From Oscillatoria sp. CS-180 (GTDB taxonomy: Bacteria; Cyanobacteriota; Cyanobacteriia; Phormidesmidales; Phormidesmidaceae), in assembly GCF_028330965.1 (NCBI RefSeq), contig NZ_JAQMUB010000011.1, positions 1 through 64,000 on the forward strand: a stretch of DNA of 64,000 nucleotides, written 5' to 3'. The notes below the pieces were generated by a model. The model did no database searches and was not told the origin of the DNA. It saw only the letters and a list, made by a program, of their open reading frames with translations. Each line of letters starts with the position of its first letter. Within the stretch, counting starts at the first letter, position 1. Made by a program: the position numbers and the translations under genes. Below are positions 1 to 64,000 of the stretch, one piece after another.

Positions 1-212
1 CAATAGCACAATGGCGCGAAGGCCTGTTTTGTACGGACGGATTTGCTGTATGGTGTATCGTTGCGCATGGGTGGGGTGTTACCTACGGCGTTTGCATCCT
101 GTTTTGGTGATGACGCCCTTGGGTCAAACTTTGAAATCGCAAGGTAATTTGTGAGCAGAGTACTTCGCCTTGTCAGCAGATTATTTTATCGTTTGTCTAC
201 TCATCCCCGTTC

Positions 213-467
213 ATGACCACTGTTACTGTCACTGTCAAACTCTTTGCGGCGTATCAAGAGGCTTATGGTATGCCGGAGATGACGTTGGATTTGCCTGAGG
301 GGGCGACGGTTGCCTCAGTGCGCGATCGCCTACTGGCAGACAAACCAGAGCTAGAACAGTGGCGCGACTTGACTCGGTTTGGCGTCAATTTCCAGTTTGT
401 GGAAGCGGACAGCCCGCTAGAAACAGGCGATGAGGTCGTCCTGATTCCACCGGTCAGCGGGGGATAG
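213..467 (+). CDS. moaD: MoaD/ThiS-family sulfur-carrier protein (molybdopterin synthase small subunit-like)
   Basis: An 84-residue ubiquitin-fold (beta-grasp) protein ending in Gly-Gly (residues 83-84, after PPVS). In this family the C-terminal glycine is adenylated and thiocarboxylated to donate sulfur, in MoaD for the molybdopterin dithiolene. The length and a hydrophobic core with LFAAYQEAYG near the N-terminus fit MoaD better than ThiS, which is usually about 65 residues. No other molybdopterin gene lies nearby, so the pathway cannot be fixed from context. No clear Shine-Dalgarno sequence precedes the ATG. The 212 bases upstream show no supported gene on either strand. Seen: fold-typical length and GG tail. 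Inferred: role in molybdenum cofactor rather than another thiocarboxylate pathway. Confidence 0.8.
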   Translation: MTTVTVTVKLFAAYQEAYGMPEMTLDLPEGATVASVRDRLLADKPELEQWRDLTRFGVNFQFVEADSPLETGDEVVLIPPVSGG

Positions 468-495
468 TTCCGTCTCTCAATACGGTGAGAACTAA

Positions 496-810
496 AAGGG
501 GCAAAACCCACAACGGCCCACTGTTTTTGCTGATGTCGCGATTCAAACTGCCGTAACAGGATCTCGACGCCCCACTGAGCAGGTCAACGATGTGGAAATT
601 GAAACGGAAGATTCCTGCGTCGGGAACACCAGCGTCAGTACCAGTCGTCAACTCCAGGTAGGTGGTACAGGCCACGTTCGCCAAGAGCGACAAAGCCGTC
701 ATCGTATTGAAGGCGGTGCACCTGAATCTCGTCCGACAGGCCCTACGGTCGCTGTTCCTGTCGAGGTCCAGGTTGACGTTTACAATCCTGCGGAGCGCTT
801 ACGCCCTTGA
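496..810 (+). pseudogene. 5'-truncated remnant of a secreted cyanobacterial protein
   Basis: An open frame of about 104 codons runs from just after a stop at 493-495 to the TGA at 810, with protein-like composition (VETED-like acidic stretch, CVGNTSVSTSRQ, QVDVYNPAERLRP at the end). There is no ATG. The first usable start is a GTG at 592, inside what looks like conserved sequence, and no signal peptide is encoded upstream because moaD ends only 28 bases before the frame opens. It resembles the C-terminal part of small exported cyanobacterial proteins as I remember them, so I read it as a gene that lost its promoter and export signal. A GTG-initiated 72-residue protein is the alternative. The intact secreted-protein gene at 851 follows at 40 bases. 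Confidence 0.45.
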
Positions 811-850
811 GCAGGTATGTCTCTCTAAGTCGATTTTGAGGAGGTGGGTA

Positions 851-1357
851 ATGGATCGTCAGCGCTGGTTATTAGCTATCGGTGTTGTGGTGGGATTGCA
901 GATGACGGTGATGCCGTCATCCATTGCTCACGTCCCTTTCCTGAAGCAAATAAGCTGGACGGATGCGCTCAAGTCAGATTTGCCCAACAACTTTTTAGGT
1001 GACAACGACTCGAAGCTCGCGATCGTGCAATCCTCTCAAAGACAAACTAACACCATCACATTGGACTCGGCTGATTTATCGCTGCCCCACGAATTGACTA
1101 TCGAAACGTCAGCTGCATTAGATGGGCAGATTGTGATCAATGACGAAAGTGTTCTGTCTCTCTCAACAGGAACGACCACCCTGGATGTGGCTCCTTACAT
1201 CGCGGATGATGGGGCCACAACAATAGAATTAACCGGAACATATCGTCCTGGAAACGCTGTCATCAAGTTACAGTTCGAAGGACCCGGTATTTCCATCAGT
1301 CAGCAGTCTGCGGGTATGGGACAGCTGGACTACAGTCTCAATTTGGAGGTGGACTAG
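851..1357 (+). CDS. Predicted secreted protein of unknown function
   Basis: A 168-residue protein. The start at 851 is chosen because a strong Shine-Dalgarno (GAGGAGGTGG, 838-847) sits five bases upstream and the product then begins with a signal peptide: basic MDRQR, hydrophobic core LLAIGVVVGL, and a probable cleavage after SSIA (about residue 26). The open frame extends further upstream, but that part overlaps the truncated frame 496-810. The mature part is rich in beta-branched residues with repeated short strands (TIELTGTY, VIKLQFEGP), suggesting a beta-sandwich. There are no catalytic motifs. Function unknown. It probably acts in the periplasm or outer layers. Confidence 0.7.
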   Translation: MDRQRWLLAIGVVVGLQMTVMPSSIAHVPFLKQISWTDALKSDLPNNFLGDNDSKLAIVQSSQRQTNTITLDSADLSLPHELTIETSAALDGQIVINDESVLSLSTGTTTLDVAPYIADDGATTIELTGTYRPGNAVIKLQFEGPGISISQQSAGMGQLDYSLNLEVD

Positions 1358-1384
1358 CCAATGCTTGGGAGGCGGTAGCGGTGT

Positions 1385-1494
1385 CTAGGACACTACGGCA
1401 GAAATAGGCTCATCCTTCAAAACATTGGGAAAGCCCATCTGCCTTAGTTTTTAACTTTGAGTTTTGAGTTTTGAATTCCGCGTAGTGGTACTAG
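1385..1494 (-). repeat. MITE-like dispersed repeat, copy 1
   Basis: A 110-bp non-coding element bounded by CTAG on both sides. Read on the minus strand it starts with AGTACCACTACGC-GGAATTC, continues through an A/T-rich tract of CAAAACT repeats, and ends with a block that can fold (GGCAGA ... TCTGCC) followed by GTAGTGTCCTAG. The ends form an imperfect terminal inverted repeat (CACTACG). Related copies lie at 13506-13625 and 54231-54350. No coding capacity. It sits between two genes that converge on it. Confidence 0.7.
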
Positions 1495-1645
1495 TGGGTC
1501 ATTTGCTGTGCATGCTGCCATTACACGTTGCGGCTTCGGCGCTAATGTTTGACCAGGCGCTGCGATCACACCACTTGTCATTGGTGTGAGGCTGCTGATT
1601 CGTCCATCTTTACCGCTGCTACTAAATCGTAGTTCTCTCATGTGG

Positions 1646-2362
1646 CTACCATCCAAGCTGCTGTGTGGCTTGAATGAGTTTGGGATGCACCCACCAAAAC
1701 CCCAGAACGAAGAGGGTAATGCCTAGGTAGGACGGACGTAGGAATTCTTGCCACTTGATCTGCTGCTTGCCCTGCCACACGGCCAGAAAGGGAATGACGG
1801 AGGTTCTTTCCTTTACAGCTTCGAAGGCCGAGCCATAGCGGGCCTGCCAGCGACGATCGCCATGCCAGACCGCAAACAGGTGATGGGCAATCAGGCCAGC
1901 GGACGTTACCACCATGAACGTTGTGCCTAACCACAGGGTGTGCGCGATACACCAGATGACTTGCCCTACCATTTGAGGATGGCGCGTGATGCGAATGATG
2001 CCCGTCTCGTACAGATGAACCTGAGGCTTTTCGATGGCGGCAACCTCTAAGAGGTTGAAAGTTGCCGGATAGAGAAAGAAGAAGGAGATGACTGAGACAA
2101 TCCAGACCGCCTCAAACATGCCGGGGACGCCCTGAACATTCCAAAGCCGGAGACCATCGTAGCGGTGGTTGATGAAGTAAATGATCAAAACGCTGGCTGC
2201 GGGAATGCTGACTAGGGCAAACAAAACTCGATAAGCCCTAGCACCAATGATTTTTTCGCCTTTAGGACGAAGGGCTGCCAAACCACTGTGAGCGATCGCA
2301 AAGCCAACCAAAAGCGCCAGCATGATGCCATGACTGGGCGATAACCAAGACCACAATGTCAT
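1646..2362 (-). CDS. 15-cis-zeta-carotene isomerase (Z-ISO), NnrU family
   Basis: A 238-residue polytopic membrane protein of the NnrU family. Z-ISO isomerises the central 15-cis bond of tri-cis-zeta-carotene between phytoene desaturase and zeta-carotene desaturase and binds haem b. Sequence support: an RHP motif at 127-129 (GIIRITRHPQ), the block HHLFAVWHGDRR at 160-171, and YGSAFEAVKERTSVIPF directly after, which I recognise as the plant and cyanobacterial Z-ISO signature rather than generic NnrU. At least five hydrophobic segments are visible. The gene follows the DUF92 gene on the same strand by 39 bases, so two isoprenoid-related genes (carotenoid and phytyl salvage) may be co-transcribed. 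An NnrU protein of other function is less likely. Confidence 0.8.
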   Translation of the reverse strand: MTLWSWLSPSHGIMLALLVGFAIAHSGLAALRPKGEKIIGARAYRVLFALVSIPAASVLIIYFINHRYDGLRLWNVQGVPGMFEAVWIVSVISFFFLYPATFNLLEVAAIEKPQVHLYETGIIRITRHPQMVGQVIWCIAHTLWLGTTFMVVTSAGLIAHHLFAVWHGDRRWQARYGSAFEAVKERTSVIPFLAVWQGKQQIKWQEFLRPSYLGITLFVLGFWWVHPKLIQATQQLGW

Positions 2363-2401
2363 AAGTACTAAAAGCGTCCGAACTGCGTACTTGCAACGAT
2401 A

Positions 2402-3181
2402 TCAAAAATCCAGGGTTGTCATGAAAACTAACCCTAGAAGAATAGCTGCGATCGCGCCAATCGTCGTGTTGATGATGTTGACCAGTTCATTGGTCAACCA
2501 GGGCAGATTATCTTGAAAGGCAGCACCAATAACACTTTCCAAGTTGGTCGCAATGAAGGCTGCAACTAAACATAGCAGCACGCCTATCAGCGTAATGAGT
2601 CCTGTAGACCAGCCGACTGCCGCAATTACAATCGAACCCAGCAGACCCGCTAAGGTTCCCTCTAAACTAACCGCACCTTCTGTTCCGGCAGGGACAGGCT
2701 GTAGCGTTGTGATTAAGAAGGTTCGCTTGCCATAGGCTTTACCAACTTCACTTGCGGTCGTATCTGAAAGCTTGGTAGCAAAGCTGGCGACATATCCTAG
2801 ACTCAGCAAAGTCATCCAAATAGCGGAGATATTTGGCAAGACGTTGTAGTTAATCAGTGCTACGCCCAAGGCACACAGGGTTGCAGTTAAAGCTGACCCC
2901 CATACATTTTCTGGGCCTCTGACACCGGATCGTTTTTCTGCAATACCTGCTGCCTCTTTCTCAGCTTTGCCAATGCGAGTGACGACTGAACCCACCAAGA
3001 AATACACCATCACCACGGTGTATCCGCGCCAGCCTAAACAGCCCCAAACGAGCACGCCCAATATCCAAGCATGACAATAGCCTGCAGGTGTGAGGAGCTT
3101 TTTGGGCAGTAACCAGGCGATCGCGAGCAGTGCTGTATTAAGCGCAAGGGCAACCAGCCAGGGCATTAGCACGAAAGGCAT
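2402..3181 (-). CDS. DUF92/TIGR00297 membrane protein, phytyl-phosphate kinase (VTE6)-like
   Basis: A 259-residue integral membrane protein with about seven hydrophobic segments and the DUF92 core (SDTTASEVGKAYG at about 139-151, then TLQPVPAGTEGAVSLEGT). Members include plant VTE6 and its cyanobacterial homologue, which phosphorylate phytyl phosphate to the diphosphate so that phytol released from chlorophyll can enter tocopherol and phylloquinone synthesis. The family resembles CTP-dependent polyprenol kinases. The ATG at 3181 opens a hydrophobic N-terminus. It lies directly upstream of the Z-ISO gene and 53 bases downstream of the anti-sigma gene on the same strand. The function is by family only. 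Substrate not shown by the sequence. Confidence 0.75.
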   Translation of the reverse strand: MPFVLMPWLVALALNTALLAIAWLLPKKLLTPAGYCHAWILGVLVWGCLGWRGYTVVMVYFLVGSVVTRIGKAEKEAAGIAEKRSGVRGPENVWGSALTATLCALGVALINYNVLPNISAIWMTLLSLGYVASFATKLSDTTASEVGKAYGKRTFLITTLQPVPAGTEGAVSLEGTLAGLLGSIVIAAVGWSTGLITLIGVLLCLVAAFIATNLESVIGAAFQDNLPWLTNELVNIINTTIGAIAAILLGLVFMTTLDF

Positions 3182-3234
3182 GGAACGGTCTCCAGATTTC
3201 AGTAGCGCATCTACCCTTCAGCATGGAGCTTATG

Positions 3235-3693
3235 CTAAGAAGCGTCAATGGGCGGCGTCGATATAGACCGTTCGGCAAAGCGCTTACGAATGTGCAAACA
3301 GTTCTGGTTGTCAGCGCTTGAAGTGTACTCAACTAGGTCAGCGACTCGATACATGATGCGGAGACCTCGTCCGCCTTCGGATTCAGACGTTGTCGTTTCG
3401 AGTTTTTGCTCCAGCGTAGCGCGCAAATCAAATCCTGGACCCTGATCCAGAATTTTCATGTCTAGGTAGTCTTCGGTGACGGTGACCTCAATGAGGATAG
3501 GGGTTTCAGGAGGAAGTTCTTGGTGAGCATGGCGGACAGCGTTTGTGAACCCTTCAATCAGCGCAAGCTGACATTGAAGCCAATCTTCTTGAGGAATTGG
3601 CAATTCGTGAAAGTCATCAAACCAAGATAAAACGCCCTTTAAAGCTTTTGGGTCCGTTTCAGTCTTATAAGTGCTTTGCTTTAGGATGCTCAA
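3235..3693 (-). CDS. Anti-sigma regulatory factor, RsbW-like GHKL serine kinase/ATPase
   Basis: A 152-residue single-domain HATPase_c protein. The ATP-binding motifs are in order: N box with E47, N51 and H55 (LIEGFTNAVRHAH), G1 box DQGPGFD at 83-89, and G2 box GGRGLRIM at 107-114. Such stand-alone domains switch partner proteins by phosphorylating anti-sigma-factor antagonists or by sequestering sigma factors. No STAS-domain antagonist or sigma factor is encoded in the window, so the partner is unknown. The only start that fits is a TTG at 3693, since an in-frame stop lies 33 bases upstream with no ATG or GTG between. Confidence 0.85.
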   Translation of the reverse strand: MSILKQSTYKTETDPKALKGVLSWFDDFHELPIPQEDWLQCQLALIEGFTNAVRHAHQELPPETPILIEVTVTEDYLDMKILDQGPGFDLRATLEQKLETTTSESEGGRGLRIMYRVADLVEYTSSADNQNCLHIRKRFAERSISTPPIDAS

Positions 3694-3880
3694 GGATCTA
3701 ACAACCGATAAGGCCCAAATCTTTCACATGACATCTGTTGTGAGTTGCAAACCCATCCAACAGATTTTCTACTTCAAATACTTTCAACGGTAGAGAACCC
3801 AAATCGGGCAAATCTCGCTTTTTTTTGATGAATAATTAATCCCGCATCAACGTCTATCGCAAAAGGTATAACCGTTACTC

Positions 3881-3975
3881 GTTCCATAAGGACAAGACGG
3901 CGAGCTATCTGGCGATGCGCTAGGCACCGAGTGCTGTGGGATACACAAGCCTAGATGGTTAAAGCTCTATCAATA
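3881..3975 (+). ncRNA. Candidate structured RNA element, copy A
   Basis: About 80 percent identical to 54621-54713 (74 of 93 aligned positions, one 2-base gap). Predicted fold: CTAGG (3920-3924) pairs with CCTAG (3950-3954) around a variable apical hairpin, and AGCT plus TGGC (3903-3906 and 3910-3913) pair with GTTA plus AGCT (3958-3961 and 3963-3966). Relative to copy B the inner helix changes from A-U and G-C pairs to G-U pairs, so pairing is preserved. Substitutions cluster in the apical hairpin. The strand is chosen because G-U pairs work on the plus strand. Could be a small RNA, part of a mobile-element guide RNA, or another structured repeat. Confidence 0.5.
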
Positions 3976-4151
3976 GGACTGACACAAAGGATTTATTCGA
4001 TTGTTGTAGCTAGCGTAAGGTGGACGTTGTCCGCTCTACCTGTAGACATTTGCGTGAGTAGCCCTGTTTAGACTAAGCGGTCATGGTGATAGGGTGTCTC
4101 TATCAAGCATTCCCAATCGCGATCGCCGCTGCTCAAGACAGTGTTAGGAAA

Positions 4152-4211
4152 GCAGGAATCTTTAATTGCATTTGAATATGCTTACAAATGCTTCGTAATA
4201 AAGATTTCTGC
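4152..4211. terminator. Imperfect 13-bp stem-loop downstream of the MacB-like gene
   Basis: The outer arms 4152-4164 and 4199-4211 pair over 13 bp with one wobble, and an inner pair CATTTG/CAAATG (4169-4174, 4185-4190) stacks inside. It lies 70 bases 3' of the minus-strand permease gene and on that strand is followed by TTTCC, so it could end that transcript. There is no strong U-tract, so termination is only plausible. Confidence 0.4.
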
Positions 4212-4281
4212 GGTACTCCGTTGCTGTGCCATAGCATCTGCATCCTATTGATTGGTTGCTCGTCAGGCATGCGCAAGCTAA

Positions 4282-5505
4282 TCAAGCACTTCTCAGGGCC
4301 ACAATCGGGTCCAACTTCGCTGCCTGACGCGCTGGAAATACACCGAAAAACAGCCCGATGCCCCCGGAAACCCCAACCGTCACTGCGATCGCGACAGCAG
4401 AAACACCAGCTTCAAACGGCGTCAAGACACTGATCAGGACAATGCCGCTGATGCCTAATCCAGTACCGACTAAGCCGCCTGCAATGGAAAGGATGATCGC
4501 TTCGATCAGAAACTGCATCAGAATGTCTTGCTGAGCCGCTCCGATCGCTTTTCTGAGGCCAATCTCCTGTGTCCGTTCCCTGACGGAGACCAGCATAATA
4601 TTCATAATGCCAATGCCGCCAACGAGCAAAGAAATGCCTGCGATCGTTGCCAGCATCACTGTTAAAGCACCCGTAATGGTTCCTGCAATGTTCAGCAAGG
4701 TGTCTTGACTTTGAATGAAAAAGTCATCTTCGCCTCGAATGTTGTGTCGCAAGCGCAGCAGATTAGCAATCTGAAACTCCGCAGTACTCATACTTTCTCG
4801 GTCGTAGGTCGAGACCGAGATGAAAGAGACCTCGATACCGTAAGGTGACTGTCGTCTACCGACCAAACGACTAGCCTGCGTGGTGATGGGGACCAGCACG
4901 GCGTCATCGTAATCCAGACCTAAATTAGACCCCTTTCTCTCCATGACGCCGATCACTTCGAAGCTAGTTCCCTTGATACGGATAGATTCTCCAATCGGCG
5001 AGGCGTCGTCAAACAAACGCTCAGCCAGGGTTGCCCCGACGACGACGACCTGACGTCGGCGTTCTAAATCTAGTTCAGAAATAAAGCGTCCGTAATCAAT
5101 CTCGAAGCTGCGAACTTGCAGAAACTGCTCGTTGGTACCAACAACGCTTGTATTCGTGTTCCGGTTCCGGTACGTTACCAAATTTCGTGAACTGAACTCT
5201 GGCGTGACTCCGGCCACAGTGGGCACTTGCTCTTGAATCGCCTCGGCATCAGAGACAACCAGCGTTCTTGGGATGTCGATACTACCGAGCTCTCGGGTTT
5301 CTCGATTGCCAGGAGCAATAAACAAGACGTTTGGTCCCAGAGCCTGTAATTGGTCATCGATGTAGCGTTGTGCTGCTTCGCCAATGCCCACCATTGCGAT
5401 GACTGAAGCGTTGCCGATGACAATTCCCAGCATTGTCAGACTGCTACGGAGTTTATTAGCCGTCAGGGTTTTGACAGCCATTTGTAAGCTCTCACCAAGG
5501 TGCAT
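4282..5505 (-). CDS. MacB/FtsX-type ABC transporter permease
   Basis: A 407-residue permease with the MacB layout: an N-terminal transmembrane helix (about 20-40, SSLTMLGIVIGNASVIAMVG), a long periplasmic MacB core domain (about 41-265) and three C-terminal FtsX helices (about 270-300, 325-350, 365-395), ending in the family-typical PARQAAKLDPIVALRSA. Such permeases work with a separate ATPase and usually a membrane-fusion adaptor to drive export of peptides, lipids or metabolites through a mechanotransmission mechanism. Neither partner gene adjoins it, so the complex must be assembled from genes elsewhere. The substrate is unknown. No clear ribosome-binding site was seen before the ATG at 5505. 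Confidence 0.85.
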   Translation of the reverse strand: MHLGESLQMAVKTLTANKLRSSLTMLGIVIGNASVIAMVGIGEAAQRYIDDQLQALGPNVLFIAPGNRETRELGSIDIPRTLVVSDAEAIQEQVPTVAGVTPEFSSRNLVTYRNRNTNTSVVGTNEQFLQVRSFEIDYGRFISELDLERRRQVVVVGATLAERLFDDASPIGESIRIKGTSFEVIGVMERKGSNLGLDYDDAVLVPITTQASRLVGRRQSPYGIEVSFISVSTYDRESMSTAEFQIANLLRLRHNIRGEDDFFIQSQDTLLNIAGTITGALTVMLATIAGISLLVGGIGIMNIMLVSVRERTQEIGLRKAIGAAQQDILMQFLIEAIILSIAGGLVGTGLGISGIVLISVLTPFEAGVSAVAIAVTVGVSGGIGLFFGVFPARQAAKLDPIVALRSA

Positions 5506-5580
5506 TTAACTCACTTCACCATAAGGGCACTGTCTCTAGGAAAGCACAAACGACGAGATTTGGTGGTCGACCGATGGGGT

Positions 5581-6210
5581 TTACTCTTGCTCACCCGTTA
5601 AGGCCACATAGCCTCCTAGGGCGATCAGTCCAGTGCCCGTAGCGTATCGCTGGGTAGCCCGAAGCCGAGGGCTATTGTGTAACAGCTGACCGATCGGGCC
5701 TGCCAAAAGGATCACAATGAAGTCGACAGCGGTGTTCAGCAGAACCGAGATTGTGCCAAGCAGTAGGAACTGGACAAAGATAATGCCGTCCGGGTTAATG
5801 AATTGTGGAATGAAGGCCAGAAAAAACAACGCTGTTTTCGGATTAAGCACTTCAACAACAACGCCCTGAAAGAAAGCACGGTTGTGTCCGGTTTTTTGAA
5901 AGCTACCGACCTGGGTAGAACTGTCTTGCCCAAGAAGCGTTTTGACGCCCAGATAAATCAGATAGGCTGCGCCCAGGTATTTCACTATGGCAAAAGCGAT
6001 CGCAGAGGCTGCCAGCACAATTGAAATGCCCAGAGCGGCAGCGACAACGTGGAACAGTCCTCCCGCTGAAGTCCCTAGAGCTGAAGCGATGCCTTCTTGT
6101 CGCCCACCCCTCAAGCTGCGAGTCATGACGTAGAGAATACCAGGGCCGGGGGTAATCGCAAGGGCGATCGCGGCACTCAAGAACACACCAAAAGTGATTA
6201 GATCAGGCAT
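5581..6210 (-). CDS. LysE/RhtB-family amino-acid exporter
   Basis: A 209-residue membrane protein with six hydrophobic stretches and the LysE family start: FLSAAIALAITPGPGILYVMTRSLRGGRQEGIASALG, in which the TPGP motif (about 20-23) and the following GxxxG helix are diagnostic. Members export amino acids such as lysine, homoserine, threonine or leucine, using proton exchange. The substrate cannot be read from the sequence. It stands alone: the nearest same-strand gene, the permease, is 75 bases downstream and functionally unrelated. Confidence 0.85.
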   Translation of the reverse strand: MPDLITFGVFLSAAIALAITPGPGILYVMTRSLRGGRQEGIASALGTSAGGLFHVVAAALGISIVLAASAIAFAIVKYLGAAYLIYLGVKTLLGQDSSTQVGSFQKTGHNRAFFQGVVVEVLNPKTALFFLAFIPQFINPDGIIFVQFLLLGTISVLLNTAVDFIVILLAGPIGQLLHNSPRLRATQRYATGTGLIALGGYVALTGEQE

Positions 6211-6313
6211 ATTGCTCCATGTTTACTCAGGTTGGATAAGGAAATGGATTGTAGATAGAGCTTATGCATATGACCCAACGGTTGTGAAGTAAGCCGCTAC
6301 AGCGCATTAGCTT

Positions 6314-6799
6314 TTATGACTGATCAAGTCTTTGATATCCCCAGCTACAGACTATTTTTTCATAGACTGGAAAAGTTTTTTTGAAAGCGTTAATCAATCG
6401 CTTCCCACCAAGGGTTACAGTTCCTTCATGGGACCAATACACAATAGTTCTCAACTTGAAATCTGTGATGCAAAGTTCGGAATGCCAGTAACCAAATCCC
6501 ATTGGCGGAGATTCAATCCAAGCCTCATCATGCTCTGGAAAAACGTATACGCCCCCTGCTTGATAAAATTCTGTGATGAAGTCTTGAAACTCTTCTTCTG
6601 GCAGTTCTGCTTCCATTAGATTGCAGTCAAAAGCCAGCAGGTCATTTCGCGAAGCTGGCTCTAGTGGAAACCAATAATGACTGTTCCAACCCCATAGTCG
6701 TTTTAGCTCTTTTAAGGCAGACTGAAGCTTATCCTTATCGTGGCCATGATCTATGGGCGACATAATATAGAGACCAGTTTTTGGGCACTTCGCTTTCAC
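6314..6799 (-). CDS. Hypothetical protein coupled to the cyclase-family gene
   Basis: A 161-residue soluble protein rich in aromatic residues (LKRLWGWNSHYWFPLEP, GFGYWHSELCI), family not recognised. The GTG start overlaps the stop codon of the upstream cyclase-family gene by four bases (GTGA), implying translational coupling. An ATG at codon 13 is the alternative start. The composition of short aromatic alpha/beta segments resembles immunity-like or SUKH-like small proteins, but I cannot support such an assignment. There is no signal peptide and no membrane segment. The coupling suggests a role linked to the cyclase-family enzyme. Confidence 0.7.
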   Translation of the reverse strand: MKAKCPKTGLYIMSPIDHGHDKDKLQSALKELKRLWGWNSHYWFPLEPASRNDLLAFDCNLMEAELPEEEFQDFITEFYQAGGVYVFPEHDEAWIESPPMGFGYWHSELCITDFKLRTIVYWSHEGTVTLGGKRLINAFKKTFPVYEKIVCSWGYQRLDQS

Positions 6800-7455
6800 A
6801 TTTCAACTATTACGTACGCTCTGACTGGAAACGTCCCGAAATTTTTAACTTTGACCGGTACAGCACTGAATTTAAAGGGCTTATTGGGTATTTTTTCCAA
6901 ATTGCATAAGTGCTCAACGATTGGGATATCAGCCCCCAACAACGTTGAGTGTACAGGCCGTGCTCCACTCGTTGTATCGTCAATATTCAACGAGTCAATT
7001 CCAACTAACGCCGCACCAGATTGCTTTAACCACTCGGCTGCTTCGGCGGTTAAATACGGGTGATTTTCGAAATACTGATCTGTTCTCCAGTGGCGATCCC
7101 AACCAGTCTGAATCAGTACAGCTTGCCCTTCCACCTCCAGACTAGAAAACAACTCAATACCAATTGGACGCTGCTCGGGATTGACTCGGACTATCACAGC
7201 GTCCAATTGGGCTACTGATTCCAGCGCTAATTGGGAAAGATCTTTCCCATCAGCATACCGATGAAATGGGGCATCAATATATGTTCCAGTGTTTGCCACC
7301 ATCTCAATCTTGCCAATGTGAAACGTTGTCCCCTCGGCATAATGTAACTTGGAGGCTTCTCGACTCAAAAAATCACAAATAATGGGGGCGGGTAGCCCTT
7401 TGTATGTAATCATCCCGTCTTCTACGGTGTGACTCACATCAATTAAAGTGACCAT
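6796..7455 (-). CDS. Cyclase-family (kynurenine formamidase-like) protein with altered metal site
   Basis: A 219-residue member of the cyclase family (Pfam Cyclase), whose best known members hydrolyse N-formylkynurenine using a metal held by the motif HxGTHxDxPxH. Here the motif is N55-T-G-T-Y59-I-D61-A-P-F-H65, so the first two histidines are Asn and Tyr while the Asp and the last His remain. The rest of the fold is present: GIDSLNIDD around 160 and a C-terminal VPVKVKNFGTFPVRAYVIVE strand pair. The ATG at 7455 is preferred over the GTG at 7470. The substrate is unknown. The motif change argues against calling it kynB. Its stop overlaps the start of the hypothetical gene downstream. Confidence 0.8.
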   Translation of the reverse strand: MVTLIDVSHTVEDGMITYKGLPAPIICDFLSREASKLHYAEGTTFHIGKIEMVANTGTYIDAPFHRYADGKDLSQLALESVAQLDAVIVRVNPEQRPIGIELFSSLEVEGQAVLIQTGWDRHWRTDQYFENHPYLTAEAAEWLKQSGAALVGIDSLNIDDTTSGARPVHSTLLGADIPIVEHLCNLEKIPNKPFKFSAVPVKVKNFGTFPVRAYVIVEM

Positions 7456-7600
7456 ATCGATTATTTCCACATCAATAGATTGATCTTAGGGTCGTTAAGG
7501 AGATTTCTGAAAACAAAAAAATACCCAGCTGTGGTGCCTTACACTGCGCTAATGACACCACAGCAGCGGTCAATTCTTTGATGGAGATCCCTCAACGATC

Positions 7601-8071
7601 TTAAGGGGTCTTGTCTTGTCCAAAAGGAGTTAGCCAGTGACGTTGGGTGGCAAAGGTGAGGAGCAGCGCCGTTAACCCGAATATGGCAAAGCTCTCGCCG
7701 CAAGCCGATAAAAAAGGCCAGAAATTTTGAGCGATCGCGGATCCGGCATCGACTTGAGCTAAGCCCCTCACCAACGTGAAGGCCAACACAACCCCTGCAT
7801 TGAGTTGCACATTGTTATCTTGGCGGACGGCATAGCGATAGGTTAGGGCAAATAGCGCTCCAGACAGGGTTGCGATCGCAGCATTCACCAGCAAGGTCAG
7901 ATTTGCCATACCGGCTAGAAGATCCAGTGAAATTAGCGTGAATCCAAATACCCATACTCGATGCAGACCTAGCAGCATTAGACTGACTGACCCAGCACAC
8001 AGTCCGCCGAGGGCAGCAGCTTTTAAGGAGGTCAATCGCTCAGTAGCCGTGAAGCGAGAAGAAAAAGTCAT
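7601..8071 (-). CDS. Hypothetical integral membrane protein
   Basis: A 156-residue protein with four predicted membrane segments (about 18-38, 45-65, 88-105 and 118-140), short loops and a single basic N-terminus (MTFSSRFTATERLTSLK). No motif I recognise. It lies at the downstream end of the minus-strand series that includes the NapH-like, Rieske and sulfide-defence genes, 123 bases after the NapH-like gene, so membership of that transcript is possible but not shown. The GC content and HIP1 sites match the neighbours. Function unknown. Confidence 0.65.
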   Translation of the reverse strand: MTFSSRFTATERLTSLKAAALGGLCAGSVSLMLLGLHRVWVFGFTLISLDLLAGMANLTLLVNAAIATLSGALFALTYRYAVRQDNNVQLNAGVVLAFTLVRGLAQVDAGSAIAQNFWPFLSACGESFAIFGLTALLLTFATQRHWLTPFGQDKTP

Positions 8072-8194
8072 CAGGAGAGTATTCGTTTCTTCACAATGGA
8101 AGGAAGCTCTCTCATTGAAGCACTCAATTCGCCCGATGAGGTTGTTCGCTCTTGATAGTTTGTTCGATTGGTGGTGTCTCTAAAGCGGCTTGAC

Positions 8195-8737
8195 TCAAGA
8201 TTTGGGAGAGTTCCTATCAGAGCTGCTAGGTAATCGAACTGCCTTGCGATGTGCTTTTGCGTGGCGCCGTCCTACTTTGCCTAATGTTTCTTGTAATGTT
8301 CCCATCGGGCAGAAGGCGCACCATGCTCTGGGGCGAGTGGCAATACCCAATGGAATGGCAATCAAGCTAGTCACCACACACATACTGATGAACACGCCAC
8401 CGATCGCAACGGGATTGCCGCCGGTTGCCATTATGCGAGCAATGAACACACTCATGAAAAACCCCAACACGCTCCACCTGAACCATTTACGGGTTAGTAG
8501 TCGAGGATAGGAACGATCAAGCGTCAGGTAAGGCATCACGATGTCTAAAAAGGCTCCTCTGGGACAGAGATTGCCGCACCAATACCGAGCTTTGAAGTAG
8601 GAATAGATGACGAGAAAGACCATCATGGCCAACATCACGTATCCCAAAAATGGATAGAACAAGCCGCCGATCGCAATCAATGGGTAGAGCCAAATCATGA
8701 TCCGCTGCGATCGCTTAACTTTGGATTTCCTAGTCAT
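8195..8737 (-). CDS. NapH-like membrane protein with cysteine-motif Fe-S sites
   Basis: A 180-residue membrane protein. Membrane segments lie at about 14-48, 86-104 and 108-132. Two cysteine motifs face the same side: WCGNLCPRG (C54, C58) and WCAFCPMG (C140, C143), as in the 4Fe-4S membrane proteins related to NapH, which pass electrons between quinol and soluble partners. It lacks the C-terminal CxxCxxCxxxCP ferredoxin domains of full NapH. The ATG at 8737 is chosen because GGAGGATAGGAG precedes it. A longer frame to 8836 would overlap the Rieske gene. It follows the Rieske gene by 13 bases, implying one transcript and a joint electron-transfer role. Confidence 0.8.
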   Translation of the reverse strand: MTRKSKVKRSQRIMIWLYPLIAIGGLFYPFLGYVMLAMMVFLVIYSYFKARYWCGNLCPRGAFLDIVMPYLTLDRSYPRLLTRKWFRWSVLGFFMSVFIARIMATGGNPVAIGGVFISMCVVTSLIAIPLGIATRPRAWCAFCPMGTLQETLGKVGRRHAKAHRKAVRLPSSSDRNSPKS

Positions 8738-8750
8738 TTCTCCTATCCTC

Positions 8751-9284
8751 CTACCGCCACCAAGGTTGTTTCCCCGTTCGTGGATCAAGCTCTGTCCAGG
8801 GCGAAATCCAGATAGCTTCTCCTTCGACCAAAACATGAACGAGCTTGAGTGGACGATCTGCTGGACCTCGTACTACGGAACCATCAGGGGCAAAACGAGA
8901 ACCATGACACGGGCATTGAAACTGTTGTTCACCATCGTTCCAAGGAAACGTACACCCTAGATGCGTGCAGTTGTCTACGATGCCGATCGCATCTAATGTG
9001 TCGGTTTCCGTAACGGTCAGATAAGTGGGTTCACCTGCTAACCCAGCAACCAACGCGCGACTTCCAGGAGGGTTGGCCAACAGTTGAGAGACAGGAATTG
9101 GATGACTCAACTGATCCTTAGCCAGGATTGCGCCCCCCTTTCCAGTTTTGGGAATAGGCATCAAGGATTTGACCGCAGGGTAAACGGCTGAGCCAGTTGT
9201 GACGGCAACTGCTGTCCCCGTCAAAAAGTTAAGAAACTGCCGTCGATTCAAATCAGAATTATCAAGAGAAAGATTAGTCTCCAT
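8751..9284 (-). CDS. Rieske [2Fe-2S] protein, PetC-like with N-terminal anchor
   Basis: A 177-residue protein with the full Rieske signature: CTHLGC (C106, H108, C111) and CPCHGSRF (C124, C126, H127), two Cys and two His ligating the cluster and two Cys forming the stabilising disulfide. The N-terminus has a twin-arginine NRRQFLNF followed by a hydrophobic segment (about 18-40), as in PetC proteins that stay anchored to the membrane. The FPWN after the first box is typical of cytochrome b6f Rieske proteins. It is not next to petA, so it is likely an accessory paralogue. AGGAGGATCACAGAC precedes the ATG. It sits between the sulfide genes and a NapH-like gene. Confidence 0.88.
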
Positions 9285-9490
9285 GTCTGTGATCCTCCTG
9301 TTTTTAGAGATCAGGGAGCGATTTTGAAGTGGGTCTTGCGACTATGCTGAGTCTAGTTTTGGGGCGACTTATAGCCCTGTGCAGCTCTTGGTTCAGTACA
9401 TCTCAGGGTCTGGGGGAGCGGGGAATAGGGCGCAGGGAATGGAGTGAGTTTGACTCAAATGCATGCCGCTATGTCTATATCAGGTCAGGA

Positions 9491-10396
9491 CTAACGCAAA
9501 TGGACGCATCGACTTCCAGAGCTAGCGTGAACCCTACCTGTCAAGTTCTGTGCAAGTCCTATCCGGTTGTTTGTTGTTGGAGCAGAAGAGGTTGGTAAAG
9601 AGCGGAATTGGGCATAGTTTTTGATCAGCACAAAGGTGGCGATCGCGAGCAAGAAATAGCCAAATCCTTTTTGTAGCTGACGCGCCGAAATGAACCGTCC
9701 CAAGTAGTTCCCCAATCCTGTTCCCAAACTAGCGGCGAAAGTAAAAGAAACCGTCAGCTGCCAATCCAGGTCAATTTGCCCCAGATAGCCCAGCAACCCC
9801 GCGATGGAGTTGCCTGCAATAATCAGCAGTGAGGTTCCGATCGCTTGTTTCATCGGAATTTTGCCGAGTAAGACCAGAGCAGGAACAATGGCGAATCCGC
9901 CGCCTACCCCGACTAAACCTGTTACAACGCCCACTCCGAGACCTTCGGTCATAAGCCACAGCCAGCAATATTTGCACACGGGGGGCTGATAAAACGCCTC
10001 GTGCTGCACGATGTCAGGAGACGGTTCAGATTTTGCAGTGCGGCGGATCATCAGTCCAGCTGCCAACAGCATGGCAACGCCAAATAACCCCATCTGAAAC
10101 GTTGTCGTGATCCAGGGCTGAGTCGCTAACCGCGCTCCCAGATAGGCGCCTAGCATTGTGCTAGAACCGAACGAGATTGCTATTTTGCCGTTGAGATTGC
10201 CCTGTCGCCAGTGGGGCATCACGCCAATTAAGCTCACCAAACCCACGATGATCAGCGTCATCGCGATCGCCGATTTGGGCGGAATGCCCATGATATACAC
10301 CAACACTGGCAGCGCTAAAACCGAGCCGCCACTCCCTAACAGTCCGAGACTCATGCCAATGGCGATCGCAAAGAGATGGCCCACTGCGTACAGCAT
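9491..10396 (-). CDS. TauE/SafE-family sulfite/anion exporter
   Basis: A 301-residue membrane permease made of two repeated halves: about residues 1-120 begin GMSLGLLGSGGSVLALPVLVY, and about 148-270 begin GLVGVGGGFAIVPALVLLG. The doubled GxGG motifs mark the TauE/SafE family, exporters of sulfite, sulfonates or other sulfur-containing anions. It is the third gene of a minus-strand set after the persulfide dioxygenase and rhodanese genes (13-base gap), which makes sulfite or thiosulfate produced by those enzymes the likely substrate. The hydrophilic C-tail (about 272-301) is long and poorly conserved in appearance. GAGGCGATACG precedes the ATG. Confidence 0.88.
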   Translation of the reverse strand: MLYAVGHLFAIAIGMSLGLLGSGGSVLALPVLVYIMGIPPKSAIAMTLIIVGLVSLIGVMPHWRQGNLNGKIAISFGSSTMLGAYLGARLATQPWITTTFQMGLFGVAMLLAAGLMIRRTAKSEPSPDIVQHEAFYQPPVCKYCWLWLMTEGLGVGVVTGLVGVGGGFAIVPALVLLGKIPMKQAIGTSLLIIAGNSIAGLLGYLGQIDLDWQLTVSFTFAASLGTGLGNYLGRFISARQLQKGFGYFLLAIATFVLIKNYAQFRSLPTSSAPTTNNRIGLAQNLTGRVHASSGSRCVHLR

Positions 10397-10409
10397 CGTA
10401 TCGCCTCAA

Positions 10410-10967
10410 TTACAACCAGCGCTGTCCGATGCTGCGGTTATAGGGCAACTGAGCAAGCAGCATTCCCAGCACACAGGTATTGGTGACACCGGCAAAAACT
10501 AATCCCGTTCCCATAAAACCACTGAGAAGTAAGCCCCAAGGTAAAACTGTAGCGCCCAAGATGGTTCCTAACAGAACCAGCAACCCTACTGTTATTTGCA
10601 CTTGGCGAAACAAACTGATGGGCGCATTGCGACTTTTTTCGAGTGGGTATGCTTCAGCTTTCCAAGCGGATAGCCCACACTGTAGTTCCATCACATTGAT
10701 CGTGCCTGCGGATCTGAGCTGTGTCCCTGCCCGAGCAGACCGTTTGCCCGACTGACAATACACGACAAGGCGTTGTCCAGGTTGGGGATTAATCTGACTG
10801 GGATCTAATTTAGATAACGGACGAGAAACAGCCCCAGGAATGTGCTCATTGGCGTATTCCACAGGTTCACGAACGTCGATGAGCAGGACTGATTTCTGCT
10901 CAAGCCACCGCTTGAGCATGGGCGCAGCGATGGTTTGAGCAATGCGTGCTTGGATTTGAGTCATCAT
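10410..10967 (-). CDS. Rhodanese-domain protein with C-terminal DUF2892 membrane anchor
   Basis: A 185-residue fusion: a rhodanese domain (about 12-105) with active-site cysteine C71 in CQSGKRS, then two membrane helices (about 122-165) of the DUF2892 type, as in E. coli YgaP. Such proteins move sulfane sulfur between persulfides and acceptors at the inner face of the membrane. The ATG at 10967 (ATGATG) is chosen because AAGGA lies just upstream. A TTG at 10985 would overlap that site. It sits between the persulfide dioxygenase (62 bases upstream) and TauE genes and probably forms or uses thiosulfate together with the dioxygenase product sulfite. Confidence 0.88.
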   Translation of the reverse strand: MMTQIQARIAQTIAAPMLKRWLEQKSVLLIDVREPVEYANEHIPGAVSRPLSKLDPSQINPQPGQRLVVYCQSGKRSARAGTQLRSAGTINVMELQCGLSAWKAEAYPLEKSRNAPISLFRQVQITVGLLVLLGTILGATVLPWGLLLSGFMGTGLVFAGVTNTCVLGMLLAQLPYNRSIGQRWL

Positions 10968-11029
10968 GAATTCCTTAGTGGACAATCATTAATTTGGACT
11001 GGTCGAGGCGATCGCTTCAGGGAGTGGAT

Positions 11030-11731
11030 CTAAGTCGTCAGCGATGCAACATTGCCGCAGTGTTGGTTGGTTGGCACGGCTTCGGCGATCTTTTGAGGAT
11101 CGGGCAAGTTTAATTCACTCATCAATTGCATAAATGCCTCTCGGCTTCGACCCGCCAATCGGGCATTCCATCGCTTTTCTTCGCCAATCGTGGAAACGGT
11201 TTGTCCTTGATAGTCATGTCCTGGATAAACCAGTGTGTCATTGGGCAAGGTAAACAACCGTTGTGTAATCGAATCAAATAAGATCGCTGCGTTGCCGCTT
11301 TGAAAGTCTGTACGACCGCAGCCACGAATTAGCAGAGCATCCCCTGTTAGCAGATGACTGCCGTTGATTAAATACGCCATGTGACTGTCGGTGTGTCCTG
11401 GGGTAGCGATCGCCTCAATGTCCACCACCCCAACCTGTAGGCGCTCGCGATCGCCAATCAACCGATCCGCACAGGCTATCTGGGCGGGTTGTGGCACCAC
11501 ACCTTCACATCCTGTCTGCTTCCGTAGCTCCGATGTCCCTGTAACGTGATCGGCATGAATATGGGTTTCTAAGCAATAGCGCAGGGTCAACCCCAATTGA
11601 CTGAGCAAGGTCATATCCCGCTCTACCTGCTCTAATACTGGATCGACCAAAATGGCCTCTGCAGTTTGTGGGTCCGCTACTAGGTAAGTGTAAGTACTTG
11701 TAACCGGATCAAAGAGTTGTCGAAACAGCAT
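11030..11731 (-). CDS. ETHE1-like persulfide dioxygenase (metallo-beta-lactamase fold)
   Basis: A 233-residue metallo-beta-lactamase-fold enzyme with the pattern of ETHE1-type persulfide dioxygenases: THIHADH (H57, H59, D61, H62), GHTDSH (H113), D131 in the motif LLTGDALLIRGCGRTDFQ, and PGHDYQG (H172). These enzymes bind a single iron through two His and one Asp and oxidise glutathione persulfide or a similar persulfide to sulfite. The GCGRTDFQ stretch separates them from glyoxalase II. It is the first gene of the minus-strand sulfide operon and shares its promoter region with the regulator gene. CTGGAGAAG precedes the ATG. Confidence 0.88.
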   Translation of the reverse strand: MLFRQLFDPVTSTYTYLVADPQTAEAILVDPVLEQVERDMTLLSQLGLTLRYCLETHIHADHVTGTSELRKQTGCEGVVPQPAQIACADRLIGDRERLQVGVVDIEAIATPGHTDSHMAYLINGSHLLTGDALLIRGCGRTDFQSGNAAILFDSITQRLFTLPNDTLVYPGHDYQGQTVSTIGEEKRWNARLAGRSREAFMQLMSELNLPDPQKIAEAVPTNQHCGNVASLTT

Positions 11732-11761
11732 AGCTACTTCTCCAGAACTGATTTAATCATC

Positions 11762-11781
11762 ATACTACTATATAGTAATAT
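11762..11781. promoter_or_regulatory. Palindromic operator candidate in the divergent sulfide promoter
   Basis: A 20-bp A/T-rich palindrome, ATACTACTATATAGTAATAT, with only one mismatched pair and a perfect 12-bp core (11766-11777). It sits midway between the persulfide dioxygenase start (11731) and the regulator start (11834) and overlaps a possible TATAAT -10 box at 11779-11784. Size and position fit an ArsR-family dimer site that would repress both directions and respond to sulfide or persulfide. Confidence 0.7.
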
Positions 11782-11833
11782 AATAAGAGAAGGTAAGATT
11801 AAATTGAATCCTTTTCTTGAGTAACGGAGTTTC

Positions 11834-12178
11834 ATGTCTCAGCTTTCTACTGCCGCCCTTGCCCAGGTTGCGGAGTATTTCAAAGTGTTGTCGGAACTAA
11901 GTCGACTTCAAGTTTTGTGTGCTCTCAAATCTGATCGCAAAAATGTCTCCGAAATTATGGAGATTACCGGCTTGGGGCAAGCTAATGTCTCAAAACATCT
12001 CAAAATTTTGGCGCAGGCGGGCATTGTGATCCGCCAGCCGCAAGGGGTCAATGTGTATTACGGCCTTGCTGATCCGTTGATTTTTGATTTGTGTGAACTC
12101 GTCTGCGGCAGGCTGGAAACTCGGTTGCAGGAGCAGTCACAGCAACTTCAGTCTCTGGAGGAGCTGCGTCAGCCATAA
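11834..12178 (+). CDS. ArsR-family repressor, likely sulfide/persulfide-responsive (BigR/SqrR/SuoR-like)
   Basis: A 114-residue winged-helix protein: recognition helix GLGQANVSKHLKILAQAG (about 46-63) and wing VIRQPQGVNVYYGL. It lacks the CxCDL metal motif of arsenic sensors (compare the paralogue at 48312). Instead it has C29 in helix 2 and C87/C91 near the C-terminal helix, the arrangement used by BigR and SqrR, which form a tetrasulfide bridge between two cysteines when persulfides rise. It is 24 bases upstream of sqr and faces the persulfide dioxygenase operon across a palindromic operator. In other bacteria such regulators repress sqr and persulfide genes. That role here is inferred. CGGAG precedes the ATG. 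Confidence 0.85.
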   Translation: MSQLSTAALAQVAEYFKVLSELSRLQVLCALKSDRKNVSEIMEITGLGQANVSKHLKILAQAGIVIRQPQGVNVYYGLADPLIFDLCELVCGRLETRLQEQSQQLQSLEELRQP

Positions 12179-12202
12179 TCGCCAATTTACGAGAGGTTCG
12201 CT

Positions 12203-13477
12203 ATGGCTCATGTTGTTGTCATTGGTGCTGGATTGGGTGGTTTGCCGACTGCCTATGAACTTCGTCACCTCCTGCCCGACCCACATCAGGTCACTGTGAT
12301 TTCAAAGGCACCTACTTTTACGTTTATTCCGTCATTGCCTTGGGTTGCGCTAGGCGTAACGTCTTTGGAATCGATTCAGATTCAGGTGGAACCGAACTTG
12401 ACGTCACGTCGGATTGGCTGGGTGCAGGGTGAGGTCGACCAGCTTGATCCTGTCAGGCGCTTGGTTTGGGTGGGAGAAAGGCGCATTACCTATGATTATC
12501 TAGTTGTTGCTCCGGGTGCAGAACTGGCGCTGGATGCGGTCCCAGGTTTGGGGCCTGACGGAGGTTACACCCAATCGGTTTGTAATGCCCATCACGCCCA
12601 CATGGCAAAGGCTGCATGGCAACAGTTTTTACAACAACCCGGTCCCTTAGTGGTTGGAGCCGTTCCTGGAGCCAGTTGTTTTGGACCAGCTTACGAATTT
12701 GCCCTGTTAGCAGATCGGCACTTACGAAAATTAGGGCTGCGCGATCGCGTCCCCATTACGTTTGTAACGCCGGAACCCTACGCAGGGCATCTGGGGATTG
12801 GCGGTATGGCAAACTCTGCCCAGCTAGTTACGAACCTCATGACAGAACGCCATATTACGGTGATTGAGAATAGGGCGATCGCTGCGATCGAACCAGATTG
12901 TCTGCACTTGGGCGATGGTCGTACTCTTCCGTTCGCATATTCCATGCTGCTACCCCCGTTTCGTGGAGCTCGTTTTTTGAGAGAAGTTGCAGGTCTAGCG
13001 GATTCCAAAGGATTCATGCCAACGTTACCGACCTATCAGCATCCTAACTATCCCTCCATTTACTCAGTTGGAGTGATTGTGCAACTTCAACCCCCTGAGC
13101 AAACCCCCTTGCCTGTTGGTGTTCCTAAAACTGGTCAGATGACCGAGGCAATGAGCATGGCCGTCGCACACAATATCGCGATCGCACTCGGGGTAATGTC
13201 TAGTCAACCCGTAACTCCAACTTTGGAAGCCATTTGCTTTGCCGACTTTGGCGATACTGGAATTCTCTTCCTTGCCGATCCTGTTTTGCCCCATCCTGAA
13301 ACTGAAAAACGTCGCCGTTCTGTGGCTCTTCGAGGAATCTGGGTGAGTTGGATGAAAACCGCTTTTGAAAAATATTTTCTGATGAAAATGCGCTTCGGTA
13401 GCGCTGTTCCCTGGTTTGAGCGATTGGGACTGCGAGGGGTCGGCCTCTCACTCACCGAACGCATTCAGGTGAAATAG
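12203..13477 (+). CDS. sqr: Sulfide:quinone oxidoreductase, type I
   Basis: A 424-residue flavoprotein. It has an N-terminal FAD-binding GxGxxG (VVIGAGLGGLP, about 5-15), a second nucleotide-fold segment around 148-160, and a C-terminal membrane-contact region with PKTGQMTEAMSMAVAHN (308-324). Three cysteines sit where type I enzymes need them: C127 (SVCNAHHA), C159 (GASCFGP) and C345 (ICFADFGDTG), two for the catalytic disulfide or trisulfide and one binding FAD. It oxidises sulfide to polysulfide or persulfide and feeds electrons to plastoquinone. Co-directional with its ArsR-type regulator. GAGAGG lies upstream of the ATG. The function may be sulfide detoxification or sulfide-dependent anoxygenic growth. 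The sequence does not decide. Confidence 0.92.
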   Translation: MAHVVVIGAGLGGLPTAYELRHLLPDPHQVTVISKAPTFTFIPSLPWVALGVTSLESIQIQVEPNLTSRRIGWVQGEVDQLDPVRRLVWVGERRITYDYLVVAPGAELALDAVPGLGPDGGYTQSVCNAHHAHMAKAAWQQFLQQPGPLVVGAVPGASCFGPAYEFALLADRHLRKLGLRDRVPITFVTPEPYAGHLGIGGMANSAQLVTNLMTERHITVIENRAIAAIEPDCLHLGDGRTLPFAYSMLLPPFRGARFLREVAGLADSKGFMPTLPTYQHPNYPSIYSVGVIVQLQPPEQTPLPVGVPKTGQMTEAMSMAVAHNIAIALGVMSSQPVTPTLEAICFADFGDTGILFLADPVLPHPETEKRRRSVALRGIWVSWMKTAFEKYFLMKMRFGSAVPWFERLGLRGVGLSLTERIQVK

Positions 13478-13505
13478 AACCTACAGGGTTGAATCTGAAC
13501 TGAGC

Positions 13506-13625
13506 GAGTACCGCTGCGCAGAATTCAAAATTTGAAATTGAGAATTCATTGAGAATTCAAAGCTAGGGCAGATAAGCTTTCCTAATGTTTTGAAGGGTGA
13601 GCCTATTTCTGCCGTGGTGTACTAG
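13506..13625 (+). repeat. MITE-like dispersed repeat, copy 2
   Basis: About 120 bp, same family as 1385-1494 and 54231-54350: starts AGTACCGCTGCGCAGAATTC, an A/T-rich middle with AATTCA repeats, then a foldable block (GGCAGA ... TCTGCC) and GTGGTGTACTAG. The CTAG end overlaps the pentapeptide gene and supplies its TAG stop on the minus strand (13622-13624). It fills the interval between convergent sqr and that gene. Confidence 0.75.
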
Positions 13626-14413
13626 TCCCACCGATGTTGACGAGCTTCATCAACTATCCCTTTAGCCTCTTCGAGTGAAATATCATAGCGGGTGCTCAAC
13701 AGTTGAGGAATGAGATTGCAGTCGCGATTGGGATCGACATCAGGCTGTTGGGAATAAGCCGGCAGGGCAACATTACACAAGAAAGGTGAAGGTTTTGCCT
13801 CTAGTTGAAGCGGTTCAAGATTTAGAACTTCTCGTGAATTGATAAAAAATAGCAGGGCACCGCTGAAATTAGCATCGCTCAGGTTGGCATCGCTCAATAG
13901 GGTGCAGTTGAGATCGGCCCTGCTCAGGTTGGCATATCTAAGATCAGCGCCGCTGAGGTTGGCATGTCTAAGGTCGGCATCGCTCAGGTCAGCATATCTG
14001 AGGCCCGCACCGCTGAGATTGGCACCGCAAAGATTGGCACCGCTGAGGTTAGCACCGCTGAGGTTAACACCGCTGAGGTCGATACCACCAAGGTTAGCAC
14101 CGCCGAAGTCGGCACCGATGAGTGCTTCGGTCTCTGAATTTTGTTGGGCTATACGAAAATTAAGCAGCAGGAAAATTCCACCGGCAACTACCGCTGTCAT
14201 TCCCAGATCACTGGTGGGGGTTTCACTGTGGGGATAAGCAAGGGTTCCTTTTTTGGCCTGGAGTAGGCGATCGCCACCTGTTTGAAGGCTGCGATTAGGG
14301 AGTAACCCAAGCCACCACACCATCCAGAGAAGAATGGGAGTGGAGATCGCTCCCATCACCCACCACTTGTTGATTCTTATCCTTGACTGCCACTGCTTGA
14401 ATCGTTCCTGCAT
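13622..14413 (-). CDS. Membrane-anchored pentapeptide-repeat protein
   Basis: A 263-residue protein with a basic N-terminus, two membrane helices (about 20-38 and 71-90), then about 17 tandem pentapeptides of the A(D/N)LSG type (about 97-185), which form a right-handed four-sided beta helix. The C-terminal 70 residues contain three cysteines and a short helical region (SLEEAKGIVDEARQHRWD). Pentapeptide proteins are abundant in cyanobacteria and their roles are mostly unknown. The coding start follows no strong ribosome site. The stop codon is TAG within the terminal CTAG of the adjacent repeat, so the reading frame may once have continued further. No functional link to neighbours. Confidence 0.85.
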   Translation of the reverse strand: MQERFKQWQSRIRINKWWVMGAISTPILLWMVWWLGLLPNRSLQTGGDRLLQAKKGTLAYPHSETPTSDLGMTAVVAGGIFLLLNFRIAQQNSETEALIGADFGGANLGGIDLSGVNLSGANLSGANLCGANLSGAGLRYADLSDADLRHANLSGADLRYANLSRADLNCTLLSDANLSDANFSGALLFFINSREVLNLEPLQLEAKPSPFLCNVALPAYSQQPDVDPNRDCNLIPQLLSTRYDISLEEAKGIVDEARQHRWD

Positions 14414-14569
14414 ACTTGAGATTTCTCAATGCTGAGCCTATTATTGCTTCCCTAATCCGGAGAACGTTCTGATCTTTATGCACGCTTAACCCTCCATTCA
14501 CTCCAGAGTAAACAGGATTCTTTCAAGGGCTTCCAGACAGTGGTGCCCAGTCCTCTCCTTTTCCTAACT

Positions 14570-14613
14570 CAATCTCTGGTTTCTGCTGGCATTTCTGAAG
14601 AAACCAGAGATTG
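14570..14613. terminator. Perfect 15-bp inverted repeat
   Basis: The arms CAATCTCTGGTTTCT (14570-14584) and AGAAACCAGAGATTG (14599-14613) pair perfectly around a 14-base loop. It lies 9 bases 3' of the minus-strand hypothetical gene. There is no U-tract on either strand, so it may stabilise RNA or be a dispersed hairpin repeat rather than a classic terminator. Confidence 0.5.
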
Positions 14614-14622
14614 GGATCTGGG

Positions 14623-14907
14623 TTACTCAAACAAGCGGTCTCGCTGCAAGTAGCGCAACACGTCACCGGGGTCTTGGCGAATCAGCACACCGTTTTCCGG
14701 TACGTCGATCTTCGGACTCCACTCGATGCGCTCGATGCAGTTCCGCAGGTGGAACAGGTCGATCGCACTTTGGGTGTCTGCTTCGGTGCCGACGAGATAG
14801 AGGCGCAGGCGTTTGTGTCGTCGCTGGGGGTGAGTAGGATGACTCGGCAGCGACGGCGGTGCCGCCTCAGTGTGATGAGACGGCAAGAAGTATTGAATGG
14901 TAATCAC
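14623..14907 (-). CDS. Small hypothetical protein
   Basis: A 94-residue basic protein, proline- and histidine-rich at the N-terminus (about 8-30: SHHTEAAPPSLPSHPTHPQRR), followed by an alpha/beta-like stretch (LRLYLVGTEADTQSAIDLFHLRNCIERIEWSPKI) that resembles small cyanobacterial proteins of unknown role as I remember them. No signal peptide and no known motif. It is bracketed by two hairpins (14570-14613 and 14955-14988), suggesting a monocistronic unit. Coding status is supported by the protein-like C-terminal half. The function is unknown. Confidence 0.55.
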   Translation of the reverse strand: MITIQYFLPSHHTEAAPPSLPSHPTHPQRRHKRLRLYLVGTEADTQSAIDLFHLRNCIERIEWSPKIDVPENGVLIRQDPGDVLRYLQRDRLFE

Positions 14908-15225
14908 GAGGATTCCTCCAAGAATCGGTTTGGGTTGGAATCCCCGAAGATTCAGTCGCCCTTAGACGAAGCGCTTCGGTGGGGCGACCTAAAATAGGCA
15001 AAGCCCGTACGACAGATTGTTCCTGTCTATGGGTTAGGCGCTGGTTTGTGTTGCTGCACTTGCCAGTGCCGCCGACTAAACGTTCGGGGACAGCAAGCTG
15101 CACGGATGCAGCTATGGTTGGTGATGATAATTCATTTGATCCCCCAGGGCAACCGTATAGAAAGGATGGAGACGCCATTGCTCCAAAAACGGCATTAAAA
15201 CGGCATTAGGTGAGAAGTGATTAGC
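14908..15225. other. Gene-free interval with two hairpins
   Basis: The 318-base interval contains a strong hairpin at 14955-14988 (GTCGCCC pairing with GGGCGAC around an inner CGAAGCGCTTCG palindrome) and a 7-bp perfect hairpin at 15096-15113 (AGCTGCA/TGCAGCT). A direct repeat of ACGGCATTA is near 15190-15208. No credible gene was seen. The hairpins could end the Uma2 transcript. Confidence 0.55.
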
Positions 15226-16020
15226 CTACTCAGTTGGTAGCAGCTGTTCGACAGCCTCAATCGTGAGACCCAAGGTGTCTGCAATTTGCTCTGAGCTGAG
15301 ACCGAGGGCCGCAAGTTTGGGAACGGCTGCCCGCTGGGCTTGCTCGGCTTGTTCGGCGCGATCGCGTTCTTGGTTGCGAGCTTCAACCGATTCGGCATAG
15401 TTAGTTAGTTTTTCGCCAGTTTTAGGGTCAAACAATCGCAGCGGGCGAGGAATCTGACCTTGAGCCACCACTGTTAAAGCAGTGCTATCGGGTGGCGGCA
15501 GACAGAAGTCTAGATCCAGTGCGGCGCTGTGAATCATCAACTTGCCGTCCGGTTTTTCTGCCAGCGGGATAGGAACATAGCTACCGTCCACCAAGGTAAA
15601 CCCCTTGAGTTGGGGAACGAGATAGTCTCCTGTCGGGTCGTACTGGAAGTATTCCTGCACGCCTAGCTGAGCATAGAGTTGAGGCTTGCTGTCTTCGTCC
15701 TGTCGGCGAGTCGTGCGCGAGGTGATTTCGAGGACGAAGGCGGGCACTTTTCCCCCTTCTTCCCAGGTTTTGTACACTCGCCGCTGACGCTTGATGACCC
15801 CGAAGACGACAAACACATCGGGTGAGACGACCTTGCGGGGATTGCCTTCCTCGTAATAGATGAACAGGTTGCCGGAGACATAAACCTGGCTGCGGCTTTG
15901 GAAAAAAAGTTTTAGCGCTTCAACACAGTAGGTCAAGTAGTCGCGGGTTGGGTCGCTTTCGGTCATGGGCTGCCCGTCAGATTCGGGATAGTGGAGGGCA
16001 GTGCTGAATTGAGAGGTCAT
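15226..16020 (-). CDS. Uma2-family (DUF820) putative restriction-like endonuclease
   Basis: A 264-residue protein of the Uma2 family, a PD-(D/E)xK nuclease-fold group hugely expanded in cyanobacteria. Core motifs: VSPDVFVVFG (about 63-72), AFVLEITSRTTRRQD (about 90-104) with the catalytic-type E followed by TS, and YAQLGVQEYFQYDP (about 111-124). The C-terminal part has a charged, coiled-coil-like stretch (about 200-235, EARNQERDRAEQAEQAQRAAV) ending in a helix-turn-helix-like LGLSSEQIADTLGLTIEAVEQLL (about 239-261). No partner gene is evident. Biological role not established for the family. Confidence 0.85.
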   Translation of the reverse strand: MTSQFSTALHYPESDGQPMTESDPTRDYLTYCVEALKLFFQSRSQVYVSGNLFIYYEEGNPRKVVSPDVFVVFGVIKRQRRVYKTWEEGGKVPAFVLEITSRTTRRQDEDSKPQLYAQLGVQEYFQYDPTGDYLVPQLKGFTLVDGSYVPIPLAEKPDGKLMIHSAALDLDFCLPPPDSTALTVVAQGQIPRPLRLFDPKTGEKLTNYAESVEARNQERDRAEQAEQAQRAAVPKLAALGLSSEQIADTLGLTIEAVEQLLPTE

Positions 16021-16067
16021 GGCTCATCCTGCTTGCGGTCCTTCTGTGTATTTCCAATGCTAGCGAG

Positions 16068-17078
16068 CTAAAGCGGTTTAGAGTAGCCCAAAGCAGTTTT
16101 GGTTTTTTCCAAAGTCATGAGCGCGATCGCCTCAGCCTTTTCCCGTCCCTGCTGCAAGATGGATTCCAGATAGGTACGATCGCTCATCAATCCGTGAAAT
16201 TTATCCTGAATGGGTTTGAGCGCCTCTACCATCGTCTCGGTTAGCAGCGGTTTGAACTGCCCCCATCCCATATCAGCGCACTCTGTCGCCACCGCTTCTT
16301 TCGTCTGTCCCGACAGCAGCGTATATAGCGTTAGCAGATTATTACACTCCGGACGCTCTGCATTGTCGAATTCCAAACCTCGCACTGGATCAGTCTTACA
16401 GCGCTTAATTTTGCGCTGGATCACCTCTGGTGGATCAACCAAATCGATTCGGCTCATCTCCGAGGGGTCAGACTTTGACATCTTTTTAGTGCCGTCTGCC
16501 AAACTCATAACCCTAGCTCCAGCCGCTTGAATCAGCGGTTCAGGCACTTTGATAATTGGGTTTTCCTCACTGCCGTATTGAAAGTTGAGACGATTGGCAA
16601 TGTCCCGAGTTAATTCAACGTGCTGTTTTTGATCTTCTCCCACAGGCACCCGATCGGGTTCATAGAGCAAGATGTCGGCAGCCTGTAATACGGGATAGTC
16701 GAGCAAGCCTACGGTGACGTTCTCCCCCTGCTTGACGGCTTTCTCTTTGAATTGAATCATCCGCTCTAACCAGTTCAGCGGGGTTATGCAGTTGAACAAC
16801 CAAGCTAATTCGCTGTGAGCAGAAATATGAGACTGCACAAACACAGTAGATTTTTGGGGATCAATGCCACAGGCAATGTAGGTGGCAGCGGCTTCGTAGG
16901 TATTCTCAGCTAGCTTTGCCGGATCGTGCGGCACTGTGATCGCGTGCAAGTCTGCCAGAAACAAGAAGCTGTCGTATTCCTCCTGCAGGTTGACCCAGTT
17001 TCGGATCGCCCCCAAATAGTTTCCCAAATGTAAATTACCGGTCGGTTGAATTCCGGAGAGAATACGGTTCTTGCCCAT
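16068..17078 (-). CDS. trpS: Tryptophanyl-tRNA synthetase
   Basis: A 336-residue class Ic synthetase that charges tRNA-Trp. The N-terminus MGKNRILSGIQPTGNLHLGNYLGA contains the HIGH-equivalent HLGN (17-20), and KKMSKSDPSE (about 200-209) is the KMSKS loop. Length matches bacterial TrpRS. The start at 17078 is chosen because homologues begin just before RILSGIQPTG. The open frame reaches to 17285 but encodes nothing conserved there. The gene reads toward the Uma2 gene with 47 bases between. The hypothetical gene at 17189 diverges from it. Confidence 0.95.
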   Translation of the reverse strand: MGKNRILSGIQPTGNLHLGNYLGAIRNWVNLQEEYDSFLFLADLHAITVPHDPAKLAENTYEAAATYIACGIDPQKSTVFVQSHISAHSELAWLFNCITPLNWLERMIQFKEKAVKQGENVTVGLLDYPVLQAADILLYEPDRVPVGEDQKQHVELTRDIANRLNFQYGSEENPIIKVPEPLIQAAGARVMSLADGTKKMSKSDPSEMSRIDLVDPPEVIQRKIKRCKTDPVRGLEFDNAERPECNNLLTLYTLLSGQTKEAVATECADMGWGQFKPLLTETMVEALKPIQDKFHGLMSDRTYLESILQQGREKAEAIALMTLEKTKTALGYSKPL

Positions 17079-17188
17079 GAATAAGAGGTTATCAATCTGT
17101 ATACTCTGCTTAAGTATTGTATAGGAAGCTCTCAAATAAGCTGAGATTTCAAATCTGTTTTTCTGTTGTTGAGACTTTAAAAAGCCCC

Positions 17189-17491
17189 ATGAATAAGACC
17201 TCTGTACAGTCCCCAGTGCACGCTTTGGAAACTGCGATCGCCCTCGCCCAAGACTCTCAAAATCATAGTGAGGCTCACACCACATTTAATGACCTCTACG
17301 AATCGGTTAGGGCAGAGAACCCGCAAACTGCGACTATGCTTCAGTTACTCTGGCGCGAGTATGTCACGACCCAACGGTCAGCGGCTTTTTGGCAAGAGCT
17401 GTGCCAAGTTGAAAAACATCTTTCTGAGCGCATCACCGAAAGCCATATTCAACTGCGCCAAAACTATTTGCGATTAACGCAGGAACAATAA
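17189..17491 (+). CDS. Conserved-looking small cyanobacterial hypothetical protein
   Basis: A 100-residue, mainly helical acidic protein (about 20-50 and 55-98) ending SERITESHIQLRQNYLRLTQEQ. The ATG at 17189 is taken as start because the frame upstream to 17117 encodes a basic, unconserved-looking stretch. There is no strong ribosome-binding site. It is divergent from trpS with about 110 bases between. No domain was recognised. I have a memory of similar helical proteins in other cyanobacteria, but cannot name a family. Confidence 0.65.
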   Translation: MNKTSVQSPVHALETAIALAQDSQNHSEAHTTFNDLYESVRAENPQTATMLQLLWREYVTTQRSAAFWQELCQVEKHLSERITESHIQLRQNYLRLTQEQ

Positions 17492-17512
17492 GCGATCGCA
17501 TGATCTCCTATA

Positions 17513-17577
17513 GAGCGAGATATTTTCAGAGATTCTATTAATGATCTAGAAACCTGAATGACAAAGATATCTCGCTC
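17513..17577. other. Long inverted repeat between two plus-strand genes
   Basis: The arms GAGCGAGATAT (17513-17523) and ATATCTCGCTC (17567-17577) pair over 11 bp. A second pair TTCAG/CTGAA (17525-17529, 17554-17558) fits inside. It lies between the 100-residue gene and the DUF3326 gene. It could be a terminator without U-tract or an RNA element in the DUF3326 leader. Confidence 0.45.
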
Positions 17578-17607
17578 CTGCCAATCCATCCCATTGCCCC
17601 CATCTCT

Positions 17608-18654
17608 ATGCGCTCTCCTTACACCGCCGTCCTAATTGTGCCTACGGGCGTGGCAGCAACTATGGGGGGTTACGCTGGGGATGCTCTTCCCATTGCTCGG
17701 GCGATCGCTCAAGTTGCCGATACCCTCATCACTCACCCCAACGTGATGAACGGCGCCCAGCTCTATTGGCCTTTACCCAATGGCCTCTATGTTGAAGGCT
17801 ATGGTTTGGATCAGTTTGCGGCTGGTCGATGGGGATTACGTCCGGTTCATTGCAATCGCATCGGGCTGATCCTAGATGCTGGAATTGAAGAATATCTGCG
17901 CTATCGACATCTTCAGGCCGCCGATGCGGCTCGGGCAACCTTGGGTTTAGCCATGACTGATTATGTTGTGACTGATGCGCCCGTGAACGTCACGCTAAAA
18001 ACGGCAGTATCGGGATCATCCTGGGGCACCGTTTCCGACTCTGGCACCCTATTAAGGGCTGCTGAAAAATTGATGGGTATTGGAGCGGAGGCGATCGCTG
18101 TCGTGGTTCGCTTCCCCGATGATGAAGACTCCGAAGCTCTACAAAACTATCGCCAAGGTCAAGGGGTTGATCCTTTAGCAGGCGCAGAGGCTGTGATCAG
18201 TCATCTCGTGGTACGTGCCTTTCAAGTTCCCTGTGCCCATGCGCCTGCCTTACAGCCGCTACCGCTTGATCCAGCCCTGTCTCCCAAATCAGCAGCCGAG
18301 GAAATTGGACATACTTTCCTACCCTGCGTGCTGGCAGGACTGAGCCGTGCCCCCCAATTCATCACTGACCCAATATCATCCCCAAATGCGTTGTGGCGGG
18401 ATCAGGTTGACGCCGTGATCGTCCCTGCTACAGCTTGTGGTGGTAGCGGCGTTTTGAGCCTTAGCAGTACTCAAGCTCAGATTATTGCGGTAGAAGAAAA
18501 TGACACCGCTTTATCTGTTAGTCCTGAGCAGGTTGGCATCGGAGCAATTCGAGTCCGGTCTTACTTAGAAGCGATCGGAGTTATGGCCGCTCATAAGGCA
18601 GGGATCAGCTCTGCAGCGATCGCACCTAAAGTTCTGCCGCTTAAATCTGCCTAG
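17608..18654 (+). CDS. DUF3326 family protein
   Basis: A 348-residue protein of the DUF3326 family, found mainly in cyanobacteria and plants. It opens with VLIVPTGVAATMGGYAGDALP (about 8-28) and holds GLRPVHCNRIGLILDAGIEE (about 85-104), NVMNGAQLYWPLPN and a C-terminal PATACGGSGVLSLSSTQAQIIAVEEN (about 273-298). Gly-rich motifs at both ends suggest a nucleotide-like or substrate-binding site, but no reaction is known to me. No signal peptide. It is preceded by a long inverted repeat. Family call by recall of sequence pattern. Function unknown. Confidence 0.85.
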   Translation: MRSPYTAVLIVPTGVAATMGGYAGDALPIARAIAQVADTLITHPNVMNGAQLYWPLPNGLYVEGYGLDQFAAGRWGLRPVHCNRIGLILDAGIEEYLRYRHLQAADAARATLGLAMTDYVVTDAPVNVTLKTAVSGSSWGTVSDSGTLLRAAEKLMGIGAEAIAVVVRFPDDEDSEALQNYRQGQGVDPLAGAEAVISHLVVRAFQVPCAHAPALQPLPLDPALSPKSAAEEIGHTFLPCVLAGLSRAPQFITDPISSPNALWRDQVDAVIVPATACGGSGVLSLSSTQAQIIAVEENDTALSVSPEQVGIGAIRVRSYLEAIGVMAAHKAGISSAAIAPKVLPLKSA

Positions 18655-18774
18655 CGAACGCCGTCTCTCACTCCCCTGAACCTTCTCCCCTTGAGTTCTT
18701 GCCCGTCTTCGAGATGTCTTCTTCGTAAGATAATCTAGACAGAAGCGAAGTCAAATTCTAGAAGCTGGATCAAA

Positions 18775-19365
18775 ATGGGATTACGGGCGGGATTTATTGC
18801 TAGAGCAGGGTTTTTGGGAATTGGAATAATTGCTGGGTTACGTCCCGCTCCTGCGATCGCACGCACCTGTCAAGCCGTCGCCCCCATTCTGCCCAGTGAT
18901 GAGCTGAAAGAGTTTCGCATTCATGCCTTCGATCTTGCGCTAAATATTCCAAGCAACTATCGCTCGATGTTACGGACTGACGGGCATATTACCTTTCATG
19001 ATCCCGGCAGCTTTGATCTCATTCAGTGCTTAATACGAACGGGCGAGTATCGTGAGATCCCTCTTTATGCTGCTCTAGAAGTCCACTCAGGGATCGCTCC
19101 AGAAGAAGAGCTGGCAGACATTATTCGTATCAAGCGCCCTTGGGTGGATTACTATACCCCTGAATATACTCCAGTCGAATTTGCTGGACGTTCCGGCCTA
19201 CGCTATGAGTACACAAATGAACTCTACGGAATTTCCATCTCGAACATCTCGTTTTTGTCTGAAGCTGGGGATACTTTACTCACCTTGACGGGACCAACTG
19301 TTCATCCCATCATGGCCGATGCATTGTCCAGCCTTGATCCCACGGCAACAGTCTCAGATCAATAG
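18775..19365 (+). CDS. Secreted protein of unknown function
   Basis: A 196-residue protein with an N-terminal signal peptide (MGLRAGFIARAGFLGIGIIAGLRPAPAIA, likely cleavage after the AIA at about 27-29). The mature region starts with RTCQAVAPILPSDELKEF and carries two cysteines, C32 and C84. Several segments (FDLALNIPSNYRSML, YAALEVHSGIAPEEELADII) look like a mixed alpha/beta periplasmic domain. No enzyme motif was recognised. It stands alone, 120 bases after the DUF3326 gene. Confidence 0.7.
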   Translation: MGLRAGFIARAGFLGIGIIAGLRPAPAIARTCQAVAPILPSDELKEFRIHAFDLALNIPSNYRSMLRTDGHITFHDPGSFDLIQCLIRTGEYREIPLYAALEVHSGIAPEEELADIIRIKRPWVDYYTPEYTPVEFAGRSGLRYEYTNELYGISISNISFLSEAGDTLLTLTGPTVHPIMADALSSLDPTATVSDQ

Positions 19366-19544
19366 TTGCTGATTAACAGTGACGATCCGTCTACATGACT
19401 GCGCGATTTGGGTCAGGTAGTGCTACAACAAAGCAAACGGAATAATCCAACTTTCTTTTCTGGCATTATGTCTAGGGCGTTGCAATTTATCCAGTCTCAA
19501 ATCCACCATCAAAACTGACAGAGTACCTTCATTGTCAACTCATC

Positions 19545-19877
19545 ATGTCTGAAACCGTAGCTCCCACGGGGACTGAAAAGATTACAGAGGAAATTATTGA
19601 ACAGCTTCACGGACTGGGTGTAGACGAGTTGCATACCATTCAGGAATTTGTGAGCTATTTAGCTTGGAAGCAGCAGCAGGCGAAGAAAAAATCGGCTGAA
19701 GAAAGAGCTATCGAACGGATGGGCGACAGTGGTGATCCCACAAAGTGGATCACTGTGGTTGAAGAAGGAGAAGAAATTGACGAGATTGCCTTAAATAATT
19801 GGTTAGAATCCCGTGGCTATAAAGAAGAGGTACCAAGTCAAACTTCATCAGAAAGTTACGGAGAGAGATCTGCCTGA
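19545..19877 (+). CDS. Putative antitoxin of a type II system
   Basis: A 110-residue acidic protein. The N-terminal half (EEIIEQLHGLGVDELHTIQEFVSYLAWKQQQAKKK, about 16-50) is like small antitoxin-type domains, and the C-terminal half is acidic and low in order (EEGEEIDEIALNNWLESRGYKEE), the usual layout for a toxin-binding tail. The next gene, a RelE/ParE-like toxin, begins inside its last 65 bases in another frame, so the two are translationally coupled. The DNA-binding motif is not obvious, so regulation of its own promoter is only assumed. Confidence 0.65.
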   Translation: MSETVAPTGTEKITEEIIEQLHGLGVDELHTIQEFVSYLAWKQQQAKKKSAEERAIERMGDSGDPTKWITVVEEGEEIDEIALNNWLESRGYKEEVPSQTSSESYGERSA

Positions 19878-20136
19878 ATTGCCTACAGTTCTTCGAAATG
19901 ACGTGGTTCAGTACCAGCGTGTTTTGTCGCTTGATCCAATCACGACTAAAAATATTCCGAATCACTCTCTCAAAGGAAAACTAGCCAATTACCGTGCTTT
20001 GGAGATTGACTGGAACGGGATTGCGTATCGTTTGGTTTACCGTATTTATGATTCTCCGGCTCCCAGAAGAGTAGACGTGTTGAGCTTTGCAGAGCACGAT
20101 CCGGCTTACGAAAGGGCGATCGAGCGACGACGGTAA
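19813..20136 (+). CDS. RelE/ParE-superfamily toxin
   Basis: A 107-residue basic protein with the RelE/ParE fold pattern: N-terminal strand YQVKLHQKVTERDLPELP (about 7-24), the middle LKGKLANYRALEIDWNGIAYRLVYRIYD (about 53-80), where GKL..YR and the YRLVYRI strand are typical, and a C-terminal LSFAEHDPAYERAIERR. RelE members cleave mRNA on the ribosome and ParE members poison gyrase. Catalytic residues are too variable to choose. The GTG start at 19813 lies inside the antitoxin gene (65-base overlap, different frame). Confidence 0.75.
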   Translation: MAIKKRYQVKLHQKVTERDLPELPTVLRNDVVQYQRVLSLDPITTKNIPNHSLKGKLANYRALEIDWNGIAYRLVYRIYDSPAPRRVDVLSFAEHDPAYERAIERRR

Positions 20137-20516
20137 CTGACGTACACCCGAACAAAAAAATGATTCGAATTTGATGCGAATCCCTGTAAAGAACAATTTC
20201 GAAATGTTAATGTGCTGTGGAAACCGATGCGGGATCCGTTATTAGTTCAATGTGTATGGCACTCAAGTTTTTATTCGCTACCGTCTCGGATGAGTGACCT
20301 CAAGCTTTGTAGGAAGACTTCCATTCGTTAAAGCATTTTGTTGACAGCAGTTTCGATCTGCTGATTAGATCCAAGAGCGCTTTCAAGCAGCGCTGATTAT
20401 TGCTTCTTTTCACCCATTCCTGAAATGCTCCTCGACATCAGATGTTCTTGATGCTGGATTGAGAAGTCTTTGATCCCGTTGTACCGTGCCAGTCATGACA
20501 CTGGCTTAAAAAATAT
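20137..20516. other. Gene-free leader interval before the GH57 gene
   Basis: In this 380-base interval the only structure I see is a 6-bp hairpin, GCCAGT/ACTGGC (20488-20505), 11 bases before the GH57 ATG. Its position where a Shine-Dalgarno would normally be suggests it could affect initiation. No gene or clear promoter was found. Confidence 0.5.
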
Positions 20517-23129
20517 ATGAGTGAAACCAGCGCAATTTCCCAACCGTCACTTCTTCAGCATCACGAAGCTGATCCCCACTACAAGACGGGGGTTTGTGTC
20601 TGTATTCATGGGCATTTCTATCAGCCACCTCGCGAGAATCCTCATTTAGGAACAATCGAGGCACAGCCTGGTGCAGCTCCCTTTCATGATTGGAATGAGC
20701 GCATTCACCACGAGTGCTATCGACCTAATGCTTATGCTCGGGTCCTCAATGAGCACGGCGAAGTCATCGATATCGTCAACAACTTTGCCCACATCAGCTT
20801 CAACATTGGCCCGACGCTGATGAGTTGGTTAGAGCACCATGATCCCGAAACTTATCGCCGGATTCTGGAGGCTGATCGCGAAAGCTGCGATCGCTTCTCA
20901 GGTCATGGCAATGCGATCGCCCAGGTCTATAACCACATCATTATGCCGCTGGCGAACGATCGCGATAAACACACTCAGATTCGCTGGGGCAAGGCAGACT
21001 TTGCCGCTCGCTTTGGTCGTGCTCCCGAAGGGATCTGGCTAGCCGAAACTGCTGTTGACTATCCCACTTTAGAAGCGCTGGTAGACGAAGGGTTTCGGTT
21101 TACTATTTTGGCTCCCTCTCAGGTACAGCGATGTCGTCCGATCCCGAGTCCAGAACATCCAGAGCTGGATTGGTATGAGGTTGGAGGTGGTCAGATTGAT
21201 CCCACCCGCCCCTATCGCTGCTATCTGCCTAGTGCTCACCCAGATGGTTCTCAGCGCTATATCGACGTTTTCTTCTATGACGGTCCTATCTCTAGAGATA
21301 TGGGCTTCAACGATGTCTTGGATTCATCGCAGCACTTTGCGGGACGAGTGGGGCAAGCTGTGCGTGGGGATCATCGCCTCTCTCAAATGTTGGCGGTTGC
21401 CACAGACGGTGAAACGTTCGGTCACCACAAAGGTGGCGCAGAGAAAACCCTGGCCTATGCAGTCACCAAGGAATTCCCGAATCGCGGGTGGACTGTTACT
21501 AACTTTGCCTACTATCTGAAGTGCAACCCACCCACTTGGGAAGCCGTATTGAAACCTGTCACCGCCTGGAGTTGTTCTCACGGCGTTGATCGCTGGCAGG
21601 ACGACTGTGGCTGTGGCGGGGGCGGCCTGTGGCATCAAAAATGGCGTCGTCCTCTAAGAGATGCTTTAAATTGGCTGCGTGATGAACTCGCCGATATTTT
21701 CGAAGTAAACGGTGCTCACTTCTTTAAAGATCCGTGGATGGCTCGCGATGCTTACGTGCACGTGATTCGCGATCGCACCGAAAAGAGCCGCGAAATCTTC
21801 CTAGAAGCACACCAGACTCACGAGCTGACCCCTGCTGAAAAAGTCGATGCCTTGCGTCTACTGGAAATGCAGCATCATGCTCTGCTGATGTATACCAGCT
21901 GTGGCTGGTTCTTTGACGAAATTTCCCGTCCTGAAGGCACCCAGATTTTGCGATACGCGGCCCGAGCGATTGAACTTGCTGGGGAAGTGGCTGGCGTAGA
22001 ACTCGAATCGCAGTTTGTCGAACAGCTAGAGCCGGGATTGAGCAATGTCCCTCAGTTTCGCAATGCTGCCGGCGTTTATCGACAATTGGTGATCTCTTCT
22101 CAGGTGAGCCTTGAGCAGGTGGCGGCTCACTATGCCATGAGTTCTCTCTTCACGCCCTACCATCGTGAACAGCAGCTCTATTGCTACACCATTCACCAGC
22201 ATGACTATCAGGTCCAGCGGATGGGTCCCCTCTCCCTTGCCGTGGGTCGGCTCCAGATCACGTCTGACGTGACGGGCGATCGCTCTGATCTGAGTTTTGC
22301 CATGCTGCATCTTGGCGGCTGGGACTTCCATTGCTGTGTTCGTAGCTTCCGCCGTCGTCTGGACTACCAACGGGCTAAAGATACTGTGATGACGGCTTTT
22401 ACCAGCGCTAGCTCAGCTCAGGTCATTCTTGCGATAAATGAGGTCTTTGGGAATCATGCCTACAACTTACAGACCCTTTTTACTGAAGAACGCCATCGCA
22501 TTATGCAACTGCTGAGCCGCGAAACCTTGCAGCGACTCGATCAGCTCTACAGCCAGGTCTATCGCAACAACCATGGGTTAATCAAAGCTTTCCAAAGGGA
22601 TGGATTACCTGTACCTAAAGAGCTTCAGGTAGCAGCAGAGGTGGCAATCAGACATCGCGTTTTAGAAGGACTGCGAGCGCTGGAGCAAGAGACTAGCGAC
22701 CTCAACGGGGGACCTCTCCATCGAAGGTCGGTCTATCTGACAGAGCTTGAGTCAGTCGCTCACGAAGCTCAACAATTTAACTGCGACTGCTGTATGCCCG
22801 AAGGCCAGCGGATGTTAGAGGGCGTCATCTGGCGATCGCTGCGCCGCTTCCTTAATGCTCCTCGTCCTGAACATATTCTGGACGATGTGGATTGGTTGAG
22901 GCGACTAATTGAGTTGGGTCGTAACCTCGGCGGCATTTCTCTCGTTCGCCATCAAGAACTGTACTGGAATGACAGGGATAATTGGCTGGCATTCTTGCGT
23001 CAGCAAGAGCCTATGCCAGCCAAGGCAATGATGAAGGCATTACTCAAATTGGCTCAGCACTTAGCTATTGATCCCAATGCGCTGCTAGTCCATGGCGCCG
23101 ACCTGCATCATCTGGTGGAAATCCAGTAG
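20517..23129 (+). CDS. Glycoside hydrolase family 57 protein with DUF3536 domain
   Basis: An 870-residue soluble enzyme. The GH57 catalytic domain starts at the CIHGHFYQPPRENP motif (about 29-42), has GIWLAETAVDYPTLEALVDEG with the nucleophile-type Glu near residue 177, and ATDGETFGHHKGG near 296 with the acid/base-type Asp. The C-terminal half matches the DUF3536 extension common in cyanobacteria (many helices, CDCCMPEGQ near 760). GH57 enzymes act on alpha-glucans (amylase, branching enzyme, 4-alpha-glucanotransferase). The exact activity is not decided by sequence. No ribosome-binding site is visible and a hairpin precedes the ATG. Confidence 0.85.
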   Translation: MSETSAISQPSLLQHHEADPHYKTGVCVCIHGHFYQPPRENPHLGTIEAQPGAAPFHDWNERIHHECYRPNAYARVLNEHGEVIDIVNNFAHISFNIGPTLMSWLEHHDPETYRRILEADRESCDRFSGHGNAIAQVYNHIIMPLANDRDKHTQIRWGKADFAARFGRAPEGIWLAETAVDYPTLEALVDEGFRFTILAPSQVQRCRPIPSPEHPELDWYEVGGGQIDPTRPYRCYLPSAHPDGSQRYIDVFFYDGPISRDMGFNDVLDSSQHFAGRVGQAVRGDHRLSQMLAVATDGETFGHHKGGAEKTLAYAVTKEFPNRGWTVTNFAYYLKCNPPTWEAVLKPVTAWSCSHGVDRWQDDCGCGGGGLWHQKWRRPLRDALNWLRDELADIFEVNGAHFFKDPWMARDAYVHVIRDRTEKSREIFLEAHQTHELTPAEKVDALRLLEMQHHALLMYTSCGWFFDEISRPEGTQILRYAARAIELAGEVAGVELESQFVEQLEPGLSNVPQFRNAAGVYRQLVISSQVSLEQVAAHYAMSSLFTPYHREQQLYCYTIHQHDYQVQRMGPLSLAVGRLQITSDVTGDRSDLSFAMLHLGGWDFHCCVRSFRRRLDYQRAKDTVMTAFTSASSAQVILAINEVFGNHAYNLQTLFTEERHRIMQLLSRETLQRLDQLYSQVYRNNHGLIKAFQRDGLPVPKELQVAAEVAIRHRVLEGLRALEQETSDLNGGPLHRRSVYLTELESVAHEAQQFNCDCCMPEGQRMLEGVIWRSLRRFLNAPRPEHILDDVDWLRRLIELGRNLGGISLVRHQELYWNDRDNWLAFLRQQEPMPAKAMMKALLKLAQHLAIDPNALLVHGADLHHLVEIQ

Positions 23130-23171
23130 CGATCGCTTTACGTATCGAACTAGCGGTAGCACCCTACTCAG

Positions 23172-23468
23172 CTAAGGGAAACGATCGCGCTGCAAAAATT
23201 CAACTCTGGGAGGCATGGGATCGCTGACTAGGCCAACGCCTGAAAATCCCCAACGACTCAGCAAGTCCTTAATTTGGTAAGCCGGAACCGATTCAACTGA
23301 GAAGCGATCGCGCAAATCTGATGCATGGGTGCTCAAATACGACAGTGCCTCGTAATCCGCTGAAAACATGAGCAAAAATGTTTTCTCTGTTTCAGACCCA
23401 TCAGGCCGAGCCGCTAAATGCCGACCATCCTGTTTCGACCGAAGCAAATAATAAACCTGTGAATACAT
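23172..23468 (-). CDS. Small hypothetical protein
   Basis: A 98-residue protein starting MYSQVYYLLRSKQDGRHLAARP, then a mixed alpha/beta body (KTFLLMFSADYEALSYLSTHASDL) and a C-terminus rich in prolines (VSDPMPPRVEFLQRDRFP). The ATG at 23468 is preferred to the TTG at 23516, which would start only six bases after the upstream permease stop. It probably belongs to the same transcript as the OppB-type gene. It resembles conserved cyanobacterial proteins of unknown role. I cannot assign a family. Confidence 0.65.
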   Translation of the reverse strand: MYSQVYYLLRSKQDGRHLAARPDGSETEKTFLLMFSADYEALSYLSTHASDLRDRFSVESVPAYQIKDLLSRWGFSGVGLVSDPMPPRVEFLQRDRFP

Positions 23469-23522
23469 GGGTGATATCGCTAAAGGCGGAAGGATAAATT
23501 GAATGCTTCCCCTCAAGCACTC

Positions 23523-24596
23523 CTAATTCATTTCCGAAAGCTTGATACGGGGATCCGCTATGGTCAGTGCAATATCAGCGAGTAGGTTACCCACAATCAA
23601 AATGACGGCTCCCATCATCAAGCTTGCCATCACTAGATAAAGGTCCTGGGCCTGTACGGCTTGCAGAATGAGTCGTCCTAATCCAGGCCAGTTGAAATAG
23701 TTTTCAGTAATAAAAGCCCCTGCCAAAATGTTGGCGAACTCAAAACCCAACAGGGTGATCATCGGATTGATGGCATTTCGCAAAGCATGGACGTAGATTA
23801 CGCGATCGTCCGGTAGTCCTTTAGCCCGAGCAGTACGAATGTAGTCCTGACGCAACACATCTAGCATTTGTCCGCGCATGATGCGCTGTAGACCTGCATA
23901 GCTCGTGATGCTTAGTGCCAGGGTTGGCAGTATCAAATGCCAACCCACATCTAGGATTTTGCCGAACCAGTTCAGATCAGCATGATTGATGCTGGTAATC
24001 CCGCCAATGGGAAACAAAGGCGCTGTCATCTGAGCAAAGAACAGCAGCAGTAGCCCGGTAATGATAGTGGGCAATCCCTGCCCCAGATAGCTAATCACCC
24101 GCAAGAACTGATCTAGAAATTTGTTTTGTCTAACTGCGCCAATGATGCCTAACGGGATCGCGATCGCCCACGTTAGCAAAATTGACGACAGCGATAATAG
24201 CAGCGTATTAGGAATTCGCTCCCAGAGCACCTCTGCAACTGAACGCTGGTAAGCAAAGCTGATGCCAAAGTTGAAATGAGCTACCACCTGTACAAGCCAC
24301 TGCCAGTACTGCTGGAGCGCAGGTTTATCCAACCCAAACTGTTCTTCCAACTGTTGAATCGTTTCAGCCGAGACTTGAGGATTTTGTCGATAAAGATCTA
24401 GAAAGTTACCTGGCGTCAGTTGAATGACAAAGAAACTGAAGATAGAGGCCAGAAACAGGGTCAATAGAGCCTGCAAAATACGCTTGAAGGTATATAAGCT
24501 GGTTTCACTTGTGAGAAACCGCTTAACGACATACCAACCTTCAACGGGCGATCGCTTGGGGTTAGGCTGAAATGAGGGTGTTGGAATTTGAGTCAT
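23523..24596 (-). CDS. OppB/DppB-type ABC transporter permease
   Basis: A 357-residue permease of the peptide/nickel/oligosaccharide class. Six hydrophobic segments follow an unusually long hydrophilic N-terminus of about 37 residues (MTQIPTPSFQPNPKRSPVEGWYVV). The ATPase-contact EAA loop reads RTARAKGLPDDRVIYVHALRNA (about 248-269), and the family marker AVRQNKFLDQFLRV is near 165. Such proteins need a second permease (OppC type), two ATPases and a binding protein, none of which is in the window. It lies downstream of apt by 30 bases on the same strand. Substrate unknown. Confidence 0.88.
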   Translation of the reverse strand: MTQIPTPSFQPNPKRSPVEGWYVVKRFLTSETSLYTFKRILQALLTLFLASIFSFFVIQLTPGNFLDLYRQNPQVSAETIQQLEEQFGLDKPALQQYWQWLVQVVAHFNFGISFAYQRSVAEVLWERIPNTLLLSLSSILLTWAIAIPLGIIGAVRQNKFLDQFLRVISYLGQGLPTIITGLLLLFFAQMTAPLFPIGGITSINHADLNWFGKILDVGWHLILPTLALSITSYAGLQRIMRGQMLDVLRQDYIRTARAKGLPDDRVIYVHALRNAINPMITLLGFEFANILAGAFITENYFNWPGLGRLILQAVQAQDLYLVMASLMMGAVILIVGNLLADIALTIADPRIKLSEMN

Positions 24597-24626
24597 TCAG
24601 GCAGAGAGCAAATAGTTTCATCCATA

Positions 24627-25139
24627 TTAGTACTGCACCAGGCTAACAACAGGTACATCAGGTAACTTTTCGCGTCCTTTCAAATCCAGCAGCTCGATAA
24701 CAAAACCGAAGCCAGCCACCACACACCCGGTCTTTTCAACCAGTTCTGCTGCCGCTGCTGCCGTTCCCCCAGTCGCAATGAGGTCATCAATAACGAGAAC
24801 TCGACTCCCGCTCATAAAGGCATCCTGATGCAGCTCCAGCTGATCCGTTCCATACTCTAGGTCATATTTCACTATGTGAACGGCTGATGGCAATTTGCCA
24901 GACTTTCTGATTGGGGCGAAGCCTATTTTCAGACGATCCGCTAGCGGTGTACCAAAAATAAATCCTCTGGACTCAATTCCTGCAACATGGTCAGGCTGCA
25001 TATCCTTGCACTGAACTTCCAGTTGGCCGATGGAATAGCTCAACGCCTGAGGATTAGCCAGGATTGTTGTGATGTCTTTGTATGAAATTCCCGGTTTTGG
25101 AAAGTCTGGAACTTCTCGAATGAGACTTTTAAGATCCAT
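24627..25139 (-). CDS. apt: Adenine phosphoribosyltransferase
   Basis: A 170-residue type I phosphoribosyltransferase that converts adenine and PRPP to AMP in purine salvage. Diagnostic segments: [27 protein letters not shown] at the start, [14 protein letters not shown] (about 54-67), RKSGKLPS loop (about 78-85) and the PRPP-binding [17 protein letters not shown] (about 114-130). Length and motifs match bacterial APRT. It is upstream of the OppB-like permease by 30 bases and may be co-transcribed, without a clear functional link. Confidence 0.95.
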
Positions 25140-25289
25140 AAGCTATCAAGAGAAGCAGATAAACCGTGAGTAAAACGCACCGTAATCCTACCATTAAGAT
25201 TTATCGCTTCAGCCATCTAGGATAGTGCACCTAACAGCGTCTAGGTTCTTAGCGCATTGCTAGATGGCTCGTCGTCTTGTCTTGACTGA

Positions 25290-25607
25290 TTAACGGCAAA
25301 CCTGCTCGTCGTTCGCAGATGTCAACGAAAAAGCATCGAATTCATTCCCTTCAAATTCTCCAGTTAGGGTGACAATGTCGCCCTCGGCAACATATTGAAC
25401 TGTGTTGTCACCACAGACTTCCCAGGTGTCTACTCGAAGTATGCGATCGCTCGTTTCGAGACGCAAGCCATCTTCCCAAACTTGCTGCACGTTGCCTGTG
25501 AAGGTAGTTTCCTGCTGGCGAGATCTGACAGACCCCGTTGCTAGACCGACCCCCAGAATCACCCCTAAACCTCCTAACAAAACTAATCCCACAGCCAGCT
25601 TTTTCAT
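25290..25607 (-). CDS. Small exported or membrane-anchored protein, OB-fold-like
   Basis: A 105-residue protein with an N-terminal hydrophobic segment (LAVGLVLLGGLGVILGVGLATGSV, about 4-27) and a compact beta-rich body with two cysteines (in EVCGDN near 65 and at the C-terminus, QVCR) that could form a disulfide. The pattern FTGNVQQVWEDGLRLETSDRILRVDTWEV resembles short OB-fold domains that bind metals or small ligands. Ends shortly before apt. Function unknown. Confidence 0.65.
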   Translation of the reverse strand: MKKLAVGLVLLGGLGVILGVGLATGSVRSRQQETTFTGNVQQVWEDGLRLETSDRILRVDTWEVCGDNTVQYVAEGDIVTLTGEFEGNEFDAFSLTSANDEQVCR

Positions 25608-25937
25608 GATTAACCTTCTCTAAATAGATAAAAGTCAATGGTTCTTTTATTGAGCTAATCCTAACTCAGGTTGGCAGGGAGCATATTGGGATTTCTAATG
25701 GCAATCCAACCGACATAAGCTCGCCATCCAAGTTGGTGATCTGGCAAGCTTTTGCCTTTGGGAGAGTTCGACAAAAAGAAATTGCCTGGACAAGCTAAGG
25801 CGGTAGGTTGCGGTTGATGTTAGGAAACTCGACAGAATAGAGGCTTTGAGCATGTTGGGTCTCGTTCCTCGATACCGACCTACGGAGGGATATTCATAGC
25901 TAGAAAACGTCTTAGCTACAGGGATCTTGATGTCACT
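25608..25937. other. Gene-free interval before the rpo terminator
   Basis: The interval between the small exported-protein gene and the rpoC2 terminator, 330 bases. No gene or tRNA-like structure was seen. It probably holds the promoter of the minus-strand gene starting at 25607 near the A/T-rich stretch around 25640-25660. Confidence 0.4.
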
Positions 25938-25976
25938 TAAAAAAGGAGCCTTTGCAGTTCAAAGGCTCCTTTTTTT
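25938..25976 (-). terminator. Rho-independent terminator of the rpo operon
   Basis: An 11-bp perfect stem (AGGAGCCTTTG 25944-25954, CAAAGGCTCCT 25960-25970) with a 5-base loop. Six A residues flank the left and six T the right, so it can terminate in both directions. On the minus strand it follows the rpoC2 stop by about 42 bases, ending the rpoB-rpoC1-rpoC2 transcript. Confidence 0.9.
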
Positions 25977-26018
25977 GCTATGAACCGTCCGCGAGGCGGT
26001 TTGATAGACACGCAAGGA

Positions 26019-29000
26019 CTACATGATGTCGCTGTTATCGTCGATCAACAAGTCATCATCTAGTACGGCGCCGTTTGGCTGCGAGGACGAATCACCATTG
26101 TCATTGGGGGTCTCAGCTTGATTTGAAAAGCCGACCATTTCGTCATCTTTCAGAATGCCGCCTAAACCTCCTTCAAGGTTATAGCTGCGTGCAGTTTCAT
26201 CGTCCAATACGACATCCCGAGCAAGAGCATCGTCGATCAAGGCTCCGTCGTAGCCTGCTGAGATATCTGTATCAAGCGTTGGTGCTGGCTCCTCATAAGC
26301 ATTGAAGCCCGTACCAGCAGGAATCAAACGTCCGATAATGACGTTCTCTTTCAAACCTCGTAGCCAATCCGACTTTCCTTCGATCGCAGCTTCAGTCAGA
26401 ACCCGTGTTGTCTCTTGGAAGCTGGCTGCTGAGATGAAACTGTCTGTATTCAAAGAGGCTTTGGTAATACCCAATAGTACAGGCGTGTACTCTGCTGGAG
26501 CACCTCCCGTGATGGACATCGCATCATTGACTTGTTCGATCTGATAAATTTCCATCAGCTCGCCCGGCAGCATAGTGGTATCACCACCATCCTCCACGCG
26601 GGCCTTAGAGGTCATTTGTCGGACGATAACTTCAATGTGCTTGTCTGAAATATCAACCCCTTGAGACTGATAAACAGACTGCACTTCATTCACCAAGAAG
26701 GTTTGGACTTGCTGCAAGGCTTTCATTGCAGCATCATGGGTGCCTTCTCCCTGCGACAAGTGATACTTAAAGAAGACTTCCAAAATCTGGTGCGGATTAG
26801 CAGGTCCATCGGTCAATGGTTCGGCTGCTTCAACGTACTGACCATCGTTGATCAATAGATTTTGTCCAGGGCTGAGGGGATATTCTGTGACAACGCCATC
26901 TTCCTCGACCAACTTGATGTTGGCAGTCTCATCATCGGTAAAGACAACTTGGGCAGTGCCAGGACGCTCTGCAAGAATGCAGGCTTCCTTCGGTTTACGA
27001 GCCTCCAAAAGTTCCTCAATTCTGGGTAGACCTTGAATGATATCTCCCGTTTTCGCCCGCTCAAATACCAGCAGTACCAAACTGTCACCCCGCTGAACTA
27101 GATCTCCGTTTTCGATATGGAGAACGGCTCCTGTCGATACTCGATAGGGTCTAGCAAGGCGTAGGGTTATATGCGTATCGGTAATAGCGGTAATCTCACC
27201 AGATTCTTCCAGCGTGATGCCAGGCGCAATCTCGCTACCATCAACGACGAGATCGCCGACCTGAACGGTGGGTTGTTGACCGTCCAGGGTGACCTGAATG
27301 CGATCGCTATCACGAACAACGAGAATTCGGCGAATAGCCTCCATTCCCTCTCGAATTCCTCGAACTTCACCCGCTTCCTTACACTGAATTTCAGTCCGCG
27401 CGACAACCGCTCCTGGTTCAATTTGCTGGCCGTCTTCTACAAGAATGCGAGTTAAAGTGCTGCCCTGCGTTTGGTCTGCAATGACATCCCGACGAATAAT
27501 GATGGACTCCAGAATGACGAGCTGCAACCGCATGACATCTGGATTAGTCTCGTCAGGGACGCATTCAATATCAGCCTCTAGGTGAGAAGACTCTTCCCCG
27601 ATCTCTAATACTAATTGCGTGCGCAATAGCTCCTGACCTTCGACAGAGCGGACGCGATCGCCATCCTTGAAGGAAACTCGCTGCATCGCTCGCAGACGAA
27701 TATGACAGCCAGAATCACTTGTAGAATCCTGACTCGGCACGGACGGCTCATCGGGTACCGTGTATTCTTCCACGGGGCGAATGAGTAGCGCAGGTCCTTC
27801 TGGGGACTCAACAAATTCAACGTAAGACAAAATTGAGGTGGACAGTCCTGCCATCAGTTCCTCGCCAGGAGGCACAATGGTGGCATCCCGATCCATCACC
27901 TCTTCAGGGTTGTCCACCATATGTAGATCACCAGGCTTAATGACGATCTCTCGAAGGATGTCATTCTTCTGCGTTACCTCAACGACGCCACTGCTCTGGC
28001 AAAAGATATCTTTGACAACTTCGGTGCCTGCTTCAACGTACTGACCGTCTTCTACCAGTAGCAGAGATAAATCCTTGTTGACTTCATGGGTTTCTTCAGG
28101 AATCCACAACAGCTGGCCGCCTTTGGTGACTTCGTAACCCTGCTTACCTTTACCCTTCTTCGCGGCTTCAATACCGGAATACTTGACCATACCTCCAGTA
28201 CTGGTGTGGTAAGTCGTATCCTCTAGTTCCGCAACGACGCCACCACTGGAGAGCTTGGTTCCAGGCGTTGAAATCAGGGAGAAGCGCTGACCATTAGCCG
28301 TCTCAATGACATAGTGCTCACCCCCTTGTCCGCTCTCCATCTTGACCTCGGCCTGGTCTAAGAGCACTGACGCTGTGATGACTTCAACTTCACGGGCATC
28401 CTTGCCTTCAGTCACTTCAGGAAGACGCACAAGGCCGCCACGTTCGCTCATCTGACGAGTTTCTGCGATGATGCCGTCGGCTACAATCCCGTCACCGTTC
28501 TTGACAACGGGCTCTGCGTTGGGAGGCAGGTTATAGACTTCGCCGGACAAGACCCAAATTAATCCACCTCGTTGGGCTAAACGAGTTGTATTGCCCTGGC
28601 GGTCAATTTTTTCCTCCTGAACCAGTCCGGCAAACTTGACCTCACCAGACAGGTCACTGTTCACATCTTTAGTGGCCTTCTCCGTGACCTTACGAACTCG
28701 GCTAGAGGTCGGCATTTCAGCAATCAACTGATCTTTAAGGACGCGATCGCCTGGGTTAACAAACAAAATTGCACCTTGTGGTAACGTTTCTGTTTGTGGT
28801 CTGCCGGTCTCACCCTGAACCGTAAGCTTAGTGGTATCCTCGATTAGCAGTGAATCTTCCCCGTGGCGGGTCCGGAAAGGACGACTTCTAAGCTGAGGGG
28901 GTAGTTCAACAATACCTTCGCGCTTGGCTCGAATCTGAGGCGTCATTTCTCCGGTGAACGTTCCGCCAGTGTGGAAAGTCCTCATGGTGAGTTGGGTGCC

Positions 29001-30008
29001 AGGCTCACCAATCGATTGGGCTGCGATGATGCCTACAGCTTCTCCCAAATCCACCATTTCTGAGTGCGCCAAGCTCCAGCCATAGCAATAGCGGCAGACA
29101 GAACGAGTCGCTTCGCAAGTCAGGGCAGAACGAACAACCACCTCTTCAACGCCGGCATTGTAAATGTCGTCTGCTCTACTTTGAGAAAGCGCTTCATTGC
29201 GCTTGGCGACAACTTCACCCGTTTTGGGATGAATGGCATCTTCGGCTAACACCCGTCCTAACAAACGATCCCCTAGCGGAATGAGGATCTTATCGCCAGC
29301 TACCATACTGCTCAAGCGAATGCCTCGCTCAGTGCCACAATCGCTTTCACGAATGATGACGTCTTGAGAGACATCCACCAGCCGTCGGGTTAGATAGCCT
29401 GAGTCGGCAGTTCTCAATGCAGTATCTACGAGTCCTTTACGAGCACCGTAGGACGAAATTACGTATTCCGTAACGGACAGCCCTTCACGAAAGTTCGTTC
29501 GGATCGGCTGGTCAATAATTTCCCCTTGTGGATTCGCCATGAGGCCCCGCATGCCCACTAGCTGACGCACCTGAGAGATATTTCCCCGGGCGCCTGAAAA
29601 GGCCATCATGTAAACGGAGTTCAGCGGATTATTCTCCTTGAAGTTTCTGACAACCTGATTCTTTAGCTCCTCGCTAGTTCCGTTCCAGGTATCGATTACT
29701 TTTTGGAATCGCTCGACCTCCGTAATCTCCCCGCGAGTATATCGCTCCTCAGTGGTGCGAATTTCTTCATCCGCTGCATCCAGCAAATCCCGTTTAACTG
29801 CAGGTACCTGTAGGTCTTCGACGCTAATGGATACCCCTGCCCGGGTTGCATAGCGAAAGCCCAATGTCTTCATCTGGTCGGCCATTTGAGCTGTTCGAGC
29901 CGTACCAAAGCTTTCAAAAGACCAAGAGATCAGCTTTTTGAGTTGCTTTTTGTCAATCACTCGGTTTCGGAAAACCATGGGAGTTTGCTTGGATTCCTGC
30001 TCAGCCAT
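26019..30008 (-). CDS. rpoC2: RNA polymerase beta-prime subunit (cyanobacterial RpoC2)
   Basis: A 1329-residue subunit matching the C-terminal part of bacterial RpoC, separate in cyanobacteria and plastids. It carries the conserved catalytic core around [25 protein letters not shown] (cysteines near residues 302-313 bind zinc), [28 protein letters not shown] (bridge helix and trigger loop entry, about 330-356), then the large SI3 insertion of beta-rich repeats typical of cyanobacteria (about 365-970), and a C-terminal trigger-loop and clamp region. The acidic tail ([13 protein letters not shown]) is unusual but harmless. Last gene of the rpo operon, 88 bases after rpoC1. Confidence 0.97.
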
Positions 30009-30096
30009 TTGCCCTCTCTGCCTTGTCCGGTTTACTTCTCAAAAATTCCAATGGAAGCAGTCTGCCTGCTGCTTTCCGCGATCGCACTGCTCAAGA

Positions 30097-31968
30097 CTAA
30101 TTCGCTAAAGCGTCATGCACCGTCTTGTTGTAAATCACTCGCCCTGTTGTGGTTTTGATGTACTGAGAAATCAAGTTGCCGTCTGTATCTTCTCGGGTGC
30201 GGCGGTCCTGATATAGTCTTCTCACCGTTCCATCGGCCTCAGTAGATTCCTCAACTAAACCATCACCTCCACCGGACTCAACCGGTCCATCAAACCGCAA
30301 CCATATCTCGGCATGAAGATCGATCGCGCCCTGCTCAAAAGCCAGAATGGCATCTTCCATAGAGCCAAATGTCCGTCCTGCACCCCTCTGCTGATAGGGG
30401 TTTTCAGCCGTGAGGTAATAACAACCCAAGACCATATCCTGACTAGGGGTAATGATGGGTCTACCCGTTGCAGGCGACAAGACATTATTAGAGGCCAACA
30501 TTAAAAGTCGCGCTTCTGATTGGGCTTCCAAAGATAGGGGCACATGCACTGCCATCTGGTCACCATCAAAGTCAGCGTTGAAAGCTGGACAGACGAGCGG
30601 ATGCAGTTGGATGGCACGTCCTTCTACCAAGATGGGTTCGAAGGCTTGAATGCCTAAACGGTGCAGCGTTGGTGCCCGGTTAAGCAATACTGGGTGGCTC
30701 TCAATCACCTCTTCTAGCACTTCCCAAACGCTGGGATCATTGCGCTGAATTAGCTTCTTGGCAGCTTTAATGTTGTTCACCATGCCCTGACGAATCAGAC
30801 GATGGATGACAAAAGGCTGGAACAATTCGATCGCCATCTCTCGGGGCAAACCGCACTGATGAATCTTGAGGTTTGGACCCACCACGATGACAGAACGGCC
30901 TGAATAGTCAACCCGCTTGCCCAAAAGGTTCTGTCGGAAGCGCCCCTGTTTTCCTTCAATAATGTCCGAAAGGGATTTTAGCGGGCGGTTGTTAGCACCC
31001 ACAACAGTCCGCCCACGTCGTCCATTGTCAATTAGCGCATCAACGGCCTCTTGCAGCATCCGCTTCTCGTTTCGGACGATAATTTCAGGCGCTAAGATTT
31101 CTTGAAGTCTAGCCAGGCGGTTGTTGCGGTTAATAACGCGGCGATAGAGGTCGTTCAAGTCCGACGTAGCAAATCGTCCACCATCAAGTTGGACCATTGG
31201 CCGTAAATCTGGGGGAATGACGGGAATGACATTGATAACCATCCATTCGGGTTTGGATCCCGTGGCAATGAAGTTATCGATAACCCGTAGGCGCTTAATG
31301 AGCTTGGCCCGTTTTTGTCCCTTAGAAACTGCAATCTGTTCTCTCAGACCCTCAGCTTCTTCCTCAAGGTTGAGGTCTTGTAACAAGCGCTGAAGTGCTT
31401 CTGCGCCAATGCCAACTTCAACCCCCACTAGTTGGGACTCTTCGTCATACAGCTGATCCTCAATCTCAATCCACTGATCTTCGGTCAGCAGCTGCTTATA
31501 GGACAAGTTGTCGGCATTGCCAGGATCAAGAACCACATAAGCATTGAAGTAGACGATTTGTTCGACGTCCTTCAACGGCATGTCTAGCAGAATGGCGATA
31601 TAGCTGGGAATTCCCTTGAGGTACCAAACATGAGCAACCGGAGCAGCTAGCTTGATATAGCCCATGCGGTGACGGCGCACGCGCGACTCCGTGACCTCAA
31701 CGCCACACCGTTCGCAAACAATACCCCGGTGACGAACCCGCTTGTACTTGCCGCAATGACATTCCCAGTCCTTCGCAGGGCCAAAAATCCGCTCACAAAA
31801 CAGGCCGTCCATCTCAGGCTTGAGGGTCCGGTAGTTGATTGTTTCGGGCTTGGTCACTTCCCCCACAATCATGCCGTTGGGTAAAGTCCGCTCTCCCCAC
31901 TGACGAACCCGATCAGGAGATGCAATACCAATCTTGACGTAATCAAAACGCTGTTCCAGCTTAGCCAT
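30097..31968 (-). CDS. rpoC1: RNA polymerase gamma subunit (RpoC1)
   Basis: A 623-residue subunit equal to the N-terminal part of RpoC. It includes the zinc-binding [20 protein letters not shown] (about 70-89) and the catalytic [16 protein letters not shown] (about 465-480), whose three aspartates hold the active-site magnesium. As in other cyanobacteria it is a separate gene, between rpoB (83 bases upstream) and rpoC2. Length matches cyanobacterial gamma subunits. Confidence 0.97.
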
Positions 31969-32051
31969 GCTTAGCTCTTTCCTTCCACAGATATGCGCTT
32001 GTGTTCAACAAATCAGTTTTAGGGCTGAGGTTAGTCCCAGCCCTTAGGGGT

Positions 32052-35000
32052 TTAACCCTCTGCCTCTTCCATCTCTTCAGGTGCAGCAGGCGTGATGATG
32101 GATTCGTAAGTCGGTCGAGGCGGTGTGCGACGGTTGCTCAGGTCAGACATCAAATCAACTTCAACATCTCGACTAGTGCCGTCTTCCTGGGTTTCGACCT
32201 TGTGAACGGCAATATCAAGTCCTAAGGACTGCAACTCTCGCATGAGGACCTTGAATGACTCGGGGGTCCCTGGTCGAGGAATTGCCTTACCCTTAACGAT
32301 CGCATTCAGCGCCTCGTTCCGCCCTTGCATATCGTCAGATTTCACGGTTAGCAATTCTTGCAGTGTATAGGAAGCGCCATAGGCCTCAAGTGCCCAAACC
32401 TCCATCTCACCAAAACGCTGCCCCCCTTGCTGTGCTTTACCACCCAAAGGCTGTTGAGTAACCAAGGAGTAAGGCCCTGTGGAACGAGCGTGAATCTTGT
32501 CATCCACTAGATGCACCAGCTTCAGCATGTAAGCAACCCCGACTGTCACCGGGCGATCAAAGGGCTCTCCAGTCCGACCATCATATAGCTGGATCTTGCC
32601 CGGGTCATCTGGGTTATACACCCAGTCCTTGCGGGTTCGGTCGCGCGCTGCCTGAAGCTGCCCATGGGTTGTGTTCCGAGAAGCTTCCTTGTCGTACATC
32701 TCATCGAAGGGGATGATCTTGAACCGAACATCCAGATTGTCGGCGGCCCAACCCAATAGACATTCAAAAACTTGGCCCACGTTCATACGAGAAGGTACGC
32801 CTAAGGGATTGAGAACAATGTCGATAGGAGTACCATCCGGCAGGTAAGGCATATCTTCCAAAGGCAGAATTCGAGAAATAATGCCTTTGTTGCCGTGGCG
32901 ACCCGCCATCTTGTCACCCACCTGGATCTTACGTTTCTGAGCCACGTAGACCCGTACCACCATATTGGCACCTGGAGGAAGCTCATCCCCTTGCTCACGG
33001 GTGAAGACACGCACATCTACTACGCGACCTTTTTCACCGTTAGGGACTCGCAGGGAATTGTCTCTGACATCCCGAGCTTTTTCGCCAAAGATAGCCCGCA
33101 GCAGCTTTTCTTCAGGAGGTTGGTCAGACTCTCCCTTAGGGGTCACTTTACCAACCAAAATGTCACCCGACTCCACCCAAGCACCAATGCGAATGATGCC
33201 TGTTTCATCTAACTGACGTAAGGCATCTTCGCCCACGTTGGGAATTTCGCGGGTAATCTCTTCAGGCCCTAACTTAGTTTGACGCGCTTCAATCTCAAAT
33301 TTCTCAACGTGAATTGAGGTGTAGACATCCTCAAATACCAGCCGTTCGCTAATCAAGATAGCGTCTTCGTAGTTGTAGCCTTCCCAAGGCATGTAGGCGA
33401 CAACTACGTTCTGGCCGAGGGCAATTTCGCCCCCTTCAGCTGCGGACCCATCTGCCAAGACCTGGCCCGCTTGCACGTGCATCCCTTGAAAAACTAAGGG
33501 GCGCTGATTCAAACAAGTATCTTGGTTCGATCGCTGATATTTCTGTAGCGGATAGTCATGGATTTGGCCCTGCTCGTCCTGAACCTGAACCAGATCAGCA
33601 TCAACGTAGACAACATTCCCAGCCGTCCGGCTGACAAGTACCATGCCCGAGTCGCGAGCTGCTTGAGCCTCTAGCCCCGTACCGACCAAAGGCCGCTCTG
33701 GACGCAGTAGGGGAACTGCCTGCCGCTGCATGTTGGACCCCATCAAGGCTCGGTTAGCGTCATCGTGCTCCAGGAAAGGAATTAGCGAGGTGGCTACCGA
33801 AATAATTTGGACAGGCGATACCGCTACGTAATCAACCTCTTCCGGAGGAGAAACGGCAAAATCCTGACGATAGCGTACAGGTACCATGTCGCCGAGGATG
33901 TATCCGTCTGCATCCGTTGGTAGATCACCTGCAGCAACCCGCAGATCGTCCTCTTCGTCCGCTGTCATGTAGGCCGGTGGCAGATCGCGCCGCACGCGAC
34001 CATTCTCCACCCGGAAGAAGGGCGTCTCGATAAACCCAAAATCATTGACCCGTCCGTGGGTTGCCAAAGAACCAATTAGACCGGCGTTAGGTCCTTCAGG
34101 GGTCTCAATGGGACAAATACGACCGTAGTGAGACGGATGAATATCCCGCACGGCGAAACCAGCCCGTTCCCGAGTCAGCCCGCCTGGCCCAAGGGCGCTC
34201 AGACGACGCTTGTGAGTCAGCTCGGCCAGTGGATTCGTCTGGTCCATGAACTGCGACAGCTGGCTAGAACCGAAGAATTCCTTAATGGCGGCAACCAGAG
34301 GCTTCGGGTTGACTAGGGATGCCGGAGTCAACGATTCAGCATCCGATACCGTCATACGTTCTCGGATAATCCGCTCCAAACGGTTAAGACCCACCCTCAC
34401 CTGGTTTTGTAACAGCTCACCCACGGAGCGCACGCGACGGTTGCCAAGGTGATCGATATCGTCGACCATGCCGATATCGAATTCTAAGTTAATGAGGTAG
34501 TCGATCGCTGACAGAATATCCTGAGGCGTCAATACCCGAGTCGAATCAGGAATGCTGAGGCGCAATTTACGGTTAAGCTTGTGGCGACCGACTCGACCTA
34601 GGTCATATCGTTTGGCATCAAAGAAGCGAGATTCTAAAAGCTGCTGACCACCGGAAACCGTGGGCGGCTCACCGGGTCTTAGCTTACGATAGAGCTCTAA
34701 GAGTGCTTCGTCTTCGCTGAACTGCCCCTCTTTCTCAATAGTTTTCTGGAAATATTCGGGATGACGAAGGGAATCAAAGATCTCAGCATCTGTCAGTCCC
34801 AGGGCCTTTAGTAAAACTTGGGCAGAGATTTTACGAGTTTTGTCGATTCGGACCCAGACTAAGTCGTTCTTATCCGTCTCAAATTTCAGCCAAGCACCTC
34901 GGTTAGGAATGAGATTGGCATTGTAGGTACGACGTCCGTTTTTATCAGTTTCCGCCTTGTAGTAAACTCCGGGACTGCGAACAATCTGATTGACAATAAC

Positions 35001-35363
35001 CCGCTCAGCACCATTGATGATGAAGGTACCGCGATCGGTCATCAGAGGCAAATCTCCGATGAAGACTTCTTGCTCTTTGATTTCGCCGGTTTCTTTGTTA
35101 ATCAAACGGGTAGGGACATACATTTGTACGCCGTAAGTTGCATCCCGTCGCTTCGCTTCATCCACCATGTACTTAGGACTTTTGAGTTTGTAGTCCTTCC
35201 CGATAAAATGAAGCTCTAACTTGCCGGTGTAGTCTGTGATGGGTGAAAAACTGTCTAATTCCTCAATTAATCCCTCTTCCAAAAACCATCTAAAGCTAGA
35301 ACGCTGAATTTCGACTAGATCGGGCAGCGTGAAAGTGGAAACCGTGGTAATTTGGTCGGTCAT
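32052..35363 (-). CDS. rpoB: RNA polymerase beta subunit
   Basis: A 1103-residue beta subunit, shorter than that of E. coli as usual in cyanobacteria. Recognisable conserved segments: rifampicin-region sequences [27 protein letters not shown] (about 365-391), the [17 protein letters not shown] block (about 825-841), and a C-terminal [16 protein letters not shown] (about 995-1010). First of three co-directional rpo genes. The leader upstream carries hairpins that may be involved in attenuation (see 35364-35766). Confidence 0.97.
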
Positions 35364-35766
35364 GCGTCTCCTCAGGCGGACAAACCCTACAATCTCTACA
35401 GAAAAAGTCCATCAAACAAAAAGCAACTACCCCAAATGATATGGGGTAATTTTCAAAAAGCATCTTCTAGAGCGGCACAGAAACTCCGTGCCCTACCTCT
35501 TTTTTTTTCAACAAAGCCGTACCCACAAATTTATTCCGTTTAGGTTCTTACAACGAATAAACATCTTCGAGCCAGGATAGCCCTCTTTATCCAGCAGCGA
35601 AGCAGCGCTTTCTAGACGAATCAGAATACCTCTGAATGGCCCAAAGCGACATATTATCTAAGACCGGATCTGTCAACACCTCATATTTCAAACCAGCTTA
35701 ACAAAAAGAACGTACTTTAAGTTATTTGTCAACACTCATTTCTCGGTAGAGAGTATTAAGACTTTG
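35364..35766 (-). other. rpoB leader/promoter interval with hairpins
   Basis: The 403-base interval between tatD and rpoB on the minus strand. It contains a 7-bp hairpin at 35428-35448 (TACCCCA/TGGGGTA) followed on the minus strand by a short T-rich tract, and one at 35474-35492 (GGCAC-GGAGTTTCT-GTGCC) preceded by an A-run. Either could act as a partial terminator or attenuator ahead of rpoB. No gene was seen. Confidence 0.5.
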
Positions 35767-36615
35767 TCAACTCACCCCTGTAGGCTCTGAGAATCTGTTG
35801 CCCTCTCGACTAGCTTCACAGTCCTTCTCTTTAGCAGAAGACAACTTGAACAACCGCATTGCATTCGCTGTAGTGCGCTCGGCCAAGAATTCGAGAGGTT
35901 CCTGCCGCAGTTCTGCAAGATAGTTTGCTACGTGAGCAACATTGGCAGGCTGATTGCGGCGCTCCTTTCTCTTAGGTACTGGTGTTAAAAAAGGGCAATC
36001 GGTTTCTACCAAGAGTCGGTCAGTAGGAACCTGGCAGGCAGAAGCCTTAACCTGATGAGCATTTTTGAAGGTGACAATGCCGCTGAAACTAATGTAAAAA
36101 CCCAAATCCAAAAATAATTGGGTTTCCTCTGGTGTTCCTGACCAACAGTGCATCACGCCGGCTATGGCCCCTCTTTCGGCTTGAAAGGTTTCAATCAACC
36201 TAGCGGCCTCTATCGCAGCGTCTCGGCAGTGAATGATGACGGGGAGATCAAGCGACTTAGCAATTGTAAGCTGCTCCCAGAAGGACTTTTCTTGAACGAG
36301 CTTATCGTCAGCTTTGTAAAAGTCAAGTCCAGTTTCTCCGATCGCAACGACCCGCCGATCAGAGCGAGCCAGCGTCTCAATCTGGGCAGCAATATCTGGT
36401 GTCCATTTGTCCATGTCTAAGGGATGTAGCCCAACTGACAAAGACACCTCAGGATAGCGATCCGCGATCGCCTGCATTCCCTCAAACTCACTCGGCTCCA
36501 CACAGGAGTGAATTAGATGGGTGATGCCAGCAGCACGCCAAGCAGCAGCCACCTCGTCCAAATCAGGACGAAATGTCTCGAAGTTAATGTGAACGTGGGT
36601 GTCAATCAACTGCAT
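35767..36615 (-). CDS. tatD: TatD-family metal-dependent DNase/hydrolase
   Basis: A 282-residue TIM-barrel hydrolase of the TatD family (3' exonuclease and DNA repair-related in characterised members). Metal-binding motifs are present: DTHVHINF (about 4-11), [14 protein letters not shown] with the bridging Glu (about 92-105), VIIHCRDA (about 126-133), [12 protein letters not shown] (about 153-164) and [11 protein letters not shown] (about 202-212). It is 24 bases after rpsT and precedes rpoB by about 400, the gene order seen in other cyanobacteria. The extra C-terminal tail after SSAKEKD is of low conservation. Confidence 0.93.
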
Positions 36616-36638
36616 AAGCAGTCTCCAGACCTCCTAAC

Positions 36639-36944
36639 TTAGGATGCTTCAGCCTGCTGTGATTCTACGGATTTGAATGCCTGACTCAAGCGGGACTTGC
36701 GACGAGCGCCCGCATTGCGATGATAGACACCGCGCTTGACAGCTTTGTCGATCTGACTGAAGACCGCAGACAGTTCCTTCTGAGCGGCTGCCATCGTTTC
36801 TGAGTTAGGATCAGCCGAGTAGTTTTCGAGTGCTGCAAGGTACCGTTTCGTAAGCGTTTTAACCGCAGACCGATAAGACTTATTGCGCAGACGATTGCGT
36901 TCTGCGACCTGGATACGTTTGATTGCAGACTTGATGTTTGCCAC
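36639..36944 (-). CDS. rpsT: Small-subunit ribosomal protein S20
   Basis: A 101-residue S20, a three-helix protein that binds 16S rRNA early in assembly. The sequence begins [29 protein letters not shown] and contains [19 protein letters not shown] (about 68-86), both hallmarks. The start codon is GTG (36942-36944). It is first in the rpsT-tatD-rpoB-rpoC1-rpoC2 series and diverges from hisD across about 208 bases, with a TATGAT-like -10 in that interval. Confidence 0.97.
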
Positions 36945-37152
36945 GGCTTACCCAAACTCAGATATAACATTAAACAGATTAAGTATCATAGCATCGATTT
37001 TCAAAACTGTTTAGGAATCTACGGATAGGCAAATGAAACCGCGTTAAGCTATAAGACAGTAGGGGCTTCCTTGCATACCAAGTTTGGAATTTGAGAGTTG
37101 ATTCTCCATACCTCCAGGCTCTATCGCTTATTTAAGTCAGGTTTTGTGCGAA

Positions 37153-38466
37153 ATGTTGCGCATTATCAACCAGTTAGCTGATGCTCAGGTAGAGTTGCAG
37201 CGCATCTGTGACCGCACCCACGATGATCAGGTTTTTCACAAAGAATCTACGGTGAGAGAAATCCTGCAGGCTGTACAGCGCAAGGGGGATGAAGCCCTGC
37301 TGCAATACACGGCGGATTTTGATAACCAAGTATTGGTGGCGGATGACCTGCGCGTGCGGGGATCTGAGTTCGATGCTGCTTATCAACAGGTCTCCAAAGA
37401 GCTGATCGATGCCATTCGTCTAGCTCATAGGAACATAGAGGCTTTTCACCGTAAACGCATCCCCTCTAGCTGGGTGGAGTTTGAAGAAGATGTCGTTTTG
37501 GGGAAACGCTACTCTCCGGTTGATAGGGCTGGTCTCTACGTACCCGGTGGTCGGGCGTCTTATCCCAGCACTGTTTTGATGAATGCGGTTCCTGCCAAAG
37601 TGGCAGGCGTTGAACGTATTGTCATGGTGACGCCTCCGGGCGATCGCGGCGCCATCAATCCAGCCGTTCTGGTTGCTGCCCAAGAAGCGGGAGTCACTGA
37701 AATTTATCGGGTTGGGGGGGCCCAGGCGATCGCAGCATTAGCCTATGGAACTGAGACCATTCCCGCCGTCAACATCATTACAGGTCCCGGTAACATTTAT
37801 GTGACGCTAGCGAAGAAGCAGGTATTTGGTACCGTTGGCATCGATTCTCTGGCCGGGCCTTCAGAAGTCTTAATTATTGCTGACCACACCGCTAATCCGG
37901 TATACGTCGCGACTGATCTGCTCGCTCAAGCAGAGCATGATCCCATGGCGGCGGCGATTTTGATTACAACGGACATGTCCCTTGCTGAACAGGTTGCCGC
38001 TGAGGTTGCTAGACAATTGGATGGTCATCCTCGTCAAACGTTAACCGAGAAAGCGATCGCCAATTACGGTGTGTCTGTTGTTGTCGATAACTTACAAACA
38101 GCTGTGGCTCTGTCGAATGAATTTGCTCCAGAGCATTTGGAACTCGAAGTTGAAGACCCGTGGGCTCTGCTAGAGACTATTCGTCACGCTGGAGCTATCT
38201 TCTTAGGACACGCAACGCCCGAAGCTGTTGGTGACTATCTGGCAGGCCCTAATCACACATTGCCGACTTCAGGAGCAGCCCGATATGCGTCTCCTTTGAG
38301 TACTGAGACGTTTATGAAACACTCCAGTTTGATTCAATATTCGTCAGCTGCTCTATATAAAGTTGATGGCGCGATCGCCCGATTAACAGAAGCAGAAGGC
38401 TTGCCGTCTCATGGAGATTCGGTCAAGTTTCGGACCAATCCTCAAAAGCGTTCCGATAGGCTCTAA
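37153..38466 (+). CDS. hisD: Histidinol dehydrogenase
   Basis: A 437-residue zinc enzyme catalysing the last two steps of histidine synthesis, oxidising histidinol to histidine with NAD. Features: GRASYPSTVLMNAVPAKVAGV (about 132-152), the zinc-binding AQAEHDPMAAAILIT (about 260-274), and APEHLELEV and GPNHTLPTSGAARYASPLS near the C-terminus. The ATG at 37153 is chosen because homologues begin at MLRII. A TTG at 37144 is in frame but less likely. It diverges from rpsT and converges on gghA, with a perfect palindrome in between. Confidence 0.95.
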   Translation: MLRIINQLADAQVELQRICDRTHDDQVFHKESTVREILQAVQRKGDEALLQYTADFDNQVLVADDLRVRGSEFDAAYQQVSKELIDAIRLAHRNIEAFHRKRIPSSWVEFEEDVVLGKRYSPVDRAGLYVPGGRASYPSTVLMNAVPAKVAGVERIVMVTPPGDRGAINPAVLVAAQEAGVTEIYRVGGAQAIAALAYGTETIPAVNIITGPGNIYVTLAKKQVFGTVGIDSLAGPSEVLIIADHTANPVYVATDLLAQAEHDPMAAAILITTDMSLAEQVAAEVARQLDGHPRQTLTEKAIANYGVSVVVDNLQTAVALSNEFAPEHLELEVEDPWALLETIRHAGAIFLGHATPEAVGDYLAGPNHTLPTSGAARYASPLSTETFMKHSSLIQYSSAALYKVDGAIARLTEAEGLPSHGDSVKFRTNPQKRSDRL

Positions 38467-38492
38467 AGGTTCTCTAAATGTCCTTGACGTTG

Positions 38493-38522
38493 ATCAAGAG
38501 GACTCAGCTGAGTCCTCTTGAT
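38493..38522. terminator. Perfect 30-bp palindrome between convergent hisD and gghA
   Basis: The sequence from 38493 to 38522 is its own reverse complement over all 30 bases (ATCAAGAGGACTCAG then its mirror). It forms a 12-13-bp stem with a tight central loop in either transcript. It lies 27 bases after hisD and 57 before the gghA stop, so it can end both transcripts. A short TTT follows on the plus strand. Confidence 0.75.
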
Positions 38523-38579
38523 TTATGACTTCAGCCATCTTGTTTATGACACTGATGGCCCTACGTAATGGCAGATTGT

Positions 38580-41258
38580 TTAACGATCAGGGACTAGGAG
38601 TACCCCTTCACCATCCTTTAGTTCAAACGAGCGAAGATCATGTCCGTCGCCTCGCAATTCCAGTCCGGGAGTTGCCAATGCGACCCGCCAGGCAGACATC
38701 TCTAGCTGTAGCCAGTCTCCTGGACTTACCATCATGGGTTGCCCCCCCATGTGCGTCATGAGGACAACTTCTTGAGGTCTCCCTTCTGGATGAGGCTCAC
38801 TGCGATAGCCATAAAAAATAGTGCGGCAATCATCACTGATGCGGTTGAAGCGATCGCGTCCGGTCAAGTTTTCTCGCAGCCAAGGATGACTGAGGCGAAA
38901 CTGTCGCAATTTAAGACTAAAGCGAGTAATTGAGCTGTTTAAACCCTCTAAATAGCGGCCCACGTTACACATATCGTGACTGTCTTCCATGAAGGCCATA
39001 GCAAATGTCTTCAGCTTGGGCACATCAAGCGTGGCCAAAAAGCGGGGTAAATGAGCCTCTTCGTTGAGTTCTTCCAACGCAGGTACCTCACAGGCAATAC
39101 CATCAGGGTCACCTAAACAGTGCTGACAGATTTGAGCGACGGCTCCTAAGTCATAATCGGTTTCAAGCATGGCGTCTCTCAGGGCGTAAGCAAAGTCGCG
39201 CAGCTGCTCGTATTCTAGAAAGCCCAGTGCTTTGAGCCTTAGGAAAGCATCGGCATCAGCATACATGTCAGGCTCAATTTCCCAATCCAGAAAGCCGACT
39301 TCCTCAGACACCACTTTGACCCCATAGCGATCGTCTGTGTTGCGGAAAAAGCCCCACGGCGTCTCGACTGTGGCATTCAAAAAATCCATAGGTAATCCAG
39401 GCGAAAAGCCATGCACCCATAAGAGCGTGGCCGGATTGTTATAAGCCCTATGTAACACCTGAGGCAAGGTTTTACCTAAGTTCCAGTTGATATCAGCATT
39501 GGTCTCAACCTGATTGCCTCGCCGGACAGTATCATGATTGCCGCAACCTGTGATCCAGTGGTCGCCTTGAAAAATCACTTCACAGACCCGGCGCCACTTG
39601 CGGTCCCAAAATCCCTTTACGGTAGGCGTATTGTGCGCAAAAATGAGAGGCCCCCACTGGAATGAACCCGGCTTCATTTCTACCAATTCGCGATAAGTTG
39701 ACTTTTCTTCCCACCCCTCTTCCGGCCAAGGGCGACCGTCTTCAAAGATGGTAAACATCAGTCGCCGATAACCCTGAATATTTTGCACAACATCGCTCAT
39801 CCCAAGTAGGTAGGCGTCGTCTTGCTCCACCCTACCGGAAAGAGGATTAAAGAAACGGAAATCTTGTCCTCCGTCGACGCGCACCCCATCAGCCCCAGTA
39901 TTAATCTTGCGGCGCTGCATTTCTAACAAAATTGCTCGCACCTGAGGCAGTTGATGGTTCAGGTCTTGCCCATACATGTTAGGCCCCTTGAAGAACTGCT
40001 GGGCTAACAGTTCCAGACCTTGATTGTCCGAATGACCGTAAACGAGGTCATAGATCAGATGGATAGGCCCGCCTGCGAAATTATGTAAGGTCGCAATAAA
40101 GTCCACCGTTTCATCCGGTCGTAAGGTGCCTAACACAGCTGGATTGGTTGCCGAAGACGCCAAAATAGGAACGTCATATCCCCAGTTTTGGGTGTTTGGC
40201 TTGCGCAGAGTCACTAAGACTGCATTGTGAGGACTATTGGTTGACTTCTGTGCTTCATCCGCTTGAGTGACATCCTTTAGTGTCGCTTCCTTCTTTTCTA
40301 AAGCGGTTTCCTCATTGCCTTCAACGTCCTCCAGAACCGTTTCCCCATCACCATCGACGGGAACCTTTTTCTCTGCGGGCTGTTCGTTTTCAGCCTTTGA
40401 ACTGGCAGGCGCTTCAGACGAAACTGGCAAAGACTGTATCGCGAAAAACTCATGCTCGCCGCTGGTATCTTCTCGCCGATACTCAATGGTTGGCTCCACG
40501 GGCAAGAGTTGTACCGCATCGTATCCAGCATAGACCTCGTCAGCTGGAGTCAGCGTCTCACCAGCCGCTATCTTTTCAGAGACTCGTTTGAATTGATGGG
40601 TTAATCCTTCTAGGGTTCCTTCAGGAGAAGCCGTCTTGACGTGAATCTGAAGAATATTGGTAGGTGTAGGAACGCGAGGAATTTCCGCATCAGCAACTCC
40701 TTTAGGGGCAGCCGTCCGTCTGAAATAGCTCAAATCAGCCCGTCGCCGCTGCAGACGCCGCATATCGTAGACTTCTGCGGGACCAAAGATGCCGTAGGGG
40801 GTGGAGTAGGCTAGCGGATCACGAATGATATGCACTCGCTGATCGGCATCAACGTATCGTAGCCAGTAGAAAGCGCCAGCGGTTGTCCGGTTTCCAGCTT
40901 TGACGCCAGAAACCACTGCCCACAAAAACTCTCCCTGCTGTCTCACGGGTACCAAATCCCGCTGAAACTCAATTGTCTGACGTGGCTCGTGAAACTGGAT
41001 AGGAACTAGGGGGGTAAAGATTTCCAGTTCCAGCGATCGCTCCGACTGGATGACGTTAGCGGTTAATTCAGGTGTCCAAAAGCCGAACTCGGTCAATCCA
41101 TCGCGACGATAGTGACAGCCTAAGCGTTTAGCTAATCGCTGACCTCGATCAAAATAGGTGTCATCCGAGGCCATAACAGATGATGCCCAGTTCAGCAGGG
41201 TTTGGGTTTCATCGTCTACAAGGCAGATGTTGGGGATACGAATACTCTTGACTGGCAC
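38580..41258 (-). CDS. gghA: Glucosylglycerol hydrolase (GH13-like)
   Basis: An 892-residue alpha-amylase-superfamily enzyme resembling cyanobacterial GghA (Slr1670 in Synechocystis), which hydrolyses the compatible solute glucosylglycerol to glucose and glycerol when salt falls. Barrel motifs: ADGVRVDGGQDFRFF (about 454-468) with the nucleophile-type Asp, TIFEDGRPWPEEGW (about 500-513) with the acid/base-type Glu, and GCGNHDTVRRGNQ (about 560-572) with the transition-state Asp. An acidic, alanine-rich insertion (about 278-340) separates the N-terminal part from the barrel. It faces ggpS across an 885-base interval. The known Synechocystis enzyme is shorter, and the extra length is roughly this insertion. 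Confidence 0.88.
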   Translation of the reverse strand: MPVKSIRIPNICLVDDETQTLLNWASSVMASDDTYFDRGQRLAKRLGCHYRRDGLTEFGFWTPELTANVIQSERSLELEIFTPLVPIQFHEPRQTIEFQRDLVPVRQQGEFLWAVVSGVKAGNRTTAGAFYWLRYVDADQRVHIIRDPLAYSTPYGIFGPAEVYDMRRLQRRRADLSYFRRTAAPKGVADAEIPRVPTPTNILQIHVKTASPEGTLEGLTHQFKRVSEKIAAGETLTPADEVYAGYDAVQLLPVEPTIEYRREDTSGEHEFFAIQSLPVSSEAPASSKAENEQPAEKKVPVDGDGETVLEDVEGNEETALEKKEATLKDVTQADEAQKSTNSPHNAVLVTLRKPNTQNWGYDVPILASSATNPAVLGTLRPDETVDFIATLHNFAGGPIHLIYDLVYGHSDNQGLELLAQQFFKGPNMYGQDLNHQLPQVRAILLEMQRRKINTGADGVRVDGGQDFRFFNPLSGRVEQDDAYLLGMSDVVQNIQGYRRLMFTIFEDGRPWPEEGWEEKSTYRELVEMKPGSFQWGPLIFAHNTPTVKGFWDRKWRRVCEVIFQGDHWITGCGNHDTVRRGNQVETNADINWNLGKTLPQVLHRAYNNPATLLWVHGFSPGLPMDFLNATVETPWGFFRNTDDRYGVKVVSEEVGFLDWEIEPDMYADADAFLRLKALGFLEYEQLRDFAYALRDAMLETDYDLGAVAQICQHCLGDPDGIACEVPALEELNEEAHLPRFLATLDVPKLKTFAMAFMEDSHDMCNVGRYLEGLNSSITRFSLKLRQFRLSHPWLRENLTGRDRFNRISDDCRTIFYGYRSEPHPEGRPQEVVLMTHMGGQPMMVSPGDWLQLEMSAWRVALATPGLELRGDGHDLRSFELKDGEGVLLVPDR

Positions 41259-42143
41259 GGTGTCGCTTCTCTTGTTATGCGGAGATGTGAGGGTAATTAG
41301 GCAATTGGTCTTTAAACAATTGGTTCAGTGGGGAGAGTGTCCCTTCTCTACTCTGACAAACCTGTCGAACAGCTGAAAGGCTATTGCTGCACTGCCTACA
41401 ATACGAGCAGTTCTCTCTAAAATCGAGAAGGTTCAATAAACCTAAAAATTTTTTAAAAAATAGAAAATAGCAGCTAGCTTAGCTGCGAAACATTGAACAG
41501 CAGATCTGTTTCAACTCAATTAGCAATTGAGCTCACTATGGCTCATGGTGCAATTACGTTCTTCATAGGGGTTCGAGATAGGGGTTCGAGATCAAGTCAA
41601 CATTTCTGTTTTAGCAGAACAGTTCTTCAGACGATCGCCAAAATCCGCAAAAATGCGGACCTCTACAAAGTCTTTAACAGGAACACAGTTTTGATGAGGA
41701 TCGTCTTCTTCATATTGCATTCATTGCAGCATTTATTCGCGAGCAAGTTTTGTCAGCAGCAGAGTAGCCTGTCAAAAAAGCAAACGTAGAGAGCCGTATA
41801 GGCTGGTGCTGCATAAAGGGTAGAGCTTTGCCTTTGAGGGGTAAACCAATGCTGACAGTCGTCTTGTTAGGCGTCCCGACGCTATCTAGCCTGCATTTTC
41901 AGGGTGGTTTGCCCCCTATGACAATCCGAGTTGGTGACAGGGTGAATAAGAGTAATTATCCAGCAGACTTATTGCCCTTGCACCCCTGCTCTGTATTCAG
42001 ACTACTGCTCTAAGTGGGTTGAATCATGGCAGTATGACACAAGCATCAGTGAATTAAGTTTGTCGTGGATATGGGTTAGAATCCGGGACTACCCGCGAGG
42101 ACTCACTGTTTTTCCACCGCTCAACTAGTCAGGAGAAGCTGAT
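41259..42143. other. 885-base intergenic region between gghA and ggpS
   Basis: A divergent promoter region, the largest gene-free stretch in the window. Contents: a 13-bp tandem duplication, ATAGGGGTTCGAG twice (41565-41590); a 6-bp hairpin TCCGCA/TGCGGA with AAAA loop (41644-41659); an A-rich stretch near 41450. Two short frames (41493-41789, 41828-42013) have no protein-like signature. The length suggests salt-responsive regulation, perhaps a small RNA or small peptide (a small regulator, GgpR, lies upstream of ggpS in Synechocystis), but neither frame matches it that I can tell. Confidence 0.6.
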
Positions 42144-43643
42144 ATGAAATCTGCCCTTGTCATCCTCTACCATCGCGAACCCTACGATGAGGTTGTTGTA
42201 AATGGCAAGACTGTTTATCGAGACAAGAAAAGTCCTAACGGTATTGTGCCGACATTAAAAACCTTTTTTGCCAACGCCGAAAGTAGTACATGGATTGCAT
42301 GGAAGCAGATCACCGCTAAGCAACAAGCCAACTTCGAAGAACGAGTTGTGATGGAGGGAGGCAATGAGAGCTGCAAGGTTCGGCGTATTCCGCTCAGTGC
42401 TCAACAGGTTAAAGACTTTTATCACATCACCGCAAAAGAAGCATTTTGGCCCATCTTGCATTCCTTTCCAGAACATTTTACTTACGAAAGCTCAGACTGG
42501 GAAAACTTTCAAGCGATCAATCGGCTTTTTGCTGATGCGGCCTGCGAAGATGCTGCCGAAGATGCCCTGATTTGGATTCACGATTACAACTTGTGGCTAA
42601 CGCCTTATTACATTCGCCAGAAGATGCCGAATGTGAAGATTGCGTTTTTCCATCACACGCCATTTCCAGCGGCTGATGTGTTCAATATTTTGCACTGGCG
42701 TCAGGCGATCGTAGACAGCCTGCTCTGTTGCGACCTGTGCGGTTTTCATATTCCTCGGTATGTTGAAAACTTCGTGTCTGTTGCTCGGAGCTTACGCGAA
42801 GTTGAAATAGCTGAAAAGGGACCCGTACGGCCTGCTTTTACGCCCCACGGATTAGCGTTAGCAGAGCCTGAAATGACCTCTAAGTTGACATACCAAGGGC
42901 GGATAGTTCACCTAGATGCTTTCCCAGTAGGCACTAATCCTCAATACATCGCCGATGTTGTCCAGTCGCCGGAGGTGCAGGAACGAGCACAGCAGATCCG
43001 GAATGATATTGGTGATAACAAATTGATTGTTTCGGCGGGCAGAGTTGACTATGTCAAAGGCGCTAAGGAGATGTTGCTGTGCTACGAGCGACTGCTAGTT
43101 CGGCGTCCCGAACTTCAAGGTAAGGTCAACTTAGTGATGACGGCAGTGAAAGCGGCGGCTGGAATGCGTGTTTATAAAATGGCGCAGAGCCAAATTGAGC
43201 AGCTTGTCGGCAAAATCAACGGACGCTTCTCTAAGCTGAATTGGACCCCCATTTTGCTATTTACAGAGCCAGTGCCTTTCAATGATTTGATGGCGTTTTA
43301 TCGGACGGCTGACATTGCTTGGATTCCACCGCTCCGAGACGGGCTTAACTTAGTTGCCAAAGAGTACATTTCTGCCCATCAAGGTCAAGACGGCGTGCTG
43401 ATTTTGTCAGAATTCACGGGGTCTGCGGTGGAGCTGCCTGATGCCGTTTTAACGAATCCCTATTCAGACCAGCACATGGACGAATCTATTGATTTGGCCC
43501 TCGACATGAGTCCTGAAGAACAGAAAGAACGTATGCAGAAGCTCTATGAAGTCGTTCAGCAGTATGACGTGCAGGAATGGGCGAATCACATGTTCCGGGA
43601 AGCCAATGCGACAGCGGTATCGGTGGAGCCTGCGTTAGTCTAA
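42144..43643 (+). CDS. ggpS: Glucosylglycerol-phosphate synthase
   Basis: A 499-residue GT20-family glycosyltransferase, the same length as Synechocystis GgpS. It joins ADP-glucose to glycerol 3-phosphate, giving glucosylglycerol phosphate, the committed step of GG synthesis under salt stress. GT20 features seen: IWIHDYNLWLTPYYIRQKMPNVKIAFFHHTPFP (about 141-173), the SAGRVDYVKGAKEMLLCYERLL stretch (about 299-320) and PPLRDGLNLVAKEYIS (about 399-414). The start MKSALVILYHREPYDE is diagnostic. AGGAGAAG precedes the ATG. It is divergent from gghA and followed by glpD after a terminator. The phosphatase (StpA/GgpP) is not in the window. Confidence 0.95.
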   Translation: MKSALVILYHREPYDEVVVNGKTVYRDKKSPNGIVPTLKTFFANAESSTWIAWKQITAKQQANFEERVVMEGGNESCKVRRIPLSAQQVKDFYHITAKEAFWPILHSFPEHFTYESSDWENFQAINRLFADAACEDAAEDALIWIHDYNLWLTPYYIRQKMPNVKIAFFHHTPFPAADVFNILHWRQAIVDSLLCCDLCGFHIPRYVENFVSVARSLREVEIAEKGPVRPAFTPHGLALAEPEMTSKLTYQGRIVHLDAFPVGTNPQYIADVVQSPEVQERAQQIRNDIGDNKLIVSAGRVDYVKGAKEMLLCYERLLVRRPELQGKVNLVMTAVKAAAGMRVYKMAQSQIEQLVGKINGRFSKLNWTPILLFTEPVPFNDLMAFYRTADIAWIPPLRDGLNLVAKEYISAHQGQDGVLILSEFTGSAVELPDAVLTNPYSDQHMDESIDLALDMSPEEQKERMQKLYEVVQQYDVQEWANHMFREANATAVSVEPALV

Positions 43644-43693
43644 GTGCAAGAAGAGCGCTATTAGAGTCCATACCACGGTAGATGAGTTAAATA

Positions 43694-43731
43694 GCCAAAA
43701 AAATTACGATAAAAATCGTGATTTTTTTGGC
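43694..43731 (+). terminator. Terminator after ggpS
   Basis: A 17-bp stem, GCCAAAAAAATTACGAT against its complement (43715-43731), with one G-T wobble and an AAAA loop. The right arm is itself T-rich, so it can work as a U-tract terminator on the plus strand and, being nearly symmetric, on the minus strand. It lies 50 bases after the ggpS stop. Confidence 0.8.
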
Positions 43732-43837
43732 CCACCAGGGTTTTATGGAGTTGAGTATCAATTGAGCGTCCATCTGCCAGTATTTTTACTGCTTAACTGA
43801 CGGCCTATTTTTAACTTGCAGCACTCAAGGATCTTAG

Positions 43838-45532
43838 ATGAGAGATTTACAAGCAATCCAGAGCCGTAGCTATGATTTATTTGTCATTGGTGGCGGCGTT
43901 AATGGCGCAGCAACGGCGCGAGACGCCGCCTTAAGAGGATTATCAGTACTGCTGGTTGAAAAGAACGATTTTGCCAGTGGGACTACAAGCTGGTCGACTC
44001 GATTAGTCCATGGCGGATTGCGATATCTTGAATATTTTGAATTTAATCTAGTTAGGGAATCTTTACGGGAAAGGGAGATTTTACTGAAAAGTGCTCCTCA
44101 CTTAGTCAAGCCCATTCAGATGACGATTCCTATTTATGGCAGCGGTACACGCAGCTATTGGGAAATTCAGGCCGGAATGGTTCTCTACGATATCTTGAGC
44201 TATGACAAAACGTTGCCCAATCACCGAATGCTCTCGCAGGCAAAGTTACGTCAGTTATTCCGCTCGGTTGACCATGACAATGCCAAGGGAGCTGCTCAGT
44301 ATTATGACGGTCAGGCTGAACATGCTGAGCGCCTTTGCTTAGAAACACTCTTGGATGCTAAAGCTGCTGGTGCAGATATTCTCAACTATGCAACGGTCAC
44401 TGGTCTGAAGCGGGAGGGCGATCGCCTGACTAGTTTCAGTATCTACGATCAGATTGCAGACCAAGACTTCACCGCTTCTCTTAAGGAGACCGGAGTTGTT
44501 GTCAACACCTCTGGACCTTGGGTTGATCGCGTCTTGGGTTTGGGGGAAAGAAATGGAAAAGCCGAGCCGATTGGCAGCGATCGCAAAATTGGTGGTACTA
44601 AAGGCAGCCACATCATCGTTGATCCTTTTCCTGGAGCACCCAGCAGCGCGCTGTACGTCGAGGCAAAATCGGACGGACGTCCCTTTTTCATCGTTCCTTG
44701 GTGCGGACAGTTCCTTATTGGCACGACCGATTTGAAATATACGGGTGACCTCGACAAGGTTAAAGCCGACAATGACGAAATTGACTACCTTGTCAGCGAA
44801 ACGAATCGCGTTGTGCCAACGGCCCGCCTAACTCGTGAGGATGTGAAATTCACCTATTCTGGCGTGCGGCCCTTACCCTATTCAGAAGGCAAAAAAGCAG
44901 GCAGCATCACTCGTGCCCATATTTTGTATGACCACGAGAAGGAAGGCGTTCGCAACTTAGTCTCTTTAATTGGCGGCAAACTGACAACCCATCGGCAAGT
45001 GGGTGAAGAAATGACTGATTGGGCCTTCAAAAAGATGGGTAAAGCGGTCAAGCCATCGCCAACCCGTCACCGCCCCCTACCAGGCTGCATTTGGCCAGAT
45101 GACGATCGCCTCACAACCGCCTACGAACGCTATCGCGATCAAGTTAGCACTGACAGCCTCAACTACCTGTTTGAAACCTATGGAGTACGGGCTATTGATC
45201 TCCTTGCCTTGGTAGACAATGCCCCCGACTTAGCGGAGCCACTCACTGAGACCCATCCCAACATCCGAGCTGAGGTTGTCTTTGCAGTGCAGCAGGAGAT
45301 GGCGCACACCTTACTAGATATCACTCGCCGTCGTACCATCCTGGCGATGAACGCAAACTACGGTTACGACGTTTTGGCACCCATCTTGGAAACGCTGCAA
45401 AAGCACTGCGGCTGGACAACTGATCAGTGTCAGGCACAAGAACGCGCCTATCGCCAGTTCATGGAAGAGAATTGCATTCCAGACTACGCAATAGAGAGTG
45501 GCATTGAAGGGCGATCGCTCCAGGCGGTTTAA
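43838..45532 (+). CDS. glpD: FAD-dependent glycerol-3-phosphate dehydrogenase
   Basis: A 564-residue flavoenzyme that oxidises glycerol 3-phosphate to dihydroxyacetone phosphate and passes electrons to quinone. N-terminal FAD fold: FVIGGGVNGAATARDAALRGLSVLLVEKNDFASGTTSWSTRLVHGG (about 16-61) is the GlpD signature. The middle has IVPWCGQFLIGTTD (about 286-299), and the C-terminal DAO_C domain includes RRTILAMN. In the GG locus it removes glycerol 3-phosphate derived from GG hydrolysis, or returns it to central metabolism, while gpsA makes it for synthesis. A terminator separates it from ggpS, so separate regulation is likely. Confidence 0.95.
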   Translation: MRDLQAIQSRSYDLFVIGGGVNGAATARDAALRGLSVLLVEKNDFASGTTSWSTRLVHGGLRYLEYFEFNLVRESLREREILLKSAPHLVKPIQMTIPIYGSGTRSYWEIQAGMVLYDILSYDKTLPNHRMLSQAKLRQLFRSVDHDNAKGAAQYYDGQAEHAERLCLETLLDAKAAGADILNYATVTGLKREGDRLTSFSIYDQIADQDFTASLKETGVVVNTSGPWVDRVLGLGERNGKAEPIGSDRKIGGTKGSHIIVDPFPGAPSSALYVEAKSDGRPFFIVPWCGQFLIGTTDLKYTGDLDKVKADNDEIDYLVSETNRVVPTARLTREDVKFTYSGVRPLPYSEGKKAGSITRAHILYDHEKEGVRNLVSLIGGKLTTHRQVGEEMTDWAFKKMGKAVKPSPTRHRPLPGCIWPDDDRLTTAYERYRDQVSTDSLNYLFETYGVRAIDLLALVDNAPDLAEPLTETHPNIRAEVVFAVQQEMAHTLLDITRRRTILAMNANYGYDVLAPILETLQKHCGWTTDQCQAQERAYRQFMEENCIPDYAIESGIEGRSLQAV

Positions 45533-45656
45533 GCAAGTTCTAAGGATATAGCCCTGCCCGTGTGCTCTCCTATTCCTTCGTGACTGGCATACTTGACTTT
45601 GCGGGAGGGACTAAGCCTCCTATGATTGCAGTACAAACGTGATTGGCCGATGACCT

Positions 45657-46640
45657 ATGGACGCATCTGCAACTTCTCCTATTTCTATTGATGCTCAACA
45701 AGTGCAAGAGGCATCAGCCGAATTGACCATTTTGGGGGCGGGCGCATGGGGAACCGCCTTAGCCAAGCTGGTCAGAAAAAACGACCATACCGTTTGTCTA
45801 TGGTCTCGCAGAGGTGAGACAACGCTTGCAAACGCAGTTTCAGGTTCCCATATTATCCTCTCCGCAATTTCGATGAAGGGCGTATCCGCCACTGTCAAAC
45901 AGTTACAGGAGCTGAACATTCCGCCTGAGACGATTTTGGTGACTGCAACGAAAGGCCTTGACCCAGAAACAACCCGGACGCCCTCTCAAATTTTTCAAGA
46001 TACCTTCCCTGATAATCCTGTTGTCGTTTTGTCAGGTCCTAACCTTTCCAAGGAAATTGAACAGGGCTTACCAGCAGCAACCGTTGCGGCAAGTACCCAT
46101 CCTGAAGCTGCAGAGGCCGTTCAGTACTTATTCGCTTCAGATATTTTCCGGGTCTACAGAAGTCTGGATCCGTTAGGGGCTGAACTCGGCGGCACGTTGA
46201 AGAATGTGATTGCGATCGCAGTGGGGGTGTGTGAAGGACTCAACCTCGGCTCCAATGCCCGCTCAGCCCTGATTACCCGAGCGATGCCTGAGGTGATTCG
46301 TATTGGCACCCATTTAGGAGGACAAATGGACACCTTTTTCGGTTTGTCTGGGTTAGGAGACATGTTAGCCACCTGCACAAGTTCCCTGAGCCGAAACTAT
46401 CGAGTGGGATATGGATTAGCCCACGGAAAACCTTTAGACCAGATCTTAGATGAACTAGGCAGTACCGCAGAGGGAGTGAACACCGCCAACGTCCTTATTC
46501 AGATTGCCAATCGAGAGGAGATACCCGTACCCATTTCGCGGGAAGTCTACCGATTATTGAATGGCAAAATTACTCCGAAAGAGGCCGTTGAAGCTTTGAT
46601 GGAACGCGATCTGAAGGCAGAAGCTTGCCTATTAAATTAG
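45657..46640 (+). CDS. gpsA: Glycerol-3-phosphate dehydrogenase [NAD(P)+]
   Basis: A 327-residue soluble dehydrogenase producing glycerol 3-phosphate from dihydroxyacetone phosphate. Signature: NAD-binding ILGAGAWGTALA (about 25-36), VVLSGPNLSKEIEQGLPAATVAAS (about 122-145), the catalytic lysine region GGTLKNVIAIAVGVCEGLNLG (about 179-199) and the substrate loop FFGLSGLGDMLATCTSSLSRNYRVG (about 223-247). It sits 124 bases after glpD. In this locus it supplies the acceptor of GgpS. A short N-terminal extension (MDASATSPISIDAQQVQEASAEL) precedes the Rossmann fold. Confidence 0.95.
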   Translation: MDASATSPISIDAQQVQEASAELTILGAGAWGTALAKLVRKNDHTVCLWSRRGETTLANAVSGSHIILSAISMKGVSATVKQLQELNIPPETILVTATKGLDPETTRTPSQIFQDTFPDNPVVVLSGPNLSKEIEQGLPAATVAASTHPEAAEAVQYLFASDIFRVYRSLDPLGAELGGTLKNVIAIAVGVCEGLNLGSNARSALITRAMPEVIRIGTHLGGQMDTFFGLSGLGDMLATCTSSLSRNYRVGYGLAHGKPLDQILDELGSTAEGVNTANVLIQIANREEIPVPISREVYRLLNGKITPKEAVEALMERDLKAEACLLN

Positions 46641-46723
46641 GACACTTCGAGCCTCTGCTGCAAAAACGCCTTACCCATCTCCAAGTCAGTTTGTGATCGC
46701 ATTCTCATGTCGTCTATGAGGGA

Positions 46724-47446
46724 ATGTTTCACACCTACTGTAATATGAACGGTTATGTAGATTGGTTGAGGATGATGCGATCTATGCAACCTTGGGCTTG
46801 GAGTGTGGGTCTGTGTGTGTTAGTGGGTTATGGAGGTGTGCTTCGACCGGTTGAAGCGATCGCCTCAGATGACCTGTCAGTGGAAGAAGCGCTGACTACG
46901 GAAGACATTTTTACCGATGATCACAGCGATCAAAATGAGGCTGCGATCATCCCTCAACCTAGGTCCATAACGCTGCTCCGGTTTGAAACCCAGCACTACA
47001 TCGTACGCATCTATCAAGACAGTGAGCTAACCTACCTCAACGTTTATAACAAAGAGACTGGCTTTACTGATAAGAACGGGGTGTTAGCTATCCTCGCAGA
47101 GCCGGAAGACGAGGAAGACTCTTGGCTCACCTACATGAACCTGTATGGCGATTTGGAATATCGCGCCAGGGTTAATCCAGAGGGCGAGACAGAATTAGAA
47201 ATTCGGGTTGCAGGTGGCCCTCCAGCCCAACCTGAGTTGGGATTTAACGCATCTTATAGTTTCCCTCACGTGTATTTAGGCGCAGACGTCGAGAACACGG
47301 TGGCTATTCTGACGGAGTCAGGGTGGGTGGTCGATTTTACCGATCAATCTGCTGTCGAACTTACCCGGGATGAAAGCGTTCTAGGCATCAAGTTTGACCC
47401 AGATACACAGACGATTACCTATACTCAGCTCGTCGACTTGCTGTAG
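46724..47446 (+). CDS. Secreted acidic protein of unknown function
   Basis: A 240-residue protein with a signal peptide: the hydrophobic run AWSVGLCVLVGYGGVL (about 24-39) and a likely cleavage after VEAIA (about 48). The frame opens at 46724, but codons 17, 18 or 21 (MMRSM) are better starts for a normal signal peptide, preceded by TTGAGG. The mature part is acidic with beta-rich segments (HYIVRIYQDSELTYLNVYNKETGF, ITYTQLVDLL). It resembles other cyanobacterial secreted proteins without assigned role. It follows gpsA by 83 bases, perhaps as the tail of that transcript. Confidence 0.6.
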   Translation: MFHTYCNMNGYVDWLRMMRSMQPWAWSVGLCVLVGYGGVLRPVEAIASDDLSVEEALTTEDIFTDDHSDQNEAAIIPQPRSITLLRFETQHYIVRIYQDSELTYLNVYNKETGFTDKNGVLAILAEPEDEEDSWLTYMNLYGDLEYRARVNPEGETELEIRVAGGPPAQPELGFNASYSFPHVYLGADVENTVAILTESGWVVDFTDQSAVELTRDESVLGIKFDPDTQTITYTQLVDLL

Positions 47447-47565
47447 CGCTCGTTGGTGGCTTGACTGTCGCGTAGAGCGGAATTGTATTGATGGTTTTGT
47501 ACAGCCTACAGTCATGATGTTTGTAATTCAGACTATGGTCTTACGAAGGGTGTAAGGAGGCTTCC

Positions 47566-48315
47566 TTGCAGCGAATTGTTGTCGATGTCGCGCAGGTTGA
47601 CGGAGATTTACTCCGATTGACACCTGATCAGCAGCACTATTTGGAACGAGTGCTGCGGCTACAGCGGGGCGATCGCTTCCTGGCATTAGATGGTCAAGGG
47701 ACTATCTGGCTATCAACCCTTTCCTCCATAGAGGGGCAAGCTCATCTTTCCTCATTGTCAGACTTTGGTGATACCCAGTTAGCTCCTGATCAGCCTTACA
47801 TTACGCTGGCAGCCTGCTTACCTAAACAGGGATTCGATGAAGTTGTGCGACAAGTTACTGAGTTGGGCGTTCATCAAGTTGTGCCCATTCTGAGCGATCG
47901 CACGCTATTGCGACCTAGTGTTAACAAGTTGGAACGATGGCGGCGGATTGCGACTGAAGCAACGGAACAATCAGAACGTTTGGTGGTTACCCAAGTTAGA
48001 GAACCGATGGCTTGGTCGAAATGGTTAGAAACCGATACGTCTGACCAGCGCTATCTCTGCGTAGCTAGGCGCTCTGCTCCTTCGTTGCTATCTGTTTGTT
48101 TGTCGAGACAAGCTACGTCTATCGTTGTTGCAATTGGTCCAGAGGGCGGATGGACCGAGATCGAGGTCGAAGGGGCAATCACAAAAGGTTACCAGCCTGT
48201 GATGCTTGGCAGAAACGTGTTAAGAGCTGTGACAGCTTCGGTAACGGCACTTTCGATACTCCAAGCTAGCTTAGTTTTCGCTAGTATTGACCCATTCCAG
48301 GTAGACCAGTTATGA
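47566..48315 (+). CDS. rsmE: 16S rRNA (uracil-1498-N3)-methyltransferase
   Basis: A 249-residue SPOUT-class methyltransferase that methylates U1498 of 16S rRNA. It has the N-terminal PUA-like part (MQRIVVDVAQVDGDLLRLTPDQQHYLERVLRLQRGDRF) and the C-terminal trefoil-knot SAM site with IGPEGGWTEIEVEGA (about 186-200) and MLGRNVLRAVTASVTAL (about 211-227). Initiation is at TTG (47566), supported by a perfect AAGGAGG (47554-47560) five bases upstream. Its stop overlaps the next gene's start by four bases (ATGA), so the two are coupled. Confidence 0.93.
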   Translation: MQRIVVDVAQVDGDLLRLTPDQQHYLERVLRLQRGDRFLALDGQGTIWLSTLSSIEGQAHLSSLSDFGDTQLAPDQPYITLAACLPKQGFDEVVRQVTELGVHQVVPILSDRTLLRPSVNKLERWRRIATEATEQSERLVVTQVREPMAWSKWLETDTSDQRYLCVARRSAPSLLSVCLSRQATSIVVAIGPEGGWTEIEVEGAITKGYQPVMLGRNVLRAVTASVTALSILQASLVFASIDPFQVDQL

Positions 48316-48650
48316 ATACTGTCAAGACGACGCTAGAGACCGAAACCTCAAATTGCTTAGCTGGGTTTCATGCGCTTTCTGATCCCCTTAGAGTTCATGT
48401 TATCGAGCGGTTACGTACGCAGGAAATGTGCGTATGTGACCTTTGTGGAGAGCTTGATGTCAGTCAGTCCAAATTGTCTTTCCATTTGCGAGTGCTGAAA
48501 GACGCAGGTTTGGTACGAGCTAGACCCCAAGGACGCTGGACTTATTACAGCCTTAATTTGCCCCAATTTGTTGTCCTCGAACAGTACTTGTCAGACTATC
48601 GGCGATACAGCCCGATCATTCCAACAAGACTGTGTGATGATGGCGAATAA
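48312..48650 (+). CDS. ArsR-family metalloregulator
   Basis: A 112-residue winged-helix repressor. It contains the metal motif EMCVCDLCGELDVSQSKLSFHLRVL (about 38-62): CVCDLC supplies the cysteines of the alpha3 arsenite/antimonite sensor. It differs from the paralogue in the sulfide locus, which lacks it. ArsR releases DNA when As(III) binds, inducing arsenic-resistance genes. None lies nearby, so the target is elsewhere. It starts inside rsmE's stop (ATGA), an arrangement that ties its level to rsmE. Confidence 0.9.
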   Translation: MNTVKTTLETETSNCLAGFHALSDPLRVHVIERLRTQEMCVCDLCGELDVSQSKLSFHLRVLKDAGLVRARPQGRWTYYSLNLPQFVVLEQYLSDYRRYSPIIPTRLCDDGE

Positions 48651-48752
48651 GTAGATCGGGACGTTTAATCATATTTTCCTCGCTGTTCTGTTGTTGCCGT
48701 TAGGGATGACAGGTAAGCTTGGTATATATTGATAATGGTTAGGAATTAGCCT

Positions 48753-49319
48753 GTGGAACAGGGTGCACTGGGTCAAGTAATTGACGCGCTTCATTTTGCA
48801 GCCTATAAGCATCGATATCAGCGGCGTAAGGATGTTGAACAAACGCCTTATATCAACCATCCCATTGAACTTTTGAGAATTTTGTTCGAGGATGGCGGTG
48901 TTCGAGATCCGGTTGTTTTGGTGAGTGCTCTACTGCACGACACTGTGGAAGATACTGAGACAACTTTAGAAGAGATTCGATCTCGTTTTGGGGCTGATGT
49001 TGCTGCGGTCGTTGAGCAGGTCACGGATGATAAATCCCAGCCCCAGGATGTCCGCAAACAGTTGCAGATTGACCATGCTGCGGATTTGAGCGATCGCGCT
49101 AAGCTCGTCAAGCTGGCTGATAAAACCGCTAATCTAAGAAACGTCGCTCAATCGCCACCCCCTGATTGGTCTCTAGAACGGCGTGCTAACTATTGCAATT
49201 GGGGTAAACGTGTCGTTGATGAGATGCGAGGCATTCACTCAGCGTTGGAAGCCCTATTTGACGAGACTTATGAAGCAGCCTATAAAACTTGTAACCCACA
49301 GTTCACGCTGGAAAAATAG
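48753..49319 (+). CDS. HD-domain hydrolase, MESH1/SpoT-like alarmone hydrolase
   Basis: A 188-residue single-domain HD hydrolase resembling the hydrolase half of RelA/SpoT. Motifs: HRYQRRKDVEQTPYINHPIEL (about 22-42), LLHDTVEDTETTLEEI (about 63-78) with the HD dyad, and LVKLADKTANLRN (about 114-126). Stand-alone members (MESH1, small alarmone hydrolases) remove pyrophosphate from ppGpp or related compounds with Mn2+. No synthetase domain is attached. The GTG start at 48753 is preceded by AGGA. The substrate is inferred from the family, not shown. Confidence 0.85.
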   Translation: MEQGALGQVIDALHFAAYKHRYQRRKDVEQTPYINHPIELLRILFEDGGVRDPVVLVSALLHDTVEDTETTLEEIRSRFGADVAAVVEQVTDDKSQPQDVRKQLQIDHAADLSDRAKLVKLADKTANLRNVAQSPPPDWSLERRANYCNWGKRVVDEMRGIHSALEALFDETYEAAYKTCNPQFTLEK

Positions 49320-49494
49320 CTCAGTGTTGACAACAGCTATGCCGGCTGGGTCATATTTTCTAGAATCCTGTTAGCCTTCTGAGACTTAGCCTACAGCAAC
49401 CTAAACAGGATGTTTGTGGACGCAAAGCGTCGATGACAGGCGAATGGGCTAGTATGGTTGCTTGAGTCGCATTCGTCGTTGGAATTATTGGGTC

Positions 49495-50901
49495 ATGAGC
49501 AAGGGCACGCTTTTTGATAAGGTTTGGGATTTGCATACAGTCGGCACACTTCCATCGGGACAAACCCAGCTTTTCATTGGCCTGCATTTAATTCATGAAG
49601 TTACCAGCCCTCAAGCATTTGCCATGTTGCGAGAGCGGCAGCTCAAGGTCATGTTTCCAGAGCGCACGATCGCTACAGTAGACCACATCGTGCCAACGGA
49701 TAACCAGGCGCGTCCGTTTGTGGACGTTTTAGCCGAAGAAATGATGCAGGCACTGGAAAACAACTGTCGCGAGAATAACGTTACTTTTTACAATATCGGT
49801 TCGGGTAATCAGGGTATCGTTCATGTCATTGCCCCCGAACAAGGTCTCACCCAGCCTGGAATGACGATCGCCTGCGGTGACAGTCATACATCGACTCATG
49901 GAGCCTTCGGCGCGATTTCGTTCGGCATTGGAACCAGTCAAGTGCGTGATGTTCTTGCCTCTCAAACCTTGGCTTTGGCTAAGCTTAAGGTCCGGCGTAT
50001 TGAAGTGAATGGCACTCTTGCCCCTGGCGTTTATGCCAAAGATGTGGTTCTTCACATCATTCGTCAGCTTGGTGTGAAAGGGGGCGTGGGCTATGCTTAC
50101 GAATACGCTGGAACAACCATCGAAGCGATGTCGATGGAAGAGCGGATGACCCTTTGCAATATGTCCATCGAAGGGGGGGCTCGCTGCGGCTATGTCAACC
50201 CAGATGTCGTGACCTATGACTACTTACGAGGTCGCAAATTTGCACCTGGTGTGGAGCAATGGGATGAGGCAGTTGCTTGGTGGGAAAGCATTCGCAGCGA
50301 TGCTGATGCTGAGTACGACGACGTTGTTGTGTTTGACGCAGCTGACATTCCGCCGACGGTCACTTGGGGCATTACACCGGGTCAGGGAATTGCCATAAAC
50401 GAGCATATTCCAGCGCTGGATGATGTCGAAGAGAGCGATCGCGCGATTGCCGAAGAAGCCTATCGATATATGGGGCTACAACCGGGCACGCCGATTCAAG
50501 GGATTAAAGTGGATGTCTGCTTCATTGGGAGCTGCACGAATGGTCGTTTAAGTGATCTGCAAGAAGCCGCAAAGATTGTCCAGGGTCGCAAAGTGTCTAA
50601 AGCTGTAAAAGCCTTTGTTGTTCCAGGGTCAGAGCGTGTTAAACAAGCGGCTGAAGCTGAAGGATTGGACACGATTTTTGAGGCGGCTGGATTTGAATGG
50701 CGAGATGCTGGCTGTTCGATGTGTTTGGCGATGAATCCTGATAAACTTCAGGGCGATCAACTGAGCGCTTCTTCTTCTAACCGGAACTTCAAAGGTCGTC
50801 AGGGATCTTCCTCCGGGCGCACGCTGTTGATGAGTCCAGCCATGGTTGCCGCCGCGGCGATCGCCGGCCAGGTCGAAGACGTTCGCACGTTGCTTACATA
50901 G
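49495..50901 (+). CDS. leuC: 3-isopropylmalate dehydratase large subunit
   Basis: A 468-residue aconitase-family enzyme of leucine synthesis that isomerises 2-isopropylmalate to 3-isopropylmalate with LeuD. It has the [4Fe-4S]-binding cysteines: [13 protein letters not shown] (about 344-356) and [14 protein letters not shown] (about 404-417). The start ATG at 49495 ([16 protein letters not shown]) is the family start. The frame's earlier TTG is ignored. leuD does not adjoin it, so the small subunit must be encoded elsewhere, as in some other cyanobacteria. Confidence 0.95.
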
Positions 50902-51024
50902 ACATCTGCATCTGTAAATTGGCTTCGCGTTAATTAATTATTAAACTTAGTTTCGCCCTATCTTAAGAACCATTGTTGAAGATGACTGGTAGGAATATCT
51001 ATCAGTTCAACTTGGTACTCAAGT

Positions 51025-51783
51025 GTGAGGCAAGGTGTTCTGCAGGAAGCCCTTCAGCCAGCTAGAGGGCAGGTCAGATATTTTTGTGATGTTCTCCGGG
51101 AAAATCCAACTGTGTTTGCAAAACCCTCTTTGCTTCCAAGCCCTGCCGTAAATTCTCATCGCCACGATTTTGTCGCAGTGCTAGAGCAACTTTATCGGGA
51201 GCGTACGCTGACTCCCTACACGGCGGGGCGAACGATTCCCTTACGCCTCAATGAAGTTCTTATCGTCTGTCGTGGAGTGGTCCAGCTGTATACGATTCAG
51301 CAGGATGGTAGTGAGACGCTGCTGGGTTTAGCGGGACCATCAATGCCAGTAGGTTTGCCACTGACGGTGGTTGATCCCTATTGGGCGACAGCATTGACTG
51401 ATGTCGATGTGCTGCCTCTTCCGATGACGGAAATTGAGTCTTCACCGCTGCTGATGGCCGGTATTTGTCGTCATCTTATGCTGAGGCTTCAGCAATCAGA
51501 AGCGTGGTTGGCCATTTCAGGAAAGCGATTAGTTGCAGATCGGCTAAGGCAGCTATTGCTGCTGATTGCTCAGGACTTTGGTCAGGTTGAAACCTGCGGC
51601 GTACGAATTCCAGTCAAACTAACTCATCATCAGTTGGCGACTGCGATCGGAACCACTCGCGTCACGGTCACCCGCTTGCTGAAGGAATTTAAGGAAGAGG
51701 GCTGGCTACAAACTCAACAGCGATATCTCATCATTCAGCTAGAGCAGCTCCACAACAGCAGCTGGTCTCGAATGTATGCTTAG
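51025..51783 (+). CDS. Crp/Fnr-family transcriptional regulator
   Basis: A 252-residue protein. The effector domain is cNMP-like but lacks a clear cAMP phosphate-binding motif. The winged-helix DNA-binding part (about 170-240) has LTHHQLATAIGTTRVTVTRLLKEFKEEGWL (about 195-224), with R at the recognition helix as in NtcA and Crp. Members control nitrogen, carbon or redox genes. Neither effector nor targets are visible. The start is GTG in an A/T-rich leader with no clear ribosome site, so the N-terminus may be shorter. It ends 17 bases before the convergent gene. Confidence 0.8.
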   Translation: MRQGVLQEALQPARGQVRYFCDVLRENPTVFAKPSLLPSPAVNSHRHDFVAVLEQLYRERTLTPYTAGRTIPLRLNEVLIVCRGVVQLYTIQQDGSETLLGLAGPSMPVGLPLTVVDPYWATALTDVDVLPLPMTEIESSPLLMAGICRHLMLRLQQSEAWLAISGKRLVADRLRQLLLLIAQDFGQVETCGVRIPVKLTHHQLATAIGTTRVTVTRLLKEFKEEGWLQTQQRYLIIQLEQLHNSSWSRMYA

Positions 51784-51799
51784 GGTACTGCGCCCAGAC

Positions 51800-52723
51800 C
51801 TATGAAACTTGCCAATGCCAATGGTTGTCATAAAGTTCGATGTAGCGCCAGAAGAGCTGCATCGAATGAGCCGATGACGCTTCTTCGGACGGGTTAGAGT
51901 GCTGCGATCGCTCTAAGCTAATCTTTGAAAGCTGGCTCAGATAGGGTAGGTCTTCTAACATCGTTAAGCTGGAAGCAATGATAAGGATGGCTTTCAAGAG
52001 TTCCCTCGGCCATTGCAGATCGGTAAACATTTGTACCGAGAGAATGTGCTCCTCTTCATTCAAGGGCAATACGCTGAATAGAACGTGAATACACTTCTGT
52101 CGGTATGCCGGAACGCGCAGTTCAATTTGATAAGGCGTATGTAGAATCAAATCGACCTCCACGCTGGGATTTCGCCACATCCTCAGGATGTTGGTTGATG
52201 AATCTAATACCGTTCGAAACCGCATCATGCCTCCGGTTTCGGTCTTTTGGAACTGACTAACTTTGGTGACCTTTAAGTTACCGAGACTGAAACGGTGAAT
52301 CTCTTCGAGATGCTTGAGATTCAACAGGTGATAAATCTGGCACTGATGGGAAAAAGGGAGTCGATATTTCTGCTGAGCAACACAAGGCGCAGGTAAAGTT
52401 ACGCCAGAAAAGCGATCTTCTATGGGCTGAGGCAACTCGATGGAGTCAGTCTCGGAAAGTCCGTGGGGGTTGGCAGCCATACCCACAATAAACCAGATCG
52501 ATAGAGCTGCTAACGCAACCATACAGTGAGAAGACGCGGTAACTGCTGCAGCGCTTCCACCGAATGCTGCTAAGCCTCGATCAATCGCCCCATAGAGAAA
52601 CGCTGGAATACCTAGCAGCCAAACACCACACATAAAGATGTTGCGCTTCAGAAAGTCTGCGATCGGTAAAGTAGGGCGGCTGATCCTTTCTAAATAGCTC
52701 TCGGCATGTTGAAGCTGATGCAT
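51800..52723 (-). CDS. Hypothetical membrane protein
   Basis: A 307-residue protein with two hydrophobic segments in the first 85 residues (about 28-46 and 66-84), then a soluble, beta-rich C-terminal domain with motifs HQCQIYHLLNLKHLEEIHRFSLGNLKVTKVSQF and PAYRQKCIHVLFSVLPLNEEEHILSVQMF. No enzymatic signature was found. It appears to be a cyanobacterial family without a name. It is convergent with the Crp-family gene. The N-terminus is on the minus strand of an A/T-rich leader. Confidence 0.6.
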   Translation of the reverse strand: MHQLQHAESYLERISRPTLPIADFLKRNIFMCGVWLLGIPAFLYGAIDRGLAAFGGSAAAVTASSHCMVALAALSIWFIVGMAANPHGLSETDSIELPQPIEDRFSGVTLPAPCVAQQKYRLPFSHQCQIYHLLNLKHLEEIHRFSLGNLKVTKVSQFQKTETGGMMRFRTVLDSSTNILRMWRNPSVEVDLILHTPYQIELRVPAYRQKCIHVLFSVLPLNEEEHILSVQMFTDLQWPRELLKAILIIASSLTMLEDLPYLSQLSKISLERSQHSNPSEEASSAHSMQLFWRYIELYDNHWHWQVS

Positions 52724-53145
52724 AGATGCTCCTTCCCAGAGCCAAACATTAACAAATCTAAACTGACGTTAATTAACTTTTTGTGAAGTTGCCCTCGTCC
52801 TGACGGCAGATATCTTCCACAGCAAAAAATAATAGATTCGTACTATAACCTTAGCCATCTAGTTCTTATGCGCCCAATCGCATTCGGAGGCTTAGCGTAT
52901 CGTCAGAGGGTTCGCTGTCTTCTGTTAGGTCTAGCTTTCAGTGTCCTTGTCTATGCCTAAATTCTTGCAAGCTTGGCAGCCCTTACAAACTGATGGCTCC
53001 CTTTCAGATGAACCTCTATCACTTGGCTCCTTCATTTCTTTCGGCAGACAGAGCTACAAGACCAGAGTGAGTATGTAACCTCCTAGTAAGCCATATGCCT
53101 TCAGTCTAAATGTGGTTTTGCTGCTCTCGTAATCATCTAGGAAAC
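52724..53145. other. Gene-free interval before the AI-2E permease gene
   Basis: The divergent interval between the hypothetical membrane protein and the AI-2E gene. A 41-codon frame at 52953 has no supportive features. No repeat or strong hairpin was seen. Confidence 0.4.
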
Positions 53146-54198
53146 ATGACGACTTCTTTGAATCAGTGGCCCAAGTTGCCAAAAGCGCAGGGCAAGCTTG
53201 TTTCCACTTTGATGATTATCATTACGGTCATCCTGAGCATTCATATTCTGAAATTGACTCGCCCTGTAGTCTTGCCGATCGCCTTCGCGTTCTTCATTGC
53301 GGTCTTGGCAGCTCCTCTACAAGAATGGTTGGAGCGGCATTTGCCGAAGTGGGTCAGTATGGTAGTCGTGCTGCTGGTGTTCGGTGGCGTGGTGGGCGTT
53401 TTCGTTGGAGCGGTCATCCTGAGCTTAGAACTCATCGAACCCAAGCTGCCTGAGTACGGAGATCGTTTGCAGCAGCTTATACAGTCTGCACAGGCTTGGT
53501 TGAGTAGCTATGGTTTACCTATGGGTGAAAATGGCCAAACCAACGGAGCTATTTCTCAACTGCTACAACAAGCACTTGGTGGAGTGCAGTCATTGTTAGG
53601 AGTACTGAGTTTGTTAGTGTTGGTGGCCTCTTTTTTAGCGCTATTGCTGTTGGAGATTGGTCAGTATCGCGATCGTACGCAAAAAGCTTTTCCTGGCAAG
53701 GCAAGCGATCATATTATTCATGCCGTTTCTAGCATGGGTAACAAGTTGCGTCGCTACTTTATGGTGGTTGCATTTACCAGTTTTTTGACAGGCATTTTAA
53801 CGTCGGCTTGGTGTCTAATATTAGGCGTTGACTTAGCCTTTGTATGGGGATTGTTGGCCTTCATACTCAACTTTATCCCTACGCTAGGCTCAATTATTGC
53901 GGCAGTTGTTCCAGCTCTTGTAGCAACTTTGTTTCAAGGACCTGCAATTGGTGCGGCAACTTTAGTCGGTTTAGCCATTATTCAAACAATCTTGGGTAAC
54001 TTTGTTGATCCTAAGTTGCAAGGCAAGTATCTGAAACTTTCTCCCTTTGTAGCTCTCCTATCGATTGTCTTTTGGGGTTGGGTTTGGGGAATTCCTGGAG
54101 CCTTTTTAGGTGTGCCAATGACTGCCGCAATTGTATTGTTTACTAATGAGTTTGAGTCTAGTCGATCTATTGCCATCATGCTAGGAGGAACAGATTGA
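53146..54198 (+). CDS. AI-2E/PerM-family transporter
   Basis: A 350-residue membrane protein with seven or eight helices and the PerM family layout: an N-terminal helix pair (about 20-55), a loop domain (about 78-140), and a C-terminal block with FLTGILTSAWCLILGVDLAFVWGLLAFILNFIPTLGSIIAAVVP (about 217-260) and a final PFVALLSIVFWGWVWGIPGAFLGVPMTAAI. Members export autoinducer-2 or act as ion exchangers. The substrate cannot be told. The start at 53146 is chosen because TAGGAAAC precedes it. The frame upstream to 53110 adds an unconserved 12 residues. Confidence 0.85.
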   Translation: MTTSLNQWPKLPKAQGKLVSTLMIIITVILSIHILKLTRPVVLPIAFAFFIAVLAAPLQEWLERHLPKWVSMVVVLLVFGGVVGVFVGAVILSLELIEPKLPEYGDRLQQLIQSAQAWLSSYGLPMGENGQTNGAISQLLQQALGGVQSLLGVLSLLVLVASFLALLLLEIGQYRDRTQKAFPGKASDHIIHAVSSMGNKLRRYFMVVAFTSFLTGILTSAWCLILGVDLAFVWGLLAFILNFIPTLGSIIAAVVPALVATLFQGPAIGAATLVGLAIIQTILGNFVDPKLQGKYLKLSPFVALLSIVFWGWVWGIPGAFLGVPMTAAIVLFTNEFESSRSIAIMLGGTD

Positions 54199-54230
54199 TT
54201 GGAGTATGTCGTGTTTAAAGTATGATGTGG

Positions 54231-54350
54231 CTAGTACCGCTGCGCGAAATTCAAAGATTTAAAATTGAGAATACTCTGCGAGAAGAGCAAAACTCTACAA
54301 AACTAAGACAGATAGGTTTCCTCGTATTTTGAAGTGAGCATATTTCTGCT
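54231..54350 (+). repeat. MITE-like dispersed repeat, copy 3
   Basis: The third and most diverged member of the family at 1385-1494 and 13506-13625. It starts CTAGTACCGCTGCGCGAAATTC, has an A/T-rich middle and the block AAGACAGATAGGTTTCCT followed by ATTTTGAAGTGAGC and ATATTTCTGC. The right end is degraded, so the terminal inverted repeat is incomplete. Confidence 0.65.
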
Positions 54351-54620
54351 TCAAGACCAATGGACTGCTAGATGGTGATTAAAACTCTATAGACGGCTTT
54401 TTTTAGATCCTCTTCTACCTAATAATTTATAGGCATATTTCTATGGATCTATTTCATTAGGAATAGACCATAACAAAGAATTTCTATCAACAATCAAACC
54501 TATAGGCAGATACCGACTATCGGCAGAGTTTATAGACTTGACCTCAGAGTTCATAGAGAGATTTTTTTGGACTTGTAGGACCAGTGAATGTAAGCAGTTT
54601 CGAGGGTTGTAGCGTCGCCA

Positions 54621-54713
54621 GTTCCATGAGGACAAGCCGGCGAGCTGTTTAGCGATGTGCTAGGTGCCTGGATCGATTAGGTACACAAGCCTAGAGGGCT
54701 AAAGCTATCAATA
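54621..54713 (+). ncRNA. Candidate structured RNA element, copy B
   Basis: The same 95-nt family as 3881-3975. In this copy the long-range helix is fully Watson-Crick (AGCT plus TAGC with GCTA plus AGCT), the CTAGG/CCTAG helix is identical to copy A, and inside it TGCCT (54665-54669) pairs with AGGTA (54679-54683). Flanking sequence beyond the element is not shared with copy A, which marks the element boundaries. Strand as in copy A. Confidence 0.5.
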
Positions 54714-54802
54714 CCTATTGAAGCGAGTGTAAAGATATCGAGCTGAGTCGTTCAAAGAACATAAGAGTCTCACTACGAATTGATGTCATTGAAGAGGACT
54801 TT

Positions 54803-55327
54803 ATGAAGACCTTAAAGCAGTTTTTAAGTAAGATTTCAATGCGGCACTTGTTGGCTACTTTCTTAGCAGGGGTACTTGTGCTATCTAGTGTTGCTTGCAG
54901 CAATAGCCCAACAACTTCAAAAACAACAGTGCCTCAAACACCTACCGTTCGTGGAACCGTTGATACGCCTCAGGCTGCCAACCCTAATTTGGCTGACCAA
55001 GGAATGTACCCTTATAAAGATACACAGCGCGACACAACTGTTGCTGATGCAAAAGCAGATCGATCGATTAAGCAAGCTGAGCGTCGTCGCCGTCAAAAGC
55101 TTCAAACTGGAGGCTATGTAGATGATGTAGCTCCAGCTAAATCTATTAGGGAACAAGCTAAGGATATTGGTCGCTCTGCTGAGCGTGCCGCTGAGAACGT
55201 TGGTGATTCAACTCAGCGAGCTGCTGATAATGCTGTTCAGAACACCAAGAAGGGTTTGCAAAATTTGCGAGAAGGTGCCAGCGACGCTGCTGAGCGCGCC
55301 GCTGATACGATCGATCCAGCAACCTAA
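54803..55327 (+). CDS. Lipoprotein with repetitive helical C-terminus
   Basis: A 174-residue exported lipoprotein. The N-terminal signal ends in the lipobox LSSVAC, with C32 as the lipidated residue. The rest is hydrophilic: a Thr/Pro/Ala-rich linker (about 33-65), a basic patch KQAERRRRQKLQ (about 90-101) and a C-terminal helical region (about 112-174) with repeated A-E-R-A-A and D-N-A-like units (AERAAENVGDSTQRAADNAVQNTKKGLQN), similar in feel to LEA or other stress proteins. Function unknown. A strong terminator follows at 55485. Confidence 0.7.
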   Translation: MKTLKQFLSKISMRHLLATFLAGVLVLSSVACSNSPTTSKTTVPQTPTVRGTVDTPQAANPNLADQGMYPYKDTQRDTTVADAKADRSIKQAERRRRQKLQTGGYVDDVAPAKSIREQAKDIGRSAERAAENVGDSTQRAADNAVQNTKKGLQNLREGASDAAERAADTIDPAT

Positions 55328-55648
55328 TGTCTAGGCTTTTGGTAGCAGATGGGACTTGCGCAAAAGGGCAACCCGGTAAGAACGAGCTGTCCATAAAAGC
55401 ATCAATTCCATAATTTAGGCGTGAGTAATAAAGTCGTGCTTAATTGGGACATGAGTTCGCTGCCCACAAGATTTTAGTGTTATGAGCGGGAGCAGTAGGT
55501 GTGCTGCTCCCGCTTTTGCATAGATTCGACAAGGAGGGTTAAAGGGGCCAAACAATCGTCAACTGCCTGGCTCCCCTAATATCCTAAATAGATTTCAAGC
55601 TGTCATATGGAGTCGTCCCCGTACCCTAAATTCGAACAATATTGAAAT
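55328..55648. other. Gene-free interval between convergent genes, with a terminator
   Basis: This 321-base interval lies between the lipoprotein gene and the end of the amino-acid-binding protein gene. It holds the hairpin at 55485-55517. No gene or RNA family was recognised. Confidence 0.5.
55485..55517 (+). terminator. Terminator after the lipoprotein gene
   Basis: An 11-bp perfect stem, AGCGGGAGCAG (55485-55495) against CTGCTCCCGCT (55504-55514), with an 8-base loop and a TTT after it. It lies about 158 bases after the lipoprotein stop. The other side lacks a U-tract, so it acts mainly on the plus strand. Confidence 0.75.
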
Positions 55649-56575
55649 TTAGAAGGAGGGAACTTGTAGGGGTTCGCCAAACCATTCTTGAGAGAGACGT
55701 TCAAAATCCCCTGAAAATCGCTTGTGACGGATAAATACGTTAACCCACTCCAACATATCGAGATCACCGCGACGAACACCGATATAGCAAGGGGAATTTT
55801 TCATCACAAACTTGTTTTCAATGCTTGCATCTGGATTATCCTGGATGACCTTTGCCGCGATGGTGTTACCCGTGGCGATGAGATCGACTTGATTAGCAAG
55901 CAGCGCTGATATGGTGACGCTGTTATCTTCAAAACGCTTGATCTCAACGCCTTCAGGTGCTTTCTCAGATACTTCTAAGTCTTCCAAGGCACCTTGAGTC
56001 ACACCGATGGTGTATCCACTTAGATCTCCATAGCTGGAAACATTGGCATCGGTTGGCCCATAAATTCCGGAAAAGAAAGGAGCATAAGGCGTCGACGAAA
56101 AGTAGATGGATTTTGCCCGTTCAGGCGTTGCGCCTAAGCTGGAAATAACCAGATCAGCCCGACCAGTTTGTAGATAGGGAATCCGGTTGGTGCTAGTTAC
56201 CGGAATGAGTTCCAAGTCAACCTCTAGATCCTCTGCGATGAGTTGGGCTACATCGACGTCATAGCCTTGAGGGTCACCGTCTGTCCCCACTGAGCCAAAG
56301 GGTGGACTGTCTTGGGGAACGGCGATTTTAATAGCACCAGCACTCAAGACACTATCGAGGGTTCCCCCCGCAACTGAAACCTCTCCTTCAGGAACCTCGG
56401 TTTGAGCATTAGCGACATCGCTGCCTGCAACGTCTTGAGAGGTGATAGAGCCGCCGGAACAGGCCACAATTCCGATCGCAAATAGCCCGCTTAAGACCAG
56501 CGCCGCGATCGCCTTTCCTCTGGCGGCACGCAATCCCAACTTTTGAATCAGTGAACGAAAAACAACATTAACCAT
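55649..56575 (-). CDS. Amino-acid ABC transporter substrate-binding lipoprotein (family 3)
   Basis: A 308-residue periplasmic binding protein of SBP family 3. The N-terminal signal ends in a lipobox AIGIVAC with C39 lipidated. Binding-domain motifs: IKIAVPQDSPPFGSVGTDGDPQGYDVDVAQLIAEDL (about 84-119), the ligand-binding arginine region GRADLVISSLGATPERAKSIYFSSTPY, and GVTQGALEDL. The start at 56575 is preceded by GAGG with suitable spacing. Polar amino acids are the usual ligands, but specificity cannot be told. It is last of three co-directional genes after two permeases. Confidence 0.9.
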   Translation of the reverse strand: MVNVVFRSLIQKLGLRAARGKAIAALVLSGLFAIGIVACSGGSITSQDVAGSDVANAQTEVPEGEVSVAGGTLDSVLSAGAIKIAVPQDSPPFGSVGTDGDPQGYDVDVAQLIAEDLEVDLELIPVTSTNRIPYLQTGRADLVISSLGATPERAKSIYFSSTPYAPFFSGIYGPTDANVSSYGDLSGYTIGVTQGALEDLEVSEKAPEGVEIKRFEDNSVTISALLANQVDLIATGNTIAAKVIQDNPDASIENKFVMKNSPCYIGVRRGDLDMLEWVNVFIRHKRFSGDFERLSQEWFGEPLQVPSF

Positions 56576-56601
56576 AGCTAACCTCGTAGAAAAAAATAGT
56601 T

Positions 56602-57255
56602 TTAACTGCCGTATGCGAAACGACTTTCCAGCCGTTTGCTCCACAGAGACAGGGGGAAGCAGAGACAGAAGTAAATAACGGCGGCAAAGGAATAAACCAA
56701 AAAGGGTTGGAAGGTAACATTACTGATAGAAGACGCTGATCGCGTTAACTCAATAAAGCCAATGACTGACGCCAACGACGTTCCTTTGATGACTTGTACA
56801 GCAAAGCCCACCGTGGATGGGATGGACAGCCTCACTGCCTGCGGCAATATCACCTTTATGAGTTGCTGAAAGTACTTCATCCCCAGCGCTCGTGAAGCTT
56901 CCCATTGACCCAGCGGCACGGCTTCGACTGAACCTCGCCAAATATCGGCCAAATACGCACTGGTGTAAGTTGTCAGGGCAATGCTGGCAGCCGCCCAAGC
57001 CGATAAATTCCAACCAAATAGAACAGAGATGCCGAAGAAGACCAAAAACAACTGCATCAGGAGTGGAGTGGCTTCGAAGAACTCGATGTAGAGTGTGCTG
57101 ATGCCTTTGATAATTGGATTTGGGGAAATTCTCATCAACATCAGCAGAAAGCCAACGATGCCGCCGCCAACAAACGCGATCGCTGATAGTGCGATCGTCC
57201 ATCTTGTTGCTATCAACAGATTGGTTACGATTTGGGCCAGCGTAAAGTCCTGCAT
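56602..57255 (-). CDS. Amino-acid ABC transporter permease 2
   Basis: A 217-residue permease of the HisM/HisQ family with five membrane segments. The EAA loop is GQWEASRALGMKYFQQLIKVILPQAVRLSIPS (about 119-150). The ATG at 57255 (MQDFTLAQI) is chosen because the longer frame to 57297 would overlap the upstream permease. It pairs with the product of 57272-57946 to form the heterodimeric pore. The gene sits 16 bases after that gene, and 26 bases before the binding protein gene. Confidence 0.88.
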   Translation of the reverse strand: MQDFTLAQIVTNLLIATRWTIALSAIAFVGGGIVGFLLMLMRISPNPIIKGISTLYIEFFEATPLLMQLFLVFFGISVLFGWNLSAWAAASIALTTYTSAYLADIWRGSVEAVPLGQWEASRALGMKYFQQLIKVILPQAVRLSIPSTVGFAVQVIKGTSLASVIGFIELTRSASSISNVTFQPFLVYSFAAVIYFCLCFPLSLWSKRLESRFAYGS

Positions 57256-57271
57256 AATTGTCGCTCCAGCA

Positions 57272-57946
57272 CTAACGAATGTATTGAGTAAAGGCAAAAA
57301 ACCGCTTTTGAATTAGGAACGCCATCCCTTTGATGCACCACACTAGAACGACATAAATGAGGGAAACCGTTAGATAGACTTCAAAGCTGCGAAACGTTCG
57401 GGACTGCAAGTAATTGCCCACGAAAGTTAATTCCTCAGCGGAAATTTGAGAGACCACACTGCTAAAAAGGACCGCAAGAACCACTTGACTCACTAAAGCC
57501 GGATAGATTTTGCCTAACGCTGGAATCAAAACGATGTGACGAAAGATTTGCAGTTTCTTGAACCCCAAAGACATTCCCGCTTCAATCTGTCCTTTGTCAA
57601 TGCCCTCAATCCCGGCTCGAATGATTTCTGTCGAGTAGGCACCAAAGTTGATCGCCAATGCTAAGACGGCAGCTTGCCAAGGCGACATTCGGACACCCAC
57701 GCTGGGCAACCCAAAGAAGAAGAAGAAAAGCTGAATTAAGAACGGCGTATTGCGAAAGAACTCAACATAGGCTGTGGCAACCCATTTCAGAAAGCGATTT
57801 TCAGATGTGCGACATAGTGCTCCGGCAATACCTAATACAAGGCCGAAGGCGATCGCGACCACCACAATTTGAATAGTCAGAAAAATACCTTGGATGAAGA
57901 AACCAATATTGTTAAAAACAACGGAAAACTGTGGTGTGTAGTCCAT
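57272..57946 (-). CDS. Amino-acid ABC transporter permease 1
   Basis: A 224-residue permease of the same family, with five membrane segments, the FFRNTPFLIQLFFFFFGLP motif (about 64-82) and the EAA loop GQIEAGMSLGFKKLQIFRHIVLIPALGKIYP (about 118-148). It is first of the operon permease-permease-binding protein. No ATPase gene accompanies them in the window, though the family needs one (HisP/GlnQ type), so it must be supplied from elsewhere, perhaps shared. Confidence 0.88.
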   Translation of the reverse strand: MDYTPQFSVVFNNIGFFIQGIFLTIQIVVVAIAFGLVLGIAGALCRTSENRFLKWVATAYVEFFRNTPFLIQLFFFFFGLPSVGVRMSPWQAAVLALAINFGAYSTEIIRAGIEGIDKGQIEAGMSLGFKKLQIFRHIVLIPALGKIYPALVSQVVLAVLFSSVVSQISAEELTFVGNYLQSRTFRSFEVYLTVSLIYVVLVWCIKGMAFLIQKRFFAFTQYIR

Positions 57947-58580
57947 GGACTATAGGACTGATAGAGAACATCTGCATACTGTATACAACATACCGATGGA
58001 CTCGATTAGTATTTGTGTATTCTGATACGGCTCTTCCTGGAGGTTTTGGCAGGAGCAAAGCGTTTCTAGAGATTCAACAATACTCTGGTGAGTTTTTTGA
58101 ATTCAGTACGAGTCTCTTGAAGGTGAAATGAATCTAGATGGCGATTGCTAATAAGGTCGCCCACAAACCGTCATCCATTCAATTCGGGATCGCAAATCGA
58201 AGGACAAAATTTGTCTACCAGCACAAAGGAGAATGGCACAAGCGCTAGCTCGAATTTTCGCTTGTGTGAATTTTATTCACCTCCACGACCTAAATTCTCT
58301 CAGGCTGAGAGGAAAAACCTGAACAGGTGGTGAGCAAACATTGAGCAGATTGTAAGGATGTCCACTAACTTGGTAGATGTCTATGCGGAAATGCTTCCAA
58401 TCTGATAGGGGATCAAGTTCGTCTCTGGTAGTTTCTGGAAAGAAGAGACATCTGATTAGACTTTTGTATAAGTCTCGATGTCATCGGAAGGCAACAAATT
58501 TGTTGGGTGCTCTAATGATGTATCCCTGACTCCTATACAATAAATGCAAAAGCCATTTTCTACCTGCTATTAATAAACTC
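57947..58580. other. Gene-free interval rich in hairpins upstream of the thioredoxin gene
   Basis: A 634-base interval. Between 58237 and 58506 I find six short perfect inverted repeats: CACAAGCG/CGCTTGTG (58237-58266), GTGAAT/ATTCAC (58266-58280), CTCTCA/TGAGAG (58297-58311), ACCTG/CAGGT (58317-58328), GACATC-AGACTT/AAGTCT-GATGTC nested (58448-58483) and CAACAAATTTGTTG (58493-58506). The density suggests a structured leader or small RNA before the thioredoxin gene, or divergent control with the amino-acid ABC operon. Confidence 0.5.
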
Positions 58581-58985
58581 ATGTCCTTAACGGCGAATGA
58601 ATCAACTTTTGCAGATGAAGTCCTGGGATCAAAGATTCCTGTAATCGTTCACTTTTGGGCACCCTGGTGTGGAGTCTGTCGGCTGGTGGAGCCTTTGTTG
58701 CAAAGTTTTCAAGACGAATGGCTAGGAAAGCTTCGTCTTGTCAACGTTAATGCAGATGACAATCTCAAGTTAGCTAACCAATATCGACTTACGACGTTGC
58801 CAACTTTGATGCTGTTTCAAAACGGCTCTCTTTGTCACCGAATCGAGGGATTTAATGGGCGAGACGATTTAAAGATGTCATTGAGTGATTATCTACAGCG
58901 TCTGACGCCTGATATTTATCCTTTGAAGCACATGAAGCAGACCATCCGCATTCCTTCTTTCAGCGAAGTCTCTAATGTTGAATAA
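58581..58985 (+). CDS. TrxC-like thioredoxin with WCGVC active site
   Basis: A 134-residue thioredoxin-fold protein. The active site reads WAPWCGVCR (C30 and C33) instead of the usual WCGPC. The second residue of the motif sets redox potential, and the CGVC form is that of the cyanobacterial TrxC class. The fold is complete: KIPVIVHFWAPWCGVCRLVEPLL, cis-Pro TTLPTLMLFQNGS (about 71-83). A C-terminal tail of about 25 residues (LTPDIYPLKHMKQTIRIPSFSEVSNVE) exceeds a minimal thioredoxin. Whether it reduces disulfides is unknown. TrxC proteins are reported to be poor reductases. Confidence 0.85.
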   Translation: MSLTANESTFADEVLGSKIPVIVHFWAPWCGVCRLVEPLLQSFQDEWLGKLRLVNVNADDNLKLANQYRLTTLPTLMLFQNGSLCHRIEGFNGRDDLKMSLSDYLQRLTPDIYPLKHMKQTIRIPSFSEVSNVE

Positions 58986-59192
58986 TACTCAGATTTTGCA
59001 GTTGTCCCGACATTGCCTGGTCTGGCCCCCCTGCCCCCCAAATTTGGCGGGTTCTGAGATCGAAGTCCCCAGAATTGGAAGATTTAGGGGACAAATGCAA
59101 GATACCGATGTACTAGTGCAAGATCTCAGTAATATTCATCCTTTGAGAGAGGCTTTGCCTAGGTGACCTTGAAGGAGATGGCCTTGCCGCGA

Positions 59193-60323
59193 TCAATATT
59201 CACGTGTCGTAGGGTCATTTTGACGATTTGGATTTAGATATCCTTGAATCAACAGATCAGAGGCGATTTGCTCAACTGCAATGTCGGTTAAGCGAATCGC
59301 CTCTGTCATTTGAACATGTCCTAAATCTCCAATAGGTCCAGGAGCTGTCGCTCCACCAATTATTTTGGGTGCAACAAACGCAAAGACTTTTTGCACACAG
59401 TTTTGAGCGATCGCCTGAGCTGATAGTCGGCCTCCACACTCCCACAATACGGAGCGTAGTCCCCGCTCGTGGAGCTTTTCAAGCACTGCTAGCGGCTCAA
59501 GCTGGGCCAAATCGATCACTTCGACGCCTTGGTTCTCTATTAAATGCTGCTTGCTTGCATCGCGATCGCGACTACAAAAAACAAGCGTTTTAGCCATATC
59601 CGTTTGCCACAGATGAGCTGAATCAGGCAGATCAAGAGACCGAGTCATAACAACGCGCAATGGATTGCGATCGCTCTGCCCGTGACTAGTGAGGCGAGGA
59701 TTATCCTGCCGTACCGTCTGCCCACCAACAATCACGGCATCACATCGACTGCGTAACCGATGAACCCAAGCTCGTGAATCCTTTCCGGTTACCCAAGCGC
59801 TGTGACCGCTAGAAGCCGCAATTTTGCCATCTAGGGTCATGGCGTATTTCAAAATCCCAAACGGTCGTTGATTTTTCACACTGTGAATGAACACTTCATT
59901 CACCCGACGACAGTCTGCTTCTTCTACACCCACGACGACATCTAGACCTGCCTGCCGCAATCGGTTTACCCCACTTCCAGAAACCCGTGGGTCTGGATCA
60001 ATGTTGCCTATCACAACGCGGCTAATGCCTGCTGCAATGATGGCTTCAGTGCACGGAGGTGTGCGTCCTGTATGGTTGCAGGGTTCTAGGTTGACGTATA
60101 GGGTGGCATCTTTAGCGCGATCGCCAGCTGCCCTAAGGGCAAACACCTCAGCGTGAGGTTTTCCAGCCTCCGGATGAAAGCCTTCTCCTAGAACCTGTCC
60201 CTCCTTAACAATCACCGAGCCGACCAAAGGATTGGGTGATGTTTTGCCGTCTGCTTGACGAGCTAGCTGCAAGCATCGCTGCATGAATTGTGAATCCGAC
60301 GGGCTTTTGGTAGTCAATTCCAT
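59193..60323 (-). CDS. ribD: Bifunctional riboflavin-biosynthesis deaminase/reductase
   Basis: A 376-residue enzyme catalysing the second and third steps of riboflavin synthesis. N-terminal zinc deaminase domain: HAE at 57-59 and PCNHTGRTPPC (C82, C91) bind the zinc. The C-terminal reductase domain (about 150-370) includes GILKYAMTLDGKIAA (about 150-164) and VLWECGGRLSAQAIAQN (about 297-313), with NADPH-binding FAFVAPKIIGG. The ATG at 60323 is chosen, and an ATG at codon 14 is also possible. It is convergent with the thioredoxin gene. Confidence 0.93.
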   Translation of the reverse strand: MELTTKSPSDSQFMQRCLQLARQADGKTSPNPLVGSVIVKEGQVLGEGFHPEAGKPHAEVFALRAAGDRAKDATLYVNLEPCNHTGRTPPCTEAIIAAGISRVVIGNIDPDPRVSGSGVNRLRQAGLDVVVGVEEADCRRVNEVFIHSVKNQRPFGILKYAMTLDGKIAASSGHSAWVTGKDSRAWVHRLRSRCDAVIVGGQTVRQDNPRLTSHGQSDRNPLRVVMTRSLDLPDSAHLWQTDMAKTLVFCSRDRDASKQHLIENQGVEVIDLAQLEPLAVLEKLHERGLRSVLWECGGRLSAQAIAQNCVQKVFAFVAPKIIGGATAPGPIGDLGHVQMTEAIRLTDIAVEQIASDLLIQGYLNPNRQNDPTTREY

Positions 60324-60347
60324 CTTCAAAGCTTTAGATTCGCACAA

Positions 60348-60760
60348 TGCTTAGGCTCAGGTGTGACTTTCCAAGGAACAATTTTTTGACTTGATGTCTA
60401 TCAAGCTGCTTAACAATCCTGAGATTGGAGTTTCCCAAGAATTAATTTTCAGCGTAACTTTTATGCCAAGTACCTTAGTACTCTAAGTAAATTCACTGGG
60501 CCCTCTTTTCTTGAGAAGCGTTCTTTACCGTGTTGGATTCCCTGGAATGCATCCATTTGAAGTTTTTTGCCCAAACAAAAATTTATTGATATCTCTTAAA
60601 GGGAGAATTTCCCACTTTTACTTGAGCAGATAGTATATCACGCAAAGAACATCGAGATCTGTAATATTCTTTTAAGGTTTATCTGAGCGTTTGTGTTAAC
60701 TTGCTTTAAGTAGGGTTTGATACCTTGCGCTTTGCATGTATGTCTTTTCAGGAACTTGTG
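60348..60760. other. Gene-free leader of the cyclase cluster
   Basis: A 413-base interval between divergent ribD and the cyclase gene. It contains a small hairpin AGTAC-CTTA-GTACT (around 60470) and A/T-rich runs that could carry promoters. No gene or known RNA was seen. Confidence 0.45.
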
Positions 60761-62551
60761 ATGACAACGACTACTTCGGCAGTTAAGGCTTTTATCGCAG
60801 CATGTGACAGCCAAGAGCTGACACGTCAGAGCGTGGAGGAAGCCGTAGAAGGGCTAGTGTGTAGTTCGGATTTTAGGGACCTGCTGCTTGCCTTGATTAA
60901 CACGGAAGCCTTCTCTAAAGAATTGGGTCAGGAGTTTGCCACGGCAGGAGCTATTCAGGGTCTTTCTGCCTGTCGCAAGCTACGAAGTTGCCTAAACACG
61001 TCATTGAGCAACTTCTTTGGTTTGCTGTCTGAGTTACTCTCAGCTTTTGATACAGAGGTCGGCATGACTTGGGCTACCTTTGCTGACGAGGTTCGTCAGT
61101 CACCTTTAGGGCATGAGAAGCTGTTGCAGGTTTTGGTGAACAGTGGTGAGGGGGCCTTTTACCAAGATCTCGCAACTCAATTAGTCGAGACCGACCCCCA
61201 TGCAATCTATCCCACCTCTAGCTACCGTCAGAGTAAGGGCTATGTCGTTAGCACGGATGATGATCAGACCGTTGAGGCAGTCATGACCTCTAGTACCTTT
61301 ACCTCCATTCGAGTGGTAGAGAATGTTCTGGATCCGCAACAAGCTCTCTTGCGAGATATGTATATTGCTGTGGGTCGCTGTGTCTGTCTAATTGACCAGA
61401 ACGTTGAGCGCTTTTATGGTGAGCAAATCGAGCACTACTTCAGTCATCACGGCATCACGCTAGATAAACTTGTTTACCGCGCTATGGAGGTTGACAAAGG
61501 CATCCATACGGTAGAGCGGATGCTGGGTGACTTCAAACGGCTTGGGGTTTCTCGTAATGAGCCAGTTTTGATCATCGGCGGCGGTGTTCTGACCGACACG
61601 GGCGGTTTGGCTTGCGCCCTCTATCACCGCAACACGCCTTACGTCATGCTGTCCACGTCCATCGTGGCGGGTATTGACGCCGGGCCGTCTCCTCGTACCT
61701 GTTGCGACGGATTTGGCTATAAGAATCTCTTCGGTGCCTACCATGCGCCAATCCTGTCTATCACTGATCGCGCCTTCTTCAAGACGCTCAAAGAAGGATG
61801 GCTGCGACACGGCATTGCTGAAATCATCAAGATGGCGATCGTTAAGGATAAGGAGCTGTTCAGCAGCCTGGAACAAGCGGGTCCTGAGCTGATCACCACT
61901 CGTTTTGGCGCTCTGGATTGTCAGTCTGAAGATGAAATCTGCGTTCTCTCCCAAAAGATTCTAGGCGCAGCAATGCGGAGCTACGTTGAGGCTGAATACG
62001 ACAACTTATATGAGACGCATCAGTGCCGTCCTCACGCCTATGGACATACCTGGTCGCCTGGCTTCGAAATTGCATCTGGATTGCTCCACGGTCACGCTGT
62101 CGCGATCGGTATGGGCTTTGGAGCCTACCTGAGCTACCGCCATGACTGGATCAGCAAAGAAGATTTCCACCGCATCCTACGTTTGATTAGCTCCTTCGGA
62201 TTGAGCCTCTGGAATGACGTCATGCTGAACCGCGATCTGGTTTGGGCTGCTCAGGAGAAGATTGTGCAGAAGCGCGGTGGTAACCTGACAGCACCGTTAC
62301 CCAAAGGCGAAATCGGCAAGTGCGGCTACCTTAACTCTTTGAGCCATGACGATCTGATTTTGGCGATTTCGGAATATCAAGCTATCTGTACCGAGTACCC
62401 TCGTGCTGGATTAGGCATCGATTCACTCTGTAGCGATGTCGGCTTGGAAGATCCGTCTACAATTGCTCACCATGTCCTTTCAGAGGCAGTGCCTGCTCTC
62501 ACAGAGGAAGCTGAAGAGATCTTATCAAGCGTTACTGAGGTGGCAATTTAA
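60761..62551 (+). CDS. Sedoheptulose-7-phosphate cyclase-family enzyme (EEVS/DHQ synthase-like), divergent
   Basis: A 596-residue protein. The C-terminal part (about 180-560) has the fold of 3-dehydroquinate synthase and 2-epi-5-epi-valiolone synthase: VLIIGGGVLTDTGGLACALYHRNTPYVMLSTS (about 268-299), KNLFGAYHAP, GIAEIIKMAIVKD, YGHTWSPGFEIASGLLHGHAVAIGMGFG (about 419-446) with the metal-binding histidines. The C-tail YLNSLSHDDLILAISEYQAICTEYPRAG matches sedoheptulose-7-phosphate cyclases rather than AroB. The usual Lys-rich loop is replaced by GPSPRTCCDGFGY. An N-terminal extension of about 160 residues, helical, has no known match. ATG at 60761, after CAGGAAC. Followed at 4 bases by the DUF6492-like gene. 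Confidence 0.82.
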   Translation: MTTTTSAVKAFIAACDSQELTRQSVEEAVEGLVCSSDFRDLLLALINTEAFSKELGQEFATAGAIQGLSACRKLRSCLNTSLSNFFGLLSELLSAFDTEVGMTWATFADEVRQSPLGHEKLLQVLVNSGEGAFYQDLATQLVETDPHAIYPTSSYRQSKGYVVSTDDDQTVEAVMTSSTFTSIRVVENVLDPQQALLRDMYIAVGRCVCLIDQNVERFYGEQIEHYFSHHGITLDKLVYRAMEVDKGIHTVERMLGDFKRLGVSRNEPVLIIGGGVLTDTGGLACALYHRNTPYVMLSTSIVAGIDAGPSPRTCCDGFGYKNLFGAYHAPILSITDRAFFKTLKEGWLRHGIAEIIKMAIVKDKELFSSLEQAGPELITTRFGALDCQSEDEICVLSQKILGAAMRSYVEAEYDNLYETHQCRPHAYGHTWSPGFEIASGLLHGHAVAIGMGFGAYLSYRHDWISKEDFHRILRLISSFGLSLWNDVMLNRDLVWAAQEKIVQKRGGNLTAPLPKGEIGKCGYLNSLSHDDLILAISEYQAICTEYPRAGLGIDSLCSDVGLEDPSTIAHHVLSEAVPALTEEAEEILSSVTEVAI

Positions 62552-62555
62552 TCCG

Positions 62556-63578
62556 ATGCCGATTGCAGAAGCATTTGATTTTGTCATTCCCCTCTTTAAA
62601 GTGCGATGGAATACTCGCGCGGTATTAGAGGGGCTGACAACTCACTACCAGCCTCGTGCCATTCATATCGTTACGCCTGAGGCGGAGGCGCGATCGCTCC
62701 GCGAACAGGTCGAAAGCTGGCAAGTCGCTCCTCTCCACGTACATGAAGAGGAGCCTTTCTTCCAAACCATTGGTCTGTCTAAAGAAAGCATTTGCGCTGA
62801 ATTAGACTTGGGTGAATCCCTCTACACTCCCGGGTGGTTCTATCAGCAACTTTTGAAGCTGGGAGCGTTTGAAGGAATCGCCGATCTAAGTGAGTGGTAC
62901 ATGGTGTGGGATAGCGATTTGCTCCCTGTAGCAACTTGGCCCATTTTGCAAGAGGTGGGAGGGAATGTAAGACACTCTTTTGCCTTGCTTCAGCACAATC
63001 AGTACGGCAATGCCAAGATTGTCGAGACTTGGGCCGAGTGGATTCGCTCGGTGCTGAAGGTTGAGCCACTGACGGATGATGTGGGTACTTTTGTGCCCCA
63101 CCATATGTGGTTCAAGCAGTCTCACCTGAAGGCCTTTGCTCAGCAGGTGAAGGACTACTATCAGTCTGATGATCATTGGCTGTTGCTGATGATGCGCTCA
63201 GCCAATGATTTTGGTACCTTCAGCGAGTATTGGGCTTATGTCTCTTGGGTGGCGGCAAACGCACCTGAAGACTTGTCTTTCTATCCGTACGATCGCTATG
63301 GCGAAACCACCGAGCGATTCTTCGACGACGGTACAGGACTATTCTCAGCCGCCCTGAAGCTGGGACAGGCTGTCGCTGAATTAGCCGATGAGCCATTCTC
63401 ACCGAGCTATGAAGTTGTGTCAGCTTTTGTCAACGTCGAATATGGCTCCGATGAGCCACCCTCTTCCCTCGCCTTTGAAAGTAGCCCCCGCCACTTGAAG
63501 AAGGATGAAAAGAACATGCACATTGAAGAGTCGCGATCGCGTTGGAATCCTCGTATGGCCGAAACAGCTAGAACCTAG
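62556..63578 (+). CDS. DUF6492-like/glycosyltransferase-like hypothetical protein
   Basis: A 340-residue soluble protein. It begins MPIAEAFDFVIPLFKVRWNTRAVLEG, followed by AIHIVTPEAEARSLREQV (about 32-49), the WYMVWDSDLLPVATWPI block (about 111-127) and HHMWFKQSHLKAFAQQV (about 180-196). The D-x-D within VWDSDLLP, between beta strands, resembles the nucleotide-sugar site of GT-A folds and of DUF6492 proteins. It follows the cyclase gene by 4 bases, implying one transcript, so it may modify or glycosylate a cyclitol. The family call is from pattern memory only. Confidence 0.6.
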   Translation: MPIAEAFDFVIPLFKVRWNTRAVLEGLTTHYQPRAIHIVTPEAEARSLREQVESWQVAPLHVHEEEPFFQTIGLSKESICAELDLGESLYTPGWFYQQLLKLGAFEGIADLSEWYMVWDSDLLPVATWPILQEVGGNVRHSFALLQHNQYGNAKIVETWAEWIRSVLKVEPLTDDVGTFVPHHMWFKQSHLKAFAQQVKDYYQSDDHWLLLMMRSANDFGTFSEYWAYVSWVAANAPEDLSFYPYDRYGETTERFFDDGTGLFSAALKLGQAVAELADEPFSPSYEVVSAFVNVEYGSDEPPSSLAFESSPRHLKKDEKNMHIEESRSRWNPRMAETART

Positions 63579-63584
63579 AAACCG

Positions 63585-63614
63585 TATGGGAACGCGATAG
63601 GTCGCGTTCCCATA
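63585..63614. terminator. Perfect 13-bp stem after the DUF6492-like gene
   Basis: TATGGGAACGCGA (63585-63597) pairs perfectly with TCGCGTTCCCATA (63602-63614) around a 4-base loop, 6 bases after the stop. No U-tract follows, so it may be an RNA-stabilising 3' hairpin or an intercistronic structure rather than a strong terminator. Confidence 0.6.
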
Positions 63615-63824
63615 AGCGTATTGCGACAACCAGCATCGGCGTGAAGAACATGCTTCGTTCCAGTGCGATCGCCGAGCTTCACTAGTTGTTGGCAAAAATT
63701 GGACTCAAGATTGCCGTTTTCTAGGGACTCCATTAAGCAATCTCTTGAGTAGGGAACCATTGGTCCCTACAATTATAGAAATTCGATTAATAGGCAATAA
63801 TACGCAGTTCGGTCAGGAGGAATC

Positions 63825-64000
63825 ATGCCCAGCCGTCCAATCATTCTAGGGATTGTGGGCGATAGCGCAGCAGGCAAAACGACGCTCACTCGCGGGATCG
63901 CACAAATTCTAGGCGAAGACCAAGTTACCGCCATTTGTACCGATGACTATCACCGATACGATCGCAAACAGCGCAAAGAAATGGGAATTTCTGCGCTGCA
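63825..64000 (+). CDS. Phosphoribulokinase-like kinase, N-terminal fragment (cut by window end)
   Basis: The first 58 codons of a P-loop kinase of the phosphoribulokinase family. AGGAGG-AATC lies just before the ATG. The Walker A reads GDSAAGKTT (about 12-20), then AICTDDYHRYDRKQRKEMG (about 37-54), the conserved DDYH...DR...R substrate block. Calvin-cycle PRK of cyanobacteria has a redox cysteine in the P-loop (GDSGCGKS, from memory) that is replaced here by Ala-Ala, whereas the second cysteine (C38) is kept. So this is a paralogue, probably not under thioredoxin control. It may phosphorylate a sugar or cyclitol made by the two genes upstream. The rest of the gene is outside the window. Confidence 0.8.
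   Translation, partial: MPSRPIILGIVGDSAAGKTTLTRGIAQILGEDQVTAICTDDYHRYDRKQRKEMGISAL

Follow-up and report, generated by a model that had tools for sequence, protein, structure and literature searches.

The repeats found in the window, i.e., the whole stretch of 64,000 nucleotides of Oscillatoria sp. CS-180 that was analysed, are very probably decayed copies of a 104-bp MITE mobilised by an IS630-type transposase, as judged from sequence comparison. Indeed, the element is short and non-coding, has a defined length, occurs in many dispersed copies and is bounded by terminal inverted repeats. Because ends of this type are carried by complete IS630 elements, the window element can be considered as a MITE with IS630-type ends. 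These ends are common to autonomous IS630 elements at loci L070 and L088, in genome G012 and on named plasmids.

The initial annotation had described two similar copies of a structured RNA-like element in the window, and this similarity proved to be real. With copy 1 as query against its own genome, copy 2 was aligned over query positions 2-96 with 78% identity (E=1.5e-14), far above chance. Both copies lie, as had been noted, in ORF-free gaps of about 0.6 kb each (3694-4281 and 54199-54802), their flanks share no homology, and the general description of a dispersed, non-coding and foldable element was borne out. The limits first given to them (3881-3975 and 54621-54713) were too short, since the element begins about 13 bp upstream and ends at 3969 and 54709, respectively; the left starts read TATAACC.. 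at 3867 in copy 1 and TGTAG.. at 54608 in copy 2. The count of two was also incomplete, as two further decayed copies on the minus strand had been overlooked (Table 1). Of these, copy 3 is located directly upstream of a gene for a phosphoribosyltransferase (24627-25139, minus strand; Pfam PF00156), which is probably apt.

Table 1. Positions of the MITE copies in the window and of two complete IS630-family elements
Feature	Position	Strand	Evidence
MITE copy 1, complete (103 bp with the TA at both ends)	3867..3969	+	family HMM, alignment, self match
Left terminal inverted repeat of copy 1, a decayed form of TATAGCCGTCGCCAGTTCCGTTAGGACA	3867..3894	+	alignment, TIR definition
Copy 1 right terminal inverted repeat, minus reading TAGAGCTTTAACCATCTAGGCTTGTGTA	3942..3969	-	alignment, end consensus
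MITE copy 2, complete, with ends decayed to TG../..TC	54608..54709	+	genome search, HMM, alignment
MITE copy 3, diverged	25202..25301	-	nhmmer 69 bits
MITE copy 4, decayed, recognisable over its 3' three quarters only	52845..52921	-	nhmmer 42 bits, model 28-103
Complete IS630-family element, 957 bp	L070 572-1528		matching ends
Complete IS630-family element, 961 bp	L088 568-1528		matching ends

A genome-wide search for more copies, as the initial annotation had advised, revealed hundreds of them in the host genome, which is a draft of 6.53 Mb in 102 contigs. By protein comparison, the nearest neighbours of this cyanobacterial host are Nodosilinea and further filamentous strains of the Leptolyngbya-like type. 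Copy 1 as query gave 41 matches at E<=1, 40 of these at E<=4e-12, among 199 candidates, while 361 first-look candidates were obtained with the consensus; ten copies per about 180 kb in regions chosen blind to the matches lead to an estimate of about 360 per genome. The element is about 104 bp long (103-106 bp) and runs from TATA(G/A)C to GCTATA, with sharp ends in the aligned copies. Its ends are 28-bp imperfect terminal inverted repeats that follow the pattern TATAGCnnTnGCCAnnnnnnTTAGGACA; the right end has diverged in the host genome, where the TTAGGACA part (TTGTGCA) is lost. TA was kept at both ends in only 39 of 80 aligned copies, and one subfamily holds copies that are up to 96% identical. 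Only 6 of 94 copies fell within crude ORFs, although these cover about 78% of the sequence, and the orientation relative to flanking genes was random (tandem, 33 same versus 29 opposite). The gene interruption test yielded a joined ORF from one copy only, and a weak one, and no match was obtained when the consensus was searched against plasmids. Local clustering was also observed, with four copies within 8 kb at L036 3616-11555 (host contig C62) and a pair separated by 0.6 kb on host contig C59.

Clean forms of the terminal repeats are found in relatives (e.g., loci L043 and L044), the left one reading TATAGCAGTCGCCAGTCCGGTTAGGACA and the right one TATAGCGCTGGCCACTTTGCTTAAGACA. When up to two mismatches were allowed, the TATAGCnnTnGCCAnnnnnnTTAGGACA pattern was present in 54 of the 63 genomes of the host's taxonomic family and in 146 of the 242 genomes sampled from the class, with a maximum of 579 matches per genome and 0-2 per genome for the reversed-pattern control. 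Very heavy loads of 390-579 matches were seen in three genomes of other cyanobacterial families (G188, G144 and G038). The spacing of paired ends was mostly 95-130 bp, and two pairs were 957 and 961 bp apart, which are the lengths of the complete IS630-family elements of Table 1. Both of these elements have two minus-strand ORFs (relative to the locus), which encode an HTH and a DDE part and are joined over an A-run; the fused protein of this type matched DDE_3 (1.1e-40) and HTH_Tnp_IS630 (1.5e-10) in Pfam. IS630 elements with matching ends were found as well in other genera of the host's taxonomic family (G012, G020 and G073), and ends of this type, TATAGCTATAGCCATCAAGATTAGGACG being one example, accompany homologues annotated as IS630 family transposases of Acaryochloris sp. 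'Moss Beach', Gloeothece verrucosa PCC 7822 and Nostoc sp. TCL26-01.

A same-genome autonomous partner is usual for an IS630-mobilised MITE without being required, and a transposase protein search of the 102 contigs of the host draft genome detected no autonomous element whose ends match. The sole IS630 reached there, made of two ORFs on contig C76 (L125 1408-2446), is about 32% identical and has different ends, namely ATATAGCGGTATGCA. In the congeners G003 and G005, the transposases carry stop codons, and among PF13358 transposase loci of seven genomes none of 30 had two matching ends, one having a single TIR. The simplest reading is that the partner of the host's MITE was lost, lies in an assembly gap, or was only transient. 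An internally deleted IS630 at L127 ~1500-1740 (G021:C174:5601-5777), in which only transposase residues 1-22 and 255-290 are left beside a matching end, is an intermediate from IS to MITE.

Insertion was followed in a sibling MITE of 129 bp, which has the same ends around an unrelated core and belongs to genus g12 (loci L050 and L051, 1501-1629). Alignment with relatives showed that, at two sites, it had inserted cleanly with duplication of 2 bp. At the G023 site, CGCAGG-TA[element]TA-TAACGCC corresponds to CGCAGG-TG-TAACGCC in four relatives; the G028 site was compared with the closest relative, L165, in which just 2 bp (TC) separate the aligned flanks, and with others whose alignment was less clean. 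Because the empty dinucleotides are TG and TC and not TA, the TA must have altered in one lineage. These empty sites belong to the sibling MITE, and the 104-bp family itself shows terminal TAs only; for the latter, no empty site was found in congeners, whose intergenic DNA is too diverged to align across the junction. Likewise, the family HMM gave no convincing match in congener loci aligned to the genes beside five copies, or around the AI-2E transporter gene in nine other cyanobacteria; for most of these loci the alignment covers the coding flank alone, and the missing matches show absence near the gene rather than an aligned empty site. The mode of insertion seen for the sibling MITE is that of IS630 elements; the IS630 transposase of ISY100 alone is able to move DNA between such ends into TA, with duplication of the TA (PMC2170065). 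The palindromic, intergenic and highly repeated nature of the element could also suggest a REP/BIME-like repeat, or another repeat devoid of terminal repeats and target duplication. However, such a repeat is extremely unlikely in view of the fixed ends and defined length of 104-106 bp, the 28-bp terminal inverted repeats common to IS630 elements, and the precise insertion with 2 bp observed for the sibling MITE.

According to the proposed mechanism, an IS630-type transposase would bind the terminal repeats in trans, excise the element and paste it at a TA that becomes duplicated (cut and paste). The host copies would date from a time when the genome carried a matching IS630 element, and point mutation would since have degraded most of them.

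The initial annotation had interpreted the element as a conserved RNA. A structured RNA (cis-regulator, sRNA or guide RNA) that occurs at many loci and is maintained by cellular selection on its fold would explain why the consensus folds far better than shuffled sequences (-43.7 kcal/mol, z -3.3), and would also suit per-genome consensus sequences that have one architecture and covary between genera. However, the copies of the host genome, 80 of which were aligned, did not behave accordingly. RNAalifold retained 5 pairs, and the covariation term was 0.01. When the best named structure was used, paired cells amounted to 84.7% versus 84.5% in shuffled alignments and the covariation score to 0.155 versus 0.153, while the 31 double changes (25.5 expected from shuffling) were reached by 56 of 500 shuffles; a second structure tested on the copies led to the same null outcome. 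The helix singled out in the initial annotation (UAGC-GCUA in one copy, UGGC-GUUA in the other) does pair in both window copies, but pair-keeping double changes were not above shuffles over the 80 copies. The mean MFE of the copies (-34.5) equals that of the consensus carrying an equal number of random changes (-34.5), the column-permuted control being at -33.5. In addition, single-sided transitions produced 190 G-U and 192 A-C cells (G-U share 0.497, p=0.96), and hence the decay is strand-symmetric. Neither a conserved gene position nor a conserved orientation of the copies was found (flank loci; 33 versus 29), and the congener and AI-2E transporter loci devoid of a convincing HMM match also argue against a structured RNA. 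This reading is largely refuted for the individual copies, and as a general explanation we regard it as very unlikely.

The more specific idea of a HEARO/IscB omega RNA, or of a TnpB-type guide RNA with a transposon end, had as its sole support the premise, put forward in the initial annotation, that elements of this kind abound in cyanobacteria. Rfam gave no match at the gathering threshold over the whole window. Around copy 1 there was none even up to E=10, and around copy 2 there were chance matches only (E 9.2). The HEARO model (RF02033) was likewise without a match in the whole genome, a result that is weak alone, since HEARO control genomes were also empty. The element measures 104 bp versus 211 model positions, and it has IS630-type inverted ends tied to a DDE transposase, whereas IS200/IS605 elements are devoid of such ends; the probability of this alternative is practically negligible. 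Moreover, the initial annotation had considered that copies being remnants of a known IS end would speak against an RNA, and this applies here insofar as the ends are terminal repeats of the IS630 type.

Compensatory change, which was not above shuffles among the host's own copies, was detected between the versions of different genera. The 104-106-bp family is also present in G003, G005, G009, G011, G012, G021 and G027, which represent several genera. Most of the per-genome consensus sequences (eight genomes) share one fold architecture, the single G005 copy preferring another. In this shared fold, a hairpin forms within the left end, and a long stem bearing an apical hairpin is based on the right end. 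The left helix occurs as GCCGTC/GACGGC, GCAGTC/GACTGC and GCAGCC/GGCTGC, and the variants of the right stem include GCCATCTgGC/GCCtAGATGGC, GCCACTTTGCTT/AAGCAAAGTGGC and GCCATTTTGATG/CATCAAAATGGC. Over 13 sequences across lineages, 21 doubly changed paired cells were counted versus 8.3 after shuffling, although these correspond to perhaps five events rather than 21 (count by eye, no tree), the sequences being related. The covariation reached 0.215 versus 0.104 for a structure picked from these same 13 related sequences; none of 500 shuffles attained this value, and slid structures scored far lower. A weak excess was also obtained with 30 copies pooled from G003, G021 and G027 (22 double changes versus 12.3; 1 of 500 shuffles), which may be due to the mixing of three source lineages.

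Position 7 is unlike between the left and the right end of one element; therefore, a common transposase specificity poorly explains the compensation at this position, which would instead favour selection on folding. From these alignments, the structure looks to be kept in source elements and to decay after insertion. Replication-coupled quasi-palindrome repair as the origin of the matched changes was disfavoured, because it should hit inserted copies too, where the excess is absent in the host genome. A plausible but tentative proposal is that the fold has been selected in source elements across genera, single-strand, cruciform or transcript folding being needed for spread or for host tolerance. 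The internal inverted repeats would give rise to a multi-branched hairpin, and since the fold is kept between source elements and not in inserted copies, it probably serves spreading rather than a cellular function of each copy. It would aid this spread either as DNA (single-stranded or cruciform at the ends) or as a folded transcript lowering the cost to the host; such a fold is probably useful when the element moves or is transcribed, and would be lost neutrally after insertion.

As far as could be checked, the kind of element, an IS630-tied MITE, is already known and the 104-bp family is new, Nezha having been compared by description only. The IS630/Tc1-mariner insertion sequences of cyanobacteria (ISY100 and those of Acaryochloris, Gloeothece PCC 7822 and Nostoc TCL26-01) are alike in their TATAGC-starting terminal repeats, in which TA is the presumed target duplication, but the window element differs from them by having no transposase gene and a size of about 104 bp versus about 957 bp. 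Nezha is cited in PMC10969869 and PMC3049150 as a cyanobacterial MITE with ISNpu3-like elements as proposed mover, and would thus resemble the window element, on that description, as a cyanobacterial MITE thought to be moved in trans by an IS. Similarly, RUP of Streptococcus pneumoniae is a 107-bp repeat with ends resembling IS630-Spn1 (PMC3049150), alike by description in end type and size although from another phylum. Correia and ERIC are intergenic MITEs with stable transcript folds (PMC10969869), likened by description only and different in hosts and sizes. In one complete cyanobacterial genome, 147 complete or partial MITEs were reported, mostly intergenic and foldable (PMC3542288).

These results remove a false candidate RNA and provide a rule to distinguish a MITE from an RNA family, i.e., many copies, IS-type ends and strand-symmetric decay. 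They also link the TIR class of 146 of the 242 class genomes to IS630 partners. The split in covariation, observed in source elements and not in inserted copies, offers a route to test mobility selection on MITE hairpins, so far often asserted from folding alone. If true, the selection on the fold would constitute covariation evidence for a structure serving the mobility of a parasite, not a cell function.

Finally, ends similar to those of the C76 IS630 (TATAGCnnTATGCA, one mismatch allowed) were observed at 21 more sites in 1.2 Mb, versus 3 for the reversed control. Two pairs of them are 87 and 103 bp apart (e.g., L200 10242-10328), and they probably represent a further MITE family that still has its own partner.

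Follow-up and report, generated by a model that had tools for sequence, protein, structure and literature searches.

A probable MysA-type extended cyclase adjoining a DUF6492 gene in Oscillatoria sp. CS-180 and its likely part in a split mycosporine pathway

The canonical DDGS (Ava_3858, PDB 5tpr) is encoded inside mysABC(D) clusters. In Halothece, mysA (PCC7418_1590) together with mysBCD (PCC7418_1078-1076) gave mycosporine-2-glycine in Synechococcus elongatus (PMC12981126), and the expression of the Halothece mysA and mysB-D genes has been described (PMC9374696). In Hyella patelloides and most Pleurocapsales, the mys clusters are without mysA, and mysA-like genes of unknown role lie elsewhere (PMC8472315). 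EboD, a product of the ebo operon, is a further member of the sugar phosphate cyclase superfamily (PMC5133447).

Here we describe a cyclase gene near the end of a 64,000-nucleotide stretch of DNA from Oscillatoria sp. CS-180 (the window). The window cyclase and canonical DDGS have in common the fold, most catalytic positions, and the broader lineage of sedoheptulose-7-phosphate (S7P) cyclases, but they are 35 to 39% identical, and canonical DDGS has no N-terminal helical domain, has another substrate loop, and is mys linked where the window cyclase is not. EboD is in the same superfamily but belongs to another clade and has other gene neighbors. The Oscillatoria genome has its own ebo operon (contig C19, locus L005:6688-13879) with EboB-, EboC-, EboD-, EboE-, and EboF-like genes and a possible EboA, all named by eye and position.

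A sequence-only reading of the window had proposed that the cyclase gene, the adjacent gene for a DUF6492 protein, and a third gene for a phosphoribulokinase (PRK)-like kinase form a new cyclitol pathway. The features are given in Table 1. The list of open reading frames (ORFs) starts the cyclase at a TTG at 60725; homologues conserve the start at 60761. Four bases (62552-62555) separate the cyclase and DUF6492 ORFs, which are both intact, and the two genes would be cotranscribed. Pfam matches were DHQ_synthase (2.5e-17) and DHQS_C (2.1e-17) for the cyclase and PRK (2.1e-41) for the kinase. Homologues were 52 to 82% identical to the window cyclase and 60 to 76% identical to the DUF6492 protein, and these alignments argue that the window ORFs are not chance ORFs. 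The inverted repeat downstream of the DUF6492 gene folds far better as RNA than its shuffles do (z, −5.0) and is present in a single copy within the window; it has no T tract, and the hairpin is a possible transcript end. No Rfam or tRNA matches were found in the window. As the sequence-only reading had stated, the window holds no mycosporine O-methyltransferase or ATP-grasp gene (the only MysC of the genome is on contig C25), and the gene set is unlike any canonical mycosporine or validamycin cluster.

Table 1 Features of the cyclase-DUF6492 locus
Feature	Position	Strand	Remarks
Putative extended S7P cyclase (MysA/DDGS type)	60761..62551	+	596 aa; Pfam, model, tree
N-terminal all-helical domain, residues 1 to ~145	60761..61195	+	Helices in model; specific to extended clade
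Active-site loop, residues 301-322, IVAGIDAGPSPRTCCDGFGYKN	61661..61726	+	Arg312 at DHQS Lys152 position
DUF6492 protein	62556..63578	+	340 aa; GT-A/Stealth-like
Perfect 13-bp inverted repeat, 4-nt loop	63585-63614	.	Begins 6 bases after DUF6492 stop
PRK-type kinase gene	63825-64778 on contig C49	+	317 aa; cut by window end, complete on contig

The best match of the cyclase among solved structures was Anabaena DDGS (PDB 5tpr), with which the predicted model aligned at a Z score of 49.5 over 376 residues; ValA scored lower (44.0). In a tree of 99 sequences, built by a quick method with SH-aLRT support only and with references from EEVS, DHQS, and EboD but none from EVS, the N-terminally extended cyclases formed one clade (support, 100). 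Their sister was an intermediate class, here called MID (100), and canonical DDGS came next (99 for the three classes together); some outgroup branches are very long, so that the clades are better secured than their deep placement. EEVS, 3-dehydroquinate synthase (DHQS), and EboD fell outside the three classes, and the window cyclase did not group with ValA. It also lay outside the canonical 5tpr clade and is without the canonical DDGS loop. The sequence-only reading had set the novelty of the pathway against a place inside a known DDGS clade with mycosporine genes, and the outcome is divided: the window cyclase is outside canonical DDGS, but mycosporine clusters are represented in its own clade, as is the apparent MysA of Halothece, and mysB, mysC, and mysD lie elsewhere in the genome, unaccompanied by a cyclase.

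Canonical DDGS and the MID class begin downstream of the position of the N-terminal helical domain. Sequence searches with this domain gave no clear Pfam or PDB match, and the hits of the fold searches were to the cyclase domain. The loop motif DAGPSPRTCCD was invariant in 40 extended members, including those of mycosporine clusters. MID cyclases share with the window cyclase a sister-clade relationship, DAGPSPRTC without the following CD, and K504, but they are ~45% identical to it, have ORFs of 440 to 490 aa and no helical domain, and are linked to mysB and mysC. They sit in mysABC(D) clusters, and in L138-L148, L174, L175, and L243 the MID cyclase serves as mysA in a contiguous cluster. We found no established name for this cyclase class.

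Seven residues that we take to be Zn ligands and catalytic positions, by alignment to the literature numbering of DHQS, are kept in the window cyclase (D306, K321, N322, E354, K357, H429, and H443). GHTWSP is present as in other S7P cyclases, and P433 stands where DHQS has its second His. Thus, the cyclase has the features of a DDGS/MysA-type S7P cyclase with a DHQS fold, i.e., Zn ligands, catalytic Lys, and the Pro of GHTWSP. From its sequence, it is most likely an S7P cyclase of the MysA/DDGS type and of the extended class. That it is a C7-cyclitol-type cyclase, as the sequence-only reading had held, agrees with the Pfam matches, the DDGS-like model, and the tree. The Pfam annotation DHQ_synthase would also fit a 3-dehydroquinate synthase or an EEVS-type enzyme, but we consider either very unlikely: the genome has a separate AroB on contig C44, the NCBIfam aroB equivalog cutoffs are not reached, EEVS sequences fall outside the clade, and P433 replaces the second His. 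AroB and EEVS were accordingly rejected on the aroB cutoffs, the tree, and the active-site residues.

The genome has three DHQS-family genes only, AroB, EboD, and the window cyclase. On contig C25 (locus L169:3735-8786) there is a HAD-TauD-mysB-mysC-mysD cluster without a cyclase, so that the window cyclase is not contiguous with mysB and mysC. The genome thus combines mysB, mysC, and mysD that have no cyclase beside them with a single S7P cyclase encoded elsewhere. Because the C25 cluster is cyclase-less and the genome offers no alternative, the window cyclase is, judging from gene content, likely the missing MysA of a working split pathway. With bound NAD and Zn, it would convert sedoheptulose 7-phosphate to desmethyl-4-deoxygadusol with loss of phosphate, and this product would feed mysB-mysC-mysD of contig C25.

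Halothece provides an anchor for such an arrangement. On the single chromosome of the genome G413, an extended cyclase gene lies at 1.743 Mb and the mysB-C-D genes span 1.176-1.179 Mb; the only other DHQS-family gene of the genome is AroB. The tag numbers match these coordinates, with 912 genes per Mb for PCC7418_1590 and 915 for 1078-1076, and the descending order of 1078-1076 agrees with the strand of mysB-C-D in G413. From gene order and tag spacing, we infer that G413 is Halothece sp. PCC 7418, so the Halothece MysA PCC7418_1590 is apparently a member of the extended clade. It is 73% identical to the window cyclase, is likewise unlinked from mysB-mysC-mysD, and has functioned together with these genes after transfer to Synechococcus elongatus (PMC12981126). 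The difference is that DUF6492 is not adjacent to the cyclase in G413. Cyclase-less mys clusters were also found in several other genomes whose only such cyclase is the extended one, e.g., Hyella patelloides, in line with the description of Pleurocapsales (PMC8472315).

Outside the cyanobacteria, extended cyclases adjoin genes for a HAD-type hydrolase, an O-methyltransferase (mysB), ATP-grasp (mysC), D-Ala ligase (mysD), and TauD in varying combinations. Such mycosporine-cluster members were found in Bacteroidota, Planctomycetota, Actinomycetota, and Pseudomonadota, including the isolates Nonlabens antarcticus and Aquimarina sp. U1-2; loci from metagenome-assembled genomes may in general be misbinned. 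A HAD-type hydrolase, in several cases with a TauD dioxygenase, recurs in extended-cyclase mys clusters (L117, L121-L124, L126, L129, L130, L255, and L169). The S7P cyclases of such clusters release phosphate themselves. Two cyanobacteria, G024 and G033, have a cyclase-mysB-mysC cluster plus a second methyltransferase.

Across 386 cyanobacterial genomes, MysC was present in 41, and 40 of these had a DDGS, MID, or extended cyclase; the 41st had a divergent cyclase beside mysB-mysC. At L244:5545-6816 (G062), a divergent DDGS-like cyclase, 39% identical to DDGS, adjoins mysB- and mysC-like genes and a second methyltransferase. By class, MysC accompanied DDGS in 25/25 genomes, MID in 11/11, and the extended cyclase in 4/7, and the 3 extended-cyclase genomes without MysC were all DUF6492 paired. 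In 41 further searches at an E value of 1e-40, no second cyclase class was found in the named extended-cyclase genomes.

The link between the cyclase and DUF6492 is conserved, as had been proposed. Among 59 relatives, DUF6492 orthologues were present in 19 of the 21 with an extended cyclase and in none of the other 38, and the two genes were adjacent in 18 of the 19 (they are apart in G033). In the 386-genome sample, DUF6492 occurred in 5 genomes, each with an extended or MID cyclase. Among 40 named genomes, MysC was present in 14/14 without an adjacent DUF6492 gene versus 5/26 with it (Fisher, 5e-7, a value that is too small, as related genomes were counted as independent and the two genome sets partly overlap). 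As exceptions, L128, a broken draft, and G009, where the contig ends in the cyclase, had neither partner. We dropped mutual exclusion of DUF6492 and MysC, since some genomes, including that of Oscillatoria sp. CS-180, have both. FkbM-like methyltransferase genes, recognized by eye from motifs, lie near DUF6492 or the cyclase in distant genera (L033:7699-8574, L041:6981-7901, L098:8016-8747, and L242:2963-3835, the last split over two frames). SbmA/BacA-like ABC transporter genes, possibly for an exporter, were also seen nearby (L040:10737-12758, L098:3646-5454, L099:3638-5446, and L104:1586-3391).

The kinase gene behaves differently. Kinase and pair are adjacent on the same strand in Oscillatoria sp. 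CS-180, which is what the three-gene proposal built on, but a 246-bp gap with the strong hairpin precedes the kinase gene. The kinase scores far above the cutoff of NCBIfam PRK07429, and among 29 relatives searched, 25 had an orthologue irrespective of the cyclase, which several of them lack. In the 18 relatives whose pair was examined, no PRK homologue lay within ~9 kb of it. Kinase membership was therefore rejected: the PRK gene, common in cyanobacteria, is a chance neighbor unrelated to the pair. Of the co-occurrence expected by the sequence-only reading, the cyclase-DUF6492 part holds and the kinase part does not; the three-gene pathway is not supported, and we give it next to no credence.

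The DUF6492 protein matched PF20102 at 5.4e-10 (39.3 bits against a gathering score of 22.9), and 27 of 28 members also matched this family. D119 and D121 (WDSD), H182, and H183 were invariant. With its predicted model (pLDDT, 87), Foldseek matched xyloside xylosyltransferase, CpsY, LARGE1, and GlcNAc-1-phosphotransferase, and VIA-align gave 15.8 for CpsY, ~14-15 for GlcNAc-1-phosphotransferase, and ~11 for GT6 enzymes. A GT-A-like fold is thus common to the model, the Stealth phosphotransferases (CpsY and GlcNAc-1-phosphotransferase), and GT-A enzymes (XXYLT1, LARGE1, and GT6), but identity is ~10%, and despite the Z scores of 14 to 16 to Stealth there was no Stealth Pfam match. The predicted fold makes it fair to suppose that DUF6492 transfers a sugar or sugar phosphate. 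None of the papers in the library that we searched mentioned the family.

Taken together, we think it probable that a MysA-type extended cyclase supplies mysBCD of contig C25, that the DUF6492 transferase acts on the cyclitol, and that the PRK gene is unrelated. DUF6492 would be nucleotide-sugar dependent and attach a sugar or sugar phosphate to the cyclitol or its product. Against this reading, most pair-bearing genomes are without MysC, which makes the pair independent of the mycosporine pathway, and the active-site loop differs from that of canonical DDGS, so that a different product is possible. The extended cyclase and DUF6492 could then make a C7 cyclitol other than desmethyl-4-deoxygadusol, apart from mycosporines even in Oscillatoria sp. 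CS-180. In keeping with this, MysC is absent from 16 of the 19 DUF6492-bearing relatives, a close mysB orthologue occurred only in MysC genomes among the relatives tested, and DAGPSPRTCCD is unlike both the canonical DDGS and the EEVS loops. However, the same motif is invariant in mycosporine-cluster members, paired and unpaired extended cyclases are interleaved in the tree, and this genome has mysBCD with no other cyclase for them; we judge a different cyclitol here distinctly unlikely.

Another alternative is that DUF6492 only decorates mycosporines or 4-deoxygadusol and that, where mysB and mysC are missing, the remainder of the pathway has been lost or unrecognized substitutes are used. 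G033, G038, and G365 have DUF6492 plus mys genes, L114 has both on one contig, and glycosylated mycosporines and a mycosporine glycosyltransferase have been reported (PMC11378024). Yet at least 16 relatives that lack MysC have kept the pair intact, with DUF6492 at 67 to 76% identity, a pattern in favor of selection acting on the pair. We regard decoration alone as rather unlikely.

Returning to the favored reading, members from mycosporine clusters branch off deepest within the extended clade. Therefore, the mycosporine role is probably ancestral, and the pairing with DUF6492, mostly cyanobacterial, came later. Both fates, mycosporine supply and a product of the pair, look possible in Oscillatoria sp. 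CS-180. In genomes with the pair but without mysC, the pair presumably makes something other than a mycosporine; given the GT-A/Stealth-like predicted fold, our best guess is a glycosyl or glycosyl-phosphate conjugate of the C7 cyclitol, and in the many relatives that lack both mysB and mysC, the pair alone would make it. More tentatively, and at somewhat less than even chances, the pair may be a minimal two-enzyme path that starts from S7P and ends in a C7 cyclitol linked to a sugar or sugar phosphate, of a new UV-absorbing or osmoprotective class and independent of mysB and mysC.

The function of the cyclase is thus largely known, though the gene is unlinked, and it is the cyclase-DUF6492 pair that is new. 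The extended cyclase, the sole such enzyme in those of the mysA-less genomes that we checked, offers an answer to the puzzle of the missing mysA in Pleurocapsales (PMC8472315), and genome mining that requires a linked mysA or similarity to canonical DDGS will miss such pathways. An undescribed C7-cyclitol product is suggested by the conserved pair, which mostly occurs in the absence of other mys genes, and the pairing places a DUF6492 protein in a biochemical context.
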